IMG/VR virus record: IMGVR_UViG_3300035698_013333
Span: 1-53,150 of that record
DNA from: a virus
Direction: 5' to 3' (one strand)
Length of the DNA: 53,150 nucleotides
A program made the position numbers and the translations under genes. Of this stretch, positions 1 through 53,150 are shown one piece after another. Each line of letters opens with the position of its first letter. The stretch's first letter is position 1. Below the pieces are notes generated by a model. It was not told the DNA's origin and made no database searches. It saw only the letters and a program-made list of their open reading frames with translations.

Positions 1-140
1 AACATCCATTCGATTCTCACAAGGCCAGTAGCCGGTACTGCTATGCAGATTCTTTTTTTCCATCCTTTCCACAGGTCACTTTTAATACAAATATTTACAG
101 GCTGATTTAATTTCTTCTTCTTTTTGATTGTTTTTTTCAT
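1..140 (-). CDS. Probable glycosyltransferase, N-terminal fragment
   Basis: Only the first 46 codons lie in the window. The protein starts with a Lys-rich stretch, then reads ICIAVPATGLVRIEW, which resembles the first beta-strand and nucleotide-binding turn of GT-A glycosyltransferases of phages and uncultured bacteria. Its ATG overlaps the stop of the upstream methyltransferase gene (ATGA), so the two are probably translationally coupled. The family call rests on this short segment and on the neighbouring glycosyltransferases; the catalytic region is outside the window. Confidence 0.5.
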   Translation of the reverse strand, partial: MKKTIKKKKKLNQPVNICIKSDLWKGWKKRICIAVPATGLVRIEWM

Positions 141-691
141 AGCATCACCGGCTTTCCTTCCTTGAGCATTTTCAAGATTTTATCCTTTTCTTTGATAGAT
201 ATTTTTTCAAGGACAACTTCCATATTTCCGTGTTCCCACCATTTACTCTGGATTATTTTCCACGGGCTCACTGCATAGATTGAATAAAGAGGATATCTCG
301 GGTCAAAGTAAGTCCACGTTGTTTCATTACAGGGATTACAATGTGTCGGGTCCTGAATAAATCCGTGTGACCATCCGTAAGGCAGACTTATCCAACATTG
401 ACCGCCTGTTTTCATGATTCTCCACCATTCGTCCATTACTCCGAGAAATTTTTTAGGTGTGATATGCTCAACGAGATGACTTGCAAGAATAACACCGCAA
501 CAATCAGCCGGTAAAGGGTAGGGCACATCTTCGATATCATGCACAATATCGACACCCTCTACAGGCCGGATATCCATTCCTATGAAACCTTTTTGTTTAT
601 TACTGCCACAGCCAACATCTAATTTTATCCCGAGATTATTTTTTTTGAGAAGTTTTTGGATATTCTTTGTGGATTTATAAATCTGTTTCAT
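137..691 (-). CDS. Class I SAM-dependent methyltransferase
   Basis: A 184-aa protein with SAM-binding motif I (LDVGCGS, residues 24-30), an acidic strand-2 end (GMDIRP) and a Methyltransf_11-like core around ASHLVEHI followed by a W-rich substrate loop. The start has a strong AAGGAGGA site five bases upstream and overlaps the stop of a small RHH gene. It sits in a cluster of methyltransferases and glycosyltransferases, so a sugar or other glycan precursor is the likeliest substrate. The substrate is inference; the fold is well supported. Confidence 0.88.
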   Translation of the reverse strand: MKQIYKSTKNIQKLLKKNNLGIKLDVGCGSNKQKGFIGMDIRPVEGVDIVHDIEDVPYPLPADCCGVILASHLVEHITPKKFLGVMDEWWRIMKTGGQCWISLPYGWSHGFIQDPTHCNPCNETTWTYFDPRYPLYSIYAVSPWKIIQSKWWEHGNMEVVLEKISIKEKDKILKMLKEGKPVML

Positions 692-825
692 TTGTCCTCC
701 TTCTGGTCTTTGAAAAAATCTATAATTCGCCTAACCATTTCAGAAAAACAAATGCCCTGAGATTTAGCTTGACGAGAGATGAAATTAATATGTTGTTTAG
801 ATAAGGAGATTAATTTTTTAATCAT
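688..825 (-). CDS. Small ribbon-helix-helix (CopG/Arc-like) regulator
   Basis: Codes for 45 aa: a short basic N-terminal strand (MIKKLISLSKQ) and a helix-turn-helix stretch with FSEMVRRIIDFF, the pattern of RHH DNA-binding dimers. Its stop overlaps the methyltransferase start (ATGA). There is no Shine-Dalgarno; the predicted transcription start falls on the ATG, so the mRNA may be leaderless. A perfect 17-bp palindrome lies between the -35 and -10 boxes, so autorepression is the simplest model. The RHH call is from pattern only, as the protein is short. Confidence 0.65.
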   Translation of the reverse strand: MIKKLISLSKQHINFISRQAKSQGICFSEMVRRIIDFFKDQKEDK

Positions 826-831
826 GATTAT

Positions 832-860
832 AATATATCTACTAGATATACTTATGTCAA
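832..860 (-). promoter_or_regulatory. Sigma70-like promoter containing a palindromic operator
   Basis: On the minus strand, TTGACA (855-860) and TATATT (832-837) are separated by 17 bp. The spacer and -10 contain the perfect palindrome TATATCTA-C-TAGATATA (834-850). The -10 box ends six bases before the ATG of the RHH gene, which predicts a leaderless transcript. A regulator bound to the palindrome would block RNA polymerase. Confidence 0.75.
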
Positions 861-864
861 GATT

Positions 865-1446
865 TTATTTTTTTGTAGATATTAGGGATATTTGCCTTTG
901 TTCTTTGGGAGTCCTGAGTTCTATTCCTTGCTTCGTAAGATATCCTTTAACTTTATTCTTATGCCATCCTAACTCTTCTCCTATATTTCTGAAAGACCTC
1001 TTTTTATTCAGATATTCATTTTTCACCCATTCAAAGTCAATCTTTCCATACATTACTTTATGACTTCTTGGCTTCTTAAATTTAGCTATTCTACGACAGT
1101 GAGCCAATACTTTATCTGATACAGTATATTTAAATTTAATTCCTTTTTGTTTTAAATATTCTCTTGTAATCTGTTCCTGTCTACTATGCTCTGTATTATC
1201 AGCACATAGTATTAAATTATCGGGGTGATTATCTAATCGATTTCCATTCTTGTGATGACATTGTTCTTCTCCCTCTAAAACTCTCCCTATTTTTTTCTCT
1301 AAAACTAATATATGATATCCAATATATCTTGCCTTTATTTTTCTTGGATAATTCTTTGGCTTTGAGACATAGATATATCCTTTTACAAGATATCCACTCT
1401 TTCCTAAATCCTTTAAATCTATATCTTCCGGTTTATACTCTGTCAT
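865..1446 (-). CDS. HNH homing-type endonuclease
   Basis: A 193-aa protein with the phage HNH signature HHKNGNRLDNHPDNL, typical of free-standing HNH nucleases that nick DNA and spread by homing. The C-terminal half has a helix-turn-helix-like segment (IGEELGWHKNKVKGYL) that probably gives target specificity. The start has an AAGGAGA site and its own promoter. It lies as a separate unit between a terminator and the RHH promoter, as expected of a selfish insertion. The HNH call is firm; mobility is inferred. Confidence 0.88.
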   Translation of the reverse strand: MTEYKPEDIDLKDLGKSGYLVKGYIYVSKPKNYPRKIKARYIGYHILVLEKKIGRVLEGEEQCHHKNGNRLDNHPDNLILCADNTEHSRQEQITREYLKQKGIKFKYTVSDKVLAHCRRIAKFKKPRSHKVMYGKIDFEWVKNEYLNKKRSFRNIGEELGWHKNKVKGYLTKQGIELRTPKEQRQISLISTKK

Positions 1447-1465
1447 AATATTCTCCTTTTTAAAT

Positions 1466-1493
1466 ACTATAACATATCCTTTTCTTTAGTCAA
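1466..1493 (-). promoter_or_regulatory. Promoter of the HNH gene
   Basis: TTGACT (1488-1493) and TATAGT (1466-1471) with a 16-bp spacer and an extended -10 TG (ATATGTTATAGT). It lies just after a terminator and about 20 bases before the HNH gene. The ATATG-T-TATA block recurs at the promoters near 49170 and 51470. Confidence 0.65.
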
Positions 1494-1516
1494 TGGATTA
1501 TTCGCCCACTAGAATA

Positions 1517-1552
1517 AACAAAAAAAAGGAGATATAGTTACATATCTCCTTT
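1517..1552 (-). terminator. Rho-independent terminator after a virion gene
   Basis: A perfect 11-bp stem (1525-1535 with 1542-1552, six-base loop) is followed on the minus strand by a T tract (A tract on the plus strand, 1517-1527). It lies directly downstream of the 155-aa virion protein gene and separates it from the HNH gene. Confidence 0.85.
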
Positions 1553-1574
1553 AAGTTTATCCATTTATCAACTA

Positions 1575-2042
1575 TTAAGAAAATCTAAGCTGATAGGTGG
1601 CGTTCACATTCTGGTTTGAAGCCCACTGACTCGTGGTATAAGTAGTACCACTAAGAATAGTTCCTGTCGCACTTGTATTTATCAATGCGATATTCTGGAT
1701 TGTACAAGTACTGCCCATTTGCGAGCCTGCAAACTGGCAAGTGCATTGGAGAGTCTTTGATGCAACCGCTGTATTAGCAGTTGACACCCTTGTTCCAGTT
1801 TCACCTTCTAGCGATGTGTCAGCGACACCCGGTGCTGTTCCTGTTCCTATCGCCATGAATGAAACTTGTTTAGAACCGGCTACGGCCCCTAACGCACCAA
1901 CGATATAATCTTGGAAACCAAGATTGACTACGGTGTTTTCAATCCACCCTGAGTCGCCCATGATTTTCCCTGATTTTGCGTCAACGAGTTGCAGTTTTGC
2001 AAAACCTTTGACTTTGAGGGATTCTACACTCTTGCGTCCCAT
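1575..2042 (-). CDS. Virion-associated structural protein (tail fibre or decoration type)
   Basis: A 155-aa, Ser/Thr/Ala/Gly-rich beta protein. The segment FMAIGTGTAPGVADTSLEGE is a pattern common near the start of phage tail-fibre, collar or appended virion proteins; the C-terminal half is rich in Thr, Ala and Asn like surface beta-structures. It has its own promoter and a strong terminator, and a GGAGG ribosome-binding site, so it is probably made in high amounts. The exact role cannot be read from sequence. Confidence 0.6.
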   Translation of the reverse strand: MGRKSVESLKVKGFAKLQLVDAKSGKIMGDSGWIENTVVNLGFQDYIVGALGAVAGSKQVSFMAIGTGTAPGVADTSLEGETGTRVSTANTAVASKTLQCTCQFAGSQMGSTCTIQNIALINTSATGTILSGTTYTTSQWASNQNVNATYQLRFS

Positions 2043-2087
2043 CAGATTAACCTCCTTTAACAGACGCTTAAAAGATTCACCATTTAT

Positions 2088-2116
2088 AATATATCATATT
2101 ACTGATATGTAATCAA
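2088..2116 (-). promoter_or_regulatory. Promoter of the virion protein gene
   Basis: TTGATT (2111-2116) and TATATT (2088-2093), 17-bp spacer, with TG one base before the -10 (AATATGATATATT). It overlaps the end of the baseplate-domain gene and gives a leader of about 40 bases before the ATG at 2042. Confidence 0.65.
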
Positions 2117-2424
2117 GGGTTTAATGATTTCTTGACGTTGATAAAAATATCTTTGGTCGTAAAAACTTTCCCTGAGATAGTAAGTTCCAGACCTCCGATG
2201 TAATTACCGCCCTTCGGAAAATCTCCTGAGACTACTGTGTACTTGCAAGTTCCATCCGCTTCTGTAACTAAAACACAGGCTCCGTCAACAATATTTCTTC
2301 TTGAATTTGATTCCACCACCTGAAAATTTACTGTATATCCTGTCAGGTCAAATGCTGTTCCGTCTGACTGCTTTACAGTAAAATTAATATTATATCCATA
2401 ATCATCTTCTCTTATTTCCATCAT
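2113..2424 (-). CDS. BppU-like baseplate/receptor-binding N-terminal domain protein
   Basis: A 103-aa beta protein whose whole length fits the N-terminal Ig-like domain of phage baseplate upper proteins (BppU_N family): opening GYNINFTVKQSDGTAFDLTG, a middle VDGACVLVTEADGTCKYTV and a final strand ending VKKSLNP. In siphophages this domain anchors receptor-binding proteins to the baseplate. Here it stands alone with no long C-terminal module, so it may be an adaptor. It follows a small acidic gene. Confidence 0.65.
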   Translation of the reverse strand: MMEIREDDYGYNINFTVKQSDGTAFDLTGYTVNFQVVESNSRRNIVDGACVLVTEADGTCKYTVVSGDFPKGGNYIGGLELTISGKVFTTKDIFINVKKSLNP

Positions 2425-2430
2425 ATCCTC

Positions 2431-2556
2431 CTATTCTGCAACTACTTCAATCGAGATATCTGTATTAAAAGTTTCTACATCAACATCCGTGTCTTGAAGC
2501 TCTGCAGTAACATCTCTGTCAAAAATATTTACTATTACATCCACATCATTAGCCAT
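2431..2556 (-). CDS. Small acidic protein, unknown
   Basis: A 41-aa acidic peptide dominated by Asp, Val and Glu (MANDVDVIVNIFDRD at the start). This ATG was chosen because GGAGGG lies eight bases upstream and the gene then begins one base after the preceding stop; a longer reading would run back into the glycosyltransferase gene. No family recognised. Alternating V/I and D/E suggests a small beta structure. Confidence 0.5.
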   Translation of the reverse strand: MANDVDVIVNIFDRDVTAELQDTDVDVETFNTDISIEVVAE

Positions 2557-2557
2557 T

Positions 2558-3265
2558 TTATTCCCTCCATCCTTGCTCTCTTTCTTTCTTGTATCTTCGG
2601 GTAGCATGCTGACAACAAGTAACATCTAAAAATTCTTTCTTATACTTAAATTGTAGCATATCATCGCTTCTTTGTAAAAGTTCGCGTTGTTTTACTTCTG
2701 AAAATGTATCTTTTAAAGTTACGCTACCGTAATGAAAAATTTCTGTATCTGAGCAGTATTGAGTTTTCCACCATGAATATTCTAGTCTTGTAATCCAATC
2801 TCTTTCGTGACCATATAAAAGTTTTTTCTCGAAATATCCTATCTCATTGAAGCATTGACGTTTAACCAAACAGAAAGAAAGTTCTGAATATCTATATCCG
2901 GCTTCGGTGCAGAATTTTGTCTCGATGAGGCCTGTCCTTTTATCAAGGGTATAATTCCACATCTTATCAAGCCAGAATTTATCTCTTATAAGAATATCAG
3001 AATGAACAAGCGCTATCCAATCAGATGAACAAATACGAATGCCCTGATTAAATCCTTCGGCAACTCCTACGTTCTTTCTATTCAGGATTAAATGAGGGAT
3101 ATTATTCTTTAACCAATCAAGGCTTCCGTCTTTGGAGTTCTGGTCAACAACTATCAGGTTATAATCACCTTCTGTATTTTCCCAGATGCTTTGAATACAG
3201 GCTTCTATGTAGCCTTGATTATTGCAGTTCAATACTATAATGTCTATCGGGTCGAATAGTTTCAT
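2558..3265 (-). CDS. Glycosyltransferase family 2
   Basis: A 235-aa GT-A protein. It begins with IDIIVLNCNNQGYIEACIQS, has the nucleotide-binding VVDQNSKDGS near residue 47 and a metal-binding HSDILI segment near residue 100 in place of a plain DxD, then a C-terminal acceptor region with LLYGHERDW. The ATG overlaps the stop of an upstream Cys-rich gene; an upstream TTG reading is not needed. It transfers a sugar from a nucleotide donor, most likely onto a glycan made by this gene block. Confidence 0.85.
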   Translation of the reverse strand: MKLFDPIDIIVLNCNNQGYIEACIQSIWENTEGDYNLIVVDQNSKDGSLDWLKNNIPHLILNRKNVGVAEGFNQGIRICSSDWIALVHSDILIRDKFWLDKMWNYTLDKRTGLIETKFCTEAGYRYSELSFCLVKRQCFNEIGYFEKKLLYGHERDWITRLEYSWWKTQYCSDTEIFHYGSVTLKDTFSEVKQRELLQRSDDMLQFKYKKEFLDVTCCQHATRRYKKEREQGWRE

Positions 3266-3429
3266 TTTTTCTTCTTGTGAGTACAAGCAGTACAAAAATC
3301 ATCGTGATACTGCATATCTTTTCCTGTCTTCCCTTCTTTGTGACATTCCCAACCGTAACATCTTCCGTTACCCTTCAGCAAACACCAAGCCGGTGGTTCA
3401 TATTCTGGTTTTTCTATCGGACTTATCAT
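3262..3429 (-). CDS. Small Cys/His-rich, probably zinc-binding protein
   Basis: A 55-aa protein with six Cys and several His (CYGWECHKEG and FCTACTHKKKK), which suggests one zinc site. Its stop overlaps the glycosyltransferase start (ATGA), supporting real translation. No named family recognised; many proteins of this size and composition occur elsewhere in the window. Confidence 0.6.
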   Translation of the reverse strand: MISPIEKPEYEPPAWCLLKGNGRCYGWECHKEGKTGKDMQYHDDFCTACTHKKKK

Positions 3430-3430
3430 T

Positions 3431-3502
3431 TTATTCTTTACATTCCCTTAAACCGTGATAAAATTTGCACTTCTGGAATGCCTTGATTTTTAAAATGGCC
3501 AT
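3431..3502 (-). CDS. Possible 23-aa Cys-containing peptide
   Basis: A short frame encoding MAILKIKAFQKCKFYHGL and ending with CKE before TAA, one base ahead of the next ATG. It has C-x-FYHG-x3-C spacing like a half zinc site. The start codon is inside a perfect 16-bp palindrome (TAAAATGGCCATTTTA). No clear ribosome-binding site. It could be a leader peptide of the next gene or chance. Confidence 0.25.
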   Translation of the reverse strand: MAILKIKAFQKCKFYHGLRECKE

Positions 3503-3514
3503 TTTAAATATTGA

Positions 3515-3546
3515 GCTTTAAGTAAGCTATCCTAAGGTCTTAAAGC
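3515..3546. repeat. Intergenic inverted repeat
   Basis: Perfect 8-bp arms GCTTTAAG and CTTAAAGC separated by 16 bases, just downstream of a methyltransferase gene. There is no T tract on the minus strand, so it is not a standard terminator; an RNA-stability or regulatory hairpin is possible. Confidence 0.4.
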
Positions 3547-3558
3547 CAGAAGCACAAA

Positions 3559-4140
3559 TTATTTTATCTTTTGTAATATTCCAATACCGCAAGGATTCGT
3601 TTTTCCGAAAATTTCGATATACCCTGCGTATTCAGGTCTCCTTTTTATTTCTTCCCACTTTTTGAAAGGACCTACTCCATGACGAATAATATCGTGAAGG
3701 ATGATTAGGCCACCTGCTCGAACAAACTTATTGTAATTATTTACATCTGACGAAACATAATCATAATCGTGTCTTCCATCGATAAATAAAACACTTGCTA
3801 ATCTCCCGTCAAGCATATTGTCAACGACTGATACAGTCTCTAAATTTTTACTATCGCCAATAACAAAATTTACTCTTGGGTCTTCTCTAAATTGTTCCTG
3901 TACTATCGGCATAAATCCCCTGTCGTTCAGGTCAATGCTGATAAGTAAACTCTGGCTAATTGAAAGTATTTCCCGCCAGAACCTCAAAGTGCCGCCTCTG
4001 AATGTTCCTATCTCAATGATGACTCTAGGAGTTACCATCCTCAAAACTGCACTCAGCATATTGTATAATTCAAATTTATTTTGAGCAGGGCCGTATGCCT
4101 GTTGTCCGAATAATTCATCAAACCTTTCTTGTGGTATCAT
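3559..4140 (-). CDS. Class I methyltransferase (Methyltransf_24 / cephalosporin hydroxylase-like)
   Basis: A 193-aa Rossmann methyltransferase with motif I IEIGTFRGGTLRFW, acidic strand end ISIDLND, and FIDGRHDYDYVSSDV followed by GGLIILHDI, the hallmark of the Methyltransf_24 / cephalosporin-hydroxylase-like group. Members act on small molecules or sugars. A paralogue with the same layout lies two genes upstream. The start overlaps the stop of the preceding methyltransferase by four bases. Confidence 0.85.
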   Translation of the reverse strand: MIPQERFDELFGQQAYGPAQNKFELYNMLSAVLRMVTPRVIIEIGTFRGGTLRFWREILSISQSLLISIDLNDRGFMPIVQEQFREDPRVNFVIGDSKNLETVSVVDNMLDGRLASVLFIDGRHDYDYVSSDVNNYNKFVRAGGLIILHDIIRHGVGPFKKWEEIKRRPEYAGYIEIFGKTNPCGIGILQKIK

Positions 4141-4817
4141 TTTACTGCTCCTTTATATCTTTTTAGTAACTCGCTATGAACATAAGAAAAAATAGATTTA
4201 CATTCCATTAACAGAGGATATGCACCTCTTTTATGTCTTTTAACAAACAAGAAAGTATTCTGTGCATACCACCAGTAATCCCCGCAACATTTTTTAATAG
4301 TATCTCTTATATCACAGACAAAATATCCTTGCTTAATAAACTTATCTATCCAGTAATCTGGAAACTGCTCATTAATATGATGACGACCACCTTGTAACGG
4401 AATCGCAGCTCCGAATAAAACTAAATCACTTATCGTAGATAAATCTTCTACGAAAGAATCTGCCCGAGACTCCGATAAATGTTCTGCGGTTTCAAGGCAG
4501 ATAGCCATATCATATTTTCTTTGGAGTCTCAAAGTATGCTCTAAATCGTGAGCAATAAACTCTTTTTCATTTATAAATAAACTCTCTTTCGGGACCCATT
4601 CACCGTCAATACCCAATAAATCTTGAATGCCGAGCTGTCCGATAACTGATAACCATTCGCCTCTGTTACATCCTATATCAATTATTGAATTCATCTGACA
4701 AGGAATACTAAAAATAAGATTAAATACCCTTTCCATTATTTCTTTTACACAGGCTATGTACTTCTCAGGCATTTTAGCAGTATAATTTTTGTCTTTATAA
4801 TATTCGGCTGTTTCCAT
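4137..4817 (-). CDS. Class I SAM-dependent methyltransferase
   Basis: A 226-aa protein with motif I IIDIGCNRGEWLS, strand 2 LLGIDGE, and CLETAEHL before strand 4, typical of the Methyltransf_23-type sugar or glycan methyltransferases. The ATG chosen is the one in TAATG overlap with the preceding stop; an in-frame upstream start would overlap that gene by another 30 bases. The C-terminal Trp/Tyr-rich loop (DYWWYAQNTF) probably shapes the substrate pocket. Confidence 0.82.
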   Translation of the reverse strand: METAEYYKDKNYTAKMPEKYIACVKEIMERVFNLIFSIPCQMNSIIDIGCNRGEWLSVIGQLGIQDLLGIDGEWVPKESLFINEKEFIAHDLEHTLRLQRKYDMAICLETAEHLSESRADSFVEDLSTISDLVLFGAAIPLQGGRHHINEQFPDYWIDKFIKQGYFVCDIRDTIKKCCGDYWWYAQNTFLFVKRHKRGAYPLLMECKSIFSYVHSELLKRYKGAVK

Positions 4818-5437
4818 TATCTTTTCACCAACACCTTTATTCCACAATGTCCGTCAACGCAGTCAAACGCACAATGGATTCTAAATTTTGATTTCTTTAT
4901 ATCCCAAACTGAGCCATATTCACTTCTGTTCTCTTTAGGAATCATTAAGTCCTCAATAGCCGTCCTGACATTTGTGTTTCGCGTTGCATCGTGCCAGACT
5001 ACTACCGCATCATCAGCTAATAAATGTTCGTAGTTAAGAAAATCAAATTTAGCTGAATCGTATGAGTGCTCACCGTCAATATATAATAAATCTATTTTAT
5101 TACCTTTAAGAATTTGAGTAGTGCGGTAGACCGTATCTATATCTCTGCTGTCAGCGATAAGGAAATTCATCCTTTTATCAGCCCTGTATCTCTCAACCAC
5201 CTTTTCTACTTCTGCGTATAAGCCTTGACTGGCATCATTTAAATTTATATCAATACCTATGAAAATTCCTTTAGTTGTTAAGAATGGAGGCCAGAATAGC
5301 GTTGAACCACCTGTTGCTACTCCTATTTCGACCACAGTATTAAGCGAGGGTTTATAACCATAAAGCCAACACAAGAATAATTTATGTTCTTGAGGACAAC
5401 CACCTATTAATTTTTCAAACTCTCTGCTTCTTCTCAT
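4817..5437 (-). CDS. Class I methyltransferase (Methyltransf_24-like)
   Basis: A 206-aa paralogue of the 193-aa enzyme two genes downstream: VVEIGVATGGSTLFW, GIDINLND, LLYIDGEHSYDSAKFDF, then VVVWHDATRN in the same order. It differs by a C-terminal Cys-containing strand (FDCVDGHCGIKVLV). Coexistence of two related enzymes and a third methyltransferase between them suggests stepwise methylation of one glycan or related acceptors. Substrate unknown. Confidence 0.83.
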   Translation of the reverse strand: MRRSREFEKLIGGCPQEHKLFLCWLYGYKPSLNTVVEIGVATGGSTLFWPPFLTTKGIFIGIDINLNDASQGLYAEVEKVVERYRADKRMNFLIADSRDIDTVYRTTQILKGNKIDLLYIDGEHSYDSAKFDFLNYEHLLADDAVVVWHDATRNTNVRTAIEDLMIPKENRSEYGSVWDIKKSKFRIHCAFDCVDGHCGIKVLVKR

Positions 5438-5650
5438 TTAAGCCTCCAATGGATTCCATTCTTCTGATTCAAGCTCATAAGCCGGTTCAAAATCTGTAAA
5501 CTCTGACTCATCAATTAACGGCGGTCTTGGGTCGTCATCTTTAACAGACCAATCAGGACTACATCCGGCAATAATAATTAATAATATAACAAGAAATGTT
5601 TTTAAGGCAGTAACCATACATCCGTCATCATAGTCTCTTTCTTCTCTCAT
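5438..5650 (-). CDS. Small predicted lipoprotein
   Basis: A 70-aa protein with a hydrophobic helix LKTFLVILLIIIAGC ending in a lipobox (IAGC; Cys30), then an acidic, Pro-rich tail. A GGAGGAATAAT site supports the first ATG, but the 29 residues before Cys are long and acidic; initiation at the internal Met 12 would give a more ordinary signal peptide with Cys19. Probably anchored in a host membrane, which suits the nearby peptidases and glycan enzymes. Confidence 0.6.
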   Translation of the reverse strand: MREERDYDDGCMVTALKTFLVILLIIIAGCSPDWSVKDDDPRPPLIDESEFTDFEPAYELESEEWNPLEA

Positions 5651-5651
5651 A

Positions 5652-5813
5652 TTATTCCTCCGCTCTGTCACCTTCAAAGCCGATAATATTCCAGTAATAT
5701 TCACCATCCCAATTCTTAGTAACCAAAACATACTTTTTAACGTCTTTAAGCAAAGCTATAAAATAAGCTGTAAATGGAATTCTAAAATATACTTTTATTT
5801 TCCAACACTTCAT
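5652..5813 (-). CDS. Small protein, unknown
   Basis: A 53-aa protein starting MKCWKIKVYFRIPFTAYF. The ATG overlaps the stop of the papain-like peptidase gene (ATGA), so it is probably co-translated with it. The N-terminal half is hydrophobic and aromatic, too short and charged for a clear membrane segment. No family recognised. Confidence 0.5.
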   Translation of the reverse strand: MKCWKIKVYFRIPFTAYFIALLKDVKKYVLVTKNWDGEYYWNIIGFEGDRAEE

Positions 5814-6472
5814 ATTACTACTGCTCCCTGAATGAATTGTTCGTGGAATTGAGTCCAACTCAGCCGAGCAAATCCGTGTGTTCCCCAATTCACACCCCAA
5901 CTGTTCTGGATATAGACTCCGAAATCATCATACCCACAGAGCAACACAGCGTGACCACCTAATATTTTTTGTTCTCCGTAATCTGATATCTTTCCTGTCT
6001 TTCGTTCTACCTTATTCCATTCATCTGTTATTTCAAATCCGGCAAGACAAACTCCGTGTCGATGCAAGGCAAACATTACGCTTCGTCTGGTATTTTTAAC
6101 TGACTCATATCTTCCTTGCTCAATCAACTTTAATTTCATAGCGCCTCTGACAGCTGATTTGAGAGTAGTTCCTTTTCTCGGGATAAAATCAAATTCTTTC
6201 GCTGCAAGATAGATTGAATCACCGTCTACTTGTTTTGGATAATGTAATTTTTTCCAGTTATTATATTCAATATATCCCGCCATAGCGTAACCGGCACAAT
6301 GGGGAGTAGGGCCTTGATTACTTGTTATCAAAAGCATATCTCTGCTGTCAATCTTTCTAGGAGCGTGAAACTTTTTATTAGTCTGTAACATTACGTCTGC
6401 TTCGCCCGCATCGAAAGCTAGATATCCGGCTCTGAATTTTGTTTTCTTATATTTCTTTAGAAAATCAAGCAT
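5810..6472 (-). CDS. Papain-like (C1 family) cysteine peptidase
   Basis: A 220-aa protein carrying all C1 landmarks in order: oxyanion Gln53 (SNQGPTPHC), nucleophile Cys59, His174 in GGHAVLLCGYDD, and Asn190 in IQNSWGVNWG. There is no signal peptide or propeptide, so it is shorter than secreted papains. It overlaps an NlpC/P60-like gene upstream and is coupled to small genes downstream. Possible roles are virion protein processing, exit from the cell, or a cargo effector; none is shown by sequence. Family assignment is strong. Confidence 0.88.
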   Translation of the reverse strand: MLDFLKKYKKTKFRAGYLAFDAGEADVMLQTNKKFHAPRKIDSRDMLLITSNQGPTPHCAGYAMAGYIEYNNWKKLHYPKQVDGDSIYLAAKEFDFIPRKGTTLKSAVRGAMKLKLIEQGRYESVKNTRRSVMFALHRHGVCLAGFEITDEWNKVERKTGKISDYGEQKILGGHAVLLCGYDDFGVYIQNSWGVNWGTHGFARLSWTQFHEQFIQGAVVI

Positions 6473-7058
6473 CTTTTAGCTCCTTTGAGTCATAGATGAT
6501 ACGACAAAGAATATCTCGTAAATCATCAGGAGTAATTGTCGGCTTTCCGAGTCTTGTTTTAAGTCTCATATTGATTTTATTTTTGAACAGCTCAAAGCCA
6601 TGATAAATAAGCTCTGAACAGCTGACTGATTTATCATCAGTAAAATTAAAACTAAAATCATAAGGGTCATTCAGTCTAGTTTTAATTCTGTAAGTAACAT
6701 CACAAATCTCTTGTGTAGTAAGCGCAGGCCTGAGTACAAGTATTTCATCACATCTCAGGAACGTAAATATATCTTCTGCTTTAACTCCATCGAAAACAGC
6801 ATGAATTACTGTCTGAGGACATTCCATCGTGAACCCTGCATAATAGCCAACGTGAGTATAATCACCACCCATAAAAAATCCGGTAACATAATGTTTATAA
6901 TTCCTGAGTAAAATATCTCCTTCTTTAATCTTTGACAGGATAGCTCGATAGTCTGGTCCTTTAACCTTATATGCTGTACCACCGAAAGTAAGCCATAATG
7001 GGAATGGAAATAATTGAACACTTGAAAACCATCTGATAAACTTCTCTTTAAAATTCAT
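6465..7058 (-). CDS. Permuted NlpC/P60 (YiiX-like) cysteine hydrolase
   Basis: A 197-aa protein with the features of the YiiX/YebB-like permuted NlpC/P60 group: GDILLR (48-52), His69 in DYTHVGYYAG and Cys147 in SVSCSELIYHGF, with His before Cys as in circular permutation. Such enzymes hydrolyse amides or thioesters in peptidoglycan, lipids or peptides. The start lies 9 bp after a glycosyltransferase gene. Two thiol hydrolases side by side is unusual for a phage; joint action on the envelope or virion is possible. Confidence 0.78.
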   Translation of the reverse strand: MNFKEKFIRWFSSVQLFPFPLWLTFGGTAYKVKGPDYRAILSKIKEGDILLRNYKHYVTGFFMGGDYTHVGYYAGFTMECPQTVIHAVFDGVKAEDIFTFLRCDEILVLRPALTTQEICDVTYRIKTRLNDPYDFSFNFTDDKSVSCSELIYHGFELFKNKINMRLKTRLGKPTITPDDLRDILCRIIYDSKELKDA

Positions 7059-7067
7059 ATTATCACC

Positions 7068-7760
7068 TCAATCGTAATCAGGTAACTTTTTACCCGGCCA
7101 TTTCTTCTCGAAATATTCTTTATCTTGCTTCAAGACTTCTTTTCTTCTGTGACCTTCTGAGCCTAATGTTACAGTTGAACCCCACATATGAGTAGACAAA
7201 GCTTCATATTCACGGTAATGCCCGAAATTTTCGGCATCTGCTCTATCCATAAAGTCTGTATCATCCCAGAACATTTTATATCCTTCATCAAATGTTCCTA
7301 TTTTTTCAAATACTGAGCCTCTTATTATCGTACAGGCTATTCCCCAAAGCGCTGTCTTGAAAAAATTCCGGTAATTATGAATCTTCCCGTGAACAAATCC
7401 AATAGGAGGGAATTTATTTAAAGATGATAGCATCTTGTCAATCGAGCCTCTGTTGATAAAAAATAAATCACTATCCATATAAAGTACATCAGGATATTTT
7501 TTGTATTCTTCGTGAATAGCATTAAGAACAAGATTACGGCCTCCCGCTATGCCTCTGTTTTCAGTAACAGTTATTAATCTGTCCTCTCCCTTTTTTCCGT
7601 ACTTTTTGAGCTCTTCTGAAGTTCCATCGGTTGAGCCATTGTCTACAGCCCAGACTCTTAAAGGTATATCAGTAGATTTTCTTAAAAAAAAGAAGAACGG
7701 TGCTACAAATTCCCTGTTATTTCTAAACAATACAGATACGTCTAGTCGTTCAATAGACAT
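7068..7760 (-). CDS. Glycosyltransferase family 2
   Basis: A 230-aa GT-A enzyme: VWAVDNGSTDGTSEEL as the nucleotide-binding turn, ENRGIAGGRN, the metal motif MDSDLFF, and the acceptor-side MFWDDTDFMDRA (ED-like motif). Complete for a single-domain GT2. Its start overlaps the preceding glycosyltransferase gene by 11 bp. Donor and acceptor cannot be read. Confidence 0.87.
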   Translation of the reverse strand: MSIERLDVSVLFRNNREFVAPFFFFLRKSTDIPLRVWAVDNGSTDGTSEELKKYGKKGEDRLITVTENRGIAGGRNLVLNAIHEEYKKYPDVLYMDSDLFFINRGSIDKMLSSLNKFPPIGFVHGKIHNYRNFFKTALWGIACTIIRGSVFEKIGTFDEGYKMFWDDTDFMDRADAENFGHYREYEALSTHMWGSTVTLGSEGHRRKEVLKQDKEYFEKKWPGKKLPDYD

Positions 7761-8586
7761 TTTTCACTCCCGCGGTTAACATTAATTCTATTTCTTCCTG
7801 AATGTTTTTAGGAGTATGCTTGTATATCTCCCAGAATCTATCGTCAATATTTTTTCCTATCTGCTTAAAATATCCTTTATGTTTTCCATCATCCTTAAAA
7901 AGTATCTCCCATCTGCCCTTACATCTCGAATGACCTAAATGCAGTCCGTGATATTCAAAGAAGCTATGGTCCGGCATTTTAAGGCCTGCTTCTTTAATCA
8001 AATGCCAGAGGGCATGCTGATTATCCATTTTCTTTAACTTATCATTATAAAATTCAGGAAAGCGTTCTTTATTAAATTCCTCTTCTTTGAATCTATAATC
8101 GTAATGAGTCATCATCACTCTCATAGCCTCTAAATATTCTTTTGTTTTAAAGAAATGCAGTCCTGTCATCCGGTGACCTCTTTGGTCAGGAGGGTCTATC
8201 TTGTCAGTATTGGAATAACAAGTATTATAATTTTTCAAAACATCTAAATGCTGTTCGAGCAACGATACATTTTCTTTAACAAGCCATATATCAATATCTC
8301 CAACATAAATATAATCAAAAAGGTCAAACTCTTTTGGATAATTGCACCAACGCAAAGTCTTTAGCATATCTGGATTATCTGAATACCATTTAAAGCTATT
8401 TTCGACAACGTGATAGTCTCCGTTGAAATGTCGAAGCAAATACTTAACATCTTCAGAGAGTTTGCCTTTATGTGACACCAGACAGCTGTATTGAGGGTAT
8501 GCTCGGTCTAAGAAGTGAAAGAAATATGGAATATAGGACTCATAGAGTTCGTTCGTTACCATGTAAATACAGAGCTTTTTATTCAT
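7750..8586 (-). CDS. Putative GT-A glycosyltransferase
   Basis: A 278-aa protein with an N-terminal strand KLCIYMVTNELYESYIPYF, then YIYVGDIDIW containing a DxD (GDIDI) and later DNQHALWHLI and HLGHSR, resembling GT8/GT6-like retaining enzymes more than GT2. Immediately upstream is a zinc-ribbon gene and downstream a GT2 gene it overlaps. Family placement is tentative; the DxD and overall layout favour a nucleotide-sugar transferase. Confidence 0.6.
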   Translation of the reverse strand: MNKKLCIYMVTNELYESYIPYFFHFLDRAYPQYSCLVSHKGKLSEDVKYLLRHFNGDYHVVENSFKWYSDNPDMLKTLRWCNYPKEFDLFDYIYVGDIDIWLVKENVSLLEQHLDVLKNYNTCYSNTDKIDPPDQRGHRMTGLHFFKTKEYLEAMRVMMTHYDYRFKEEEFNKERFPEFYNDKLKKMDNQHALWHLIKEAGLKMPDHSFFEYHGLHLGHSRCKGRWEILFKDDGKHKGYFKQIGKNIDDRFWEIYKHTPKNIQEEIELMLTAGVKNVY

Positions 8587-8589
8587 AAC

Positions 8590-8838
8590 TTAAAGTCCGG
8601 CATCTTTTATTATTAGCGGTTTCACTTTCTTATCACTCATACAAACTCTATTATAAGTATTGGGTTCTATTACAGGCGGTGATACATATTTTTTAGGGTA
8701 GAAGGTTGTCTTTTCACAATGATTACAAATTACAATTCCATCTTTATTTTTTAAAACAATATGGCAAGCAAAACCATCGCAATTAAGACACATACTAATA
8801 TGGAAATAATCAATATCTTTTAGTTCAAACTTTTTCAT
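8590..8838 (-). CDS. Zinc-ribbon protein
   Basis: An 82-aa protein with two CxxC pairs (CLNC and CNHC, plus an extra Cys) that make one likely zinc ribbon; the C-terminal half is basic and Pro-containing. It overlaps the upstream GT9-methyltransferase gene by 14 bp. Could bind nucleic acid or partner proteins; no family recognised. Confidence 0.65.
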   Translation of the reverse strand: MKKFELKDIDYFHISMCLNCDGFACHIVLKNKDGIVICNHCEKTTFYPKKYVSPPVIEPNTYNRVCMSDKKVKPLIIKDAGL

Positions 8839-10585
8839 TTCCGTTTATCCTGTCGAGAGCTAATACAATCATATCGTCTTTGCCGTCTCGCTGAATCATA
8901 TGGTGGTCAATTCCCCAGAGGTGCATTTTAATATCCCTGAAAATTCTGGCTACTGGAATAGAAATTATTATTATGCCGTCCGGCTTGCAGACTCGTTCCA
9001 GTTCCATCATTCCTTTACCCATACTTGGAATATGCTCCAAGACTTCACCGCACATTACCGTGTCAAATGAATCATCTGGAAAAGGAAGTTTATTAACGTC
9101 ACCATAGACAGCATTAAGGCCTTTCTTTTTCATTCTGTTAAGCCGTATTTTTGATATCTCGACTCCTGTTACTTCATAGCCTCTTTTCTGCAAGACTTCA
9201 ATACAATATCCGTCACCGGCTCCTACTTCTAAAACTGTTTTACCTTTTGAAAGCGACATCATACATTGAATTCTGTTCCATTGGCATTCTTCTGATTTGT
9301 AATGAGCTTCGTCAAGGCTTAAATCAACAGCAAATTTTTCGTTAACATCCTTAGAATCAATCAGGTTCTCTTCCTTCTTCGCAATCTTCGGCATAACTCT
9401 CATCTTGCTTATTGCACTAAATACCATTTCAGGAGTAATCGCATCCATACATTTAATCGGGAAGCCGTATTTCTGGGGACATTCTCTCCACCAGATTCCT
9501 TCTGACCACCATTTACCTTTACAATGAAACGGTGTTTCGATATTAATATTCGTATCATATCCAAAATAATGTACGGGAGTGGGGCCGAACAATACAATAC
9601 TTCTTGTTCTAACTGCCCGCGCTAAATGTACCAGACCACCTTCCGTATCAATATGAAAACAGGCTTTAGATAAAATTGCTGCAGACTGCTTGATAGTAGC
9701 TCTTCCGGTAAGGTCAACTACTCCTTCAATAACTGTTTCACAGTTAGAACCCAACTGAATTACTTTATAATTAAGCCCTTTCAGATATGTAACAACGGCT
9801 TTCCATTTATCCTCAAACCAACATTTCGTTTGACGACCTGTATCTGAGCCATTGTGAATTGTTACATAATCAGTTCCTTCGAGAAGCGTTGAAAGAGTAA
9901 AATCATCCGGCATAAGAGCAATCGAAAGGTCGTCATCTGTACCCTCAACGTCAGCTGTCATCCGGCCTAAATGTCTTTCGCCAAAATTAATTGACTGAGA
10001 TAATTCATAATTTTTATCAGGAAATGTTCTGTAAAACTTTTCATATGGAAGGAATAATTTATCTGTTATTTCTTTTTCTTTCTCGAATCTTCTGATATCT
10101 TGGTAAAAAACTTTTGTCATATATCTGTTGTCGTAAACAATATCGTAGCCCGCTGCTATTACTTTATTTGTCAGGTCCGGCCAGTAAGCGTTCTTCGCCT
10201 GAATGATTTTATCAACGGCAACATTGCCAATAACAGCATCGTAAGCTAGTTTATCCCTGAGGTATACGGTTATTTCAGAATTAGGCCATTTCCTTTTTAC
10301 TGCAGTAGCGAGCATAGCCAAAACAAGCGCATCTCCAACACCGCCTATTCGGATAATAGCTATTCTTATATCATCGGGATTAGTTTTACTTTGAAGATGA
10401 AACTCTTCTCTTTTTTGTTTCGGTGGAATCATCAGGCCTTTGTCATCGAGCAGAATTGCTTCTTTGGTTTGCTTTACTAAACGATGGGCTACTTGGTCAG
10501 ATACAATATAATCTCTGTTGGCTTCGTAAGTTTTCCCTGCGCTACTTAATTCCCCTCTTTTTCTAATCAGACGTATTTTAGGCAT
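8825..10585 (-). CDS. Fusion: GT9 (heptosyltransferase-like) glycosyltransferase plus methyltransferase
   Basis: A 586-aa protein in three parts. Residues 1-50 form a small phage-type module (KTYEANRDYIVSDQVAHRL, like short virion-region proteins). Residues about 70-390 are a GT9 GT-B domain: IRIAIIRIGGVGDALVLAML, VTIHNGSD, IDTEGGLVHLARAV and FGPTPVHYFG. Residues about 430-586 are a Methyltransf_11 domain: VLEVGAGDGYCIEV, LPFPDDSFDTV, CGEVLEHIP. Coupling transfer and methylation in one chain suggests a capped glycan. It directly follows the capsid gene. Confidence 0.88.
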   Translation of the reverse strand: MPKIRLIRKRGELSSAGKTYEANRDYIVSDQVAHRLVKQTKEAILLDDKGLMIPPKQKREEFHLQSKTNPDDIRIAIIRIGGVGDALVLAMLATAVKRKWPNSEITVYLRDKLAYDAVIGNVAVDKIIQAKNAYWPDLTNKVIAAGYDIVYDNRYMTKVFYQDIRRFEKEKEITDKLFLPYEKFYRTFPDKNYELSQSINFGERHLGRMTADVEGTDDDLSIALMPDDFTLSTLLEGTDYVTIHNGSDTGRQTKCWFEDKWKAVVTYLKGLNYKVIQLGSNCETVIEGVVDLTGRATIKQSAAILSKACFHIDTEGGLVHLARAVRTRSIVLFGPTPVHYFGYDTNINIETPFHCKGKWWSEGIWWRECPQKYGFPIKCMDAITPEMVFSAISKMRVMPKIAKKEENLIDSKDVNEKFAVDLSLDEAHYKSEECQWNRIQCMMSLSKGKTVLEVGAGDGYCIEVLQKRGYEVTGVEISKIRLNRMKKKGLNAVYGDVNKLPFPDDSFDTVMCGEVLEHIPSMGKGMMELERVCKPDGIIIISIPVARIFRDIKMHLWGIDHHMIQRDGKDDMIVLALDRINGNEKV

Positions 10586-10610
10586 TTGCTGACTCCGTTT
10601 GCGAATATAA

Positions 10611-10632
10611 GCAGGGAGCCGAAACTCCCTGC
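10611..10632 (-). terminator. Hairpin downstream of the capsid gene, possible weak terminator
   Basis: An 8-bp perfect stem GCAGGGAG/CTCCCTGC with a six-base loop, 28 bp past the capsid stop. The following minus-strand sequence TTATATT is only partly T-rich, so it probably attenuates read-through, or stabilises the capsid mRNA 3' end, rather than fully terminating. Confidence 0.55.
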
Positions 10633-10659
10633 CTAAATATTCATTGTTTTACATTCTAT

Positions 10660-11616
10660 TTAAGTAGAATGTTTAACAGCATAAGCTTCAACAACAGCGT
10701 CTTCTTCTTCAAGCTTGAAGTCGACTCGCATTGTCATTGTAACTTCTACGATTCTCTTTCTTGGAACACGGTCAAATTCATAAGTGATATCACGATGGAC
10801 ACCCCAAACGATGTTTGACGGTTTAATCAGGAATGCATAAGAGCCGTTAGAAGCCGGCGAAGCACTACCGATATTATAAGTAGAGATAGCCGGTACTTTA
10901 ACAACTGGAATACCCTGAAAATAAGGGTCTCTGTTTTCAAGCAGATACCTTACAAACGCTTGGTCTACGTTCTTGTCAGCAAGAGCCTTGACATAATCAA
11001 GTTTTGCTTTCGGTGATACGTAGAATCTCCAAGCAGATTCTTTCTTGAGATATTTTTCAGGAAGAATCTTCAGCATATCAAACAGGATATCGTCATCCAT
11101 TGTCTGAGAAGCAGCGTCCTCAGAATGGCTTGTAATCTGTTTGATAAGACCATCAAGAATTTCAAGATAGTCACTTGTTTCACCCGCCGTGTCACCCTGA
11201 ATGAGAAGTTTTTCAAGCTCGAAAGCCACTTCTTCATTCGTCATATCAAGAATAGTATCGAAAAGATTTTTGCCTTCAATACTATCTTCGAGTGCATCAT
11301 AACCGAGGTCAATCGCTACAATGATTTCCTGTGCATCAAGAGTAACTTTTGAAGTTGTTGGTTTTGATGTAGCCGATGGTATAGTTCCAACCACATTAGG
11401 TTTCTGAAGTATATCAGAACCCCAAGCAATTTTATCAATCTGTCTTTTATTTGCAATCATAGGAACTTTACGAACTTCCTTTAAAATAACAGATTCTGAA
11501 ATAACGCCCTGAACAAACCTTGCAGCTTGGTCAGGTGCTAACAATCCACCCGTAGAAAGGTCACTTGTGGTAAACGCTTTCTCAAGTATTTCATCGATTG
11601 ATAATCTCTTTGGCAT
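10660..11616 (-). CDS. Major capsid protein, HK97 fold
   Basis: A 318-aa protein with the HK97-type pattern: N-terminal arm, GGLLAPDQAARFV, P-domain helix NEEVAFELEKLLIQGD, A-domain region FYVSPKAKLDYVKAL, FQGIPVVKVPAI and a final beta strand TMRVDFKLEEEDAVVEAYAV. There is no fused scaffolding delta domain; scaffold-like coiled coil is at the end of the upstream 922-aa protein. Strong GGAGGT site and an extended -10 sequence upstream. About average size for the fold. Confidence 0.88.
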   Translation of the reverse strand: MPKRLSIDEILEKAFTTSDLSTGGLLAPDQAARFVQGVISESVILKEVRKVPMIANKRQIDKIAWGSDILQKPNVVGTIPSATSKPTTSKVTLDAQEIIVAIDLGYDALEDSIEGKNLFDTILDMTNEEVAFELEKLLIQGDTAGETSDYLEILDGLIKQITSHSEDAASQTMDDDILFDMLKILPEKYLKKESAWRFYVSPKAKLDYVKALADKNVDQAFVRYLLENRDPYFQGIPVVKVPAISTYNIGSASPASNGSYAFLIKPSNIVWGVHRDITYEFDRVPRKRIVEVTMTMRVDFKLEEEDAVVEAYAVKHST

Positions 11617-11647
11617 TTAAATTACCTCCGTTCTTCTGTTTGTTTTT

Positions 11648-11653
11648 ATTCTA
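11648..11653 (-). promoter_or_regulatory. Possible extended -10 promoter for the capsid gene
   Basis: TGGTAGAAT on the minus strand (-10 TAGAAT), about 30 bases before the capsid start, with no good -35. The same TGGTAGAAT occurs upstream of the protease gene (15277-15285), which supports use as a late promoter element. Confidence 0.4.
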
Positions 11654-11719
11654 CCAGAAGAAAGGCAGTGTTACCCGCACCTTCTTTGTTCAAATACTAT
11701 GCTTCTTGTTGCTTGTTGC

Positions 11720-14488
11720 TTAGTCTTTCTTTTCGTTACGAGGATGTTTTTCTCTTAAAACATTAGCAAAAACATCTTCTGTCTTGTCTTTCGTGCCTTC
11801 TGCGGAATCAAGTGATTTCTTGAGACCGAATTTCTCGGCTACTTTATCAAGAATCTCAGACTGAGATTTGATTGTTGCTTCAACGCCGACCATTCTTGCT
11901 TCAGCGTCATCAGTTACTTTTTTGTCGATAACTTCTGCATCAGCTTTAGCTTTGTCTGTAACAACCTTTTCTTCGGCTGTCTTTTTATCAGCTATAACTT
12001 TTGCATCTGCATCGGCTTTTTCTTTAGCGGCTGTTTCATCAGCTGCTTTCTTTACTTCGTCTTCCGTCAGCATAATACCTTTGTCATGCAGAAGAGTTTC
12101 AACACTCTCTTGCTTTTTGGTAAGTGCATCTACGGAAGCAACAATAGAGTCGAGTTTTTCCATAATTTCTTTCGTATCCATCAACTCTGCCTCCTTTTTG
12201 AGTTTATCGGTGTAACGGTCTTCTGCTTCGAGAATAATATCACTAAGCAGAGAAACAACTTCTTTCAATTTCGTTAAACGTCCTGAGGAAATGATTCTTC
12301 CTACCTTTTCTAAATCCACACGGGATTTTTCAAGTTTCATTTTTGGAGAATTCTCTTTAATAAACTTCTGGAATTCTTCAATAACTTTTTTTATTGCTCT
12401 TTCGGGCTCTGCAAGATAGTCATTCCCTGTTACGAGAAAAACCAGATTACTTTTAAAATAGACAAATGCTTCTGATATAATTGAATAATACAAGCCTTGC
12501 TTAAATGATTCAACTATATCTTTGGTGGTGAACCTTCCGTCATCATCTACTTTAGCGCCATCGTTTCTCTTTTCAGAATTATACAGCTTAACAAGAACAT
12601 CAATTACGATTCTTTCAAAACTTTTAAACTCTTTTTTCATTACAGTATCAAAGTTCTCTGAATCATATAGCATCGAAGTTAAAAGTAAATCCTGCAGAAC
12701 ATCAACTGCTGTTTCTGTACTACGATTAATAAAAATCCAATCAAAGCTAGCTTTGTATTTCTCGATAACTTTGATTACTATATCAGGAAAAATCATATCC
12801 ATCTTTCCGTAATACTCTTTACAGTGAGTAAGGATTTTTTCCTTTTGCTCTTTACTTACGGAAACGTTACTCTCCGTGCCAATAATTGATTTAACCACAT
12901 TGAAAACAGCTCTTGGTATTACCATAAGCTCTTCACCAACGATATCAGCGTACTGGAATTTATACGCGGTTAAATCATCTACATCATCGCCATCAAATAA
13001 CATAAAAGCCTGACTGAATTTCTCCATGTCATCTCCGGCCCATTCTGTTACTCTTCTTCTGGCTTTAGATGCTTCCCATATTTCTTCCTTCCCTGCTACG
13101 GGCAAATATGTCTTTTTCATATTAAAATTCCTATATAGGTATTTTTCTACATCTTGATTTTCCCAAGTTTGACCGTCTGACCTTTCTTCACGACCTATTG
13201 CTACTTGGAGATGTTTTATATTTTCAAAAAACTCTCTGCCATATTCAGCTTCAATTATTACATATTTTTCGCCTTTATGGCTAAAAAAATCTACAACTAA
13301 TCCGGTAACTCCATAACTTGTTCGGACTTTATCTCCTTCAACCCATTTACGAGCTTTATTAAAACCTGCTCTGACTAAGTCTACTTGTTTCATCCTAGCA
13401 AGAGTACCGCCGGCCTTGAGAGGACTGCTTTTTTTCCCATTCTTCCTAGCGATATGATGTTTAAGGCTTTCGGATGAAATTACTTTAATTCCACCATACT
13501 GTTTAAAACCTTTTAAAGCATTTTGACTGCTTTTAATCTTAGCCGAGCTTGAGCTATCAATTGACGCATGACCCCAAGAATTAGTAGTCCATTTAGCACC
13601 TTTGACATTTGCTGATTGCGTTGCTAATGCTTTTGAATATTTACCGGCTTCGCTTGCCTCGTAATTAGTACCCCATTTTTTAGAATGATGTTTGCCGAGT
13701 TTTTCCATTCCCTTAGAGGCAGTATAAAAAGCGTCAGCTTTATTCTTTTGTCTTGCGTTTCTTACTTTTTCTGATACATTGCCTTTGCCTGAGCTCTTTC
13801 TACCTACCCAAGTCATTTCATAGTTTGTATCAGAATAAGTGGTAAATGCTAATGCTGAACTAAACGGAGAATCATCTCCGGTAATATATTCTGGTTGATT
13901 TTTTCCTGAATGGTCTCTGCCTGCGGGACCCTGTACAGAGGGTACTGCTTTATCAATCGTCCTGACTTCACCTTCAATTACTTCTTTTCCGATATATCCT
14001 TTAGCCTCTTGAACATCACTCTCTGAAACCCTTAAAACTTCAGCGCCATGATGGAATATAAAACTATCTTCAACATCCTCATTGCCTGCGCCTGCGCCAC
14101 CGCCTCCTCCTCCACCACCGCCGCCACCGCCAAACTTTCCATCTTCGGCGTGGTAAGGATTAAATTTAAGAAGGTTTTCTCCGACATTCTGTCCAAAATA
14201 CGCTGATAGCTCATCAAAATACCATAACCAATGATGACCTTTAGCATTTACATACTCACCAACGACAGCCGGAACTTTATTAACCATTATTATCTCAACT
14301 ACTTTGATAACAGTTAAATTAGGAGCAACTGCGAACTCTCCCTTTTTCCACTTTTTATTAGCCTTTTCAATTTCTGGATTAAGTCTTTTGAAAAGCAATA
14401 TTTCTGCATCCGGTACAGCAGGTCGGTCAACAATAGCTATTCTGTCTACTCTATCTGCGTGTAGACGAAATTTAGCTTTAGGGGACAT
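11720..14488 (-). CDS. Mosaic head-assembly protein between protease and capsid
   Basis: A 922-aa protein built of unlike parts. Residues 1-35 (VDRIAIVDRPAVPDAEILLF) match the end of XkdF/S78-type prohead proteases. FNPYHAEDGKF leads into 12 Gly (120-131), a motif often seen before inserted domains in phage head proteins. Then come a basic unknown region, a KOW/SH3-like stretch (GDKVRTSYGVTGLVVDF) and a domain with RRRVTEWAG, AYKFQYADI and MVIPRAVFNVV found in phage head proteins. The last 150 residues are an Ala/Lys/Asp coiled coil like scaffolds. TAATG coupling to the protease. Confidence 0.65.
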   Translation of the reverse strand: MSPKAKFRLHADRVDRIAIVDRPAVPDAEILLFKRLNPEIEKANKKWKKGEFAVAPNLTVIKVVEIIMVNKVPAVVGEYVNAKGHHWLWYFDELSAYFGQNVGENLLKFNPYHAEDGKFGGGGGGGGGGGGAGAGNEDVEDSFIFHHGAEVLRVSESDVQEAKGYIGKEVIEGEVRTIDKAVPSVQGPAGRDHSGKNQPEYITGDDSPFSSALAFTTYSDTNYEMTWVGRKSSGKGNVSEKVRNARQKNKADAFYTASKGMEKLGKHHSKKWGTNYEASEAGKYSKALATQSANVKGAKWTTNSWGHASIDSSSSAKIKSSQNALKGFKQYGGIKVISSESLKHHIARKNGKKSSPLKAGGTLARMKQVDLVRAGFNKARKWVEGDKVRTSYGVTGLVVDFFSHKGEKYVIIEAEYGREFFENIKHLQVAIGREERSDGQTWENQDVEKYLYRNFNMKKTYLPVAGKEEIWEASKARRRVTEWAGDDMEKFSQAFMLFDGDDVDDLTAYKFQYADIVGEELMVIPRAVFNVVKSIIGTESNVSVSKEQKEKILTHCKEYYGKMDMIFPDIVIKVIEKYKASFDWIFINRSTETAVDVLQDLLLTSMLYDSENFDTVMKKEFKSFERIVIDVLVKLYNSEKRNDGAKVDDDGRFTTKDIVESFKQGLYYSIISEAFVYFKSNLVFLVTGNDYLAEPERAIKKVIEEFQKFIKENSPKMKLEKSRVDLEKVGRIISSGRLTKLKEVVSLLSDIILEAEDRYTDKLKKEAELMDTKEIMEKLDSIVASVDALTKKQESVETLLHDKGIMLTEDEVKKAADETAAKEKADADAKVIADKKTAEEKVVTDKAKADAEVIDKKVTDDAEARMVGVEATIKSQSEILDKVAEKFGLKKSLDSAEGTKDKTEDVFANVLREKHPRNEKKD

Positions 14489-15255
14489 TACTCACCTCCG
14501 ATGTTTTCTCGTTTGCCTGCTATTCTGACGGAAAACGCTTTGTATTTTCCTGTCAAAACTTTTTGCCATACTTCTTCGTCTCTAATTTTGATAGCTCCGA
14601 ACCAAGTACCTTTTGTAAGCTTTTTACCATAATAGTTCAAACCTTCATCCCAAGCAATAGCTGATTCTATTATGTCAGCATCCGTAGTTTCTTTTTTATG
14701 CATCTCGTCAATGTCACGGTATTCTATTAAAAATCCGTGAGCAACTTTCTCTATATCATCTGCAGAAATTACGTCACCATCGTGGTCAGCTTTCTCTGGA
14801 ACAAGAAAGACTCCGTAAACAATATGCTTACTTTTATCAAACTTAACTATTCGAACCTCTTCTGGTTCATCCTCTTCCTGAATAATACCCGTTGTGAATT
14901 TTTCGATATCTTCAGTAAGGATAAACGATTCAGAATTAGGAAAATAAACATCAGAAGAAACAGAGTCAGATGTTACACCTAAAAGTTTTTGAAATTCCGG
15001 TAACTGGTCTACTTCTATTTCTTGGTAAGCAACGATTTTGGCTTGATGTTTAGATATCCACTCGCTTATATCATTGATAGACCAATCTTTGTTTTTAGCA
15101 AAGATGTAGGTTATCATTCTTTTCTCTTCAAGACAATAAAGCGCTTTGATACCTTTTTCGGCATCAATAACTATTGTCCTGATTTTATGATTGGTATGTT
15201 TGCCTTCTTCGCCTATTACGGGGATTCTGATATTTTTATCATTCTCTTCGGGCAT
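14488..15255 (-). CDS. Prohead maturation protease (XkdF / S78-like)
   Basis: A 255-aa protein. The C-terminal half carries the XkdF-type serine peptidase region: YGVFLVPEKADHDGDVIS, DEMHKKETTDADIIESAIAW with a candidate catalytic His, and YKAFSVRIAG with the candidate Ser. The last strands of the fold appear to be encoded at the start of the next gene (VDRPA), so the protease looks split across a TAATG junction. Role: cleaves scaffold and capsid precursor inside the prohead. N-terminal 100 residues unrecognised. Confidence 0.75.
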   Translation of the reverse strand: MPEENDKNIRIPVIGEEGKHTNHKIRTIVIDAEKGIKALYCLEEKRMITYIFAKNKDWSINDISEWISKHQAKIVAYQEIEVDQLPEFQKLLGVTSDSVSSDVYFPNSESFILTEDIEKFTTGIIQEEDEPEEVRIVKFDKSKHIVYGVFLVPEKADHDGDVISADDIEKVAHGFLIEYRDIDEMHKKETTDADIIESAIAWDEGLNYYGKKLTKGTWFGAIKIRDEEVWQKVLTGKYKAFSVRIAGKRENIGGE

Positions 15256-15276
15256 TATTAACCTCTCTTGTTATTT

Positions 15277-15304
15277 ATTCTACCATATTATATCATAAGT
15301 TCAA
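15277..15304 (-). promoter_or_regulatory. Promoter upstream of the protease gene
   Basis: TTGAAC (15299-15304), 16-bp spacer, TAGAAT (15277-15282) with extended TG. The -10 block TGGTAGAAT is identical to that before the capsid gene. The 114-bp gap between MuF and protease genes otherwise holds only a possible MuF extension in another frame. Confidence 0.55.
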
Positions 15305-15369
15305 AGTAATTTTATAATCAATCCTTTTCCTTCTTCTTAAACTCTTTCAGAAACTTCTTAAAATCTTTG

Positions 15370-16356
15370 TCATCTCAACTCAATGTCTTCTCCGGCCCAC
15401 GGTGTTTGCGGGGTAGTCCAACCTTCAATAATAGCTTCTTCATCGCATCTGCAATTAACAACTTCATGTGACGGTGCATTAGAGTCAAACGGATGCATCA
15501 TCGGAGTGCCGGCTACGTCAAACGGCTCATCAATCTTAACTACCTGACCGTTTGCATAATCATGGCTCATTCTTGTTCTCTGGTCTACCAGAGCAAGCCA
15601 CATCTTGTATTCTATTCCATTCTTTTTATAGGTTTTGTGTTGAGCCATTACTTGTGCTGTGCCTGTTTCTGTTCGGGCAATTGTCATAGCTCTGCTTTTA
15701 TAAGTTTCTTCAAACAATCCTTTGATTCGTTTCCTGACAGAATATGGAGAGATTCCTTCTTCCATATAGCTCGTATAAAGCACTTGCCGAAAATCTTTCA
15801 AAGTCTTTTCTGTTATCAGGCCGGTAATCATTTTGCCTCTTTGAGCTAACTCAGATTTCATTGCAGGGTCCTTCAAATGAAAAGCCAAAGAAACGCCGAT
15901 TTGATTTAAAGCCTCTTGACCGCCCATCTCAGCCGCTTTCGGATACCATTTTTCAGCTACTGCTTCCATCCTCTCAGGCTTTACGTTTTTATCCCATCCT
16001 TTGATATATTTATCCAAAGTTGCACGCTGAGAGTCGTTCATAGCTTTCTCGATGTCTATATCATGAAACCCAAACTTCTTCTGGTACAGGTCGCTGTAGT
16101 GTCTTCGGGAGTAATTTTCGAGCTTCTTTAAAGTTCCTTCGCTTCCGAGCCATCGAAGCAGGGCTTTTTTCTGTCTCTGGAATTCTTTATAAACATCTTT
16201 ACTAAAGCCTTTAAGGACTTTAGTTTTAGCAACAGAATCCCTTTTAGGCAATTCAACGTTAGCCAGTACACGCTTTCGGTACTTTCTCACATTATCTTTG
16301 CCCTGCTGTGCTATCTTATTTGTCAGAGGATTAGTCTTTGTCTGTATTTTTATCAT
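15370..16356 (-). CDS. MuF / SPP1 gp7-like head morphogenesis protein
   Basis: A 328-aa protein from the ATG that overlaps the portal gene by 26 bp. The C-terminal MuF signature is clear: SRAMTIARTETGTAQVMAQ, WLALVDQRTRMSHDYANGQ and a final HEVVNCRCDEEAI. Members are minor capsid proteins bound to the portal. N-terminal half is helical and basic. An acidic-basic 17-codon stretch that looks like a continuation follows the stop in the +1 frame (see findings). Confidence 0.87.
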   Translation of the reverse strand: MIKIQTKTNPLTNKIAQQGKDNVRKYRKRVLANVELPKRDSVAKTKVLKGFSKDVYKEFQRQKKALLRWLGSEGTLKKLENYSRRHYSDLYQKKFGFHDIDIEKAMNDSQRATLDKYIKGWDKNVKPERMEAVAEKWYPKAAEMGGQEALNQIGVSLAFHLKDPAMKSELAQRGKMITGLITEKTLKDFRQVLYTSYMEEGISPYSVRKRIKGLFEETYKSRAMTIARTETGTAQVMAQHKTYKKNGIEYKMWLALVDQRTRMSHDYANGQVVKIDEPFDVAGTPMMHPFDSNAPSHEVVNCRCDEEAIIEGWTTPQTPWAGEDIELR

Positions 16357-17779
16357 CGTCTTTTTTTGGTTCTTTTGGTTCTTTTTCTTTCCCTTCATCA
16401 TCTCGGTCTTCTTCAATCTCTGATGTACCTACTGGTACTAATCCACCCTTGATATAGTAAACATCTCCACCGAGATAAGGGTCTAGTTTTAAATACATCT
16501 TGCGTATTTCGTTTGGAGATAACGCACCCATATTGAAATATTTATCAGCTATCTCGGAATTCTTCTTGTCATCCTCAATGTTGATATCTTTGAAAACAAA
16601 AGTCCACCCTTCAATCTCCAATCCCTGAACGATTAATATATTGTTTATGAACCACGCTATTTCTTCCTGTTTAGGATTGACAACAGAATCTAAATATATC
16701 CTGTCCGTTGCTTCGGCAACATTTCCTCCTAGTTGACCTTGCTCAACTATTGCGACTCTATAAGGCGGTACTTTGTGGGCAGTCAGAACATCCTCGCGGT
16801 TATCTTTCCGGTACATTCTAAATGATGCCTCATGAGTATCAACGTTAAGTTTCTGGAATACTACCTCTGCTCCTTTAGGTGTTGAAAGGGTAAGAGTTTT
16901 ATGATTGCTGCCTTTAAGTTCTGTCTCGAAAAATTTCGTAATCTCTTCGTTAACTGCAGGCGTAAGTGTAGCTCCTTTTACAAATATTGCGTAGGCCGGC
17001 ACTCCGAAGTTCACAAAAAAATCAATATTATATTCCATTCCTTTCATCGTTCCGAACATTGAGTATAATGCCGGAAGCCATTCAGGAACACCGTAGAGGC
17101 TTGACAGCCAACTATATTGCCTAAAAGATATTATTTCATTGGCTATGTCTTCAGGTTTGGCGACAGCTTTTACAAAATTTCCTGTCTTGCTGTTAAGGAT
17201 TCTGTCGTCTCCGAATAATTTAAAGTAAACATATTTACCGTTTACCCTTTGAACCATCCGCTCTTTGTCATTCATCCACCGCATAGTAACTGCGTTGACG
17301 TGAAAAAGTCCGTTAATCTTGTCCTCAACGTCACGGCTTACTTCCATATATCCGTTACCGCAACCGTCATAATCGAGATAGATTTTTTTCAGGACCATAG
17401 TAATATTTTCCTTAGGATTTACCATGCCAAAAAACTTCATCAACTGATTATAACTTTCATCCCTATCTCTGTCCTTCATCACCTCTTCATCGTCGTGAAG
17501 GAAATCATAGCCCACTCCGACAACATCTTGCTTCTTTGTGTGAATACAGGATGAATGAGTGGTATTAATATTCATCCAAGACATCAACTGCTGTAAGCCG
17601 TAAGGCGGTTCTACTATTTGAGGTTTCCAGTCAGCCATTGTGCCGTCAATCTGCGTAGACATTGGTTTGACTACTTCATATTCTTTCATCTGTTGCATTG
17701 TCACAATGTGGCCTTTTCCGGTAATCAAACACTCGACCTCATTGCTTTTTCCAGTTCTTTTACCTACTCTTTTTCCCAT
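16331..17779 (-). CDS. Portal protein (HK97/PBSX type)
   Basis: A 482-aa portal with the usual elements: QLMSWMNINTTHSSCIHTK near the N-terminus, YGCGNGYMEV-like wing strands (DYDGCGNGYMEV), IISFRQYSWLSSLYGVPEWL, and the stem-region helix GQLGGNVAEATDRIYLD. The last 30 residues are highly charged. Follows the large terminase by 14 bp. Forms the dodecameric DNA gateway of the head. Confidence 0.92.
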   Translation of the reverse strand: MGKRVGKRTGKSNEVECLITGKGHIVTMQQMKEYEVVKPMSTQIDGTMADWKPQIVEPPYGLQQLMSWMNINTTHSSCIHTKKQDVVGVGYDFLHDDEEVMKDRDRDESYNQLMKFFGMVNPKENITMVLKKIYLDYDGCGNGYMEVSRDVEDKINGLFHVNAVTMRWMNDKERMVQRVNGKYVYFKLFGDDRILNSKTGNFVKAVAKPEDIANEIISFRQYSWLSSLYGVPEWLPALYSMFGTMKGMEYNIDFFVNFGVPAYAIFVKGATLTPAVNEEITKFFETELKGSNHKTLTLSTPKGAEVVFQKLNVDTHEASFRMYRKDNREDVLTAHKVPPYRVAIVEQGQLGGNVAEATDRIYLDSVVNPKQEEIAWFINNILIVQGLEIEGWTFVFKDINIEDDKKNSEIADKYFNMGALSPNEIRKMYLKLDPYLGGDVYYIKGGLVPVGTSEIEEDRDDEGKEKEPKEPKKDDDKNTDKD

Positions 17780-17793
17780 TTTTTCACCTCGTT

Positions 17794-19581
17794 TTAAAGT
17801 ATTCCTACACTCATAGTACCATAATAATCGCTATTTGTAACTATTCCATGAACAACTCCGCAAACAGCATCCGCAACGTCTTTGCTGCCTTTAGGCGGAT
17901 GGTCTATTTTCTTTCCCTGTATATCTTCCAAGTGCATGCACTCTTTTAGGAAAACTTCTGATGCTGATAAATCATTATTGAGCTCTTTCAGTCTCATTTC
18001 TAAATTCGAGCCTTGCGGTGAAGAACAATAATAATCTAGCCGGTTCTCGTTTATAGATTCTTTTAAATCCGAAAAAGGAATTATAGTTCTGTCAACTGAT
18101 TGTAGCTCACAACGATATCCTTTTTTCTCCAAAATCTGTATTGAATCCGAACTCTGGAATCCATCAAACGTTATCAGCTGAATGTTAAATCCCATCTTCG
18201 AGAAAGCATAAATATATTCTCTCACTCCGGCTATCTGGATAGGATAATCTTTTGAGCCTCTAAGCCGCATCATCAGGTCAATATAAATCTTAATACCGCC
18301 TTCAGCGTTTAATCCGGCAAAATGCCCTAACGCCAGACCGCAAGCATCACCGGTAAGCGCAAGGTCGATATGAACCGCGTGAAACCCAAACTCATCAATC
18401 GGTTTGAACCATTCTTTGAAAGTACCATTAGCATTCACAGGGTCTTCGATTCTTTCTTTGTTAACATTCTCGATTAATATTCTTGGATATTCAAAGAAAG
18501 CGTTTATCGTCTCGCTTGGCCTTGCTCCGAAATCCCGATAGGCTTTAGTAACGTTTGCCCGAAATGCCTTGAAGAGAAAAGGTACGTGTGGAATCTTATC
18601 AACATCTTTCATATCCTCAGGCATACTTTCAAGCAAGCGCCTGTTTATTCTATCAACGTAGAAAAAATCTCCTGACCAATCGTAGTACATTGAATCCCAG
18701 AGGTTACGTCTTCGTGATAATATATGCGAAGCGCCAAGCTCCCCTTCAATAACCTTCTTTTCTAGGAAGTCCGACTCATACATAGGACTTCCCGCCATGA
18801 CGAGTGCTCCCTTGTTACCGAACCGTGAGCCGATACGTCTGGATAATGTGTGATAGATATCTTCGGCTTGGTCTTTGTTGTCCGTTGACCGATATCCTCC
18901 GGCCTCATCCATTATGCCGATTAAAATATTATATCCGACTGCAGTTCTCCAACTCGAGCTACCGGGAATTATAAAAGTATTGTTTTTGAATCTGAGCTCT
19001 GATAAACAATTCGGGTCTGGGCATCTTGCGTCTTCTCTTTTCCAAGTACGTTCCTGAAACCACTCGCAGTCGGCAATTTTTGCCGCTATCTCGGAAAATA
19101 TTACCTTCTTTGCGTTCTTTTCAGATATGCTCATATTCATAATGGCTATCTTGGAAGATTTATCTATCCCGAAATACTTTTGAGGCTCTTTCATGCATAA
19201 CAATAAATGTTCAAAGAATGTAGCTATGATACTGATTTTGAATGACTTACCTGAACCAATTCCCTCACAAAAAACAGCCTCATCGTACTGTCTTTCCCAC
19301 GGGCTACCTTCCGTGTGGAAAAAATCTCTGATATCTTCGTAAACTACAGGCCGGACAACTCCTTTAAGGTTCAGGTATTTTTTACCCATTACCCAATCTT
19401 CAATCGTTGCCGGAACCCATCTCCATTCATTCTGCACAAATCCTTTACTCATAAGGATATATAAATTACGAGCTTCATCACGTAAATTATCTTCGCAAAC
19501 AATTTCAGCTGCACGCTTTGCTGATAAATCACTCGTAAGATGAACTTGCGGGGTTTGCAATATCGCTTCTTGTAAATCCAT
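17794..19581 (-). CDS. terL: Terminase large subunit
   Basis: A 595-aa packaging ATPase-nuclease. Walker A EGIGSGKS (106-113), Walker B IGIMDEAG (222-228), coupling GSPMYES, and a nuclease domain with Asp406 in HIDLALTGD, a central FDGFQSSDS and a late KDVADAV acidic site. SD AGGAGA nine bases before the ATG; the start lies 53 bp inside the small-subunit gene. Translocates DNA through the portal and cuts it. Complete in length. Confidence 0.95.
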   Translation of the reverse strand: MDLQEAILQTPQVHLTSDLSAKRAAEIVCEDNLRDEARNLYILMSKGFVQNEWRWVPATIEDWVMGKKYLNLKGVVRPVVYEDIRDFFHTEGSPWERQYDEAVFCEGIGSGKSFKISIIATFFEHLLLCMKEPQKYFGIDKSSKIAIMNMSISEKNAKKVIFSEIAAKIADCEWFQERTWKREDARCPDPNCLSELRFKNNTFIIPGSSSWRTAVGYNILIGIMDEAGGYRSTDNKDQAEDIYHTLSRRIGSRFGNKGALVMAGSPMYESDFLEKKVIEGELGASHILSRRRNLWDSMYYDWSGDFFYVDRINRRLLESMPEDMKDVDKIPHVPFLFKAFRANVTKAYRDFGARPSETINAFFEYPRILIENVNKERIEDPVNANGTFKEWFKPIDEFGFHAVHIDLALTGDACGLALGHFAGLNAEGGIKIYIDLMMRLRGSKDYPIQIAGVREYIYAFSKMGFNIQLITFDGFQSSDSIQILEKKGYRCELQSVDRTIIPFSDLKESINENRLDYYCSSPQGSNLEMRLKELNNDLSASEVFLKECMHLEDIQGKKIDHPPKGSKDVADAVCGVVHGIVTNSDYYGTMSVGIL

Positions 19582-20512
19582 CGACTTTAATCTCCTGTAC
19601 CATTCTGCTGAATATTCGTTTTGTTTGGTTCTGGTCTTTTACCTCTGCTTTTACTATTGAAACTAACTTAACTATCGTTGTTCTAACTTCTTGCACTTGC
19701 GCTTCAACGTCAATACCGCCAGACATTATCACATTAATAGCATCTTCTCCACATAACCCGAATTTATCCCAGACCTCTAACATTCGTTTGGTCTGTTGGC
19801 TCAGTAAAGATAAATAACCCTGCTGAATCCTGTGAATAGCCAACACGGCTCTTGAGGCAGACGCTAGGGCCTGCATATTCGTGATTGGAGCTGTCGGGTC
19901 TCTTCTTCTTAAATCATAAGCTTCTCGTAGCCCTGCTCTTAAAACACTTGAGTCCGCTTCCAATTGCGAGTATTTTTCCCAGATAACATTTGTCTGATGC
20001 TCTATCTGGTAAATCAAATCAATCATATGACCGAGAATCTTTTTATTGGCTCTAAGGTCTTTCTTGATGACCTTAATCATGTCAAATCTGATTTGTTCAA
20101 CGTGACGCGAAACTTGAGACTTTGATATTCCGAGAGTTTTTGCTATGTCTCGCATTGTGTAGTTCATAGCAAAATAAAAACGGCCTACTTTATGCCGTCT
20201 TTGTTCGGCTTTGTCTCCGACCAAACCTTCCATAAACATCAGCTCATTGTCGGTCAGGTCAAACTCTACATCAATATGAATTTCAGGCCTCATCAGTACG
20301 TCCACCAAAGTTTCAAAAGTAATTTTTATAAACTCCTTAACCTTAGGATAATCTGCAACCTGTCTGTTAAGTTCTAACAGGTAAATATCAACAGATTCTA
20401 CTATCTCAATGTCTTCCAAACTATCTTCGTTAAGCTCTGGAATAGAGACATTAACAGACTCTACAACCTCAATCTTTTCAATGAGCGTCTTCGGGTGCGG
20501 TGATTTCTTCAT
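19529..20512 (-). CDS. Probable terminase small subunit (HTH protein)
   Basis: A 327-aa protein with a helix-turn-helix MRDIAKTLGISKSQVSRHVEQ in the middle and long helices after it, upstream of and overlapping terL, the place and layout of a DNA-recognising small terminase. It is longer than most. The N-terminus has an internal repeat: EVVESVNVSIPELNEDSLED is followed by a similar copy EIVESVDIYLLELN. Role is by position and HTH; not by a specific family signature. Confidence 0.65.
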   Translation of the reverse strand: MKKSPHPKTLIEKIEVVESVNVSIPELNEDSLEDIEIVESVDIYLLELNRQVADYPKVKEFIKITFETLVDVLMRPEIHIDVEFDLTDNELMFMEGLVGDKAEQRRHKVGRFYFAMNYTMRDIAKTLGISKSQVSRHVEQIRFDMIKVIKKDLRANKKILGHMIDLIYQIEHQTNVIWEKYSQLEADSSVLRAGLREAYDLRRRDPTAPITNMQALASASRAVLAIHRIQQGYLSLLSQQTKRMLEVWDKFGLCGEDAINVIMSGGIDVEAQVQEVRTTIVKLVSIVKAEVKDQNQTKRIFSRMVQEIKVDGFTRSDIANPASSSYE

Positions 20513-20735
20513 AAGTTTTTATATTCCTTTTTGCATTCTCGACATACCTGACTGTTAAGGAGAGCATCTTGTTATGCACTAAAATCATGCTATCGAGAAT
20601 ATCATTTGTCTGCTCGAAGTTATTCTTATTAAACTTCTTAGCTGTTTTTAACCCTTCAAGTTCTACTAACAATTTAGACTTGCGGTCTTCTCCGTCTTTA
20701 ACAAGTACGTTTAACAATTCGCTTCTATTTTCCAT
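20478..20735 (-). CDS. Small helical protein, unknown
   Basis: An 85-aa charged helical protein (LLVELEGLKTAKKFNKNNF in the middle), overlapping the small-terminase gene by 35 bp and the preceding gene by 11 bp. Coiled-coil tendency. Position suggests a packaging accessory, nothing more. Confidence 0.55.
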   Translation of the reverse strand: MENRSELLNVLVKDGEDRKSKLLVELEGLKTAKKFNKNNFEQTNDILDSMILVHNKMLSLTVRYVENAKRNIKTYEEITAPEDAH

Positions 20736-20859
20736 CGGTTAATTTTCCCCAAGCGGATAAAGCCATCCAATAGGCATTATTTCTACTTCCTAATAGTATT
20801 TGCTTCTTCAAATCATCTCCGGCTTTTATTACTTCCAGAATCTTTTCGTCAATCTCCAT
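20725..20859 (-). CDS. Small protein, unknown
   Basis: A 44-aa protein beginning MEIDEKILEVIKAGDDLKK. This ATG has GAGGA six bases upstream and overlaps the ParB-like gene end by 11 bp; longer readings would lie inside that gene. Short helix plus WMALSAWGKL. No family recognised. Confidence 0.5.
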   Translation of the reverse strand: MEIDEKILEVIKAGDDLKKQILLGSRNNAYWMALSAWGKLTDGK

Positions 20860-21919
20860 TATCCTCTTTTTCACTTTCTTTTTGGTCACTAACATCGCTC
20901 TGTCCCTCCGCTCCCGCCGTAACATCTTCGGGTTTAGACGGTTCTGATTGCTTCTGAATTACTGTATCAAATGACAAGCCTTTTGGTAAAGGTAAACCAC
21001 AGCGGTTACAATTTTCGGTATGCTCAAAATCCTGTACAGGTTCGTTACAGATGCAGATGCCGATTTTGGAAAGGCCTTTATCCCTTAATGGCAAACCACA
21101 ATTATGACATTTATTAGATAAATGATTTTCAATATCTATTGTAGGATGCTTACAAGGACATCTCCCGACCAGTAACGGTTCTGTTGTTTCTGATAAGACC
21201 GCCATATCTATCGGTAATCCTAAAAATTCTTTTGCCAGATACAGTAACAATTTCCCTCTTTCTTCTTGAGCATCTATTTCTGGCGTTAGGAATGGCTTCA
21301 TCTTGGATAAAGCCTTTTCGATTATATCCCTTTCATCTGGGAATACCGAGAAAGCCATTATTATCGGGTCCTTTACTATTTCTTCACCGAGCCCGCCGTT
21401 TGGATTGTTAAAGTCATCTGTGTTTAGATTTGATTCCGGTAACTCGTCAAAGGATATAAATGATTCTATTCTATTCCTTTTCATTCCGGTAAGGTCTTCG
21501 ATATCTTCCATCGCTATTCCACCTTCCATAGCTTCTTTGATAGCTCCGGCCATTTTGATTGGATTCTCTTCGCCATGCTGAAAGTTATAAGCAAGCGTTG
21601 ATATAATTGCCTGTTGTCTTGCAAGTGGAGTTCCGTCCTGATTCTCCATTATGACACAGGATATCATATCTTCGTCAGGCCATACTTCCATAAATGCCCT
21701 GAGTCTATGCTCTCCATCTACAAGAACGTAAGGAGTTTCCGTTGTTTCAGGGTCTCCGGCCGGAATATCTGTTACACGGATTTTGATAGGGTCCGTAAAT
21801 CCTACCGCCCGCATATGATTGACCAATCCTCTGTACTTATCTTTCTGCATCTCCTGAGGATTATAACTATTTACGCTTAAATCGATTACTTTTACTTCTT
21901 TTATCTTTGCTTTTATCAT
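20849..21919 (-). CDS. ParB/sulfiredoxin-fold protein with C-terminal zinc motifs
   Basis: A 356-aa protein. Residues 1-100 form a ParB N-terminal domain with the diagnostic VDGEHRLRAF. A helical region follows (EDIEDLTGMKRNRIESF, KorB/HTH-like). Residues 250-310 hold two tandem Cys/His motifs, each ending CNxCGLPL (CHNCGLPLRDKG and CNRCGLPLPKG). ParB-fold proteins next to terminase genes are common in phages and may act in packaging-site choice or as nucleases. The duplicated zinc motif is uncommon. The end is acidic and disordered. Confidence 0.78.
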   Translation of the reverse strand: MIKAKIKEVKVIDLSVNSYNPQEMQKDKYRGLVNHMRAVGFTDPIKIRVTDIPAGDPETTETPYVLVDGEHRLRAFMEVWPDEDMISCVIMENQDGTPLARQQAIISTLAYNFQHGEENPIKMAGAIKEAMEGGIAMEDIEDLTGMKRNRIESFISFDELPESNLNTDDFNNPNGGLGEEIVKDPIIMAFSVFPDERDIIEKALSKMKPFLTPEIDAQEERGKLLLYLAKEFLGLPIDMAVLSETTEPLLVGRCPCKHPTIDIENHLSNKCHNCGLPLRDKGLSKIGICICNEPVQDFEHTENCNRCGLPLPKGLSFDTVIQKQSEPSKPEDVTAGAEGQSDVSDQKESEKEDNGD

Positions 21920-22515
21920 GTCTTTATGCTCTCCTTTATTTCTTCGATTCGTTTATCGAGTGTACACGCATCGTCCTTTTCTGTCTGGATTATGCCTGTT
22001 TGATTGTCTTTGCTGAACCATTCTTTTCTTTTACTGCAGACAGCTGTTTTGGATGCTTCCGTTTTCATTATTCCACATCCTGTACAGCCTGAGCTACATC
22101 CTTCCGTCTCTTCTGCTTTCTCGGCCTTTTTTCTTTCTTCCCACAACCACTCTTTGTCTGTTCCAACATCGATATGGTCCGCAACAAGCGGGGTATCAAA
22201 ATCTTTGCCTCGCATACAATCCCAAATATCGTAGCCGTGCTTTCTTAGAACATAGCTTCTTATTCCTATCCACATCTTTGCGTTGGATTCTCCCCAATCC
22301 TGTTCAGAGAAAACATTGAATTTTAATGCTGTCATAATCAAAGGCTCGCAAAATCTCCTGTCAGCACAGTCGAACATAGCCTCAATTCTCCGACCTATGG
22401 GACTTCCTTTGACATTTCTCCACCCTCTGACAACATTTTTCTCTTGCTTTTCATCCCATTGTACGTAAGAACCGTCATTGAATTTGTCGTTATAAATACG
22501 AACAAAATCAGCCAT
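21916..22515 (-). CDS. Radical-SAM protein, C-terminal part (separate frame)
   Basis: 199 aa starting MADFVRIYND. Its layout (IGRRIEAMFDCADRRFCEPL, later ADHIDVGTDKEWLWEE and CSSGCTGCG) matches the C-terminal third of the TIGR03960-type B12-binding radical-SAM family, which ends with a similar Cys cluster. The ATG overlaps the stop of the middle fragment by eight bases, so it can be translated as a separate subunit. Likely part of one original gene with the two upstream reading frames. Confidence 0.6.
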   Translation of the reverse strand: MADFVRIYNDKFNDGSYVQWDEKQEKNVVRGWRNVKGSPIGRRIEAMFDCADRRFCEPLIMTALKFNVFSEQDWGESNAKMWIGIRSYVLRKHGYDIWDCMRGKDFDTPLVADHIDVGTDKEWLWEERKKAEKAEETEGCSSGCTGCGIMKTEASKTAVCSKRKEWFSKDNQTGIIQTEKDDACTLDKRIEEIKESIKT

Positions 22516-22771
22516 TATAAGGTGACTCTTCGTAAGCACACCATTGAAACGGCGTATGTGGTTTGGGGATGAAAGGATTTACGGATAATTCAATACTCGA
22601 ATTATGCCTGATTTTCCTAGACCTATCCCACATTTCGTCCATTAAAGCATGAAGGCCGATGACATCTTCGCGTGTTTCAAAAGGTAATCCTACCATCGTC
22701 ATTACCTTTGTTTTGATGATTCCTTCCTTAATGGCCTTTTCAAATGCTTCCCAGAACGTGGCATCTCCCAA
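22508..22771 (-). pseudogene. Radical-SAM protein, middle part (out of frame)
   Basis: An 87-codon frame containing VMTMVGLPFETREDVIGLHA and SVNPFIPKPHTPFQW, the second half of the radical-SAM barrel of the same family. It joins the N-terminal part after a run of four A: with three A the reading would pass straight from RRVV into NKHLGDATFW. Only a TTG start is available and no ribosome-binding site is seen, so it is a frameshifted continuation or needs recoding. Confidence 0.65.
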
Positions 22772-22775
22772 ATGT

Positions 22776-23915
22776 TTATTTTACAACTCTTCGCATCCGG
22801 CCGGTTGCTGATTCCAAAGCAAAACAGACAGAGCGTTTCTTCCGGTGGTCATCCCAAGTACGGACAAACTGGTCTATTCTCTCAGAATATCCGTCATATT
22901 GGATTCCTAATTCGATTGCGTAATCCCTTGCCTCGTTGTATCTTGAGTAGTCCGTTGGAGTCAAGCCCATCATCCGTACTGTACCCATATCTTTTCTAGC
23001 GAGAATGGCATCCTTAACACCCTGAAAATTCCTTTCCCGATACGGCTTATACCACGAAAACGGCGCACAGAATCGACAACCGTGAACGCAACCCCTCGTG
23101 ACTTCTACATCCTTTGATAAATATAGACGGTCACGGGCAATATTTTTATTGTAATCAACTATTGTGTAATTATATTTTGCATCTGAAATATCAACTTTTT
23201 GCCAAGCTATTGAATCAGGCGCTTCGTTCCAGAGCTTTTTCATTCCCGCGAATCTTTTGTGGGAATCAAAAGTATTCTCGTAGAACATTGGCACATAACA
23301 GCCCGATATTTTTGATACTGCTTTTAAAATCTCCACTTTCTTTTTGCCTTCTTTCTTCAACCCTCTGATTGTATTGACGATATGAGGTACGTGTTCTTCT
23401 CCTTCGCCAATAAACATCAAGTCAAAAATTGGAGCTAGGATTTCAGGAGCTGTATTTAATACACCGCCTGACATGATGATAGGCCATCTTTCATCCCTGT
23501 CTTTGTACTGGAATGGAATTCCGGCATAAGAAAGCATATGAATCAAATTAAAAGCGTTTGGAGTGAAGAAATAAGAAAAGCCGACAACGTCAAATTCCCT
23601 TAAAGGAATTTTTGTGCCATAGCCGAATAAAGGGATTTTATTTGTGCGTAATGCTCTTCTGACAGCTGACGGCGGGAGATAAGAATAATCCACACAAACG
23701 TCATTAAGCCGTTTCAGAACATTATAAATAATATGAACGCCCATCATTCCCGCACCGGTAAAATACGGAACACAATGCGCTAAACAAAATTTGAAGTCTT
23801 TAGATTCACAGGGAATATCAACATCGAACATTCCTTTTATCCCTGTGTCTAATCGGTCACCTTGCATTTTGTGACCTTTAATTACGGCCTTAAAAGCCTT
23901 TGCATCTATTTTCAC
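22776..23915 (-). CDS. B12-binding-like radical-SAM protein, N-terminal part
   Basis: 379 aa from a GTG with AAGGAG six bases upstream (better than an earlier TTG). Residues 1-200 are a cobalamin-binding-like Rossmann domain (GMMGVHIIYNVL, IPLREFDVVGFSY, FIGEGEEHVP). The [4Fe-4S]-binding CVHGCRFC is at 276-283. The frame stops at ATGRMRRVVK inside the barrel and continues in the next frame. Function of the family is not established. It is the first gene after a strong promoter and leads the packaging genes. Confidence 0.8.
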   Translation of the reverse strand: MKIDAKAFKAVIKGHKMQGDRLDTGIKGMFDVDIPCESKDFKFCLAHCVPYFTGAGMMGVHIIYNVLKRLNDVCVDYSYLPPSAVRRALRTNKIPLFGYGTKIPLREFDVVGFSYFFTPNAFNLIHMLSYAGIPFQYKDRDERWPIIMSGGVLNTAPEILAPIFDLMFIGEGEEHVPHIVNTIRGLKKEGKKKVEILKAVSKISGCYVPMFYENTFDSHKRFAGMKKLWNEAPDSIAWQKVDISDAKYNYTIVDYNKNIARDRLYLSKDVEVTRGCVHGCRFCAPFSWYKPYRERNFQGVKDAILARKDMGTVRMMGLTPTDYSRYNEARDYAIELGIQYDGYSERIDQFVRTWDDHRKKRSVCFALESATGRMRRVVK

Positions 23916-23964
23916 TCTTCTCTCCTTCAGTCGAAGAAGGAAGGCAGACGTTCCCAACAATTAC

Positions 23965-23994
23965 ATTATAATATGTTTGAAATGAAATTGTCAA
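23965..23994 (-). promoter_or_regulatory. Strong sigma70-like promoter for the packaging operon
   Basis: Consensus TTGACA (23989-23994) and TATAAT (23965-23970) with an 18-bp spacer, between a small gene and the radical-SAM/ParB/terminase operon. The leader to the GTG start is about 45 bases. No palindrome overlaps it. Confidence 0.8.
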
Positions 23995-24003
23995 GGATGG
24001 GAA

Positions 24004-24198
24004 TTATTCTACAACTTCTATCTGCAAACAATCGAGACCTCTCCGGCCTGTTTGATAAGATATTTGATTTCTCGTGCTACCTGATATTCTTAAATATGAT
24101 TTGCGTGATTCTTTCAAAAATTGATTTAATAATAATCTCTCTTCCTGATTATCTGCTTCGAGATTTATTCTATTCATAGAAAGAAATTTAGCTCTCAT
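24004..24198 (-). CDS. Small protein, unknown
   Basis: A 64-aa protein with an AGGAGA site six bases before its ATG. It begins MRAKFLSMNRINLEADNQEE and has a basic C-terminal half. Lies between the tRNA-like gene and the promoter of the packaging operon. No family recognised. Confidence 0.55.
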   Translation of the reverse strand: MRAKFLSMNRINLEADNQEERLLLNQFLKESRKSYLRISGSTRNQISYQTGRRGLDCLQIEVVE

Positions 24199-24218
24199 AA
24201 TATTCTCCTGATTTTAAG

Positions 24219-24364
24219 TGTCTCCGGCAGAGACTCGAACTCTGCGATACCGACAGCCTCTCGCTAGTGAACCAACTAGTATAATGCTCACATCATAGCT
24301 ATGTCGTTTGCCGTTTCCTTCTTGACTTTCAGACTTTCAGACTTTTCCGCTTGTCCACAGAGAC
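24219..24364 (-). tRNA. tRNA-like RNA with a long insert replacing the anticodon arm
   Basis: Acceptor strands GTCTCTG (24358-24364) and CGGAGAC (24220-24226) pair over 7 bp with one wobble. TG and a 3-bp D stem GAC/GTC with a GG-containing D loop follow. The T arm is CAGAG-TTCGAGT-CTCTG. One C is unpaired between T stem and acceptor. Between D and T arms are about 95 bases instead of 25-45, with no standard anticodon stem; they contain a tandem CTGAAAGT, palindrome CATAGCTATG and hairpin CTAGT/ACTAG. Total 146 nt, so a degenerate, interrupted or specialised tRNA. Confidence 0.45.
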
Positions 24365-24366
24365 AT

Positions 24367-24537
24367 TTATAATATTTTTTCTCCCGCATCTACTTCTATT
24401 TTATGCTTGTCGTTTAAGTCATCGTAAACTAAATCATCATCCTGTATAAATGTCATAGCAAGTTTATCCGTCAATAATTTTATGAAATTATCAGCCTGTT
24501 CTTTATTTAATAAACCATTTTTATTTAATTTATTCAT
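24367..24537 (-). CDS. Small acidic protein, unknown
   Basis: A 56-aa protein beginning MNKLNKNGLLNKEQADNF with an acidic middle (QDDDLVYDDLND). It ends three bases before the tRNA-like RNA begins and has no good ribosome-binding site. It is the only coding frame I see in the RNA island. No family recognised. Confidence 0.5.
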   Translation of the reverse strand: MNKLNKNGLLNKEQADNFIKLLTDKLAMTFIQDDDLVYDDLNDKHKIEVDAGEKIL

Positions 24538-24540
24538 ATT

Positions 24541-24712
24541 ATTTTAACGATGAGGGAGGGCTGAGACATTCCTACTTTTTAGCAATCCTCGGAAGCCGTT
24601 AACACCCTCGTTTTAGCTATGTCATCGTGAACCATGAATATTAGTCGGACTATTCTGCAGAATGTTTACCGAATGCTAATATCTTCTAGTAACCACGCCT
24701 CACCCAATATTA
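24541..24712 (-). ncRNA. Structured intergenic RNA candidate
   Basis: No coding frame. It can fold into a long hairpin at 24638-24682 (ATATTAG/CTAATAT, then TCGG/CCGA, then palindrome ATTCTGCAGAAT) and a second stem pairing GAGGG near 24556-24560 with CCCTC at 24605-24609. It lies directly after the tRNA-like gene at 24713. I do not recognise the family; it may be a processed part of the same transcript. Confidence 0.35.
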
Positions 24713-24796
24713 TGTGGCGGGTAGGAATCGAACCTACGACAGGATTAATTCCGAGTTTATAGCATGCATCCCGTTCTACCACTGAACAACCGCCAC
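24713..24796 (-). tRNA. tRNA-like gene with an enlarged anticodon loop
   Basis: Perfect 7-bp acceptor GTGGCGG/CCGCCAC, discriminator A, D arm GTTC-AGTGGTA-GAAC, T arm GTAGG-TTCGATT-CCTAC and a four-base variable loop, all canonical. The anticodon stem can form only as GGAT/ATCC (plus a G.A mismatch) and encloses about 20 bases instead of 7, so no anticodon can be assigned. Length is 84 nt. No CCA is encoded. Begins at the base after the upstream gene stop. Confidence 0.65.
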
Positions 24797-25459
24797 TTAT
24801 CCCATTTTCTTTACTTTTATTTCTTCTGGAAATTTAATACTACAAACCTTTATCGACAAATCATATACAGTATCACTTGGAGTAGGAAATTGTCTGCATA
24901 CGATAGGCCTTTTCTCGTATCTTTTGCATTTATTTGTTTTAAGATTTAAATATTTACAGGGTTTATTCATAACTATCATTTTTTTCTCGCCTACTTTAAT
25001 AACATCATATCCCATCCCTATCATATATTTATCATTTACTTTAGCTGATAATTCTCCGACACAAGAAAACCTACAGCAATAAGCCTTGCATTTTTTAAAA
25101 TCACATTTCCCTTTTCTTTTATAATGCTTATCTAATTGCTTTGGTGTCGAATACCTTACAAAATCTGATATCATTTTCCCTCCGTTTATTATATTTTCTG
25201 CTTCCTTCTCTTCTCCAATTAATTCAATAGTTCCTAGTACTAAACCGATTGTAGTTTCGTTTTCCATAAATTTAACTATATCTCTTAAACAATCTTCCTC
25301 AAAAACCATATCACTTTCAGGAAAGAAAGAATATTTTCTCCACGGCCCATACCATTTTATTTTCCCTATCCGTTCATTTGTATCTTTATTTATAATATCC
25401 CAAATATTTGTTTTAGGATTCTGTTTATCAGCTAATATAAAATCTATCCACTTAGACAT
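24797..25459 (-). CDS. YkgJ-type Cys-cluster protein fused to a phage N-terminal domain
   Basis: A 220-aa protein. Residues 1-75 resemble a small phage domain (KIKWYGPWRKYSFFPESDM, LRDIVKFM). From residue about 105 it has the Cys pattern of YkgJ-type putative zinc- or iron-chelating proteins: CDFKKCKAYCCRFSC, then NKPCKYLN, NKCKRYEKRPIVCRQFP. YkgJ members have been linked to metal binding and protein modification, function uncertain. The stop touches the tRNA-like gene. Confidence 0.72.
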   Translation of the reverse strand: MSKWIDFILADKQNPKTNIWDIINKDTNERIGKIKWYGPWRKYSFFPESDMVFEEDCLRDIVKFMENETTIGLVLGTIELIGEEKEAENIINGGKMISDFVRYSTPKQLDKHYKRKGKCDFKKCKAYCCRFSCVGELSAKVNDKYMIGMGYDVIKVGEKKMIVMNKPCKYLNLKTNKCKRYEKRPIVCRQFPTPSDTVYDLSIKVCSIKFPEEIKVKKMG

Positions 25460-25557
25460 TTATTTTCTCTTTATTAAAGGCCTACCCTTCACGAATAGGC
25501 CTTAACTCTACGAATACGTCATAAAATATGTTACTCATTACTAATATAATTTGACTC

Positions 25558-25839
25558 CTAATTCATATTACCACCACCTTTAGCTTCATCGTAAAAATCA
25601 AATATTTCTAAAATATGATAATATGTATATCTCGCATTTAAACGAGCACCGCTAGAACTAGCTCTTTGGCAGATATTTTTAGCTATTTCTTTATTACTAA
25701 ATTCTTTTCCGGCTAATTCCCGCATCCATTTAGCTCTTTCGTTATCAATCTCCTTAACGTCAAGATGAGGCATCGTGAAATAAAATCTATTGCTTTCTTC
25801 CCAACGATTTAAAAGTTTACTTACTAATCCATATTCCAT
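25558..25839 (-). CDS. Hypothetical protein
   Basis: A 93-aa charged protein starting MEYGLVSKLLNRWEESNRF, with ELAGKEFSNKEIAKNICQRA in the middle that could be a small helix-turn-helix. The 98-bp gap downstream holds an imperfect hairpin (25478-25503). No family recognised. Confidence 0.6.
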   Translation of the reverse strand: MEYGLVSKLLNRWEESNRFYFTMPHLDVKEIDNERAKWMRELAGKEFSNKEIAKNICQRASSSGARLNARYTYYHILEIFDFYDEAKGGGNMN

Positions 25840-25851
25840 CTTAACCTCTAA

Positions 25852-26112
25852 TTATCGAGCAGGCTTATCAACACTCCCTATTTCTTTTTCGTCAAAAGAA
25901 GGAACTTTCATTACAGGCTTTTTGGATATTATTTTTAATCTTTTAACATCAAACCAATAAGACTCTCTATCTGGTTTTCCGTCTTTAGCAAATGGAGAAA
26001 CCAGACCTTGTACACATCCGAATAAATCAAAGCAGATTGATGTAACAACACCTTTAGTCCCTGTAACTTTATCCTCTACTTTCAAACCTAGAAATTTCAT
26101 GTACTTATCCAC
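25852..26112 (-). CDS. Small SH3/KOW-like phage protein
   Basis: An 86-aa protein with FLGLKVEDKVTGTKGVVTSI, FDLFGCVQGLVSP and YWFDVKRL, a pattern common in small phage proteins of unknown function with a KOW/SH3-like beta barrel. Overlaps the zinc-ribbon gene upstream by 8 bp. Confidence 0.65.
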   Translation of the reverse strand: MDKYMKFLGLKVEDKVTGTKGVVTSICFDLFGCVQGLVSPFAKDGKPDRESYWFDVKRLKIISKKPVMKVPSFDEKEIGSVDKPAR

Positions 26113-26320
26113 AATTGACCTCCTGTAGTTTTCTACTATATGCTTTTATATCGTCATATTTAAAGTATAGCAGGTAAATGTTTGTTGTGTCACCGCACTT
26201 AAAACATTTACAGATATCAATGTAACACTGTCTTTCGGCATCGTAGGAAAAATCTATTAATTCAATTTTTCGGGACCCACAATGTTCGCATTTTTTCTGT
26301 CCTCTTTCTTTCACATCCAC
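26105..26320 (-). CDS. Zinc-ribbon protein
   Basis: A 71-aa protein with CEHCGS near the N-terminus and CKCFKCGD about 20 residues later, a four-Cys ribbon. Likely nucleic-acid or protein binding. Twelve bases after the preceding gene and overlapping the next. Confidence 0.65.
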   Translation of the reverse strand: MDVKERGQKKCEHCGSRKIELIDFSYDAERQCYIDICKCFKCGDTTNIYLLYFKYDDIKAYSRKLQEVNCG

Positions 26321-26333
26321 TCATTTATAATTC

Positions 26334-26708
26334 CTATTCTTTCGCATTTAAATCCAGAGCTGCTTCCAAATTCATTTGAACCTGAATAAATAGCTCATTG
26401 ATTGTAGATGGTTGCTTTTGTTCACTCCAACACTTCCAGAGAAATTTGAATGCATCATATTCTACTGTCACCGCAGAAGTCTCTTTTACTTTTATCGCAT
26501 CCTCAAAAGCACCTCTCAGCTTATAAAGACTTTTGTGTTCATCTTTATTCAAGCCTTTATTTTCTGTTGACCGCCATCCGATTGCATTAATACACATATT
26601 CAGAAACAGCTTCGAGGGCGTGGAATCCGCCGGTAATTTATCGAGTCTCGAAATATCGATATCCATATTGACGACAAACGGATTCTTCTCTTTGTCTTTC
26701 TTAGCCAC
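26334..26708 (-). CDS. Hypothetical protein
   Basis: A 124-aa protein. A Lys-rich start leads to VNMDIDISRLDKLPADSTPS and a helical C-terminal half. It has no metal-binding or membrane motif. Intact frame with a GGAGG site upstream. Confidence 0.6.
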   Translation of the reverse strand: MAKKDKEKNPFVVNMDIDISRLDKLPADSTPSKLFLNMCINAIGWRSTENKGLNKDEHKSLYKLRGAFEDAIKVKETSAVTVEYDAFKFLWKCWSEQKQPSTINELFIQVQMNLEAALDLNAKE

Positions 26709-26721
26709 AATGGCCTCCTTT

Positions 26722-26883
26722 TTAATGGGTTATGGTTTGTTTTTTTTCTTTATTCTTTTCAAGATGTTCTAAAAATTCTGCGTTAGTAAATACTCTCCCG
26801 CATCTTTCGCATTTATAATTTCTTTCGTGAAAAACAATATCTGCTTTTGCTCCACAGCCAATACATTTTTCTTTCATCTTCAT
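26722..26883 (-). CDS. Zinc-finger mini-protein
   Basis: A 53-aa protein with CIGCGA and CERCGRVF then FLEHLEKN, a C2-C2 ribbon or C2H2-like finger. The ATG overlaps the stop of the preceding gene (ATGA) and GGGAG lies just upstream. A long Lys/Glu tail follows. Confidence 0.62.
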   Translation of the reverse strand: MKMKEKCIGCGAKADIVFHERNYKCERCGRVFTNAEFLEHLEKNKEKKQTITH

Positions 26884-27146
26884 AAAAAGCTCCCTAACTG
26901 CTCAATTTTCGTCATAGTCCACGAAGCAAAAATATCCTTTAAACCTCTATGCCTAGCCACAAATAATTTACTTCCGAGTATTATTTTATGGCGTGAGCAA
27001 TCATTGTTTCGGATAATTTTTATAATCCTAACTGTAAAAAGATATAACTGGTCGTTATGCTGTGCCTCTACTACCTTAACCAGACATAGTAAATCATCTT
27101 CCTGAAACAAAGCCTTATCATCTTTTTGAAGTCTATTGCTATCCAT
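26880..27146 (-). CDS. Hypothetical protein
   Basis: An 88-aa protein starting MDSNRLQKDDKALFQEDDLL; the middle is beta-like (YLFTVRIIKIIR). Coupled at both ends to small zinc-binding protein genes. No family recognised. Confidence 0.55.
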   Translation of the reverse strand: MDSNRLQKDDKALFQEDDLLCLVKVVEAQHNDQLYLFTVRIIKIIRNNDCSRHKIILGSKLFVARHRGLKDIFASWTMTKIEQLGSFL

Positions 27147-27358
27147 CAGCAGTCTTCTACCTTTACGCCTTTACTTTTACATTCAGGGCAGAGATGATAC
27201 CAGACATCTTCGTACAATTTTATTAACCACCCAAGCTCTTTCATCTGGTCTATTCCATCCTGCCACTCATCCGCATCTAGGTCTTCGCTTTCATTACATT
27301 TGGGTCCATCACATTCTAAATACATTATTTTAACTTCATTATCATAATCTATTCCCAT
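27146..27358 (-). CDS. Small Cys-containing phage protein
   Basis: A 70-aa acidic protein with CDGPKCNESEDL and a C-terminal HLCPECKSKG, spaced to form one zinc ribbon split by a helix-rich middle (LGWLIKLYEDVWYHL). Pattern common among small phage proteins; function unknown. Confidence 0.62.
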   Translation of the reverse strand: MGIDYDNEVKIMYLECDGPKCNESEDLDADEWQDGIDQMKELGWLIKLYEDVWYHLCPECKSKGVKVEDC

Positions 27359-27366
27359 CTTTCACC

Positions 27367-27840
27367 TCATAGTGGCCTGATAGATATTCTAGCCTCTTCC
27401 GGCATATCTTTTTTTTCGTTATATCTCACTATTGCGTAATCATATTGACTCACATATTTTAGGCTATCATCGTGGAACGCAATCTTATTTAAACTGTCAT
27501 TAACGCCCTTAATTAAATTATCCATATCAAGAGTCCTTTGATTGGATATCGTGAACACATACCCCAATGCTAAACGCTGAACGTATAATTTACCCTTTGC
27601 TGACTGATATGCTATGCGGATTGTGTCTTTCCAAGCGAGCCATTTTGTAACGCAAGGTCTGCGTTTCCACGTATCACTTTTGGTCATTCTCGGTTTGGTC
27701 GTTAATCTTTTTGCTACTACCGTGAACGTGATGCTTTCTTGAAAAGTAGTCTCTTCTGGCTTTGAATGTACTTTAGGATTAACTTTTCCCTGTTTGATAA
27801 GTTCTTTAAGTCTAGCTTTTGTGATTCTGACAGCTGCCAT
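27367..27840 (-). CDS. rusA: RusA-type Holliday junction resolvase
   Basis: A 157-aa RusA-family endonuclease: KRLTTKPRMTKSDTWKRRPC at the DNA-binding side and the catalytic core DMDNLIKGVNDSLNKIAFHD followed by Asp. It resolves Holliday junctions and branched DNA before packaging. The first 41 codons overlap the upstream HNH gene out of frame. These 30-40 residues precede the usual RusA domain, so a later start is possible but no better ATG is seen. Confidence 0.9.
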   Translation of the reverse strand: MAAVRITKARLKELIKQGKVNPKVHSKPEETTFQESITFTVVAKRLTTKPRMTKSDTWKRRPCVTKWLAWKDTIRIAYQSAKGKLYVQRLALGYVFTISNQRTLDMDNLIKGVNDSLNKIAFHDDSLKYVSQYDYAIVRYNEKKDMPEEARISIRPL

Positions 27841-28085
27841 ATCTGTTCTATCTCCCTAGCTCTTTCTATGAACTTTTTGGTTTCAGGATATCGTGATATG
27901 AATTTATCAACTCCAATCCCTTCTATTTCTCCGTGATGTTCTCGGCATAAACTTATTCGATTCCACGGCCCGTCACTCCCGCCACTACCTCTGCTTTTTA
28001 AATGATGACCTTGATAGTCTCTGGATTTGAAACATCCTTTAATCACACAAGTCATCATGCTTTGCCAAATACTTTTTCTTTTCAT
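27717..28085 (-). CDS. HNH/NinG-like zinc-binding nuclease-type protein
   Basis: A 122-aa protein with CVIKGCFKSRDYQGHHLKSR, GSGGSDGPWNRISLCREHHG and a helical C-terminus. The C-x4-C, HH and C-x2-HH spacing fits HNH-like proteins of the phage recombination region. Its last 124 bp overlap the RusA gene in another frame. Probably acts with RusA on branched DNA. Confidence 0.72.
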   Translation of the reverse strand: MKRKSIWQSMMTCVIKGCFKSRDYQGHHLKSRGSGGSDGPWNRISLCREHHGEIEGIGVDKFISRYPETKKFIERAREIEQIWQLSESQKLDLKNLSNREKLILKYIQSQKRLLFKKASRSR

Positions 28086-28393
28086 CTATGTAGAATTATA
28101 GCTGTAATTTTATTTTCTTTAAGTGACTCATTAATACGATGGATTGCTTTGTCCGTAAGATGTTCTTTCGGAAGATAAATCATATAAAAGATGCCCTCTT
28201 TAAACTTAAAAACCTTTGCTGTTTCGCCAAGACCTATCTCTATTCTTCTCACAAAAACTTTTGTGTAAAAAAGATATTTTATTTGAGCAATCCTAAATTG
28301 AATCCTACCACAGATTAACGCCGTCCATCTCCACCGGTGCTCGTGATGAAGAGCATTGGAACAAGTGTAACAAATTTTAATTTTCTTCTTCAT
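28082..28393 (-). CDS. Hypothetical protein
   Basis: A 103-aa basic protein. N-terminal CYTCSNALHHEH could bind zinc; the C-terminal half is alternating beta/alpha (GIFYMIYLPKEHLTDKAIHR). ATGA overlap with the HNH-like gene and 17-bp overlap with the preceding gene. No family recognised. Confidence 0.55.
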   Translation of the reverse strand: MKKKIKICYTCSNALHHEHRWRWTALICGRIQFRIAQIKYLFYTKVFVRRIEIGLGETAKVFKFKEGIFYMIYLPKEHLTDKAIHRINESLKENKITAIILHR

Positions 28394-28580
28394 CTTTACA
28401 TTTCTCTTTTTTCTCGCAAGAATAACACATCTGAAACTTTAATTTTTCTTTCTTAGACATTTTATGCTCTTGTACATATTCAATAAGATTCATTGTAGCT
28501 TCTTTTAGTCTGCACGGATTAACAAAATACTTTCCTGAGTAATGTTTGTTGATGATTTTAATATCTTCATTAATTGACAT
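28377..28580 (-). CDS. Hypothetical protein with C-terminal Cys pair
   Basis: A 67-aa protein starting MSINEDIKIINKHYSGKYF and ending near MCYSCEKKEKCKDEEEN. Start is in TAATG overlap with a small membrane protein gene. The Cys set could form a small metal site. Confidence 0.55.
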   Translation of the reverse strand: MSINEDIKIINKHYSGKYFVNPCRLKEATMNLIEYVQEHKMSKKEKLKFQMCYSCEKKEKCKDEEEN

Positions 28581-28747
28581 TAAGGCTCCCGATTATATTT
28601 TTGGAAATAATGTATATCAAATAATTTACTTTTAATGTCATCCACCGCATCAGATAATCCACATACCATAATAAATATAAGTACCAATAAAAGAAATATC
28701 GGTATTAAACATCCAGTAATATGGCTCTGAATTTCTTTGTCACCCAT
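28580..28747 (-). CDS. Small single-pass membrane protein
   Basis: A 55-aa protein with one strong membrane helix CLIPIFLLLVLIFIMVCG (residues 13-30) after a polar N-terminus; the C-terminus is charged. ATGGGTGA overlap with the upstream gene and TAATG with the downstream one support translation. Could be a holin-like or superinfection protein; no evidence for either. Confidence 0.55.
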   Translation of the reverse strand: MGDKEIQSHITGCLIPIFLLLVLIFIMVCGLSDAVDDIKSKLFDIHYFQKYNREP

Positions 28748-29078
28748 TTTCCATCCACCTTCTTAATCCCTGTGATACTTTTTCTAAAATATATTCACAG
28801 GATTGTTCAACAACGGCTAACATCTGGGAGTTTAGAATATCCTCTACTTTTTTCTTCTCTTTAAAATAAACATTTGATTTTACATCAATAAAATATCTCT
28901 TCCGTTCAAAGTAAACAAAAAATAATTTATGATATTCTCCATCTGTCTGATTATGTCTAATTCCATCATAAGACATTAATATTCCAAGCCCTAATTTTTC
29001 AATAATATCCTCAGACCTTCCCGACCACGGATGTTCATACGGAGTCCAACTTAGCTTTACAAAATCTTCTACCTTCAT
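28740..29078 (-). CDS. Hypothetical protein
   Basis: A 112-aa protein with LSWTPYEHPWSGRSEDIIEK near the start and FFVYFERKRYFIDVKSNVYF in the middle, alpha/beta in character. No family recognised. Complete, with an AGGAGAAAAG ribosome-binding site. Confidence 0.58.
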   Translation of the reverse strand: MKVEDFVKLSWTPYEHPWSGRSEDIIEKLGLGILMSYDGIRHNQTDGEYHKLFFVYFERKRYFIDVKSNVYFKEKKKVEDILNSQMLAVVEQSCEYILEKVSQGLRRWMENG

Positions 29079-29087
29079 TCTTTTCTC

Positions 29088-29303
29088 CTAAGGATATAAT
29101 TCCCAGTTTTTATCACTTAGCTTTCTGGCCCGCTCTTCCTTTTCTCTTCTAGCTATTTCTTCGGGAGTTAACATAACACCAAAACAAATAGCTCTAGTTG
29201 TATGATGCCGACAATATTCAAATTCAGTTATACTCATATTCAGGTCAGTATCGTCATCATCGCCTGCTATTCTTATATTTCTACTCAGTCCTATTGGAAT
29301 CAT
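29088..29303 (-). CDS. Hypothetical protein
   Basis: A 71-aa protein from MIPIGLSRNIRIAGDD, overlapping the preceding gene by 23 bp; an earlier TTG is possible. It contains YCRHHTTRAICFG and a charged C-terminal helix (PEEIARREKEERARKL). No family recognised. Confidence 0.5.
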   Translation of the reverse strand: MIPIGLSRNIRIAGDDDDTDLNMSITEFEYCRHHTTRAICFGVMLTPEEIARREKEERARKLSDKNWELYP

Positions 29304-29709
29304 CAGCTCTAGCCTTTTCAATATCTCTTTCAAACATCATTTTAAAATATTCTACTAACCTTTCATTATCATCGCAAAAACATCTTATTCCTTCCGGCAT
29401 ATCCTGATGAATAGCTCCGATGCAAATATCATCACCAACGAACCAGTGTCCGTCTTCGTTTCTTTCTGGGATTATTAAAGTCCATAACCAATAAACTCTA
29501 TCATTAATTTCATCTCTGCCGGTAAGGAGATAAAGCCATTTATTTTTAGGTTGCGGTGGCGTATCAGATTCTACAAGACCGCCTGTTGAATCATCGATAT
29601 AAATATATTTAGTTTTGGGCTCTATTTGATGAGCTTGATAAAGCTTATAATAAAGATAAATTATAATCTCTAACATAACAATGCTTACAAATATTGACAT
29701 ATCATACAT
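29281..29709 (-). CDS. Membrane-anchored hypothetical protein
   Basis: A 142-aa protein with an N-terminal membrane helix SIFVSIVMLEIIIYLYYKLY, then a soluble domain with WLYLLTGRDEINDRVYWLW and CIGAIHQDMPEGIRC. The start overlaps the previous stop by eight bases. Probably inner-membrane located. Confidence 0.58.
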   Translation of the reverse strand: MYDMSIFVSIVMLEIIIYLYYKLYQAHQIEPKTKYIYIDDSTGGLVESDTPPQPKNKWLYLLTGRDEINDRVYWLWTLIIPERNEDGHWFVGDDICIGAIHQDMPEGIRCFCDDNERLVEYFKMMFERDIEKARADDSNRTE

Positions 29710-29968
29710 TTACTACCTCAAATCCATTATCCCAATCGGGTTCTTCAATCTCTGTTTTCTGTACCACCGTTCTTTTTTCATAATCAAACTGCTTGAGATG
29801 TGGCTCAATTTCTGGAATATCCCCACCTCTTCTTTCTTCTATTTCTATACATCCATTAAACCCTTCAAAAAAGCATGAATAAGGTTGTTGAACAGTACAA
29901 CTTCTATCAGCAGTCTGTGGTCTTGTAATTACAGGCCGTCTAGGCCATTGCTCACGAGGATGATACAT
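29702..29968 (-). CDS. Hypothetical protein
   Basis: An 88-aa protein, Pro- and Arg-rich at the start (MYHPREQWPRRPVITRP), acidic later. Low-complexity character; no domain seen. Lies between the outer-membrane protein gene and membrane-anchored gene. Confidence 0.5.
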   Translation of the reverse strand: MYHPREQWPRRPVITRPQTADRSCTVQQPYSCFFEGFNGCIEIEERRGGDIPEIEPHLKQFDYEKRTVVQKTEIEEPDWDNGFEVVNV

Positions 29969-29987
29969 AATTTCACTTCTTTTTATA

Positions 29988-30644
29988 TTAGAATCTTAAT
30001 CCACCTTGTATCGTAACTCCACCGATTTGAACATCTTTACCGAAACAATTCTTTTCAGAAGTTTTAGCTCCTGTTACTTTCACTTCTCCGAAAAGAGATA
30101 GGTCTTTAGTAACCTCACCTGATATTCCTATCAAAGCAAATCCTCCAACACCTTGAGCCGTAGCACTCGCCGAAAGTGATGTATTTACTCTTTGAGAAAT
30201 ATATCTAATCCGATTATAATATCTATATCTTGTTATCCGATAGTAATAATAATTAGCGTTAAGTTTTTCTTCCATATTTATTATCGCTAATCCTAAACCA
30301 CCATAGACATAGAAATTCGTTGGCGTTGTAGGTCTAAAGAATACTCCAATATCCAATTCTGATTGTGTAAACTCTGCTTTTGAACTTGTAATATTAGCAC
30401 TTGGTATTCCTATCGTTTTAGGCTTTCCTTCTCCTGAACGACCTTCCATAGCTACGCCGAGACCCATATTACTCCACCAGTAAATTCCTCTGATTCCGAT
30501 ATTTGGGACTGAGCCGTAAATATCACTACCGTTTTTATCGGCAATGGTAAATGCTCCACCATAAATATCAAAATCAAATTCATCTGCCTGTGCTATTGGC
30601 TGAACCAATAACAATAATACAATAATTAACCAATACTTCTTCAT
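29988..30644 (-). CDS. Outer-membrane beta-barrel protein with signal peptide
   Basis: A 218-aa protein with a Sec signal (MKKYWLIIVLLLLVQPIAQA, cleavage about residue 20), then alternating amphipathic strands rich in Gly, Tyr and aromatic residues (YVYGGLGLAI, GFALIGISGEVTKDLSLFGE) and a terminal GGLRF with C-terminal Phe, the BAM recognition signal. It resembles OmpA/OprF-like eight-strand barrels. Phage-coded barrels can alter receptors or serum traits. It implies a diderm host. Confidence 0.78.
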   Translation of the reverse strand: MKKYWLIIVLLLLVQPIAQADEFDFDIYGGAFTIADKNGSDIYGSVPNIGIRGIYWWSNMGLGVAMEGRSGEGKPKTIGIPSANITSSKAEFTQSELDIGVFFRPTTPTNFYVYGGLGLAIINMEEKLNANYYYYRITRYRYYNRIRYISQRVNTSLSASATAQGVGGFALIGISGEVTKDLSLFGEVKVTGAKTSEKNCFGKDVQIGGVTIQGGLRF

Positions 30645-30664
30645 ACCCGCTCCCTGTTTAGTGT

Positions 30665-31291
30665 TTACTTTACCTCTATTGCCTTATGGCTTTGTTTCAC
30701 AAATTCATCTTTATGGCTCACTAATATAATTTGTCTGCCGATTCTATCATTCAGCGCGTTCAAAAATTCTCCGGCTGTCAGAAGATGTTCTCTGCTTAGA
30801 TGTTTAAATGATTCATCTAAAATTATAGGTCCTTCAATTTTAGGCTTATGTAATTCCAGTACTGAAATTCTCAGCACCAACGCTACAATATCCAAAACAC
30901 CGCCTCCTGATGTATCTATCGGGTCATATCCTTTACCTAAACTATCGCTGATTATATTAAGTTTTGCTTCTGAATAATTTCCTCTTCTTCCAAATTCCAA
31001 TTCAAAAGAATATTCCTCGCCTAAAATGTATCTCAGGGCATAGGTAACAATGGATTCAAAGCCTTCTTTAATCTGGTACTGCATCTGTGTCTGTACCAAA
31101 TCCAGAACCTCAACAGACTTTGCGTAAATCTCCCTTTTCCTTTCTTGCTGTGCTAATTTATTTGTGTCCGTTTCAATCTGGTTCTGCAGTAAATCCTTTT
31201 TGCCTTTTAACTGGTCACGGTCATTTCTTATGCCACTTAATTTATCAACAAGGATTTTATAGCTATTTTTTATTGCATCATTGTCTGGCAT
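30665..31291 (-). CDS. SbcC/Rad50-like C-terminal ATPase half
   Basis: A 208-aa protein: coiled coil (1-70), then the ABC signature SGGGVLDIVALVL (128-140), Walker B GPIILDE (154-160) and a D-loop/H-motif ending LVSHKDEF. It lacks Walker A and a zinc hook; those are in the 416-aa gene upstream. Together they would rebuild one Rad50-type ATPase head. It overlaps a 76-aa coiled-coil gene by 22 bp. Confidence 0.85.
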   Translation of the reverse strand: MPDNDAIKNSYKILVDKLSGIRNDRDQLKGKKDLLQNQIETDTNKLAQQERKREIYAKSVEVLDLVQTQMQYQIKEGFESIVTYALRYILGEEYSFELEFGRRGNYSEAKLNIISDSLGKGYDPIDTSGGGVLDIVALVLRISVLELHKPKIEGPIILDESFKHLSREHLLTAGEFLNALNDRIGRQIILVSHKDEFVKQSHKAIEVK

Positions 31292-31500
31292 TTCTCGATT
31301 TCCTTCTCAATAGATACCTGTTCTTTTCTTAGCCAATCATCCAAGCCATCTTCCTTCATATTAAGGGCTGTTAATTCTTTCAGGATTTTATCTAAATCCT
31401 CTTTTAATTGCCTTTGCCTTTCTTCGAGCTTGGCTTTCTCCAACTTCTTCTCTTCAACATCTTTCTTTATTTCATCCAATTTTGTTTTGAAGTCTGACAT
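31270..31500 (-). CDS. Coiled-coil mini-protein of the SbcCD locus
   Basis: A 76-aa, almost entirely charged heptad-rich helix (KLEKAKLEERQRQLKEDL). It lies between the nuclease gene and the C-terminal ATPase half, overlapping both. It has a single Cys and no CxxC. It could be a returning-arm segment of the split Rad50 coiled coil or a separate clamp subunit. Confidence 0.65.
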   Translation of the reverse strand: MSDFKTKLDEIKKDVEEKKLEKAKLEERQRQLKEDLDKILKELTALNMKEDGLDDWLRKEQVSIEKEIEKCQTMMQ

Positions 31501-32431
31501 TTTCTGCGTCTCCTATTCTAGTCATTATTTCAGCCATTACGTCTTTATCTGCATCTAGTTTATCAGCAACCGCCTGAACCATTCCCGCAAGATTCAAGCT
31601 CTGGAATTTTGTACCTTCAAGCGAATCTATAAAATCATCTATCCGTCTTTCAAAATCCTTTCCCTCTTTTATAGCGTTTAAGTCAAATATCTCTTCTTTT
31701 TGCTTTGCTGATTTTAACGGAATTATTTCTGCCTTGCCCGTATCAGAATCTAAAAATAAACATTTAGGATGCCTGTCAGTATCGCTTTCAGCTACCGTTA
31801 ATCTCGTGAGTGAGCCAATGCTTATAAAAGTTGTCTTCCCTATTTTAACCACTCCGAGCTCACCGTGATAATGACCTATCAGAACCAAATCAAAATCCGT
31901 CTTGATATCTTTCATAATAACGTGCTGTACTTTTGGATGAAACGGCTTTTCTGTTATAAAGGCATGAACGCAGGCTACTTTCTTTTTATCATCGTGTAAA
32001 AGGTCACTCCAGAGACCTTTTTCTTTTAGGTCTGATTCTATGCCGTGATAATAGTCGAAGCCGTGAATATAGCAAGTCTTGTCTTCAATCCTGTCAAGGT
32101 GCTTAATAATTTTTGACCTACGAAATATGTGGTTAAGTATAGTCTGACCTGATAGATTCGGGTTATGGCCTATTTCATCGTGATTACCCATTGAAATGTA
32201 CCATTTCTTTTGGGCGTTCTCGATTTTGTCAACGACTTCATCGCAAATTCCCAGAGCAACTATCGGAGCATCCATTAAATCCCCGCCATGAACCACGCAA
32301 TCAACGTCTAATTTTATCGAAAGCTCAATTACCTCATCAATTTTAGCCATTATATCTTCGTAAAAATTTCCTTTACGATTGATTGGATTTTTTCCTTTTA
32401 TATGGCTGTCGGTCAAATACAGGATTTTCAA
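31472..32431 (-). CDS. sbcD: SbcD/Mre11-like nuclease
   Basis: A 319-aa calcineurin-like metallophosphoesterase with all motifs: LTDSH (6-10), HGGDLMD, SMGNHDE, CVHAF and GHYHG. A helical C-terminal capping region follows. It makes the nuclease of an SbcCD (T4 gp47/gp46-like) complex that opens hairpins and resects ends. Its gene sits between the two halves of the ATPase, overlapping the first by 4 bp. Confidence 0.92.
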   Translation of the reverse strand: MKILYLTDSHIKGKNPINRKGNFYEDIMAKIDEVIELSIKLDVDCVVHGGDLMDAPIVALGICDEVVDKIENAQKKWYISMGNHDEIGHNPNLSGQTILNHIFRRSKIIKHLDRIEDKTCYIHGFDYYHGIESDLKEKGLWSDLLHDDKKKVACVHAFITEKPFHPKVQHVIMKDIKTDFDLVLIGHYHGELGVVKIGKTTFISIGSLTRLTVAESDTDRHPKCLFLDSDTGKAEIIPLKSAKQKEEIFDLNAIKEGKDFERRIDDFIDSLEGTKFQSLNLAGMVQAVADKLDADKDVMAEIMTRIGDAENVRLQNKIG

Positions 32432-33678
32432 AGATTCACCTTCTTTAGTACAGCTTCCGTCATTTTGGTATTACATACAGGGCATTGACCACTTTCTTTG
32501 AGAATGTCCTTGTATTCCTTCGATTTGCTCTGTATCTCTTCGCTGACGAGTTTTAATCTGTTTCCCATATCAGAATATATACGTCTGTACCTTTGGAGCT
32601 CACCGTTCAGATGTAGGGCTTGTGTAAAGGCTGTTATCCTTTTATCTAATGCCGGTAGATTATTTGGGATTTTGAGCTTATTAAGGCTATCTTCCACTTC
32701 TCCTGAATCTTGTTTAGCCCACGCAAGCCTTTTAAAAATATCCTGTAAATTTTCGTATAGTTCTACTCGTTTATTTAATTTTGAGATATCTTTTGGTACG
32801 TTGATATTTCCGATGTTATCAGCAACCGTCACTAAATCTTTCTGCAGTACGGTGAGATTATTAAAAACTCGACTCAGTTCAGAGTGTTTTTCTATCTTGT
32901 CCGTTAATAAATCTAAATTCTCGGGGTAATTTATTTCCTTTATCTGGCCTGAGGCAATGGATATCTGTTTTCTAATTCCCTGTATTTTTTCTTTTATAAT
33001 CTCTGCATCTTCAAAGGTCGTTATTTTTTTAGATAATCCAGACATTACTTTTTCAACTAGCTGTAATGTACCTTCAACTGATTCCAGTTCATCTTCTATT
33101 TTATTAAAATCAGTTTGCTTTTCGTTTATTCCGGCTGATAAATCTTTCTTTGAACGATTAACTCCCAAGATATCTTTGTTCAATCCCTGAGTAACACCGT
33201 CCAGAATATCGTTGCCGGTAAGTTTGTTAAACATCTTTACCCTGAAAGTAGATGAATCATTTAATAAAAAGGGAAGAGATATCTGTGGAGCTACATTAAG
33301 TATGATTTGTTCTTTATCTACCGTCATCGGAAAAACGTTGAGTATCTTAACCACACCGTCAGGCACGGCTCTTCCAATCGCATCGTATCGTTTGGTCTCA
33401 CCGTCTTTCTCGATAATGTAAGCGTTTTCACGGTCTGACTTGATTCGACTAATCACTATATCGGTGTCAGTCGTAATCGCCACTACGGTTTTATCAGAAC
33501 CGTGCTTTCTCACTACATCACCTTTCGGCTCATTGAACATAACCCACTTTAATGCACGGATTACACAGGACTTGCCCGCATCCGTTTCGCCCCACAGACA
33601 ATTTGTTTTAGGGCTAAACTCTGCTTTAAAATGTTCGTGCTTTTGAAAGCACCAAAGCTCAACTTCTTTAATATACAT
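32428..33678 (-). CDS. SbcC/Rad50-like N-terminal ATPase half with zinc hook
   Basis: A 416-aa protein: Walker A GETDAGKS (30-37), Q-loop region, long coiled coil, and zinc-hook motif CPVC (399-402) only 15 residues from the stop. Thus the chain ends at the hook apex, and the returning arm and signature/Walker B lobe come from separate genes. Length of one coiled-coil arm is about 250 residues. Confidence 0.88.
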   Translation of the reverse strand: MYIKEVELWCFQKHEHFKAEFSPKTNCLWGETDAGKSCVIRALKWVMFNEPKGDVVRKHGSDKTVVAITTDTDIVISRIKSDRENAYIIEKDGETKRYDAIGRAVPDGVVKILNVFPMTVDKEQIILNVAPQISLPFLLNDSSTFRVKMFNKLTGNDILDGVTQGLNKDILGVNRSKKDLSAGINEKQTDFNKIEDELESVEGTLQLVEKVMSGLSKKITTFEDAEIIKEKIQGIRKQISIASGQIKEINYPENLDLLTDKIEKHSELSRVFNNLTVLQKDLVTVADNIGNINVPKDISKLNKRVELYENLQDIFKRLAWAKQDSGEVEDSLNKLKIPNNLPALDKRITAFTQALHLNGELQRYRRIYSDMGNRLKLVSEEIQSKSKEYKDILKESGQCPVCNTKMTEAVLKKVNL

Positions 33679-33708
33679 TCTCTTCCCTTTTATTAGCGAC
33701 CTAGCTAA

Positions 33709-34311
33709 TTACCAATCAATAGGTCTTCTTTTGGTCGACTCTACTTTTTTCTTATCTTCCTTAGGAGTTTTAGCCTCTTCTTTTTTGGCTTCATCCTTTG
33801 GAGGAAAACTTGTTGATTCATCAGCCGGAAGCTCTTCTTTTCCGATTGATTTTAGGTATAGATTAATCGTTCCACGCAACTTTCCGTATGAACCGTAAAT
33901 CCCGATTCCCTCACCGGGCTGTGCTGAATCTGCTATCAGCTTTTCAACATTACAAAATGTAGCTTCTTTTTTATCATAAGTTTTTTTCTTATGAGTCAAG
34001 AAAGCTTTCACTCTATAAGATGCTTTTATTAGCTCGATTGTCGAACCCACATCATCAACTGATACGCCACCCATCAGAATATCAAGAAATGAACCGAACC
34101 GATTATTCATCGTTGGATTCAGCGAGGTTTGACTTGTGGCTCTTGCTCCTTTGTACTGTTCCTGTTCAGGCGTATCTGACATTAGCCAATGCCACCTATA
34201 ATAGTTATCATTATTATCTCCCTGAATTTCTTCAATCCAGATTAAATCTAAAAAATAACTATCTTCTGGCGGTATTATAAAACTTGATTTTTCTACTTTA
34301 AAATCACCCAT
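33709..34311 (-). CDS. DUF669-like candidate ssDNA-binding protein
   Basis: A 200-aa protein: N-terminal DFKVEKSSFIIPPEDSYFLD and YYRWHWLMSDTPEQEQYKGA fit an OB-like beta domain of replication-associated phage proteins (DUF669 type), then a helical region and a Lys/Glu/Pro-rich disordered tail ending RRPIDW. The position upstream of sbcC and the tail suit an SSB-type role, but the tail lacks the usual acidic tip. Confidence 0.5.
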   Translation of the reverse strand: MGDFKVEKSSFIIPPEDSYFLDLIWIEEIQGDNNDNYYRWHWLMSDTPEQEQYKGARATSQTSLNPTMNNRFGSFLDILMGGVSVDDVGSTIELIKASYRVKAFLTHKKKTYDKKEATFCNVEKLIADSAQPGEGIGIYGSYGKLRGTINLYLKSIGKEELPADESTSFPPKDEAKKEEAKTPKEDKKKVESTKRRPIDW

Positions 34312-34373
34312 TACTTTTCTCCTTGTGGCTTGATTGCCTTTGGGATTGGCTACCCATAATTAAAGTTCCGTTA

Positions 34374-34850
34374 TTACTGTTCGTCTTCGATTGTCCGAGC
34401 TATGTCGTTCTTCACCAACGCTTCGCAAACTTTCTGTTGTTTGTCTGCTCTGGCTAGAAGACCTTCTTTGTCGATGTCATCCGGCAAAGTCTCTTTAATC
34501 GTTCTGGTAAACTGCCGTGTTTTATAGCTCGGACTCGGCAAGTTCTCCATATACGTTGTCGTTAGCTCCATTGTTTTATCACCCCCTTCGTCTTGGTTAA
34601 TTGTTTGTCTTAATCCTGAAGATGATTCCTTATCATCTTCTTTCTTATCCAACTCTACATCTGCTATTTCTCGTTTTTTCATTTCATTGTACCATTTGGT
34701 TACTGTGCCTGCCGATACGCCTTTATTTTTTGCTACTTGTGATATCGGCAATGTCGGATTAGCCTTCATTAAATCTATGGCTTTCTCTTTTATAGCGGTC
34801 ATCTCTTCTTTTGTTTTACTTTTTTTCTTTTTCGCTGTTTTCTTTTTCAT
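34374..34850 (-). CDS. HTH protein
   Basis: A 158-aa protein with a Lys-rich N-terminus and helix-turn-helix ANPTLPISQVAKNKGVSAGT-VTKWY (residues 30-55), like the DNA-binding part of small terminases and transposase-type regulators. The rest is charged and helical without a known catalytic motif. Possible DNA-binding adaptor or alternate small terminase. Confidence 0.6.
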   Translation of the reverse strand: MKKKTAKKKKSKTKEEMTAIKEKAIDLMKANPTLPISQVAKNKGVSAGTVTKWYNEMKKREIADVELDKKEDDKESSSGLRQTINQDEGGDKTMELTTTYMENLPSPSYKTRQFTRTIKETLPDDIDKEGLLARADKQQKVCEALVKNDIARTIEDEQ

Positions 34851-35037
34851 TCTTCACCTTTTTTTCAAGTATTATTAATAAATTTGAATCTAAATATTTA
34901 GAAGTGCAATCATCGCAAACACATAAAATGCCTACTACCTTTTTCTTCCGTCTGTGTGTTACAAGATTAATGTATTCTTCTGCTCCGCATTCAATACAGG
35001 CTAAATTATAGGCTTCTTTACCTAATAAATCTTTCAT
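34816..35037 (-). CDS. Zinc-ribbon protein
   Basis: A 73-aa protein with ACIECGAEEY and LCVCDDCTSK, two CxxC-type pairs. Lys/Glu-rich C-terminus that overlaps the start of the HTH gene by 35 bp. No family recognised. Confidence 0.6.
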   Translation of the reverse strand: MKDLLGKEAYNLACIECGAEEYINLVTHRRKKKVVGILCVCDDCTSKYLDSNLLIILEKKVKNEKENSEKEKK

Positions 35038-35408
35038 GACTTTAAATGCTTTGTTTTAAATCTTTTATCGCCAAACATTACTGACTTGAATCCGCCTCTT
35101 GGGCCATGAACTTCGTTTGACATCTCACCGTATTTTACTATCGCTTCAGCTCTGGTAATATGATTAATTACAACATAGTAATCTGTTGTATATCTATACC
35201 TATCGGCCTCTTTAATCTTCCTGAGTACATAAGTGGGCTTTCCCATTTTTGCGGTCAACTCTTTCCATTTTTCTTCGCCAAGTTTTTCGAGGATTTTAAA
35301 TCCCCAAGAAACAGGCTCATCGTTATCTATTTCAGCTACTTCGTAATCACCAAGTACATCCTCAAATCCTATTGGCTTTGCAATTCCAACTTTTACGTCA
35401 TCGTCCAT
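35034..35408 (-). CDS. Hypothetical protein
   Basis: A 124-aa protein with acidic start and RYTTDYYVVINHITRAEAIV then HGPRGGFKSVMFGDKRFKTK, suggesting a small alpha/beta DNA- or nucleotide-binding domain. ATGA overlap with the zinc-ribbon gene. No family recognised. Confidence 0.58.
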   Translation of the reverse strand: MDDDVKVGIAKPIGFEDVLGDYEVAEIDNDEPVSWGFKILEKLGEEKWKELTAKMGKPTYVLRKIKEADRYRYTTDYYVVINHITRAEAIVKYGEMSNEVHGPRGGFKSVMFGDKRFKTKHLKS

Positions 35409-35409
35409 C

Positions 35410-35583
35410 TTAGTCCTCCCTCATTATTTTTTCTATCATTTCAGTTCGCCACTTCCTAACTGGCTTATGTGAAACTTTATATTCCCTTTCCAACTGAGCC
35501 ATAGGATAACAGGGGTCATCAAGCATTATAGCTACAACCTTCTTCTTGATTTTTAACATTTCTTTTTCTGGTCGTCTCGCCAT
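35410..35583 (-). CDS. Small HTH protein
   Basis: A 57-aa basic protein; AQLEREYKVSHKPVRKWRTE reads as a helix-turn-helix, with MARRPEKEML before it. TAATG overlap with the gene upstream. Probably a phage-coded transcription or packaging regulator. Confidence 0.6.
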   Translation of the reverse strand: MARRPEKEMLKIKKKVVAIMLDDPCYPMAQLEREYKVSHKPVRKWRTEMIEKIMRED

Positions 35584-36062
35584 TATAAGTTACTCGCCGG
35601 TCCCTGCCACATAAGCCTCTCTACAACTTTTTTTAGCATATTAACAACTTCTGTTACCGACTCACAGGCAGCTCTCATTATTTTAGCTCTTCTATCTTTT
35701 TCACATTCATCAAAGCGAAATTTTTCAATAAGTGTTTCAGCTGTATTATCTACCATTCCCTGAGTAAACTTTGGATTTTCTTCTTTTATCTTCGTCCACT
35801 TACTGGCCTTCTGATATCTCGTAGCATTTTTAGCTTTTACACCGTCTGATTCCATATTGCTCGCCAATGATGCTAAATGAAAATTATACGCAACCAACTT
35901 CATAGCATCTGCCTGCAGTTCATCAATACTGGCTTCCATAGCATCTTTTCCGGTGAATGAAGTATATTTATCTATAATCTCCATCACTTCTACGATTACT
36001 TGGATGTCGTTGTCTTGATAAATCCTTTTGATTTCTTCTTTCGCTTGTTGCAGTCTGGACAT
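35583..36062 (-). CDS. Hypothetical helical protein
   Basis: A 159-aa mostly helical protein (EEIKRIYQDNDIQVIVEVME, later RRAKIMRAACESVTEVVNML). A similar layout occurs in phage replication regions, but I do not recognise a named family. Its first 67 bp overlap a small membrane protein frame. Confidence 0.58.
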   Translation of the reverse strand: MSRLQQAKEEIKRIYQDNDIQVIVEVMEIIDKYTSFTGKDAMEASIDELQADAMKLVAYNFHLASLASNMESDGVKAKNATRYQKASKWTKIKEENPKFTQGMVDNTAETLIEKFRFDECEKDRRAKIMRAACESVTEVVNMLKKVVERLMWQGPASNL

Positions 36063-36151
36063 TTACATCTCCCTTTATTTTTATTTAAATTATATCCGAG
36101 CATCAACATACTGAAAACTACTATGAAAATAAATGCTACTGCTTTTTCCAT
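35996..36151 (-). CDS. Possible small membrane protein with CxC-PDC motif
   Basis: A 51-aa frame: membrane helix AVAFIFIVVFSMLMLGY, then GRCKCPDCNKRKKK. The last 67 bp overlap the next gene. The membrane helix and clustered Cys look selected, but the overlap makes it less sure. The start follows the preceding stop at 36152 directly. Confidence 0.42.
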   Translation of the reverse strand: MEKAVAFIFIVVFSMLMLGYNLNKNKGRCKCPDCNKRKKKSKGFIKTTTSK

Positions 36152-36367
36152 TTATTCATTCCTTATTTTATAATCAAACTTCCAAGTCTTAAATTTATTT
36201 TCAGCAGCTCTTTTTGTTCCTTTTAAAATCCCCTCTAAAAAATCATCCATCAATTCTTCTGCGAAATTATTTCTAGTTTGTTTTACCTCAAAGTCAATTT
36301 CGATTATATATTTCTTCTTAACTTTGCCTTTAATAGATTTCTTTTTATAAGATTTAATAGCTTCCAT
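36152..36367 (-). CDS. Hypothetical protein
   Basis: A 71-aa very basic protein (MEAIKSYKKKSIKGKVKKKY) with a central acidic helix FAEELMDDFLEGILKG. An upstream block GGCTATAATAAGATA resembles a recurring motif (see 40106 and 42848). Function unknown. Confidence 0.5.
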   Translation of the reverse strand: MEAIKSYKKKSIKGKVKKKYIIEIDFEVKQTRNNFAEELMDDFLEGILKGTKRAAENKFKTWKFDYKIRNE

Positions 36368-36380
36368 TTTTTTCTTCCTC

Positions 36381-36394
36381 TATCTTATTATAGC
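36381..36394 (-). promoter_or_regulatory. Variant copy of the CGCTATAATA motif
   Basis: The 14 bases GCTATAATAAGATA are identical to part of the copy at 42848, but the first position is GG rather than CC. It lies between the polymerase gene and the small basic protein gene. Confidence 0.35.
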
Positions 36395-36414
36395 CATCAA
36401 GTTCTAAAATGGCC

Positions 36415-39400
36415 TCACTTTATAAAAATAATTTGGTCACCCTTCTTTACATCAATAGCAATCTTTCCTTTATCTAATTTTCTGCCTTGTAAAATCACTA
36501 CCTGACCTTCTTTCAAATGATTCTGGTATGTCAGCCAAGCCGAATGCCATACGCATACTGACCAGTCGTTAAAACCTGAGATATCCAGAAATGCCATCTC
36601 GCCGTTTTTCGCTTCCCATATCCTCATTTTATCAATCTGTCCGGCAACTTTTATCAGTATTTTTGGATTGCTTACTTCTCCTGTACCGTCTTTTAAATCT
36701 ATTCCGTGTCTTTCTAACTGGTCTTTGTATTCCATTATCGGATGACCTTTTAGATAAAATCCAAGCGCTTCGTATTCATATTGATATTTATATTTCTTAT
36801 CCCATTCATCCGTCAGCGCGAAAAATGGAAGATGTATCAAGGCTAGTTTTTTCTTGCTCTTTGTCTTTCTTGTTTCATCTAAATAATTATCAAGTATTCT
36901 TCTCGCATATCCAAAGGAATCAAATGCTCCGGCCTTTATTAGATTTTCAATAGCTCCTTTGTTTACCGTCCTTCCGGTAACCATATCTAAAAAACTAAGA
37001 AAACTATTAAATGGCCTTTTAGGCTCTATCTCAGCCCATCCTTTTATCGAAAACTTTTTAACCATTCCAAGTCCGCACCTGACGGCATTTCCTTCTCTTT
37101 TGAATCCCCAATCTGATTTATTAATGTCAGGCGGTAAAACTTCTATTCCGTTTATTATGGCATCTTTTAAATATCTCTGCAGTTTATCAGAATCTCCGAC
37201 CTGAACCGTCAGCTCAGCCACAGCCCAATCTATCGGATGATATATTTTAAACCACATACTCCAATAGCTCGATAATGTATAAGCTACGGCGTGGCTTTTG
37301 TTAAACGAATATGAAGCTGACCTTTCAATTATTTTAAATAACTCGGTCATTATATCCCTGTCATGGCCTTTCTCAACTCCACCTTCCACAAAATGAGTTC
37401 TTAGCTTAGCCATCTGGTCTGCTTTCTTCTTTCCGATTGCTTTCCGTAAATCGTCTGCTCTTTCTAAACTGAATCCGGCTATATCAACAGCTATTTTCAT
37501 CGCTTGTTCCTGATATAAGATTATATTTCTTGTGTCTTTTAGAATCGGAATCAGTTCCGGCATAATCGGAATATAATCATTCCTTTTGAAATGATTTATA
37601 AAATCATACGCACCCGGCCTGACCAATGCTGTTATAGCCGTTAGCGTTTCAAAGTCTTTTGGTTTTACTTTTACCACCGTTTCATTACCGAGCTCACTTT
37701 GGAATTGGAATATATCCCAACAATTACCTTTCTCAAATTCTTTAAAAACAGCTTTATCATCCAAAGGAATATTCTGTAAATTTGTTACTCCCGTAGCTTG
37801 TTTCACCAACGAAAGTGTTGTCTGAGTTTTGGAGCTCAAACAGTCAACTTTTAGTAAACCGAGTATGTCGGCATCTTCCATATCACATTGAATCACAGGC
37901 TCACCTTTACTGGCCTCTGATAGCCGTAAAGCTACTGTCTCTGTAATATCTATATTTGATATTATTATTCCTGCGGGATGGATGCCTTGAGTCTTGATTC
38001 TGCCTTCCAATCTTCGTGCAATTTTAAATACCTCAGGGTATTGTTTATAAAAAGTCATGAAGTTTGGTTCTGTCAAGATAGCTTTATCAATCGTCATATT
38101 AGCCGTCTGTCGTGTTGGGAAAGACTTTGACATTATCTCCGCTGTAGAATAATCGACCCCACATACTCGGCAACAATCTTTTATGGACCCTCTCCCTTGA
38201 AGGGCAACATAAGTAGAAATTTTAGCTGTTTTCCATCGTGACCTTATGTAATCTAATACTTCATCTCTTCGTGAAGCATCAAAATCAATATCAATATCCG
38301 GTAATGTTTTTCTTTCTGGATTTAAGAACCTTTCAAATATCAAGCCGTATTCCATCGGATTAACATCTGTTATTCTTAAAACATAAGCTATTAATGAACC
38401 CGATACCGAACCTCTGCCCGCTCCGACCTGAATTCCTTGCTCTCTAGCCCATCTGACAATATCAGTAATCAATAGAAAATATTTCTCAAATCCGAGTTTC
38501 ATTATTACATCATATTCATATCTGATTCTTTTCCGGCAAATGTCGCTGTCTGCTACCTGAGGGAAATTATCCAGACTCAAATTTATCAAATCCTTTAAAT
38601 CTCTTCCACCTTCAACCGTTGGAAATTCTTGATTACTTGTTATTTCAAACTCTTCTACTTTATCGGCTATTTCGGAAGTGTTTATTATGCTTTGTTTCAC
38701 CAACTCAAAATCTATCTGAGGATGATACATCTCAAAAAGCATTTCCATCTCGTCTTGTGACATGAAAAAATAAGTCGAGCCTTTAAATCCCGGTAACAAG
38801 CCTAGAAGCTGTCTTTTCTGAATCCCCAGAAGAGCATCGTGAATCGGTTTATCCTGTTCATCGATATAATGAACATCATTTGTAGCTACCGTCTTTACAC
38901 CTGTCTCTTTAGCTAACCGTGCTATAATAGGATTTATTTTTATATACTCTTCTGTTTTATCAGGCTGTAACTCAATATAATAATCATCTCCAAATATAGA
39001 TTTCCACCATAAGATTTCATTGAAAATTTCTGGTTCAGGTTTATCTTTCCAAGCCATACAAGAAGGATACCCAAGCAAACAACCCGAAAGAGCTATTAAA
39101 TCTTTACTGTGTTCCTGTAACATCTTTTTATCTATTCGAGGCCTGTAATAAAATCCTTCCATATTTGACCTCGTACTCAACTTCAGTAAATTTTTATAAC
39201 CATTCTCATTCTTAGCTATTAAAATAACGTGTCGTCTATCTCTTTCCCGCGGTTCTACATCATCGACAATATAAAACTCACAGCCTATCAATGGCTTAAT
39301 CCCAACCTGACGGCATATTCTGTGGAATTTATAAACTCCGTAAAGATTTCCGTGGTCAGTTATAGCAACGGCTTTCATATTCATTCGTCTAGCTTTTAAT

Positions 39401-39825
39401 ATGATTTCTTCAACGTGGCCCATTCCGTCAAGTAGAGAAAATTCTGAGTGTACGTGTAACTGCACCAACGAGGTAGATACCTTTAGGAAGTCTGGCTCTT
39501 TACCCCAATATTTTTTATTGAGGATTATCTGTGTTCCGTGTTTATAATCTTCTTCGACTCCAAACTCTTTCATCATATCGATTTCAGAGAAAAAATGTTC
39601 ATTAAAATATTCATCAAAAATATGAATAATTCTACATCCCCTGTCAAACAAATCTCCGAGTAGCTTTTTATCTACTCCCCAACCGTTATGTAAAAAATGA
39701 AGATGTTTGTCTGCAGTTCGTTTGGAAGAATATACTTGACCTTTAATAGTTCCGGTAATTACATCACTTTTACCGTCCTCTATTTTAAATACTCTGTCGC
39801 CTCTGATTTCAAGTTCTACTGTCAT
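36415..39825 (-). CDS. dnaE: DNA polymerase III alpha subunit (DnaE type)
   Basis: A 1136-aa C-family polymerase. Residues 1-118 are an extra N-terminal domain not found in cellular DnaE. A PHP domain starts at LHVHSEFSLLDG (123-134) with AITDHGNLYG. The palm has GRGSVSGSL and the catalytic PDIDIDF near 500; the fingers and helix-hairpin-helix follow, and an OB-like domain lies near the end. No exonuclease insert. Its ATG overlaps the stop of an upstream gene (TAATG). Works with the DnaB/DnaC/DnaG set. Confidence 0.95.
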   Translation of the reverse strand: MTVELEIRGDRVFKIEDGKSDVITGTIKGQVYSSKRTADKHLHFLHNGWGVDKKLLGDLFDRGCRIIHIFDEYFNEHFFSEIDMMKEFGVEEDYKHGTQIILNKKYWGKEPDFLKVSTSLVQLHVHSEFSLLDGMGHVEEIILKARRMNMKAVAITDHGNLYGVYKFHRICRQVGIKPLIGCEFYIVDDVEPRERDRRHVILIAKNENGYKNLLKLSTRSNMEGFYYRPRIDKKMLQEHSKDLIALSGCLLGYPSCMAWKDKPEPEIFNEILWWKSIFGDDYYIELQPDKTEEYIKINPIIARLAKETGVKTVATNDVHYIDEQDKPIHDALLGIQKRQLLGLLPGFKGSTYFFMSQDEMEMLFEMYHPQIDFELVKQSIINTSEIADKVEEFEITSNQEFPTVEGGRDLKDLINLSLDNFPQVADSDICRKRIRYEYDVIMKLGFEKYFLLITDIVRWAREQGIQVGAGRGSVSGSLIAYVLRITDVNPMEYGLIFERFLNPERKTLPDIDIDFDASRRDEVLDYIRSRWKTAKISTYVALQGRGSIKDCCRVCGVDYSTAEIMSKSFPTRQTANMTIDKAILTEPNFMTFYKQYPEVFKIARRLEGRIKTQGIHPAGIIISNIDITETVALRLSEASKGEPVIQCDMEDADILGLLKVDCLSSKTQTTLSLVKQATGVTNLQNIPLDDKAVFKEFEKGNCWDIFQFQSELGNETVVKVKPKDFETLTAITALVRPGAYDFINHFKRNDYIPIMPELIPILKDTRNIILYQEQAMKIAVDIAGFSLERADDLRKAIGKKKADQMAKLRTHFVEGGVEKGHDRDIMTELFKIIERSASYSFNKSHAVAYTLSSYWSMWFKIYHPIDWAVAELTVQVGDSDKLQRYLKDAIINGIEVLPPDINKSDWGFKREGNAVRCGLGMVKKFSIKGWAEIEPKRPFNSFLSFLDMVTGRTVNKGAIENLIKAGAFDSFGYARRILDNYLDETRKTKSKKKLALIHLPFFALTDEWDKKYKYQYEYEALGFYLKGHPIMEYKDQLERHGIDLKDGTGEVSNPKILIKVAGQIDKMRIWEAKNGEMAFLDISGFNDWSVCVWHSAWLTYQNHLKEGQVVILQGRKLDKGKIAIDVKKGDQIIFIK

Positions 39826-40082
39826 TAAGTAAGTCTCTTTCTCAATACATCTATTATTATATCTAATAAAATATTTTGAGCTCTGTTAGTTTTCCATAAT
39901 AAAATATTATATTCTTTATCCTTAACTAATTCTTCTTCATCGTGTTTATGTAAATTTATCTCTCTAACTATTATTTTTTTTATTTGTATTTTAAACCTAT
40001 TTCTTGAAAGAGCTCTGCAACCGCCTAATTCAGATTGTTGTAATTCAAGAAATGAATCTATTATTTCATCAAAGGTTTCGAT
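39825..40082 (-). CDS. Hypothetical protein with apparent AUC start
   Basis: An 85-codon frame ending in TAATG overlap with the polymerase start. AAGGAG lies five bases before an ATC, and no ATG, GTG or TTG is available between the preceding stop and the conserved-looking ETFDEIIDSFLELQQSE. Charged and helical. Either a near-cognate start (compare AUU in infC) or a base error at the third position. No family recognised. Confidence 0.5.
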   Translation of the reverse strand: METFDEIIDSFLELQQSELGGCRALSRNRFKIQIKKIIVREINLHKHDEEELVKDKEYNILLWKTNRAQNILLDIIIDVLRKRLT

Positions 40083-40105
40083 TTTAACTCCTTGTTTTAT
40101 TTCTA

Positions 40106-40117
40106 TATTATAGCGGT
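40106..40117 (-). promoter_or_regulatory. ACCGCTATAATA motif upstream of the AUC-start gene
   Basis: One of three exact copies of ACCGCTATAATA in gene junctions (also 42848-42859 and 49213-49224). It contains TATAAT and lies 13 bases before an AAGGAG site. No good -35 is present, so a phage-specific promoter or -10-only site is possible. Confidence 0.4.
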
Positions 40118-40725
40118 TAATTCAGCGTTGTAGCATCGTCAAGGATTTTTGTAGCTGTCTGTAATCTTCGTATATCAGCATTTACTTTTCCGTTCGTGAC
40201 ATTTAACATTCCAGATATTTCTTTTCGGGATTTTCCGTCTGCCATTAATTGTAGAGTTTGTTTCGTGGATTTTATGTTCTGCTTCTGGATATCCATTTCG
40301 TCTATTACCATATTCAGTTCTTCCAGATATCCTTCCATATCAGAATATGATTCATCATCGGGTATTACGTCTTCCAGAAAATCGGATATCATTACGACTT
40401 TTCCTGTCATACTCTCGCCTCTGAATCCTTTCTTTATTACCGGATTAGATTCTCTTATCTTTGTTCTAATCCACGTTCTCACAACTTGTCTGGTTCTGTT
40501 AAAAGCCCAAGTCTCAAATTGTGCCTTTTCTGGTTCGTATTCGTCAAACCTTGTTACTATGTTTATTAAGACCTCTTGTTTCAAATCATCCACATCTGCT
40601 TTCTGTAAAGCTTTTTTATGTAGCCATCCGTCTAGCTTTACTTTGTTCATCCATCCTATCAAAACTCCATCTAACGCCCCTTGTCCTTCTCTTACCCTTT
40701 TCACTTGTTCCGTTAAATTTTCCAT
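40117..40725 (-). CDS. Sigma-70-like RNA polymerase sigma factor
   Basis: A 202-aa ECF-size sigma factor. Region 2: DVDDLKQEVLINIVTRFDEY and FETWAFNRTRQVVRTWI. Region 4: a helix-turn-helix with GKSRKEISGMLNVTNGKVNA. AAGGAG seven bases upstream. It would redirect host RNA polymerase to phage promoters, perhaps late or middle ones. Its promoter is overlapped by a palindrome. Confidence 0.82.
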   Translation of the reverse strand: MENLTEQVKRVREGQGALDGVLIGWMNKVKLDGWLHKKALQKADVDDLKQEVLINIVTRFDEYEPEKAQFETWAFNRTRQVVRTWIRTKIRESNPVIKKGFRGESMTGKVVMISDFLEDVIPDDESYSDMEGYLEELNMVIDEMDIQKQNIKSTKQTLQLMADGKSRKEISGMLNVTNGKVNADIRRLQTATKILDDATTLN

Positions 40726-40745
40726 TTTGACTCCTTATTTTGTTA

Positions 40746-40776
40746 TATGTTATAATATAACATACTATAAAGTCAA
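40746..40776 (-). promoter_or_regulatory. Promoter/operator of the sigma-factor gene
   Basis: TTGACT (40771-40776) is followed by a palindrome TATGTTAT-N3-ATAACATA (40746-40764). A -10 of TATAAC at 16 bp is the best fit. The 19-base block TATAGTATGTTATATTATA is shared, with one change, by the promoter at 51467-51495. Confidence 0.5.
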
Positions 40777-40804
40777 GGGAAAAGTACGGATTTCGTAAAA
40801 AACT

Positions 40805-41050
40805 TTAGCCGACCTTTTCTGTCTCAGCCGGTTCGATTCCAACCGATACCTCGTCTGATACTTTTAGGGATTTTAATATCTGTCTGCGTTTTTTTCTCCT
40901 ATCTTTTTTTCTTTTTTTTCGACACTCGGAACACCGTTTAGGTTCTATGAAAGCTTTTTTTAAATAAAATTCCTGTTCACCTTTTGTAAAAATAAAATTA
41001 CTATCACAGTCTGAGCATTTTAATTCTTTGTCTGTTAAATTAACTACCAT
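40805..41050 (-). CDS. Zinc-ribbon protein (zf-trcl type)
   Basis: An 81-aa protein starting MVVNLTDKELKCSDCDSNF, with FTKGEQEFYLKKAFIEPKRC and SECRKKRKKD, matching the probable zinc-binding domain family zf-trcl. AAGGAG lies eight bases before this ATG. The basic tail suggests nucleic-acid binding. Confidence 0.78.
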   Translation of the reverse strand: MVVNLTDKELKCSDCDSNFIFTKGEQEFYLKKAFIEPKRCSECRKKRKKDRRKKRRQILKSLKVSDEVSVGIEPAETEKVG

Positions 41051-41525
41051 CGCTTGACTCCTTTTCTTCAAAAACGATTAACATAGCTCGTCTCGTTTCA
41101 ACTGTATGAGGCTTGTTAAGCATATCAGGAAGTCTTTCGTCTGGTGCACATCCGGCAATATAAAAATTGTGTACTCCACAAGGTTTATTTGCATCGCTGT
41201 CAAAATATAATTTCCAATCAATAGCTTTATGAACTGTAAAACCATTAACTTTCGTTCCCTTTTTTATAAAAACTTCCTTCATATCAAGCCTCCATTTAAC
41301 TCGATTTTTATTTTTAAAAGAGCAGATTGCTCTAGTCGCTGCGAATAAATTTACTATCTTGCATTTAGGACAATATAATTTAAGAAGCGTTACACCTTTC
41401 TTTGTAACATCTGAAAGGTTACACCTTACTATTTTATTAAATCCCTCAATCTCAGCCCATTGAGTTAGATTAATTTCTTTAAGTACAGTGTAACAATGCC
41501 ATCCGGCACAAGTTATTTTAGCCAT
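41040..41525 (-). CDS. Hypothetical protein with Com-like zinc motif
   Basis: A 161-aa protein. EGFNKIVRCNLSDV, then KLYCPKCKIVN resembles the Com-type zinc finger used as a translational regulator; the C-terminal part has CGVHNFYIAGCAPDE. Assignment is tentative. Confidence 0.5.
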   Translation of the reverse strand: MAKITCAGWHCYTVLKEINLTQWAEIEGFNKIVRCNLSDVTKKGVTLLKLYCPKCKIVNLFAATRAICSFKNKNRVKWRLDMKEVFIKKGTKVNGFTVHKAIDWKLYFDSDANKPCGVHNFYIAGCAPDERLPDMLNKPHTVETRRAMLIVFEEKESSDGS

Positions 41526-41805
41526 AATGAGTTATCTTACTCCACCACGATTCAAACTCTTCGTTTGACATCTTATTACTATTCCATTGCCGTAAACATT
41601 CTTTCATCCCTATTTTTTCTACTATCCAATTCATTAATCTACTACGTCTTCCGCCTGAAATATATTTGGCAGGCTCTGGATTTGGTAATTCTTTAGGCCA
41701 TTCCCAAGCATTTATTTTACACCACCATAATGCTAATGTTTCTTTACCTTGAGTCTCTAAAACTTCTTCGTCATAATTGGATATTTTTATATTATTTTTA
41801 ACCAT
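41518..41805 (-). CDS. Hypothetical protein
   Basis: A 95-aa Trp-rich protein (LALWWCKINAWEWPKELP, later SNEEFESWWSKI). The ATG lies inside the end of the preceding gene by 19 bp. No family recognised. Confidence 0.52.
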   Translation of the reverse strand: MVKNNIKISNYDEEVLETQGKETLALWWCKINAWEWPKELPNPEPAKYISGGRRSRLMNWIVEKIGMKECLRQWNSNKMSNEEFESWWSKITHYG

Positions 41806-42179
41806 TCTTTTCCATTCCAAATCTTTCTAAATTTTTGTTCCATCGTAAAATGAAGCCACATTTGTTCCATAGACCTGAAAAATCCGTTCCATTGGAATTT
41901 ATTAAATTTTTCCAATAATGCCGCCGAGACCTCAAATCCCGATTGACCTTCTACTACTAATTTCATTATATCCTGTGACTGGTCTTGTCTGATTAACCAT
42001 ACCGGATTATACATTTTCATTGGTTCATCCTCTTGGTCATTCCAAGAAGATACCATATCTCTTCTTCTCTGAATATCATCTGTATAAAAGTCACCTTCTT
42101 GCCATAAATTGTCGCCTCTCAGCTTTTGAATCTCTTCTGCTTTCTCGCACATTAAAATATAGTCTTTGCCCTTATCCAT
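41787..42179 (-). CDS. Hypothetical phage protein
   Basis: A 130-aa protein starting MDKGKDYILMCEKAEEIQKL; contains DDIQRRRDMVSSWNDQEDEP and VWLIRQDQSQDIMKLV. Similar small proteins occur in many phage replication regions, function unknown. Confidence 0.58.
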   Translation of the reverse strand: MDKGKDYILMCEKAEEIQKLRGDNLWQEGDFYTDDIQRRRDMVSSWNDQEDEPMKMYNPVWLIRQDQSQDIMKLVVEGQSGFEVSAALLEKFNKFQWNGFFRSMEQMWLHFTMEQKFRKIWNGKEWLKII

Positions 42180-42180
42180 T

Positions 42181-42420
42181 TTAATCCGCCTTTTCTCTTT
42201 TCTCTCTCATTTTTTGTTTCAACATTTTGTCAACGCACTCTTCCTTCCCACAGGTAATCGGTGGAACACTCGCACCTTTGTATCTTGTCGCTTCTCCACA
42301 ATGCGGGCAAGGAGCATACTTATAATTAAATTTAGCATCTCTTTCTTTTCTCTCTTCTAAGGCTTTTGCTCTTTCTTCCTCTTCTACTTTTTTACCTTTT
42401 TTCTTCTTTTCCCGAGACAT
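42181..42420 (-). CDS. Zinc-ribbon protein
   Basis: A 79-aa protein with a Lys/Glu-rich start and PCPHCGEATRYK followed by ITCGKEECVDKM, a four-Cys ribbon. Overlaps the preceding gene by 29 bp. Confidence 0.6.
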   Translation of the reverse strand: MSREKKKKGKKVEEEERAKALEERKERDAKFNYKYAPCPHCGEATRYKGASVPPITCGKEECVDKMLKQKMREKREKAD

Positions 42421-42664
42421 TAATTTGCTCCTTTAATATTTTTAGTTTATGTCTTTGATTCACGGTCAGATAGCCCATCTTTTTTCGATATATCTGCTCT
42501 GATATATAAAGTTGAATTTCTAGCCTTGTTTTATTTATTAAATTTTCTCCGTCTACTCCCTCTATCAAAGGAGGGCTTTTAGGTAAACCTAAAGGATTAT
42601 CAAAAGGATTGTTATTCATCAATCCCATTAAACCGTAGGCTAGAATTTTATTATTAGCATTCAT
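42392..42664 (-). CDS. Hypothetical protein
   Basis: A 90-aa protein with NNNPFDNPLGLPKSPP and a helical C-terminal half (RLEIQLYISEQIYRKKMGYL). Its ATG lies one base after the basic 53-aa gene. No family recognised. Confidence 0.52.
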   Translation of the reverse strand: MNANNKILAYGLMGLMNNNPFDNPLGLPKSPPLIEGVDGENLINKTRLEIQLYISEQIYRKKMGYLTVNQRHKLKILKEQINVSGKEEKR

Positions 42665-42665
42665 A

Positions 42666-42827
42666 TTAATATGTTTTTGTTACGTATTTTCTTTTGGTCT
42701 CTTTAATTATATCATAACATATTAGAATTGTTTTATCTTTTAATTTCCTCGCTATCCTCGCAACTATTGCTCTGTGTTTCCTTCTCCCCGCTTCTGCTTT
42801 TCTAGCTCTGGCTGTTATTTCTTTCAT
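42666..42827 (-). CDS. Small basic protein
   Basis: A 53-aa protein rich in Arg and Lys (MKEITARARKAEAGRRKH), with AAAGGAG upstream and an ACCGCTATAATA motif 20 bases upstream. Probably nucleic-acid or ribosome binding; no family recognised. Confidence 0.55.
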   Translation of the reverse strand: MKEITARARKAEAGRRKHRAIVARIARKLKDKTILICYDIIKETKRKYVTKTY

Positions 42828-42847
42828 CTATCTCTCCTTTGTTATCT

Positions 42848-42859
42848 TATTATAGCGGT
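42848..42859 (-). promoter_or_regulatory. ACCGCTATAATA motif
   Basis: Exact copy of the recurring motif, preceded by TTG (TTTGACCGCTATAATA), in the short gap before the basic 53-aa gene. Shares 14 further bases with the variant at 36381. Confidence 0.4.
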
Positions 42860-42876
42860 CAAAGGAGTATGCATCA

Positions 42877-43020
42877 TTATAACTTAATAATTCCTAGACA
42901 AACCAAAACAAATAGCACCAACCAAATTATTAATATTAGTTTAGAAATTCTTTTAATATTTTTGATTTCTATTTCTCTTTTAGCCTCTTCCCACTTTTCG
43001 TCTTCGAGCCAATTTGTCAT
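42877..43020 (-). CDS. Small single-pass membrane protein
   Basis: A 47-aa protein: charged N-terminal helix (MTNWLEDEKWEEAKRE), then membrane helix LILIIWLVLFVLVCLGII near the C-terminus. ATGA overlap with the preceding gene. C-tail anchored type; function unknown. Confidence 0.55.
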   Translation of the reverse strand: MTNWLEDEKWEEAKREIEIKNIKRISKLILIIWLVLFVLVCLGIIKL

Positions 43021-43199
43021 TTTCCTTCCTTCATATGAATCGCAACATTTTCCACATCCTGTAAATACGGCAGACTTAAATCAATAATTCTCTGCATCGC
43101 TTCAAGATGGCTATTATACACTTCACGCCTTTGCTTAAGTCTTTCTGTTGTAATCATTAAAATAATACCGTTATTTGCCTGCGAAATATCAATATTCAT
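43017..43199 (-). CDS. Hypothetical protein
   Basis: A 60-aa protein starting MNIDISQANNGIILMIT. ATGA overlap at both ends. Its start context duplicates that of the gene upstream (see findings). Helical; unknown. Confidence 0.5.
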   Translation of the reverse strand: MNIDISQANNGIILMITTERLKQRREVYNSHLEAMQRIIDLSLPYLQDVENVAIHMKEGK

Positions 43200-43534
43200 T
43201 TTACAATCCTCACATTATTATTAAAATATCTCTCAAATTCAGTTTTCATCTCACTAAAACTTTTAATTCTATTATTCATTATACCCTCATAGATAAAATT
43301 AATAGCACTAGCAGTATCTTCTTCATTATATTTTGAAATATCATAACCCTTAGATTTAAACACTTTAATCATTCTTACTACTTTTAATTCTCTCTTCTTT
43401 GCATTTCTATAAGTATCTCTACACTTAACACAATAATTTAATGGTTTCTCTGAGCCCTTTTTTATAGCTCTAATTAATTGATGATTTGAAACAATAAATG
43501 TTGATTTGCAACCAAGACAATTTCTTATATTCAT
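43196..43534 (-). CDS. Zinc-binding hypothetical protein
   Basis: A 112-aa protein with CLGCKSTF and YCVKCRDTYRNA forming one ribbon, followed by a helical tail. It ends RIVK like the primase upstream. Overlaps both neighbours by four bases. Confidence 0.6.
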   Translation of the reverse strand: MNIRNCLGCKSTFIVSNHQLIRAIKKGSEKPLNYCVKCRDTYRNAKKRELKVVRMIKVFKSKGYDISKYNEEDTASAINFIYEGIMNNRIKSFSEMKTEFERYFNNNVRIVK

Positions 43535-44499
43535 TTCACAATCCTTACTATTTCCCTGAAGTCTTCTCTGCTCAAATTATCAGGGTCACCAAATCTTAGA
43601 TTTGCTGATAGTACATTAACGTATGGACTTAAAACCTCTTCTGCTTTATCTCTTCCGATTCTCCCTGCCTCGTCACCGTCAAAAAGTAAGATGACATCTG
43701 AATATTTATTGATTATCAATCGTGCCTGAAAAGATGAAATACTCGAACCGAATAAACTTATTACCGGCTCGCCAAAGCTCCATATCTTCATCGCATCAAA
43801 AGCTCCCTCTACTATCCACGTAAATGAACCGTGAACGTTGTGATTATTAAACAGGACTCTTGACATAGGGCTTCCCTTTGGATATAGCTTCTTCGGTTTA
43901 CGGTCCTGTCTGATAGCTGATGCTTCAAAGGTTGTGTGGATTCCGAACGAATCATAAACTGGAATTATCAATCGTTCTTTATAATATCCAGAATCTGAAA
44001 TGCGTAGATTGAAAAAATTAATTGTATCCCAAGCCCTTTTCTCAGGATATCTTCTTTCTATCATCAAATAATCAACCATTGCTTTCTGCTCAAGGCCTTC
44101 ATATTTTGCTTTCTGCGGCAGAGGTATTCTTCTCAGCTCTTCTTCAATATCCTCTTCTACTTTTTTATCCAGTAAATATTTCAGTTCGTTGCTTGTCGGA
44201 GAATCTATTGTTATTTCTATTCCAAACCAAGTAAGGATTTTTCTTTCTGCATCTGCTCTGTCAATATCTAAAACTCGCTGAACCAAATGTACCAACTGAC
44301 CAGTAGCGCCACATCCAAAGCATTGCCAGAATCCTCTTTTATCACCTTCCATCGCCAGACTAAATGATGGTACAGTTTCGTTATGTTCCGGCATCGGACA
44401 AGCCGTCATAAACTCTTTACCTATTTGCTTCCCTTCAATATGAAGTTTATCAAGTAGGGCTAAAAAATCTATCTTGTCTCTTAAGTCTTCAAAACGCAT
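43531..44499 (-). CDS. DnaG-like primase
   Basis: A 322-aa protein: CHC2-type zinc finger with Cys34, His39, Cys60 and Cys63 (TACPMPEHN, QCFGCGATGQ); catalytic basal region RLIIPVYDSFGIHTTFEASA; TOPRIM with VEGAFDAMKIW and LLFDGDEAGRIG. No helicase-binding C-terminal domain, so shorter than bacterial DnaG. Start overlaps the helicase gene by 11 bp. Confidence 0.9.
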   Translation of the reverse strand: MRFEDLRDKIDFLALLDKLHIEGKQIGKEFMTACPMPEHNETVPSFSLAMEGDKRGFWQCFGCGATGQLVHLVQRVLDIDRADAERKILTWFGIEITIDSPTSNELKYLLDKKVEEDIEEELRRIPLPQKAKYEGLEQKAMVDYLMIERRYPEKRAWDTINFFNLRISDSGYYKERLIIPVYDSFGIHTTFEASAIRQDRKPKKLYPKGSPMSRVLFNNHNVHGSFTWIVEGAFDAMKIWSFGEPVISLFGSSISSFQARLIINKYSDVILLFDGDEAGRIGRDKAEEVLSPYVNVLSANLRFGDPDNLSREDFREIVRIVK

Positions 44500-45838
44500 T
44501 ATTAAAATCCTCGCCGTGTTTTTCTATCTCGACTTCATGGCTCTTCACCAACGATATCTTATCGTAATCACTCACAACTTCTAAGAATCTATTTTCTGCT
44601 CCTTCTCTCACTTTCACAAGTTGGATTTTCATTGTGTCAAGCGCTCTCATTTGACTCGTTTGGATTATGGCCGCACAAATATCTGTATGAGCCGCTATCT
44701 GTTGTCTGGCTAATCCTACATCCACAAATCCGACCTCAACCTTTTCTTTTGCTCCGACCAACATTTGTGCCGCCGAGATAACCGGTACGTGCATTTTAAG
44801 AGCTAGTCCTTTTAAATTCCTGAGAATTGCTCCTACATATTTCCAGTCCATCGATGAACCGTAACCACCCTCGTTTGGCGACATTATGCCCGCATAGTCA
44901 ACCATTATCTGGTCTGGTTCAAAATATCCCTGCAGTCTGGATAATTCTGATTCTATCAGCCTACAGGAACAACCTTCTGGAACACCTATTATTTTTAATT
45001 TATTTTCTTTTATCTCTCTTATTTTTTCTTCCCATTTTAATACTGCTTCATCGTCAATCTGAGCTCTTCTAAATTTTCTATATTTTATCTGTGTCAAATT
45101 TGAATCTAATCTATAAGCAGTTTGTTCAGGTGTCATTTCAATTGTAAATAAAGCTACCTTAAATCCATCTAAAACAGCCCTTATAGCCCCTGATTGAATA
45201 GCTATCGATTTACCGCCTTCAGGTGGAGCTAACCACAGGAATAATTCACCTTTTCTCGTTCCTCCATCGAGTTCAAAATTAAGTTTATCAACACTTGTCG
45301 GAACGCAATATTCTTTATAAACTTCTGGATTATTTCTTCTATTTAATAAATCTTGCTTTCTTGATTCAAAATTCGTAGCAAAATCTATTACTTTTATATC
45401 TCGGCCCTTGCTCGTTAAATCAATCGTGTTTTTCAGTAACGCATCCTGTGCTTTTATCGGGTCTCCGGCATCAATTAATTTCAAAGCCTCTTTCATAGAA
45501 GTTCTTAGAGTCCTTCCAATATATTCTTTCTCCACTTCTTTTATTGCGTATTTAAACCGCGTTTCAGAAAGCTCTTCTATCTTTGTTAAAAACGCTTCGA
45601 TGTTTTTCAGGTCGTCTGATTTTATTCCTTTGTTCTTTCTTAGCTCATTTATAAGAATATCAACCTGAGGGATTTCTCCGAAACTTTCAAAGTAGTTATG
45701 AATCGTTGTAAAAATCCATCTCATTTGAACCACTTCAAAATAAGCCGGTGTTACGTGGTTCATTGTCAACTTACCGTAATAACCCTTTAAAAGCCCTCTG
45801 ATGATATCTCTCTCAAACTGACTTGTTGACTCAGGCAT
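44489..45838 (-). CDS. dnaB: DnaB-like replicative helicase
   Basis: A 449-aa protein from the ATG with GGAGGG eight bases upstream, overlapping the loader gene by 8 bp. N-terminal helical domain, linker, and RecA-like core: Walker A region APPEGGKS (204-211; first Gly replaced by Ala), TIEMTPEQTAYRLDSNL, Walker B QIMVDYAGI, and QIAAHTDICAAI. Moves on DNA at the fork with the phage primase. Confidence 0.88.
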   Translation of the reverse strand: MPESTSQFERDIIRGLLKGYYGKLTMNHVTPAYFEVVQMRWIFTTIHNYFESFGEIPQVDILINELRKNKGIKSDDLKNIEAFLTKIEELSETRFKYAIKEVEKEYIGRTLRTSMKEALKLIDAGDPIKAQDALLKNTIDLTSKGRDIKVIDFATNFESRKQDLLNRRNNPEVYKEYCVPTSVDKLNFELDGGTRKGELFLWLAPPEGGKSIAIQSGAIRAVLDGFKVALFTIEMTPEQTAYRLDSNLTQIKYRKFRRAQIDDEAVLKWEEKIREIKENKLKIIGVPEGCSCRLIESELSRLQGYFEPDQIMVDYAGIMSPNEGGYGSSMDWKYVGAILRNLKGLALKMHVPVISAAQMLVGAKEKVEVGFVDVGLARQQIAAHTDICAAIIQTSQMRALDTMKIQLVKVREGAENRFLEVVSDYDKISLVKSHEVEIEKHGEDFNNAF

Positions 45839-46574
45839 TGATATCCCTCCAAAATTCTTTACCTTTGACTTTACGTTCATCGAAGCCCTTAACTTCAATT
45901 ATTTTACAGGCTCCGCCTATTACTGAAAAAACTGAATCTCCGTATCTCTCTTTTATAGCCTTTAAACTGTAATTGGTCGAACCTATCGTCACTAAATTTT
46001 TATTCATTCTTTCTCTCAACATAGAATCTAATTTTAAGGATATCATTGTGCTCAACTGCTCCCTGACTCCACGGTATTCTTTTCCTAAATCATCCAGTAT
46101 TAAAAATTCTATCCTCTCAATCATTATCTCTAACCGTTCTTTTAACTTTGGATTTTTAAACCCGTCACCAATGAGGTCTAGTATTTTAGCTATGGATATG
46201 TATTTTACTGTATATCCTTTCTTGATGGCTGTTTTACCGATGATACAAGATAATGTAGTTTTTCCTGTACCATAGCCGCCTATAAAAATTATTCCCTGAC
46301 CTGAAAGGAGTGCCTTGTCAAGATTATCGCAGTATTTACTAACCAACTCTTCTGTGGGTTTGTCAACTGAGATTCCTTTCAGTCCAATTTTCCAATATAA
46401 TTCTGGTATTCCGGCTGTTAGATATTCTGCTTTTAATTTAAATTCAGCTCTTAATTTCTTTGCATCGCCTTGTTTAGAAAATATCTTTTTCTTTAGCCTG
46501 TTTAATTCGGCAATTACCATTTCATCGGGCTGTACTAAACCTCTTAACTTTGAATCAATGTCAGGACTTTCCAT
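45831..46574 (-). CDS. DnaC/DnaI-like helicase loader
   Basis: A 247-aa AAA+ protein: GGYGTGKTTL (Walker A, 99-108), FLILDDLGKEY (Walker B) and an arginine-bearing sensor segment TIGSTNYSLKAIKERYG. It loads DnaB at the origin. Upstream neighbour is the protein in the initiator position. Confidence 0.9.
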   Translation of the reverse strand: MESPDIDSKLRGLVQPDEMVIAELNRLKKKIFSKQGDAKKLRAEFKLKAEYLTAGIPELYWKIGLKGISVDKPTEELVSKYCDNLDKALLSGQGIIFIGGYGTGKTTLSCIIGKTAIKKGYTVKYISIAKILDLIGDGFKNPKLKERLEIMIERIEFLILDDLGKEYRGVREQLSTMISLKLDSMLRERMNKNLVTIGSTNYSLKAIKERYGDSVFSVIGGACKIIEVKGFDERKVKGKEFWRDINA

Positions 46575-46589
46575 TTTTTATATCCTTTT

Positions 46590-47066
46590 TTAAAATTCAT
46601 CTTCGTCTTTATACTTCTCGGCTGTCTCTTTTTTTCTTTTATTAAAATGTTCCTGTGCTTCTTCTAAATATTGCTCTTCTTGCTTCTTAAAATCCTCTTC
46701 GCTTCCAAGCTCTTTGTTTACCATTTTCTTGGCTCTTGCATCCAGATAATCAGCCATCATATCTTGTTTTGAGAAATACCATATCCTGAAATTATTAACG
46801 TTCTTTCTCTCAATAATCCAATCCATATAATTCCTGAAAAGCTCATTTGGATGTACGTCTATCGACCTTCCTTCCATCCTGAAAAGGATAGATACAAACT
46901 TCTTATTTATATGTAACTTTATTTGTCCCATTGGTCGTCTGGTCTCAATTCCGTATGTCTCTAAAAATTTCTTTTTAAAGTAGGCGCATAAATGGTCAGT
47001 CGACCATTCTTCAATAGGTGTTTTGTTAAACTTGGATAATCCTTTTTTAACTTTAAAGTCAGCCAT
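46590..47066 (-). CDS. Protein in initiator position, unknown
   Basis: A 158-aa protein directly before the loader gene and directly after a region with GTATAC sites. N-terminal ELY-like helices, MGQIKLHINKKFVSILFRME, then a Lys/Glu coiled tail. It could be the origin-binding or DnaA/O-like protein, but no winged-helix signature is clear. AGGAG six bases upstream. Confidence 0.45.
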   Translation of the reverse strand: MADFKVKKGLSKFNKTPIEEWSTDHLCAYFKKKFLETYGIETRRPMGQIKLHINKKFVSILFRMEGRSIDVHPNELFRNYMDWIIERKNVNNFRIWYFSKQDMMADYLDARAKKMVNKELGSEEDFKKQEEQYLEEAQEHFNKRKKETAEKYKDEDEF

Positions 47067-47085
47067 ATGGCTCCTATATGTATAT

Positions 47086-47208
47086 GTATACGTCTGATGT
47101 ATACTGTCTTGTATTTTCTTTAATAATATAAGTCTATAATTATATAATTATTTAATTTACTATTTAATAAAGAAATACTACGGTATACCTTCGGTATACC
47201 GAGTATAC
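47086..47208. other. Candidate replication origin: GTATAC cluster with AT-rich core
   Basis: Five GTATAC sites at 47086-47091, 47099-47104, 47183-47188, 47194-47199 and 47203-47208. Between the two groups is about 75 bp made almost only of A and T. It lies between the SNF2 helicase gene and the initiator-loader-helicase-primase operon. Spacing of 9-13 bases inside each group fits dimer sites of an initiator. Confidence 0.45.
47181..47201 (-). terminator. Hairpin after the SNF2 gene, possible terminator
   Basis: A perfect 9-bp stem CGGTATACC/GGTATACCG with a three-base loop, 16 bp past the SNF2 stop. The minus strand continues TAGTATTTCTTTATT, moderately T-rich. Two GTATAC origin-candidate sites lie inside the arms. 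Confidence 0.5.
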
Positions 47209-47216
47209 CGGCGGAT

Positions 47217-48926
47217 TTATTCTTTAAAATCATGAAGTGCATTCAGGAGTTCCTTTTGTGTAACTTTAATTGGGATGCCGGATTTTCCATCAATAACCCT
47301 ACTAAATAAATCTGTCTTTATTTTCAGGATTTCCAAAACTCTATCTTCAATCGTGTCAGCTGCAATCAGTTTAATAACCGTTACTTTATTTTCTTGCCCT
47401 TTCCTGTGAAGCCTATCTTCAATCTGATTTACTACCTGAGGATTAAACGGAAGGTCGAAAAGAATTATATAGCTCGCACACTGTAGATTTATTCCCTCTC
47501 CACCGGCTGTCGTCATCAGGAATAGATTCTTTTTCTTAGATGTTGTAAATTCTTCTATCAAACCTTCACGAATTCCTTTCTGAGTTGAAACTAATCCTGT
47601 AAGTTTTATAGCGGGTAACGCTAATTCACGGTCAATAATATTAATCATTCTTCGGAACTGTGAGAATATTACTATCTTATGACCGTTAGCTAAAATCTCT
47701 TTCACCAACAACTTGAGCTCTTTGAGTTTAGAGGATTCGTTTGTTATATTATCAATCAACTCACAGGAATCGCAAACCTCTCTCAGAAATGTAAAGTTAG
47801 CTAAAATATTAGCCTGTTTAATTTTATCCTCAACATCTTCATCATCGCTTTTCAATATCTGATTCTTTACATCTTTGTAAAATTTTCTCTGGCCTTTGCT
47901 TAATTCTATTTTGATATCTTCGTAAACTTTTGGCGGTAAGTCTTTAAGCACTTCTGACTTCATTCTGCGAATCATTATCGTTTTCAGCTTATCGTGTACC
48001 TCATTTAAATTTCTATGGTCCACGATTTGTCCGAAATATCCTTTTACAATATATCGTCTATCAAATACGTACCATTGACCTAAAATATGCGGGTGGATGA
48101 ATCGCATTATTGAGTGTAAATCCCTTAATTGATTCTGTAAAGGTGTTCCGGTAAGTCCGTATCGATATTTACAATTTTTGCCTAAGTTATAAAGCGCTTT
48201 GGTCTGTTTGGCTTTATAAGTTCTTATCCTGTGGATTTCGTCAATAATTATGCAGTCAAACACCGTGTCGTAAAGTATCGGCTCGATATCGTTTCTCAGG
48301 ACTTCAAAATTCACTATCTTGAAAAACTTCTTGTTAAAATATCCTTCTACTCTTTTCTCCGGCTTTCCTTCAATAACCGTATAGCTCGGATTGTTTACCC
48401 GCATTTCCATCTCTTTTACCCAATTCCACTTAACACTTGCGGGGCATACTATCAAACAGTTATTGATTTTGCCTTGCTGTCTTAAAATCATAGCGGTCAA
48501 GATAGCAGGGAAAGTTTTACAAGTTCCCATCTCGCCACCGTTGATTGCTGTTCTTCTTTTTAAGAAAAATTCAACGGCAACCTTCTGGTGTGGCATTAAG
48601 GGAGTTTTAAGTAATGATTCATCAATCGGAAAATCTGTGTCATCTTTGGCGATTAACTGCTTCATTTCATATTGCCATTCTCGGAATGACTTTAGAATAG
48701 ATTTAAGCTGATAATCTACATCAATTGTTTTCAGAGACTTCTTCTCGCAGTCCTTCATCAATAGGTCATAATCGTGTAGACCGATTCGCCATACTTTATC
48801 ATCTTTATCCCAATCTCTTGATGGGATATTTTTAATGACATTTACGTAGGTCGAAAAACAATCTCCACGTACCGTTGCTTCAAAATAACCTAAATGTCCT
48901 TGAGAAGATGCTTTTAATATTAACAC
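47217..48926 (-). CDS. SNF2-family helicase/translocase with HARP-like N-terminus
   Basis: A 569-aa protein from a GTG with GGAG six bases upstream, 16 bases after an RHH gene. N-terminal domain (WDKDDKVWRIGLHDYDLLM) resembles the HARP domain of SMARCAL1-type annealing helicases. Motif I is EMGTCKTF rather than the usual EMGLGKT; motif II DEIHRI; motif III GLTGTPLQNQ; motif V/VI GEGINLQCAS and QIEDRLHRKGQ. Likely remodels forks or strips proteins from DNA. Confidence 0.88.
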   Translation of the reverse strand: MLILKASSQGHLGYFEATVRGDCFSTYVNVIKNIPSRDWDKDDKVWRIGLHDYDLLMKDCEKKSLKTIDVDYQLKSILKSFREWQYEMKQLIAKDDTDFPIDESLLKTPLMPHQKVAVEFFLKRRTAINGGEMGTCKTFPAILTAMILRQQGKINNCLIVCPASVKWNWVKEMEMRVNNPSYTVIEGKPEKRVEGYFNKKFFKIVNFEVLRNDIEPILYDTVFDCIIIDEIHRIRTYKAKQTKALYNLGKNCKYRYGLTGTPLQNQLRDLHSIMRFIHPHILGQWYVFDRRYIVKGYFGQIVDHRNLNEVHDKLKTIMIRRMKSEVLKDLPPKVYEDIKIELSKGQRKFYKDVKNQILKSDDEDVEDKIKQANILANFTFLREVCDSCELIDNITNESSKLKELKLLVKEILANGHKIVIFSQFRRMINIIDRELALPAIKLTGLVSTQKGIREGLIEEFTTSKKKNLFLMTTAGGEGINLQCASYIILFDLPFNPQVVNQIEDRLHRKGQENKVTVIKLIAADTIEDRVLEILKIKTDLFSRVIDGKSGIPIKVTQKELLNALHDFKE

Positions 48927-48942
48927 ATCTTTCTCCTTTGTT

Positions 48943-49137
48943 TTACTCTCGAATTCCCGCTGCTTTTGCAGTTCTAAAATCTGCATTCTTAACAGGCTTC
49001 TTGACTTTGATTAATTCCTTCAACCCTGCCAGAACAAGTTCAGAAAATGAAGCAGAATAACTTTTTTCTAAAATAGCTACCCGCTTTAAAACTTCTTTCG
49101 TCTTGGCATCGTCAGGAAAATATACTGATTTCTGCAT
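48943..49137 (-). CDS. Ribbon-helix-helix regulator
   Basis: A 64-aa protein: beta strand KSVYFPDDAKT, helix 1 EVLKRVAILEKSYS, helix 2 SFSELVLAGLKELI, the CopG/Arc layout; the tail is basic. Its promoter at 49169-49198 contains TAATATAACATATTA, so autoregulation and control of the SNF2 gene are likely. Confidence 0.78.
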   Translation of the reverse strand: MQKSVYFPDDAKTKEVLKRVAILEKSYSASFSELVLAGLKELIKVKKPVKNADFRTAKAAGIRE

Positions 49138-49168
49138 TAGATTAGCCTCCTTTCTAATTGATAAAGCT

Positions 49169-49198
49169 AATATAACATATTATATTTTAATCTGTCAA
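49169..49198 (-). promoter_or_regulatory. Promoter of the RHH-SNF2 operon
   Basis: TTGACA (49193-49198), 18-bp spacer, TATATT (49169-49174) with extended TG. The -10 area is a palindrome TAATAT-AAC-ATATTA read on the plus strand. Strong AGGAGG follows. Confidence 0.7.
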
Positions 49199-49212
49199 TA
49201 CTCTTCATATTT

Positions 49213-49224
49213 TATTATAGCGGT
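49213..49224 (-). promoter_or_regulatory. ACCGCTATAATA motif
   Basis: Exact copy of the recurring motif, between the 64-aa gene stop and the TTGACA promoter of the RHH gene, so two start signals may lie in tandem. Confidence 0.4.
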
Positions 49225-49229
49225 TACCG

Positions 49230-49424
49230 TTATCTATCTTCGGTAGCCGTATGTTCCCTGTCAGTTCTGTTGGCTTGCTCTATTCTCTCGGCAATTTGCT
49301 CCAACTGGTAGGTGTCAAAGAAGCCTCCGTAAACATATCGTTTCGTGTCGTATTTGAATCCAATCGCTTCGGCAACTCTTTCAGTAGCTCTTAACCTCGC
49401 TGATGTTTTAAATCTATTTGCCAT
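49230..49424 (-). CDS. Hypothetical protein
   Basis: A 64-aa protein (MANRFKTSARLRATERVAEA) with an AAAGGAGG site; a Glu/Arg-rich C-terminus. Overlaps the upstream gene by 11 bp. No family recognised. Confidence 0.52.
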   Translation of the reverse strand: MANRFKTSARLRATERVAEAIGFKYDTKRYVYGGFFDTYQLEQIAERIEQANRTDREHTATEDR

Positions 49425-49590
49425 TCCTAGCCTCCTTTATTTTTATTACTGTCTCTTCTGTCATTTTCTTAACTACCTTTGCTAATTTTACTTCGGTTAT
49501 ACTGGCTACATATTTAAGGCCCATAAGTAGCAATCTTTCGTAAAAATATTCATCAAGTATCTTCTTTATTTCTTTTGTCTTCTTAGCCAT
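49414..49590 (-). CDS. Small basic protein
   Basis: A 58-aa Lys-rich protein (MAKKTKEIKKILDEYFYERL) with AGGAG about 12 bases upstream. The 98 bp before it have only mini-frames of 14 and 7 codons and no gene I can support. Unknown function. Confidence 0.5.
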   Translation of the reverse strand: MAKKTKEIKKILDEYFYERLLLMGLKYVASITEVKLAKVVKKMTEETVIKIKEARNGK

Positions 49591-49688
49591 CGTATTTTAA
49601 TCTCCTATGTTCTACTATGGGAACGTCTATTTTAACCTCTCACCGTCCATTTACTGTACCTGAATGAGCTGTTTGACCTCGACTTCGT

Positions 49689-49883
49689 CTACCATTCTCC
49701 CTTTCGGAAGTTATCTTTGGGAATCAGCATCATTATATATTCCTGTCCGTCTGATTTATCCGTAACCTCAACATAAAGTCCGTTATATCGGAAGGCATTT
49801 CTTCCTATCTGTATATCGGGACATTTATCTCTTATCAGAGCCATCAATTCATAAGTATGTGTCGCCTTGATTTCTTTAGGCAT
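49689..49883 (-). CDS. Hypothetical protein
   Basis: A 64-aa protein from MPKEIKATHTYELMALI with AAGGAG nine bases upstream; another ATG lies three codons earlier. Beta-rich middle (YVEVTDKSDGQEYIMML). Unknown. Confidence 0.5.
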   Translation of the reverse strand: MPKEIKATHTYELMALIRDKCPDIQIGRNAFRYNGLYVEVTDKSDGQEYIMMLIPKDNFRKGEW

Positions 49884-50064
49884 CTTCTCCATCTCCTTTT
49901 TTTATTTCGCAGTTAACATCCTCAATTTTGTACTGGAATTCTATTAACATTCTTTCAATCATTGTGTAACCTTTCCGCACCAACTCTTTTGTTACCATTA
50001 TTTTTTCTTCTGCTGTTAAGTCATCCCAGAATTTATAACCTTCTTTATTCTTTGCCTGCATCAT
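49876..50064 (-). CDS. Hypothetical protein
   Basis: A 62-aa protein with two adjacent ATG codons (MMQAKNKEGYKFWDDLTAEE); AGGTGA lies just upstream. Helical, with AEEKIMVTKELVRKGYTMIE. Overlaps the preceding gene by 20 bp. Confidence 0.5.
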   Translation of the reverse strand: MMQAKNKEGYKFWDDLTAEEKIMVTKELVRKGYTMIERMLIEFQYKIEDVNCEIKKGDGEDA

Positions 50065-50281
50065 ATTCACCTATAACTTCACCTTTTAAAAATTCTTTTA
50101 TGATATTTACATTCTTTTTCTTTCCAATAAGATTCTGGATTTGGTCATCAACGTCATCTTCTGTTATACTTCCATAGCCAAGTTCTCTAAAATCTTTTGT
50201 CTTTGCTTCTACATATTTTCTTCTATTTACTATTATTTCTTTTCCGTGTACGAATATTATTAAATCTTTATCTTTTGCCAT
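50045..50281 (-). CDS. Hypothetical protein
   Basis: A 78-aa protein: short beta part (LIIFVHGKEIIVNRRKYVEA) then a charged helix. Overlaps the metalloprotein gene by 22 bp. Unknown. Confidence 0.52.
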   Translation of the reverse strand: MAKDKDLIIFVHGKEIIVNRRKYVEAKTKDFRELGYGSITEDDVDDQIQNLIGKKKNVNIIKEFLKGEVIGEYDAGKE

Positions 50282-50856
50282 TCCCTAAACTCCTTTAGTA
50301 AATTTATCCCGAATCCATTAGCTTGGTTCTGAGTGTTCCGTCCAGCAACTTGTTTTGTCTTTCTCAAAAAGTGGAACATCTCATGCCCGTGTAACCATAT
50401 TATTAGCTCATATCTGCTTTCAAATTTTATTCTCTCTTCGTCATCTCTTTTAAGTTCGTAAACCTCATAATATCCTGTATAAGCTCTTCCACTTGAATTC
50501 ACTTCAAGTCCTTTTAATCTCCATTTATAAATCTTTCCATTATATCTTTTATTAATCGTTTGAGTCGGTGTCATCGGTCTGCGAAAAATCTGTATTTCAA
50601 TTTCATCTGTCTTTTCTTCGTGCCATCCGGTAGTATATGGTTTTGATTCACCTCTATCTTCTTTCTCACAAATCCAATTTATTATCGTGTAATATTTTCT
50701 GTGATTTTTCCTGTACGGATATCTACATACTCCGTGAGTCTGTTTTGCTTTTCTAAAATCTACGGATTCCAGTTTTGAAACATCCCATTGCTTCATCCAT
50801 TCTGTTATAAATTCCTGAACCTGTTCACCAACCTCTGTTTTAAAATTTAAGTCCAT
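50260..50856 (-). CDS. HExxH-containing putative metalloprotein
   Basis: A 198-aa protein with LHGHEMFHFLRKTKQ, where HEMFH (158-162) is an HExxH zinc site; a third ligand may lie in the following GRNTQNQANGFG. The N-terminal 130 residues are beta-rich and Trp-rich. It resembles SprT-like or ArdC-type metalloproteins in motif placement. A peptidase or antirestriction role is possible, not shown. Confidence 0.5.
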   Translation of the reverse strand: MDLNFKTEVGEQVQEFITEWMKQWDVSKLESVDFRKAKQTHGVCRYPYRKNHRKYYTIINWICEKEDRGESKPYTTGWHEEKTDEIEIQIFRRPMTPTQTINKRYNGKIYKWRLKGLEVNSSGRAYTGYYEVYELKRDDEERIKFESRYELIIWLHGHEMFHFLRKTKQVAGRNTQNQANGFGINLLKEFREWQKIKI

Positions 50857-51028
50857 TATTTATCCTCACGTTATCAAGTTCACCGTTTATAAATTCATAA
50901 GTCGCACCTTCAATTTCCCATTTTTTCATTTTAGAGTTTTTCGCGATTCTTGTAGCTATTTTTAATTCTCTTTCATTCAGTTCATTATATTGTTTATAGC
51001 TTTTATAATTTTTTCCTATCTCCATCAT
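50840..51028 (-). CDS. Hypothetical protein
   Basis: A 62-aa charged protein (MMEIGKNYKSYKQYNELNER) ending in a beta-type segment. The start touches the previous gene's stop. Unknown. Confidence 0.48.
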   Translation of the reverse strand: MMEIGKNYKSYKQYNELNERELKIATRIAKNSKMKKWEIEGATYEFINGELDNVRINNGLKF

Positions 51029-51228
51029 TATACATTCACCGATTCGTTATTCGTCCAATCCCATACCATATAAACTTCTTCATCCATCCATTCGTCTATC
51101 CAATCTATCGTTTCATCAAGTGTCATTTTTTCTGTTTCGTATTTTTCTCCGTTATTTTTTATTATTTTTACTGTGTATCTTTTTTCTTTTAAATCTATTT
51201 CATCTCTTTTTACTTTTCCACTCATCAT
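51028..51228 (-). CDS. Hypothetical acidic protein
   Basis: A 66-aa protein with KRYTVKIIKNNGEKYETEKM and a Trp/Asp-rich tail (TIDWIDEWMDEEVYMVWDW). ATGA overlap with the gene upstream. Unknown. Confidence 0.5.
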   Translation of the reverse strand: MMSGKVKRDEIDLKEKRYTVKIIKNNGEKYETEKMTLDETIDWIDEWMDEEVYMVWDWTNNESVNV

Positions 51229-51425
51229 GTTGTCACCTCTTCCTTCGTGGCATCTTTTATAACTTGTGTAGAATATTTACGTCTTATTCTTCCCATCGGG
51301 AATCTCTGTATATCTTTTTTAACCTTCTTTAAAAATCCTTCGTATTCTGCTTCTTCATCCATCCTGTCAAACATTTTGTATTTCATCCGGTTCACTTTGT
51401 CTATGTCGTATCCTCTTCGTCCCAT
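51225..51425 (-). CDS. Hypothetical basic protein
   Basis: A 66-aa protein (MGRRGYDIDKVNRMKYKMFD), basic and helical. First gene after the promoter at 51467-51495 and an AAAGGAGATGACTG site. Unknown. Confidence 0.52.
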   Translation of the reverse strand: MGRRGYDIDKVNRMKYKMFDRMDEEAEYEGFLKKVKKDIQRFPMGRIRRKYSTQVIKDATKEEVTT

Positions 51426-51466
51426 CAGTCATCTCCTTTTTTGTCCTTTTTCTTATTCCTATATAT

Positions 51467-51495
51467 AATATAACATATTATAATAGAGAAGTCAA
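51467..51495 (-). promoter_or_regulatory. Sigma70-like promoter
   Basis: TTGACT (51490-51495), 17-bp spacer, TATATT (51467-51472), extended TG, overlapped by the palindrome TATAATAT-AAC-ATATTATA. It lies in a 162-bp gap that also holds a direct repeat TTGTTATAA twice near 51576-51593. Drives the 51425-49230 small-gene operon. Confidence 0.7.
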
Positions 51496-51587
51496 GAGAT
51501 AACTAAGAAAATCGTAGGATATAACTGTCTATAATTAGGACATTTATAAAATTGTTTAAATAAATCGTAAATATTTGTTATAATTTG

Positions 51588-51932
51588 TTATAAATCTATA
51601 CCTTTTTCAAGAGAATCCTCTAAGGCTTTTTGCATCTTCTTAGCATTTATGGCCAGTTCTTTTATCGCAGGGTCCTTGCTAGTATCAATTATAAAATCCA
51701 TTGATTCATCCATTAATCTCATTCCTATTTTCCGAACCGTTTCTACAAGTGAGGGAATGTGCATCGGATTTATTTTCATAGCTACATCGGATGAGCCGTT
51801 TTCAAATCCAATTACTATCGAGGATTCCATATCCATATATTTTGAACCATCAACTTTAAATCTCTTTTTTACATCTTCTGAAAATTCAGGCATCTTTTCT
51901 TTGTTAAATAAAATTCTTTTATCTCTTTCCAT
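51588..51932 (-). CDS. Hypothetical protein
   Basis: A 114-aa protein with KYMDMESSIVIGFENGSSDV and INPMHIPSLVETVRKIGMRL, alpha/beta type. Last gene of its operon before the gap with the promoter. Unknown. Confidence 0.58.
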   Translation of the reverse strand: MERDKRILFNKEKMPEFSEDVKKRFKVDGSKYMDMESSIVIGFENGSSDVAMKINPMHIPSLVETVRKIGMRLMDESMDFIIDTSKDPAIKELAINAKKMQKALEDSLEKGIDL

Positions 51933-51935
51933 TTT

Positions 51936-52115
51936 TTATTCTCTCCCTTTAAAATATTCTTCTTCCCACATTTCAAGTTCATCTCGTTCTGATATTTCAT
52001 AACTGGCAACTTCACTAACAAGTTTCATTTGCCAATCAACTGTAAATTTATCTTCGGTATTTAATTTAGAATAGGGTGTCGTTGTTCCGTCTTTGTTTAA
52101 AACTTTTATCTTCAT
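51936..52115 (-). CDS. Small acidic protein
   Basis: A 59-aa protein (MKIKVLNKDGTTTPYSKLNT) with an acidic C-terminus. The next gene starts three bases after its stop and the upstream gene ends two bases before it, so the fit is tight on both sides. Unknown. Confidence 0.55.
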   Translation of the reverse strand: MKIKVLNKDGTTTPYSKLNTEDKFTVDWQMKLVSEVASYEISERDELEMWEEEYFKGRE

Positions 52116-52116
52116 A

Positions 52117-52344
52117 TTAATCCATAACCCTTAAAGTAAATTCAGGAGAATTAATATGCTTATTCCATTCTTTCATTTTAACAATCTCCCAATCGACCTT
52201 CCGTTTGAATTCTTTTTTCTTTCCGATTATACTTTCTCCAAGTTCTTTCTCTTCTTTTTTGTATGCAGCTTTCAGCGCGTGAAACACCATCCTTTCTAAT
52301 TCTATTTTCTTTTTGTTTTGAATTATTCTATGTAACCTTATCAT
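52117..52344 (-). CDS. Hypothetical basic helical protein
   Basis: A 75-aa protein rich in Lys and Glu (IQNKKKIELERMVFHALKAA), helical; ends in EFTLRVMD. Sits between the clamp-like gene and the acidic gene. Unknown. Confidence 0.52.
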   Translation of the reverse strand: MIRLHRIIQNKKKIELERMVFHALKAAYKKEEKELGESIIGKKKEFKRKVDWEIVKMKEWNKHINSPEFTLRVMD

Positions 52345-52356
52345 TTTCCCTCTTTT

Positions 52357-52863
52357 TTAATTAGGTTTAAAAGGCATTATTATAGCTTCAATATTATTAC
52401 CGGCTTTGAACCAGACCGCTGTATTATCTTTTCCCATTAAAGCCTCTCGCCATACAAAATGTATGTCTCTAAAAGCATCTGAAACATATTTATATTGCAA
52501 GTACCTACCAAATTCTTTAACGACATCTCCGATTATAACTTCAACTAAACTTATATTCACCCTGACTTCAAATTTCTTTTTAATCTCTTTTGGAAATACA
52601 GTTTTATAATTCGGGTAAGCAAAATCATCATTTACTTTTTCCAGAATTAATTCTTTCTTGTTGGATTTTATTACTTCGTAAAATCCTTTGGCAAGTTCGC
52701 AGTCACCGTGCACCAGATGTAATCTTCGTCCATCCGTAGCTACAGTATTTTCATCATCGACATAAATCCAATTTAATACTTCTCGAACCTTGTCTTTTGA
52801 TAGCGCTCTAGCCACCCATGATACATCATCGAATCTTCCTGAACCTTTCACCAACCGAATCAT
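52357..52863 (-). CDS. Sliding-clamp-like protein (short DnaN-type domain)
   Basis: A 168-aa protein whose start WVARALSKDKVREVLN and VATDGRRLHLV copy the ATDGHRLA segment of a beta-clamp domain; YPNYKTVFP resembles the inter-domain Pro-type loop. It is less than half the length of DnaN, so it may form a reduced clamp, an interaction module or a derived regulator. It would fit the C-family polymerase. Call rests on this motif and on layout only. Confidence 0.48.
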   Translation of the reverse strand: MIRLVKGSGRFDDVSWVARALSKDKVREVLNWIYVDDENTVATDGRRLHLVHGDCELAKGFYEVIKSNKKELILEKVNDDFAYPNYKTVFPKEIKKKFEVRVNISLVEVIIGDVVKEFGRYLQYKYVSDAFRDIHFVWREALMGKDNTAVWFKAGNNIEAIIMPFKPN

Positions 52864-52883
52864 CTCAGCCTCCTTTATGTAGG

Positions 52884-53087
52884 TTATAATTTTCTTTCTG
52901 TGGCTACTTCATCTAAAAGACTAAAACGTCTTTTTTCCATTTTATCTGCATTATCTTCCGTTGAAAGTAAGAAAGATTTTTCATATGCTGTTTTAAAACA
53001 ATTAACAGGTAAGTTATGTGCCATTTTTTTAAACTCTTTTTCAGTCACACCAAATTTAGATGTAAATAATTTATCAGATTGATTCAC
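52884..53087 (-). CDS. Hypothetical protein
   Basis: A 67-aa protein from GTG with AGGAGG six bases upstream. Polar N-terminus (TSKFGVTEKEFKKMAHNLP), charged C-terminus. Unknown. Confidence 0.5.
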   Translation of the reverse strand: MNQSDKLFTSKFGVTEKEFKKMAHNLPVNCFKTAYEKSFLLSTEDNADKMEKRRFSLLDEVATERKL

Positions 53088-53089
53088 TC

Positions 53090-53150
53090 TCAGCCTCCTT
53101 TTCTTTCACCAAAACTTTTCATCCAGTAACAGAGTATAATTTTGGCATCT
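53090..53150 (-). CDS. C-terminal fragment of an upstream gene
   Basis: The last 19 or so codons of an open frame that ends FGERKGG before TGA, whose stop lies just before the next GTG. It continues beyond the window edge. Too short to name. Confidence 0.35.
   Translation of the reverse strand, partial: DAKIILCYWMKSFGERKGG

What the first reader, a model, noticed from the sequence alone, without database searches (positions are those of the whole stretch)
24219..24796. RNA island with two tRNA-like genes that lack a normal anticodon arm
The sequence shows two elements with well-paired acceptor, D and T arms. One has about 95 bases where the anticodon arm should be; the other has a loop of about 20 bases on a weak GGAT/ATCC stem. 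Neither yields a codon assignment. A structured 170-base block and one small gene lie between them. They could be interrupted tRNAs, tRNA mimics, decoys that occupy host tRNA enzymes, or tmRNA relatives. Two abnormal copies in 600 bp make simple decay of one gene less likely.
Basis: partly seen in the sequence, partly recalled or inferred. Interest (0 to 1): 0.7.

Follow-up and report, generated by a model that had tools for sequence, protein, structure and literature searches.

The report
Phage tRNA body without anticodon arm
Ten different uncultured phages, this one included, carry a small RNA that keeps the L-shaped body of a leucine tRNA but has its codon-reading arm replaced by an almost unchanging two-hairpin piece, which suggests a tRNA repurposed for something other than reading codons.

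Summary
The 146-nt element A (24219-24364, minus strand) belongs to a conserved phage RNA family: 10 distinct sequences in IMG/VR, in phages with otherwise unrelated neighbouring genes. A covariance model built from eight members, without the window and its nearest relative, finds it at E = 1e-10 with exactly these ends. Acceptor, D and T stems are kept by compensatory changes (98% of cells paired; covariation 0.60 against 0.15 shuffled). The anticodon arm is missing everywhere. In its place is a two-helix domain with about 35 invariant bases: CUGAAAGUC...GGCAAACGACAU...AGAGGnUGUCGGUA. The body is tRNA-Leu-like and keeps most of the determinants LeuRS needs; published work shows E. coli tRNA-Leu without its anticodon arm is still leucylated. 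Best reading: a non-decoding, probably leucylated tRNA-bodied RNA whose conserved domain does the work, organised like tmRNA but not a tmRNA. Function is inferred, not shown. It was not found in 85,000 prokaryote genomes or isolate phages, within the sensitivity of those searches. Element B (24713-24796) is a Gly-like tRNA body with a 22-nt anticodon loop, conserved in one relative only. Decay, introns and tmRNA membership are disfavoured.

The parts
24219..24364 (-). Element A: tRNA-Leu-like body (acceptor, D arm, T arm) with the anticodon arm replaced by a conserved two-helix domain
   Evidence: cmsearch with R2, a model built without this sequence: 52.3 bits, E 1.2e-10, ends 24219-24364
24358..24364 (-). 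A, acceptor stem 5' strand GUCUCUG, pairs with 24220-24226
   Evidence: all seven pairs show changes on both sides across the family
24340..24355 (-). A, D arm: stem GAC/GUC, loop AAGCGGAAAA with A14, G15, G18, G19, A20a
   Evidence: D-stem covariation; tertiary positions tabulated
24301..24339 (-). A, 5' part of the replacement domain: UGAAA, P1 hairpin GUC/GGC with a 19-nt variable loop, AAA, P2 5' strand CGACAU
   Evidence: invariant columns in A2; segment table
24263..24300 (-). A, variable stem-loop region inside P2, 38 nt here and 9-58 nt in the family
24248..24262 (-). A, 3' part of the replacement domain: GAGAGG, P2 3' strand CUGUCG, GUA
   Evidence: nearly invariant
24227..24245 (-). 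A, T arm GCAGAG-UUCGAGU-CUCUGC, one pair longer than usual; six relatives have a single bulged base there
24219..24226 (-). A, acceptor 3' strand CGGAGAC and discriminator A73; no encoded CCA
   Evidence: sequence
24713..24796 (-). Element B: tRNA body with D arm of tRNA-Gly type and a 22-nt anticodon loop
   Evidence: Rfam tRNA 47.5 bits; homologue L002 4566-4650, 43.1 bits
24746..24767 (-). B, expanded anticodon loop GCAUGCUAUAAACUCGGAAUUA; in L002 same length, 18 of 22 bases identical
   Evidence: no other IMG/VR contig has a match in a tRNA context
24540..24712 (-). Structured block between B and A; shares CUGCAGAA..GUCCGA, AACGAGGG, GCUAAAA and GCCCUCCCUCA with L002 4800-4920
   Evidence: alignment A3; MFE -42.3 kcal/mol
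24367..24537 (-). Small ORF, 56 aa, between the block and A; no convincing family match

Best explanation
Element A is a phage RNA derived from a leucine tRNA that has given up decoding. Shown by sequence comparison: the acceptor, D and T stems and the D-loop/T-loop elbow are kept by selection, while the anticodon arm is replaced by a two-helix domain (P1 GUC/GGC, P2 CGACAU/AUGUCG) with about 35 invariant bases. Inferred: the RNA is cut out by the host's tRNA-processing enzymes, gets CCA, and is leucylated, because LeuRS reads A73, A15-U48, G18G19, A20a and the D/T-loop contacts and needs neither the anticodon nor the variable arm. Inferred and least certain: the conserved domain, sitting where the anticodon arm should be, is the working part. 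It binds a conserved host target (ribosome, translation factor or defence protein) and acts without a codon, as the non-tRNA part of tmRNA does. Element B is a separate, lineage-limited tRNA with an enlarged, conserved anticodon loop.
For: Ten distinct members. Whole structure: 98.3% of cells paired, 13 pairs with changes on both sides, covariation score 0.597 against 0.154 shuffled (0/500) and 0.07-0.10 when partners are slid; every acceptor pair covaries. Replacement domain nearly invariant although the patterns used to find members tested different parts of it. Held-out model finds the window and L002 copies. Two clear members score 34.4 and 31.2 bits to Rfam tRNA, above its cut-off of 29, with an insertion in place of the anticodon arm. 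Tertiary core: U8 9/10, A14 10/10, G18G19 10/10, A20a 10/10, 15-48 as A-U in 6 and G-C in 2, U54/U55/A58 10/10, A73 6/10. Published: E. coli tRNA-Leu lacking anticodon arm and variable arm is still leucylated and needs A73, A15-U48, G18G19 and A20a (PMC9976931). Neighbouring genes differ between the phages, apart from the window and L002/L017, so the RNA is kept independently of context.
Against: No expression, charging or binding data. Four of ten members have U73, which should reduce leucylation, and only two encode CCA. P1 and P2 never vary (apart from the last P2 pair), so covariation cannot prove those two helices; they rest on invariance, complementarity and single-sequence folds such as L145. 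In the window member MFE folding recovers only 13 of 25 consensus pairs. In L036 and L084 the element appears to lie inside the D loop of a larger tRNA-like structure, so a free tRNA-like 3' end is doubtful there. No partner is identified.
Confidence: 0.5

Rival explanations
1. Decoy: the RNA soaks up a host factor that attacks or handles tRNAs through acceptor, elbow or CCA end, and lacks an anticodon so that anticodon nucleases cannot cut it.
For: Phage tRNAs are known to counter tRNA-targeting defences, including through altered anticodon loops (PMC10264068, PMC11555353 titles and abstracts). Element A keeps the parts outside the anticodon arm.
Against: A simple decoy of the body would not need about 35 invariant bases in a new domain; a decoy for anticodon nucleases would need an anticodon. 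Not testable here.
Confidence: 0.2
2. The tRNA body is only a processing and stability scaffold; the conserved domain is an independent catalytic, sensing or protein-binding RNA.
For: Domain far more conserved than the body; 4/10 U73, only 2/10 encoded CCA, and nesting in L036/L084 argue against a need for charging.
Against: A scaffold would not need A20a, G18G19 and a 15-48 pair in nearly all members. No match to any Rfam ribozyme or riboswitch in L131 or L145.
Confidence: 0.2
3. Reduced tmRNA: a shrunken ssrA whose tag begins at GCAAACGAC.
For: GCA AAC GAC is the start of many tmRNA tags (general knowledge); acceptor and T arm without anticodon arm also define the tmRNA tRNA-like domain.
Against: No RF00023 match at E up to 10 in L131 or L145. 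Reading from GCA gives stops at quite different places or no nearby stop. G3:U70 in 1/10. The body is Leu-like, not Ala-like.
Confidence: 0.04
4. Interrupted tRNA whose insert is spliced out.
For: Insert lies between D and T arms; phages have tRNAs with large anticodon-loop inserts (Caulobacter phage Cr30).
Against: In A no sequence is left to form an anticodon arm. No group I intron model hit in L131, L145 or the window region. For B, no single 15-base excision leaves U33.
Confidence: 0.04
5. Decaying tRNA pseudogenes.
For: ARAGORN misses every A member in the loci scanned.
Against: Compensatory changes in all stems and near-invariance of the inserted domain across ten phages.
Confidence: 0.02

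Closest known systems
tmRNA (ssrA, RF00023) tRNA-like domain
   Same: tRNA acceptor and T arm without an anticodon arm, a non-tRNA module in its place, and a body whose synthetase ignores the anticodon
   Different: 105-165 nt rather than about 350; no common tag reading frame; Leu-like D arm with intact elbow; no RF00023 match in the members tested
Bacterial and phage tRNA-Leu
   Same: D arm of type UGGCGGAAUUGGUAGACGC, U8, A14, A15-U48, G18G19, A20a, A73 in most
   Different: no anticodon arm and no class II variable arm; a conserved two-helix domain instead
Plant-virus tRNA-like structures (TLS)
   Same: viral RNA that imitates a tRNA and may be aminoacylated
   Different: those are 3' ends of RNA genomes; this is an intergenic locus of DNA phages, with a true cloverleaf body
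Phage tRNAs with altered anticodon loops (PMC10264068)
   Same: phage-encoded tRNA with a non-standard anticodon region, comparable to element B
   Different: those are still tRNAs with an anticodon; A has none and B has a 22-nt loop

Membership tests
tRNA (RF00005) | acceptor, D and T stems maintained by selection | tested here: met
   acceptor, D and T stems 97-100% paired with compensatory changes; 34.4 and 31.2 bits, cut-off 29
tRNA (RF00005) | anticodon arm with a 7-nt loop | tested here: not met
   A: replaced in all ten. B: 22-nt loop
tRNA-Leu (as LeuRS substrate) | A73, A15-U48, G18G19, A20a, D/T-loop contacts (PMC9976931) | tested here: inconclusive
   G18G19 and A20a 10/10, A15-U48 6/10 plus G-C 2/10, A73 6/10; charging not testable here
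tmRNA (RF00023) | covariance-model match | tested here: not met
   no match up to E = 10 in L131 and L145; only a 7.1-bit chance hit elsewhere in the window region
tmRNA (RF00023) | conserved tag reading frame with stop | tested here: not met
   frames from GCAAACGAC end at unrelated places in the members (sequences)
tmRNA (RF00023) | G3:U70 alanine identity pair | tested here: not met
   1 of 10, L081
Self-splicing intron in a tRNA | flanks join to a normal anticodon arm, or an intron model matches | tested here: not met
   A leaves no anticodon arm; no intron family
Known Rfam ribozymes and riboswitches | covariance-model match | tested here: not met
   only RF00005 reaches its cut-off in L145 and L131

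The most novel reading that the evidence does not exclude
A previously undescribed, phage-specific RNA class in which a tRNA-Leu has exchanged its anticodon arm for an invariant two-helix effector domain: a leucylated, codon-independent RNA that enters or blocks the translation or defence machinery, analogous to tmRNA but viral and of independent origin.
Probability: 0.35. Interest if true: 0.9.

Novelty: new variant of a known kind. Interest (0 to 1): 0.72.

Why it matters
tRNAs in phages are usually explained by codon supply or by replacing cleaved host tRNAs; both need an anticodon. A conserved family whose members keep the tRNA body and discard the anticodon arm in phages with unrelated genomes fits neither explanation. 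It gives a concrete, testable RNA (charging by LeuRS, EF-Tu binding, interaction partner) and is missed by the tRNA finder used here, ARAGORN. If it works like tmRNA it would be a second case of a tRNA turned into a multi-domain translational tool, and a viral one.

Tried and rejected
tmRNA tag hypothesis suggested by GCAAACGAC: rejected, frames are not shared and no RF00023 match. rRNA mimicry (GAGAGGA resembles the sarcin-ricin loop, GAUGUCGG the peptidyl-transferase ring): shared 7- and 8-mers with E. coli 16S/23S are no more than for shuffled cores (p about 0.2). Host-genome copies: the pattern scan of GTDB genomes gave 10 stretches, which by inspection look like chance matches and none has the rest of the element. 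Isolate phages: no blastn match to the core and only partial matches, such as tRNA arms, to L131; four related isolate genomes lack it. A shared neighbour gene: none across the family; a small PHROG 16275/37639 protein lies near A in the window, L002 and L126, but no further case was found in the ORF set searched. Pairing of the B loop with the block in the window (CUCGGAA with UUCCGAG, by eye) is absent in L002. Relatives L004 and L005 of the window's neighbouring gene have no A element.

Full report
The window is a 53-kb IMG/VR virus record with portal, terminase, DnaB and DNA polymerase genes of a tailed bacterial phage. The reported island lies on the minus strand between a CxxCxxCC-domain gene (24797-25459) and a radical-SAM gene (22776-23960).

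Check of the observation. Element B (24713-24796) is a tRNA by covariance model (47.5 bits) with a 22-nt loop on a 5-bp stem. Element A (24219-24364) is invisible to ARAGORN and to Rfam, but a relative of the window's radical-SAM gene led to contig L002/L017, where homologues of both A and B lie next to each other. The acceptor stem of A differs there by paired changes, and islands such as GGCAAACGACAUAGC and GAGAGGnUGUCGGUA are identical.

The family. Pattern scans of 2.9 million viral contigs aimed at different parts of A recovered the same set: ten distinct sequences including the window's (window, L017, L036, L084, L081, L126, L131, L133, L135, L145). L126 and L131 each recur in further contigs from other metagenomes. 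Every member found by one part also carries the other parts. Neighbouring genes are unrelated except for window/L017. Nearest isolate relatives of one or two member proteins are in a Shewanella phage (63%), Flavobacterium phages (33%), a Rhodobacter phage (38%) and, for the window's polymerase, a Moorella phage and gut phages (34%), so the hosts are probably diverse.

Structure. On the gapless alignment A2, in which variable loops and single bulges were trimmed by hand, the cloverleaf plus two extra helices pairs in 98.3% of cells; 13 of 24 pairs have changes on both sides; the covariation score is 0.597 against 0.154 in shuffles and at most 0.10 in slid versions. All seven acceptor pairs, two of three D pairs and four of five T pairs covary. 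P1 (GUC/GGC) never varies, nor do five of six P2 pairs (CGACAU/AUGUCG), so they are supported by invariance, by variable hairpins nested within them, and by the plain fold of L145, which gives P1, P2, the inner hairpin, and the acceptor and T arms (z = -3.4). A model built without window and L017 finds both at E about 1e-10 to 4e-11. On its own the window sequence is not unusually stable (z = -0.77), so this result depends on the homologues.

The tRNA body. The D arm is of tRNA-Leu type in six of ten members. A14, G18, G19, A20a, U54, U55 and A58 are present in all; U8 in nine; 15-48 is A-U in six and G-C in two; the discriminator is A in six and U in four. According to the review PMC9976931, E. 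coli tRNA-Leu without anticodon arm and variable arm is still leucylated, and A73, A15-U48, G18G19 and A20a are its determinants. That makes a chargeable, non-decoding RNA plausible; it is not shown.

What replaces the anticodon arm. From the end of the D stem to just before the T stem: UGAAA, P1 hairpin with a loop of 4 to 20 nt, AAA, P2 enclosing a variable stem-loop of 9 to 58 nt, GAGAGG on the 3' side, and GUA. No remnant of an anticodon arm exists in any member, so splicing cannot restore one. Rfam offers no known motif for the domain, and resemblance to rRNA is at chance level.

Nested copies. In L036 and L084 element A appears to sit inside the D loop of a second, larger tRNA-like structure: D stem GUG/CAC in L036 and GCG/CGC in L084, acceptor AUAUGAGG/CCUCAUAU in L036, T loop UGCAAAU in both (sequence, read by eye). 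This weakens the idea that every member has a free tRNA-like end.

Element B. The D arm is of tRNA-Gly type. The 22-nt loop is identical in length and 18 of 22 in sequence in L002, and no other IMG/VR contig has a match in a tRNA context. Removing 15 contiguous bases cannot give U33 in any register. B is best described as a lineage-specific tRNA with an expanded loop; its function is open.

Mechanism. Shown by sequence: a selected tRNA body, loss of the anticodon arm, and a selected replacement domain. Inferred: processing as a tRNA, CCA addition, leucylation, and a partner that reads the invariant domain. I give 0.5 to the reading that this is a non-decoding, tRNA-bodied effector RNA in the manner of tmRNA, and about 0.2 each to a pure decoy and to a scaffold for an independent catalytic or sensing RNA.

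Limits. One metagenome-derived window; no expression data; the search patterns were strict, so more diverged members may exist; the metagenome collection could not be scanned; the alignment is hand-trimmed (one G of the variable inner part of L135 was dropped by mistake, without effect on the counted pairs). P1 and P2 need chemical probing.

Noticed in passing
window 21916-23960: The radical-SAM gene is split into three ORFs (394, 87, 207 aa), whereas the relative in L002/L017 has it as one ORF of 671 aa: frameshifts or assembly errors in the window.
   Followed up: partly
L003 3438-3546: A related phage has, upstream of its radical-SAM gene, a tRNA-Leu-like element with a 28-nt anticodon loop, next to another weak tRNA-like match at 3323-3428.
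   Followed up: partly
L036 1230-1570 and L084 (minus strand): Element A lies inside the D loop of a larger tRNA-like structure with T loop UGCAAAU; both D loops carry extra hairpins.
   Followed up: partly
L150 about 1990-2160 (Caulobacter phage Cr30, 81130-81300): Unannotated tRNA-Leu with an insert of roughly 80 nt in the anticodon loop, containing a UGCAAAU hairpin like that of L036/L084.
   Followed up: no
L221 (Vibrio phage D479, 223065-223189 and 223660-223766): Two tRNA-like sequences with roughly 45-70 nt in place of a normal anticodon arm, one ending in CCA, in an isolate phage.
   Followed up: no
window 24540-24712 and L002 4800-4920: A third structured RNA block conserved between the two phages, in a different order relative to A and B.
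   Followed up: partly
window 25852-26112, L002 4142-4393, L126 4497-4760: Small proteins of PHROG 16275/37639 (unknown function) lie near element A in three phages.
   Followed up: partly
L133 3639-3882: A HEARO RNA (RF02033, 95.5 bits) lies in the same contig as element A.
   Followed up: no
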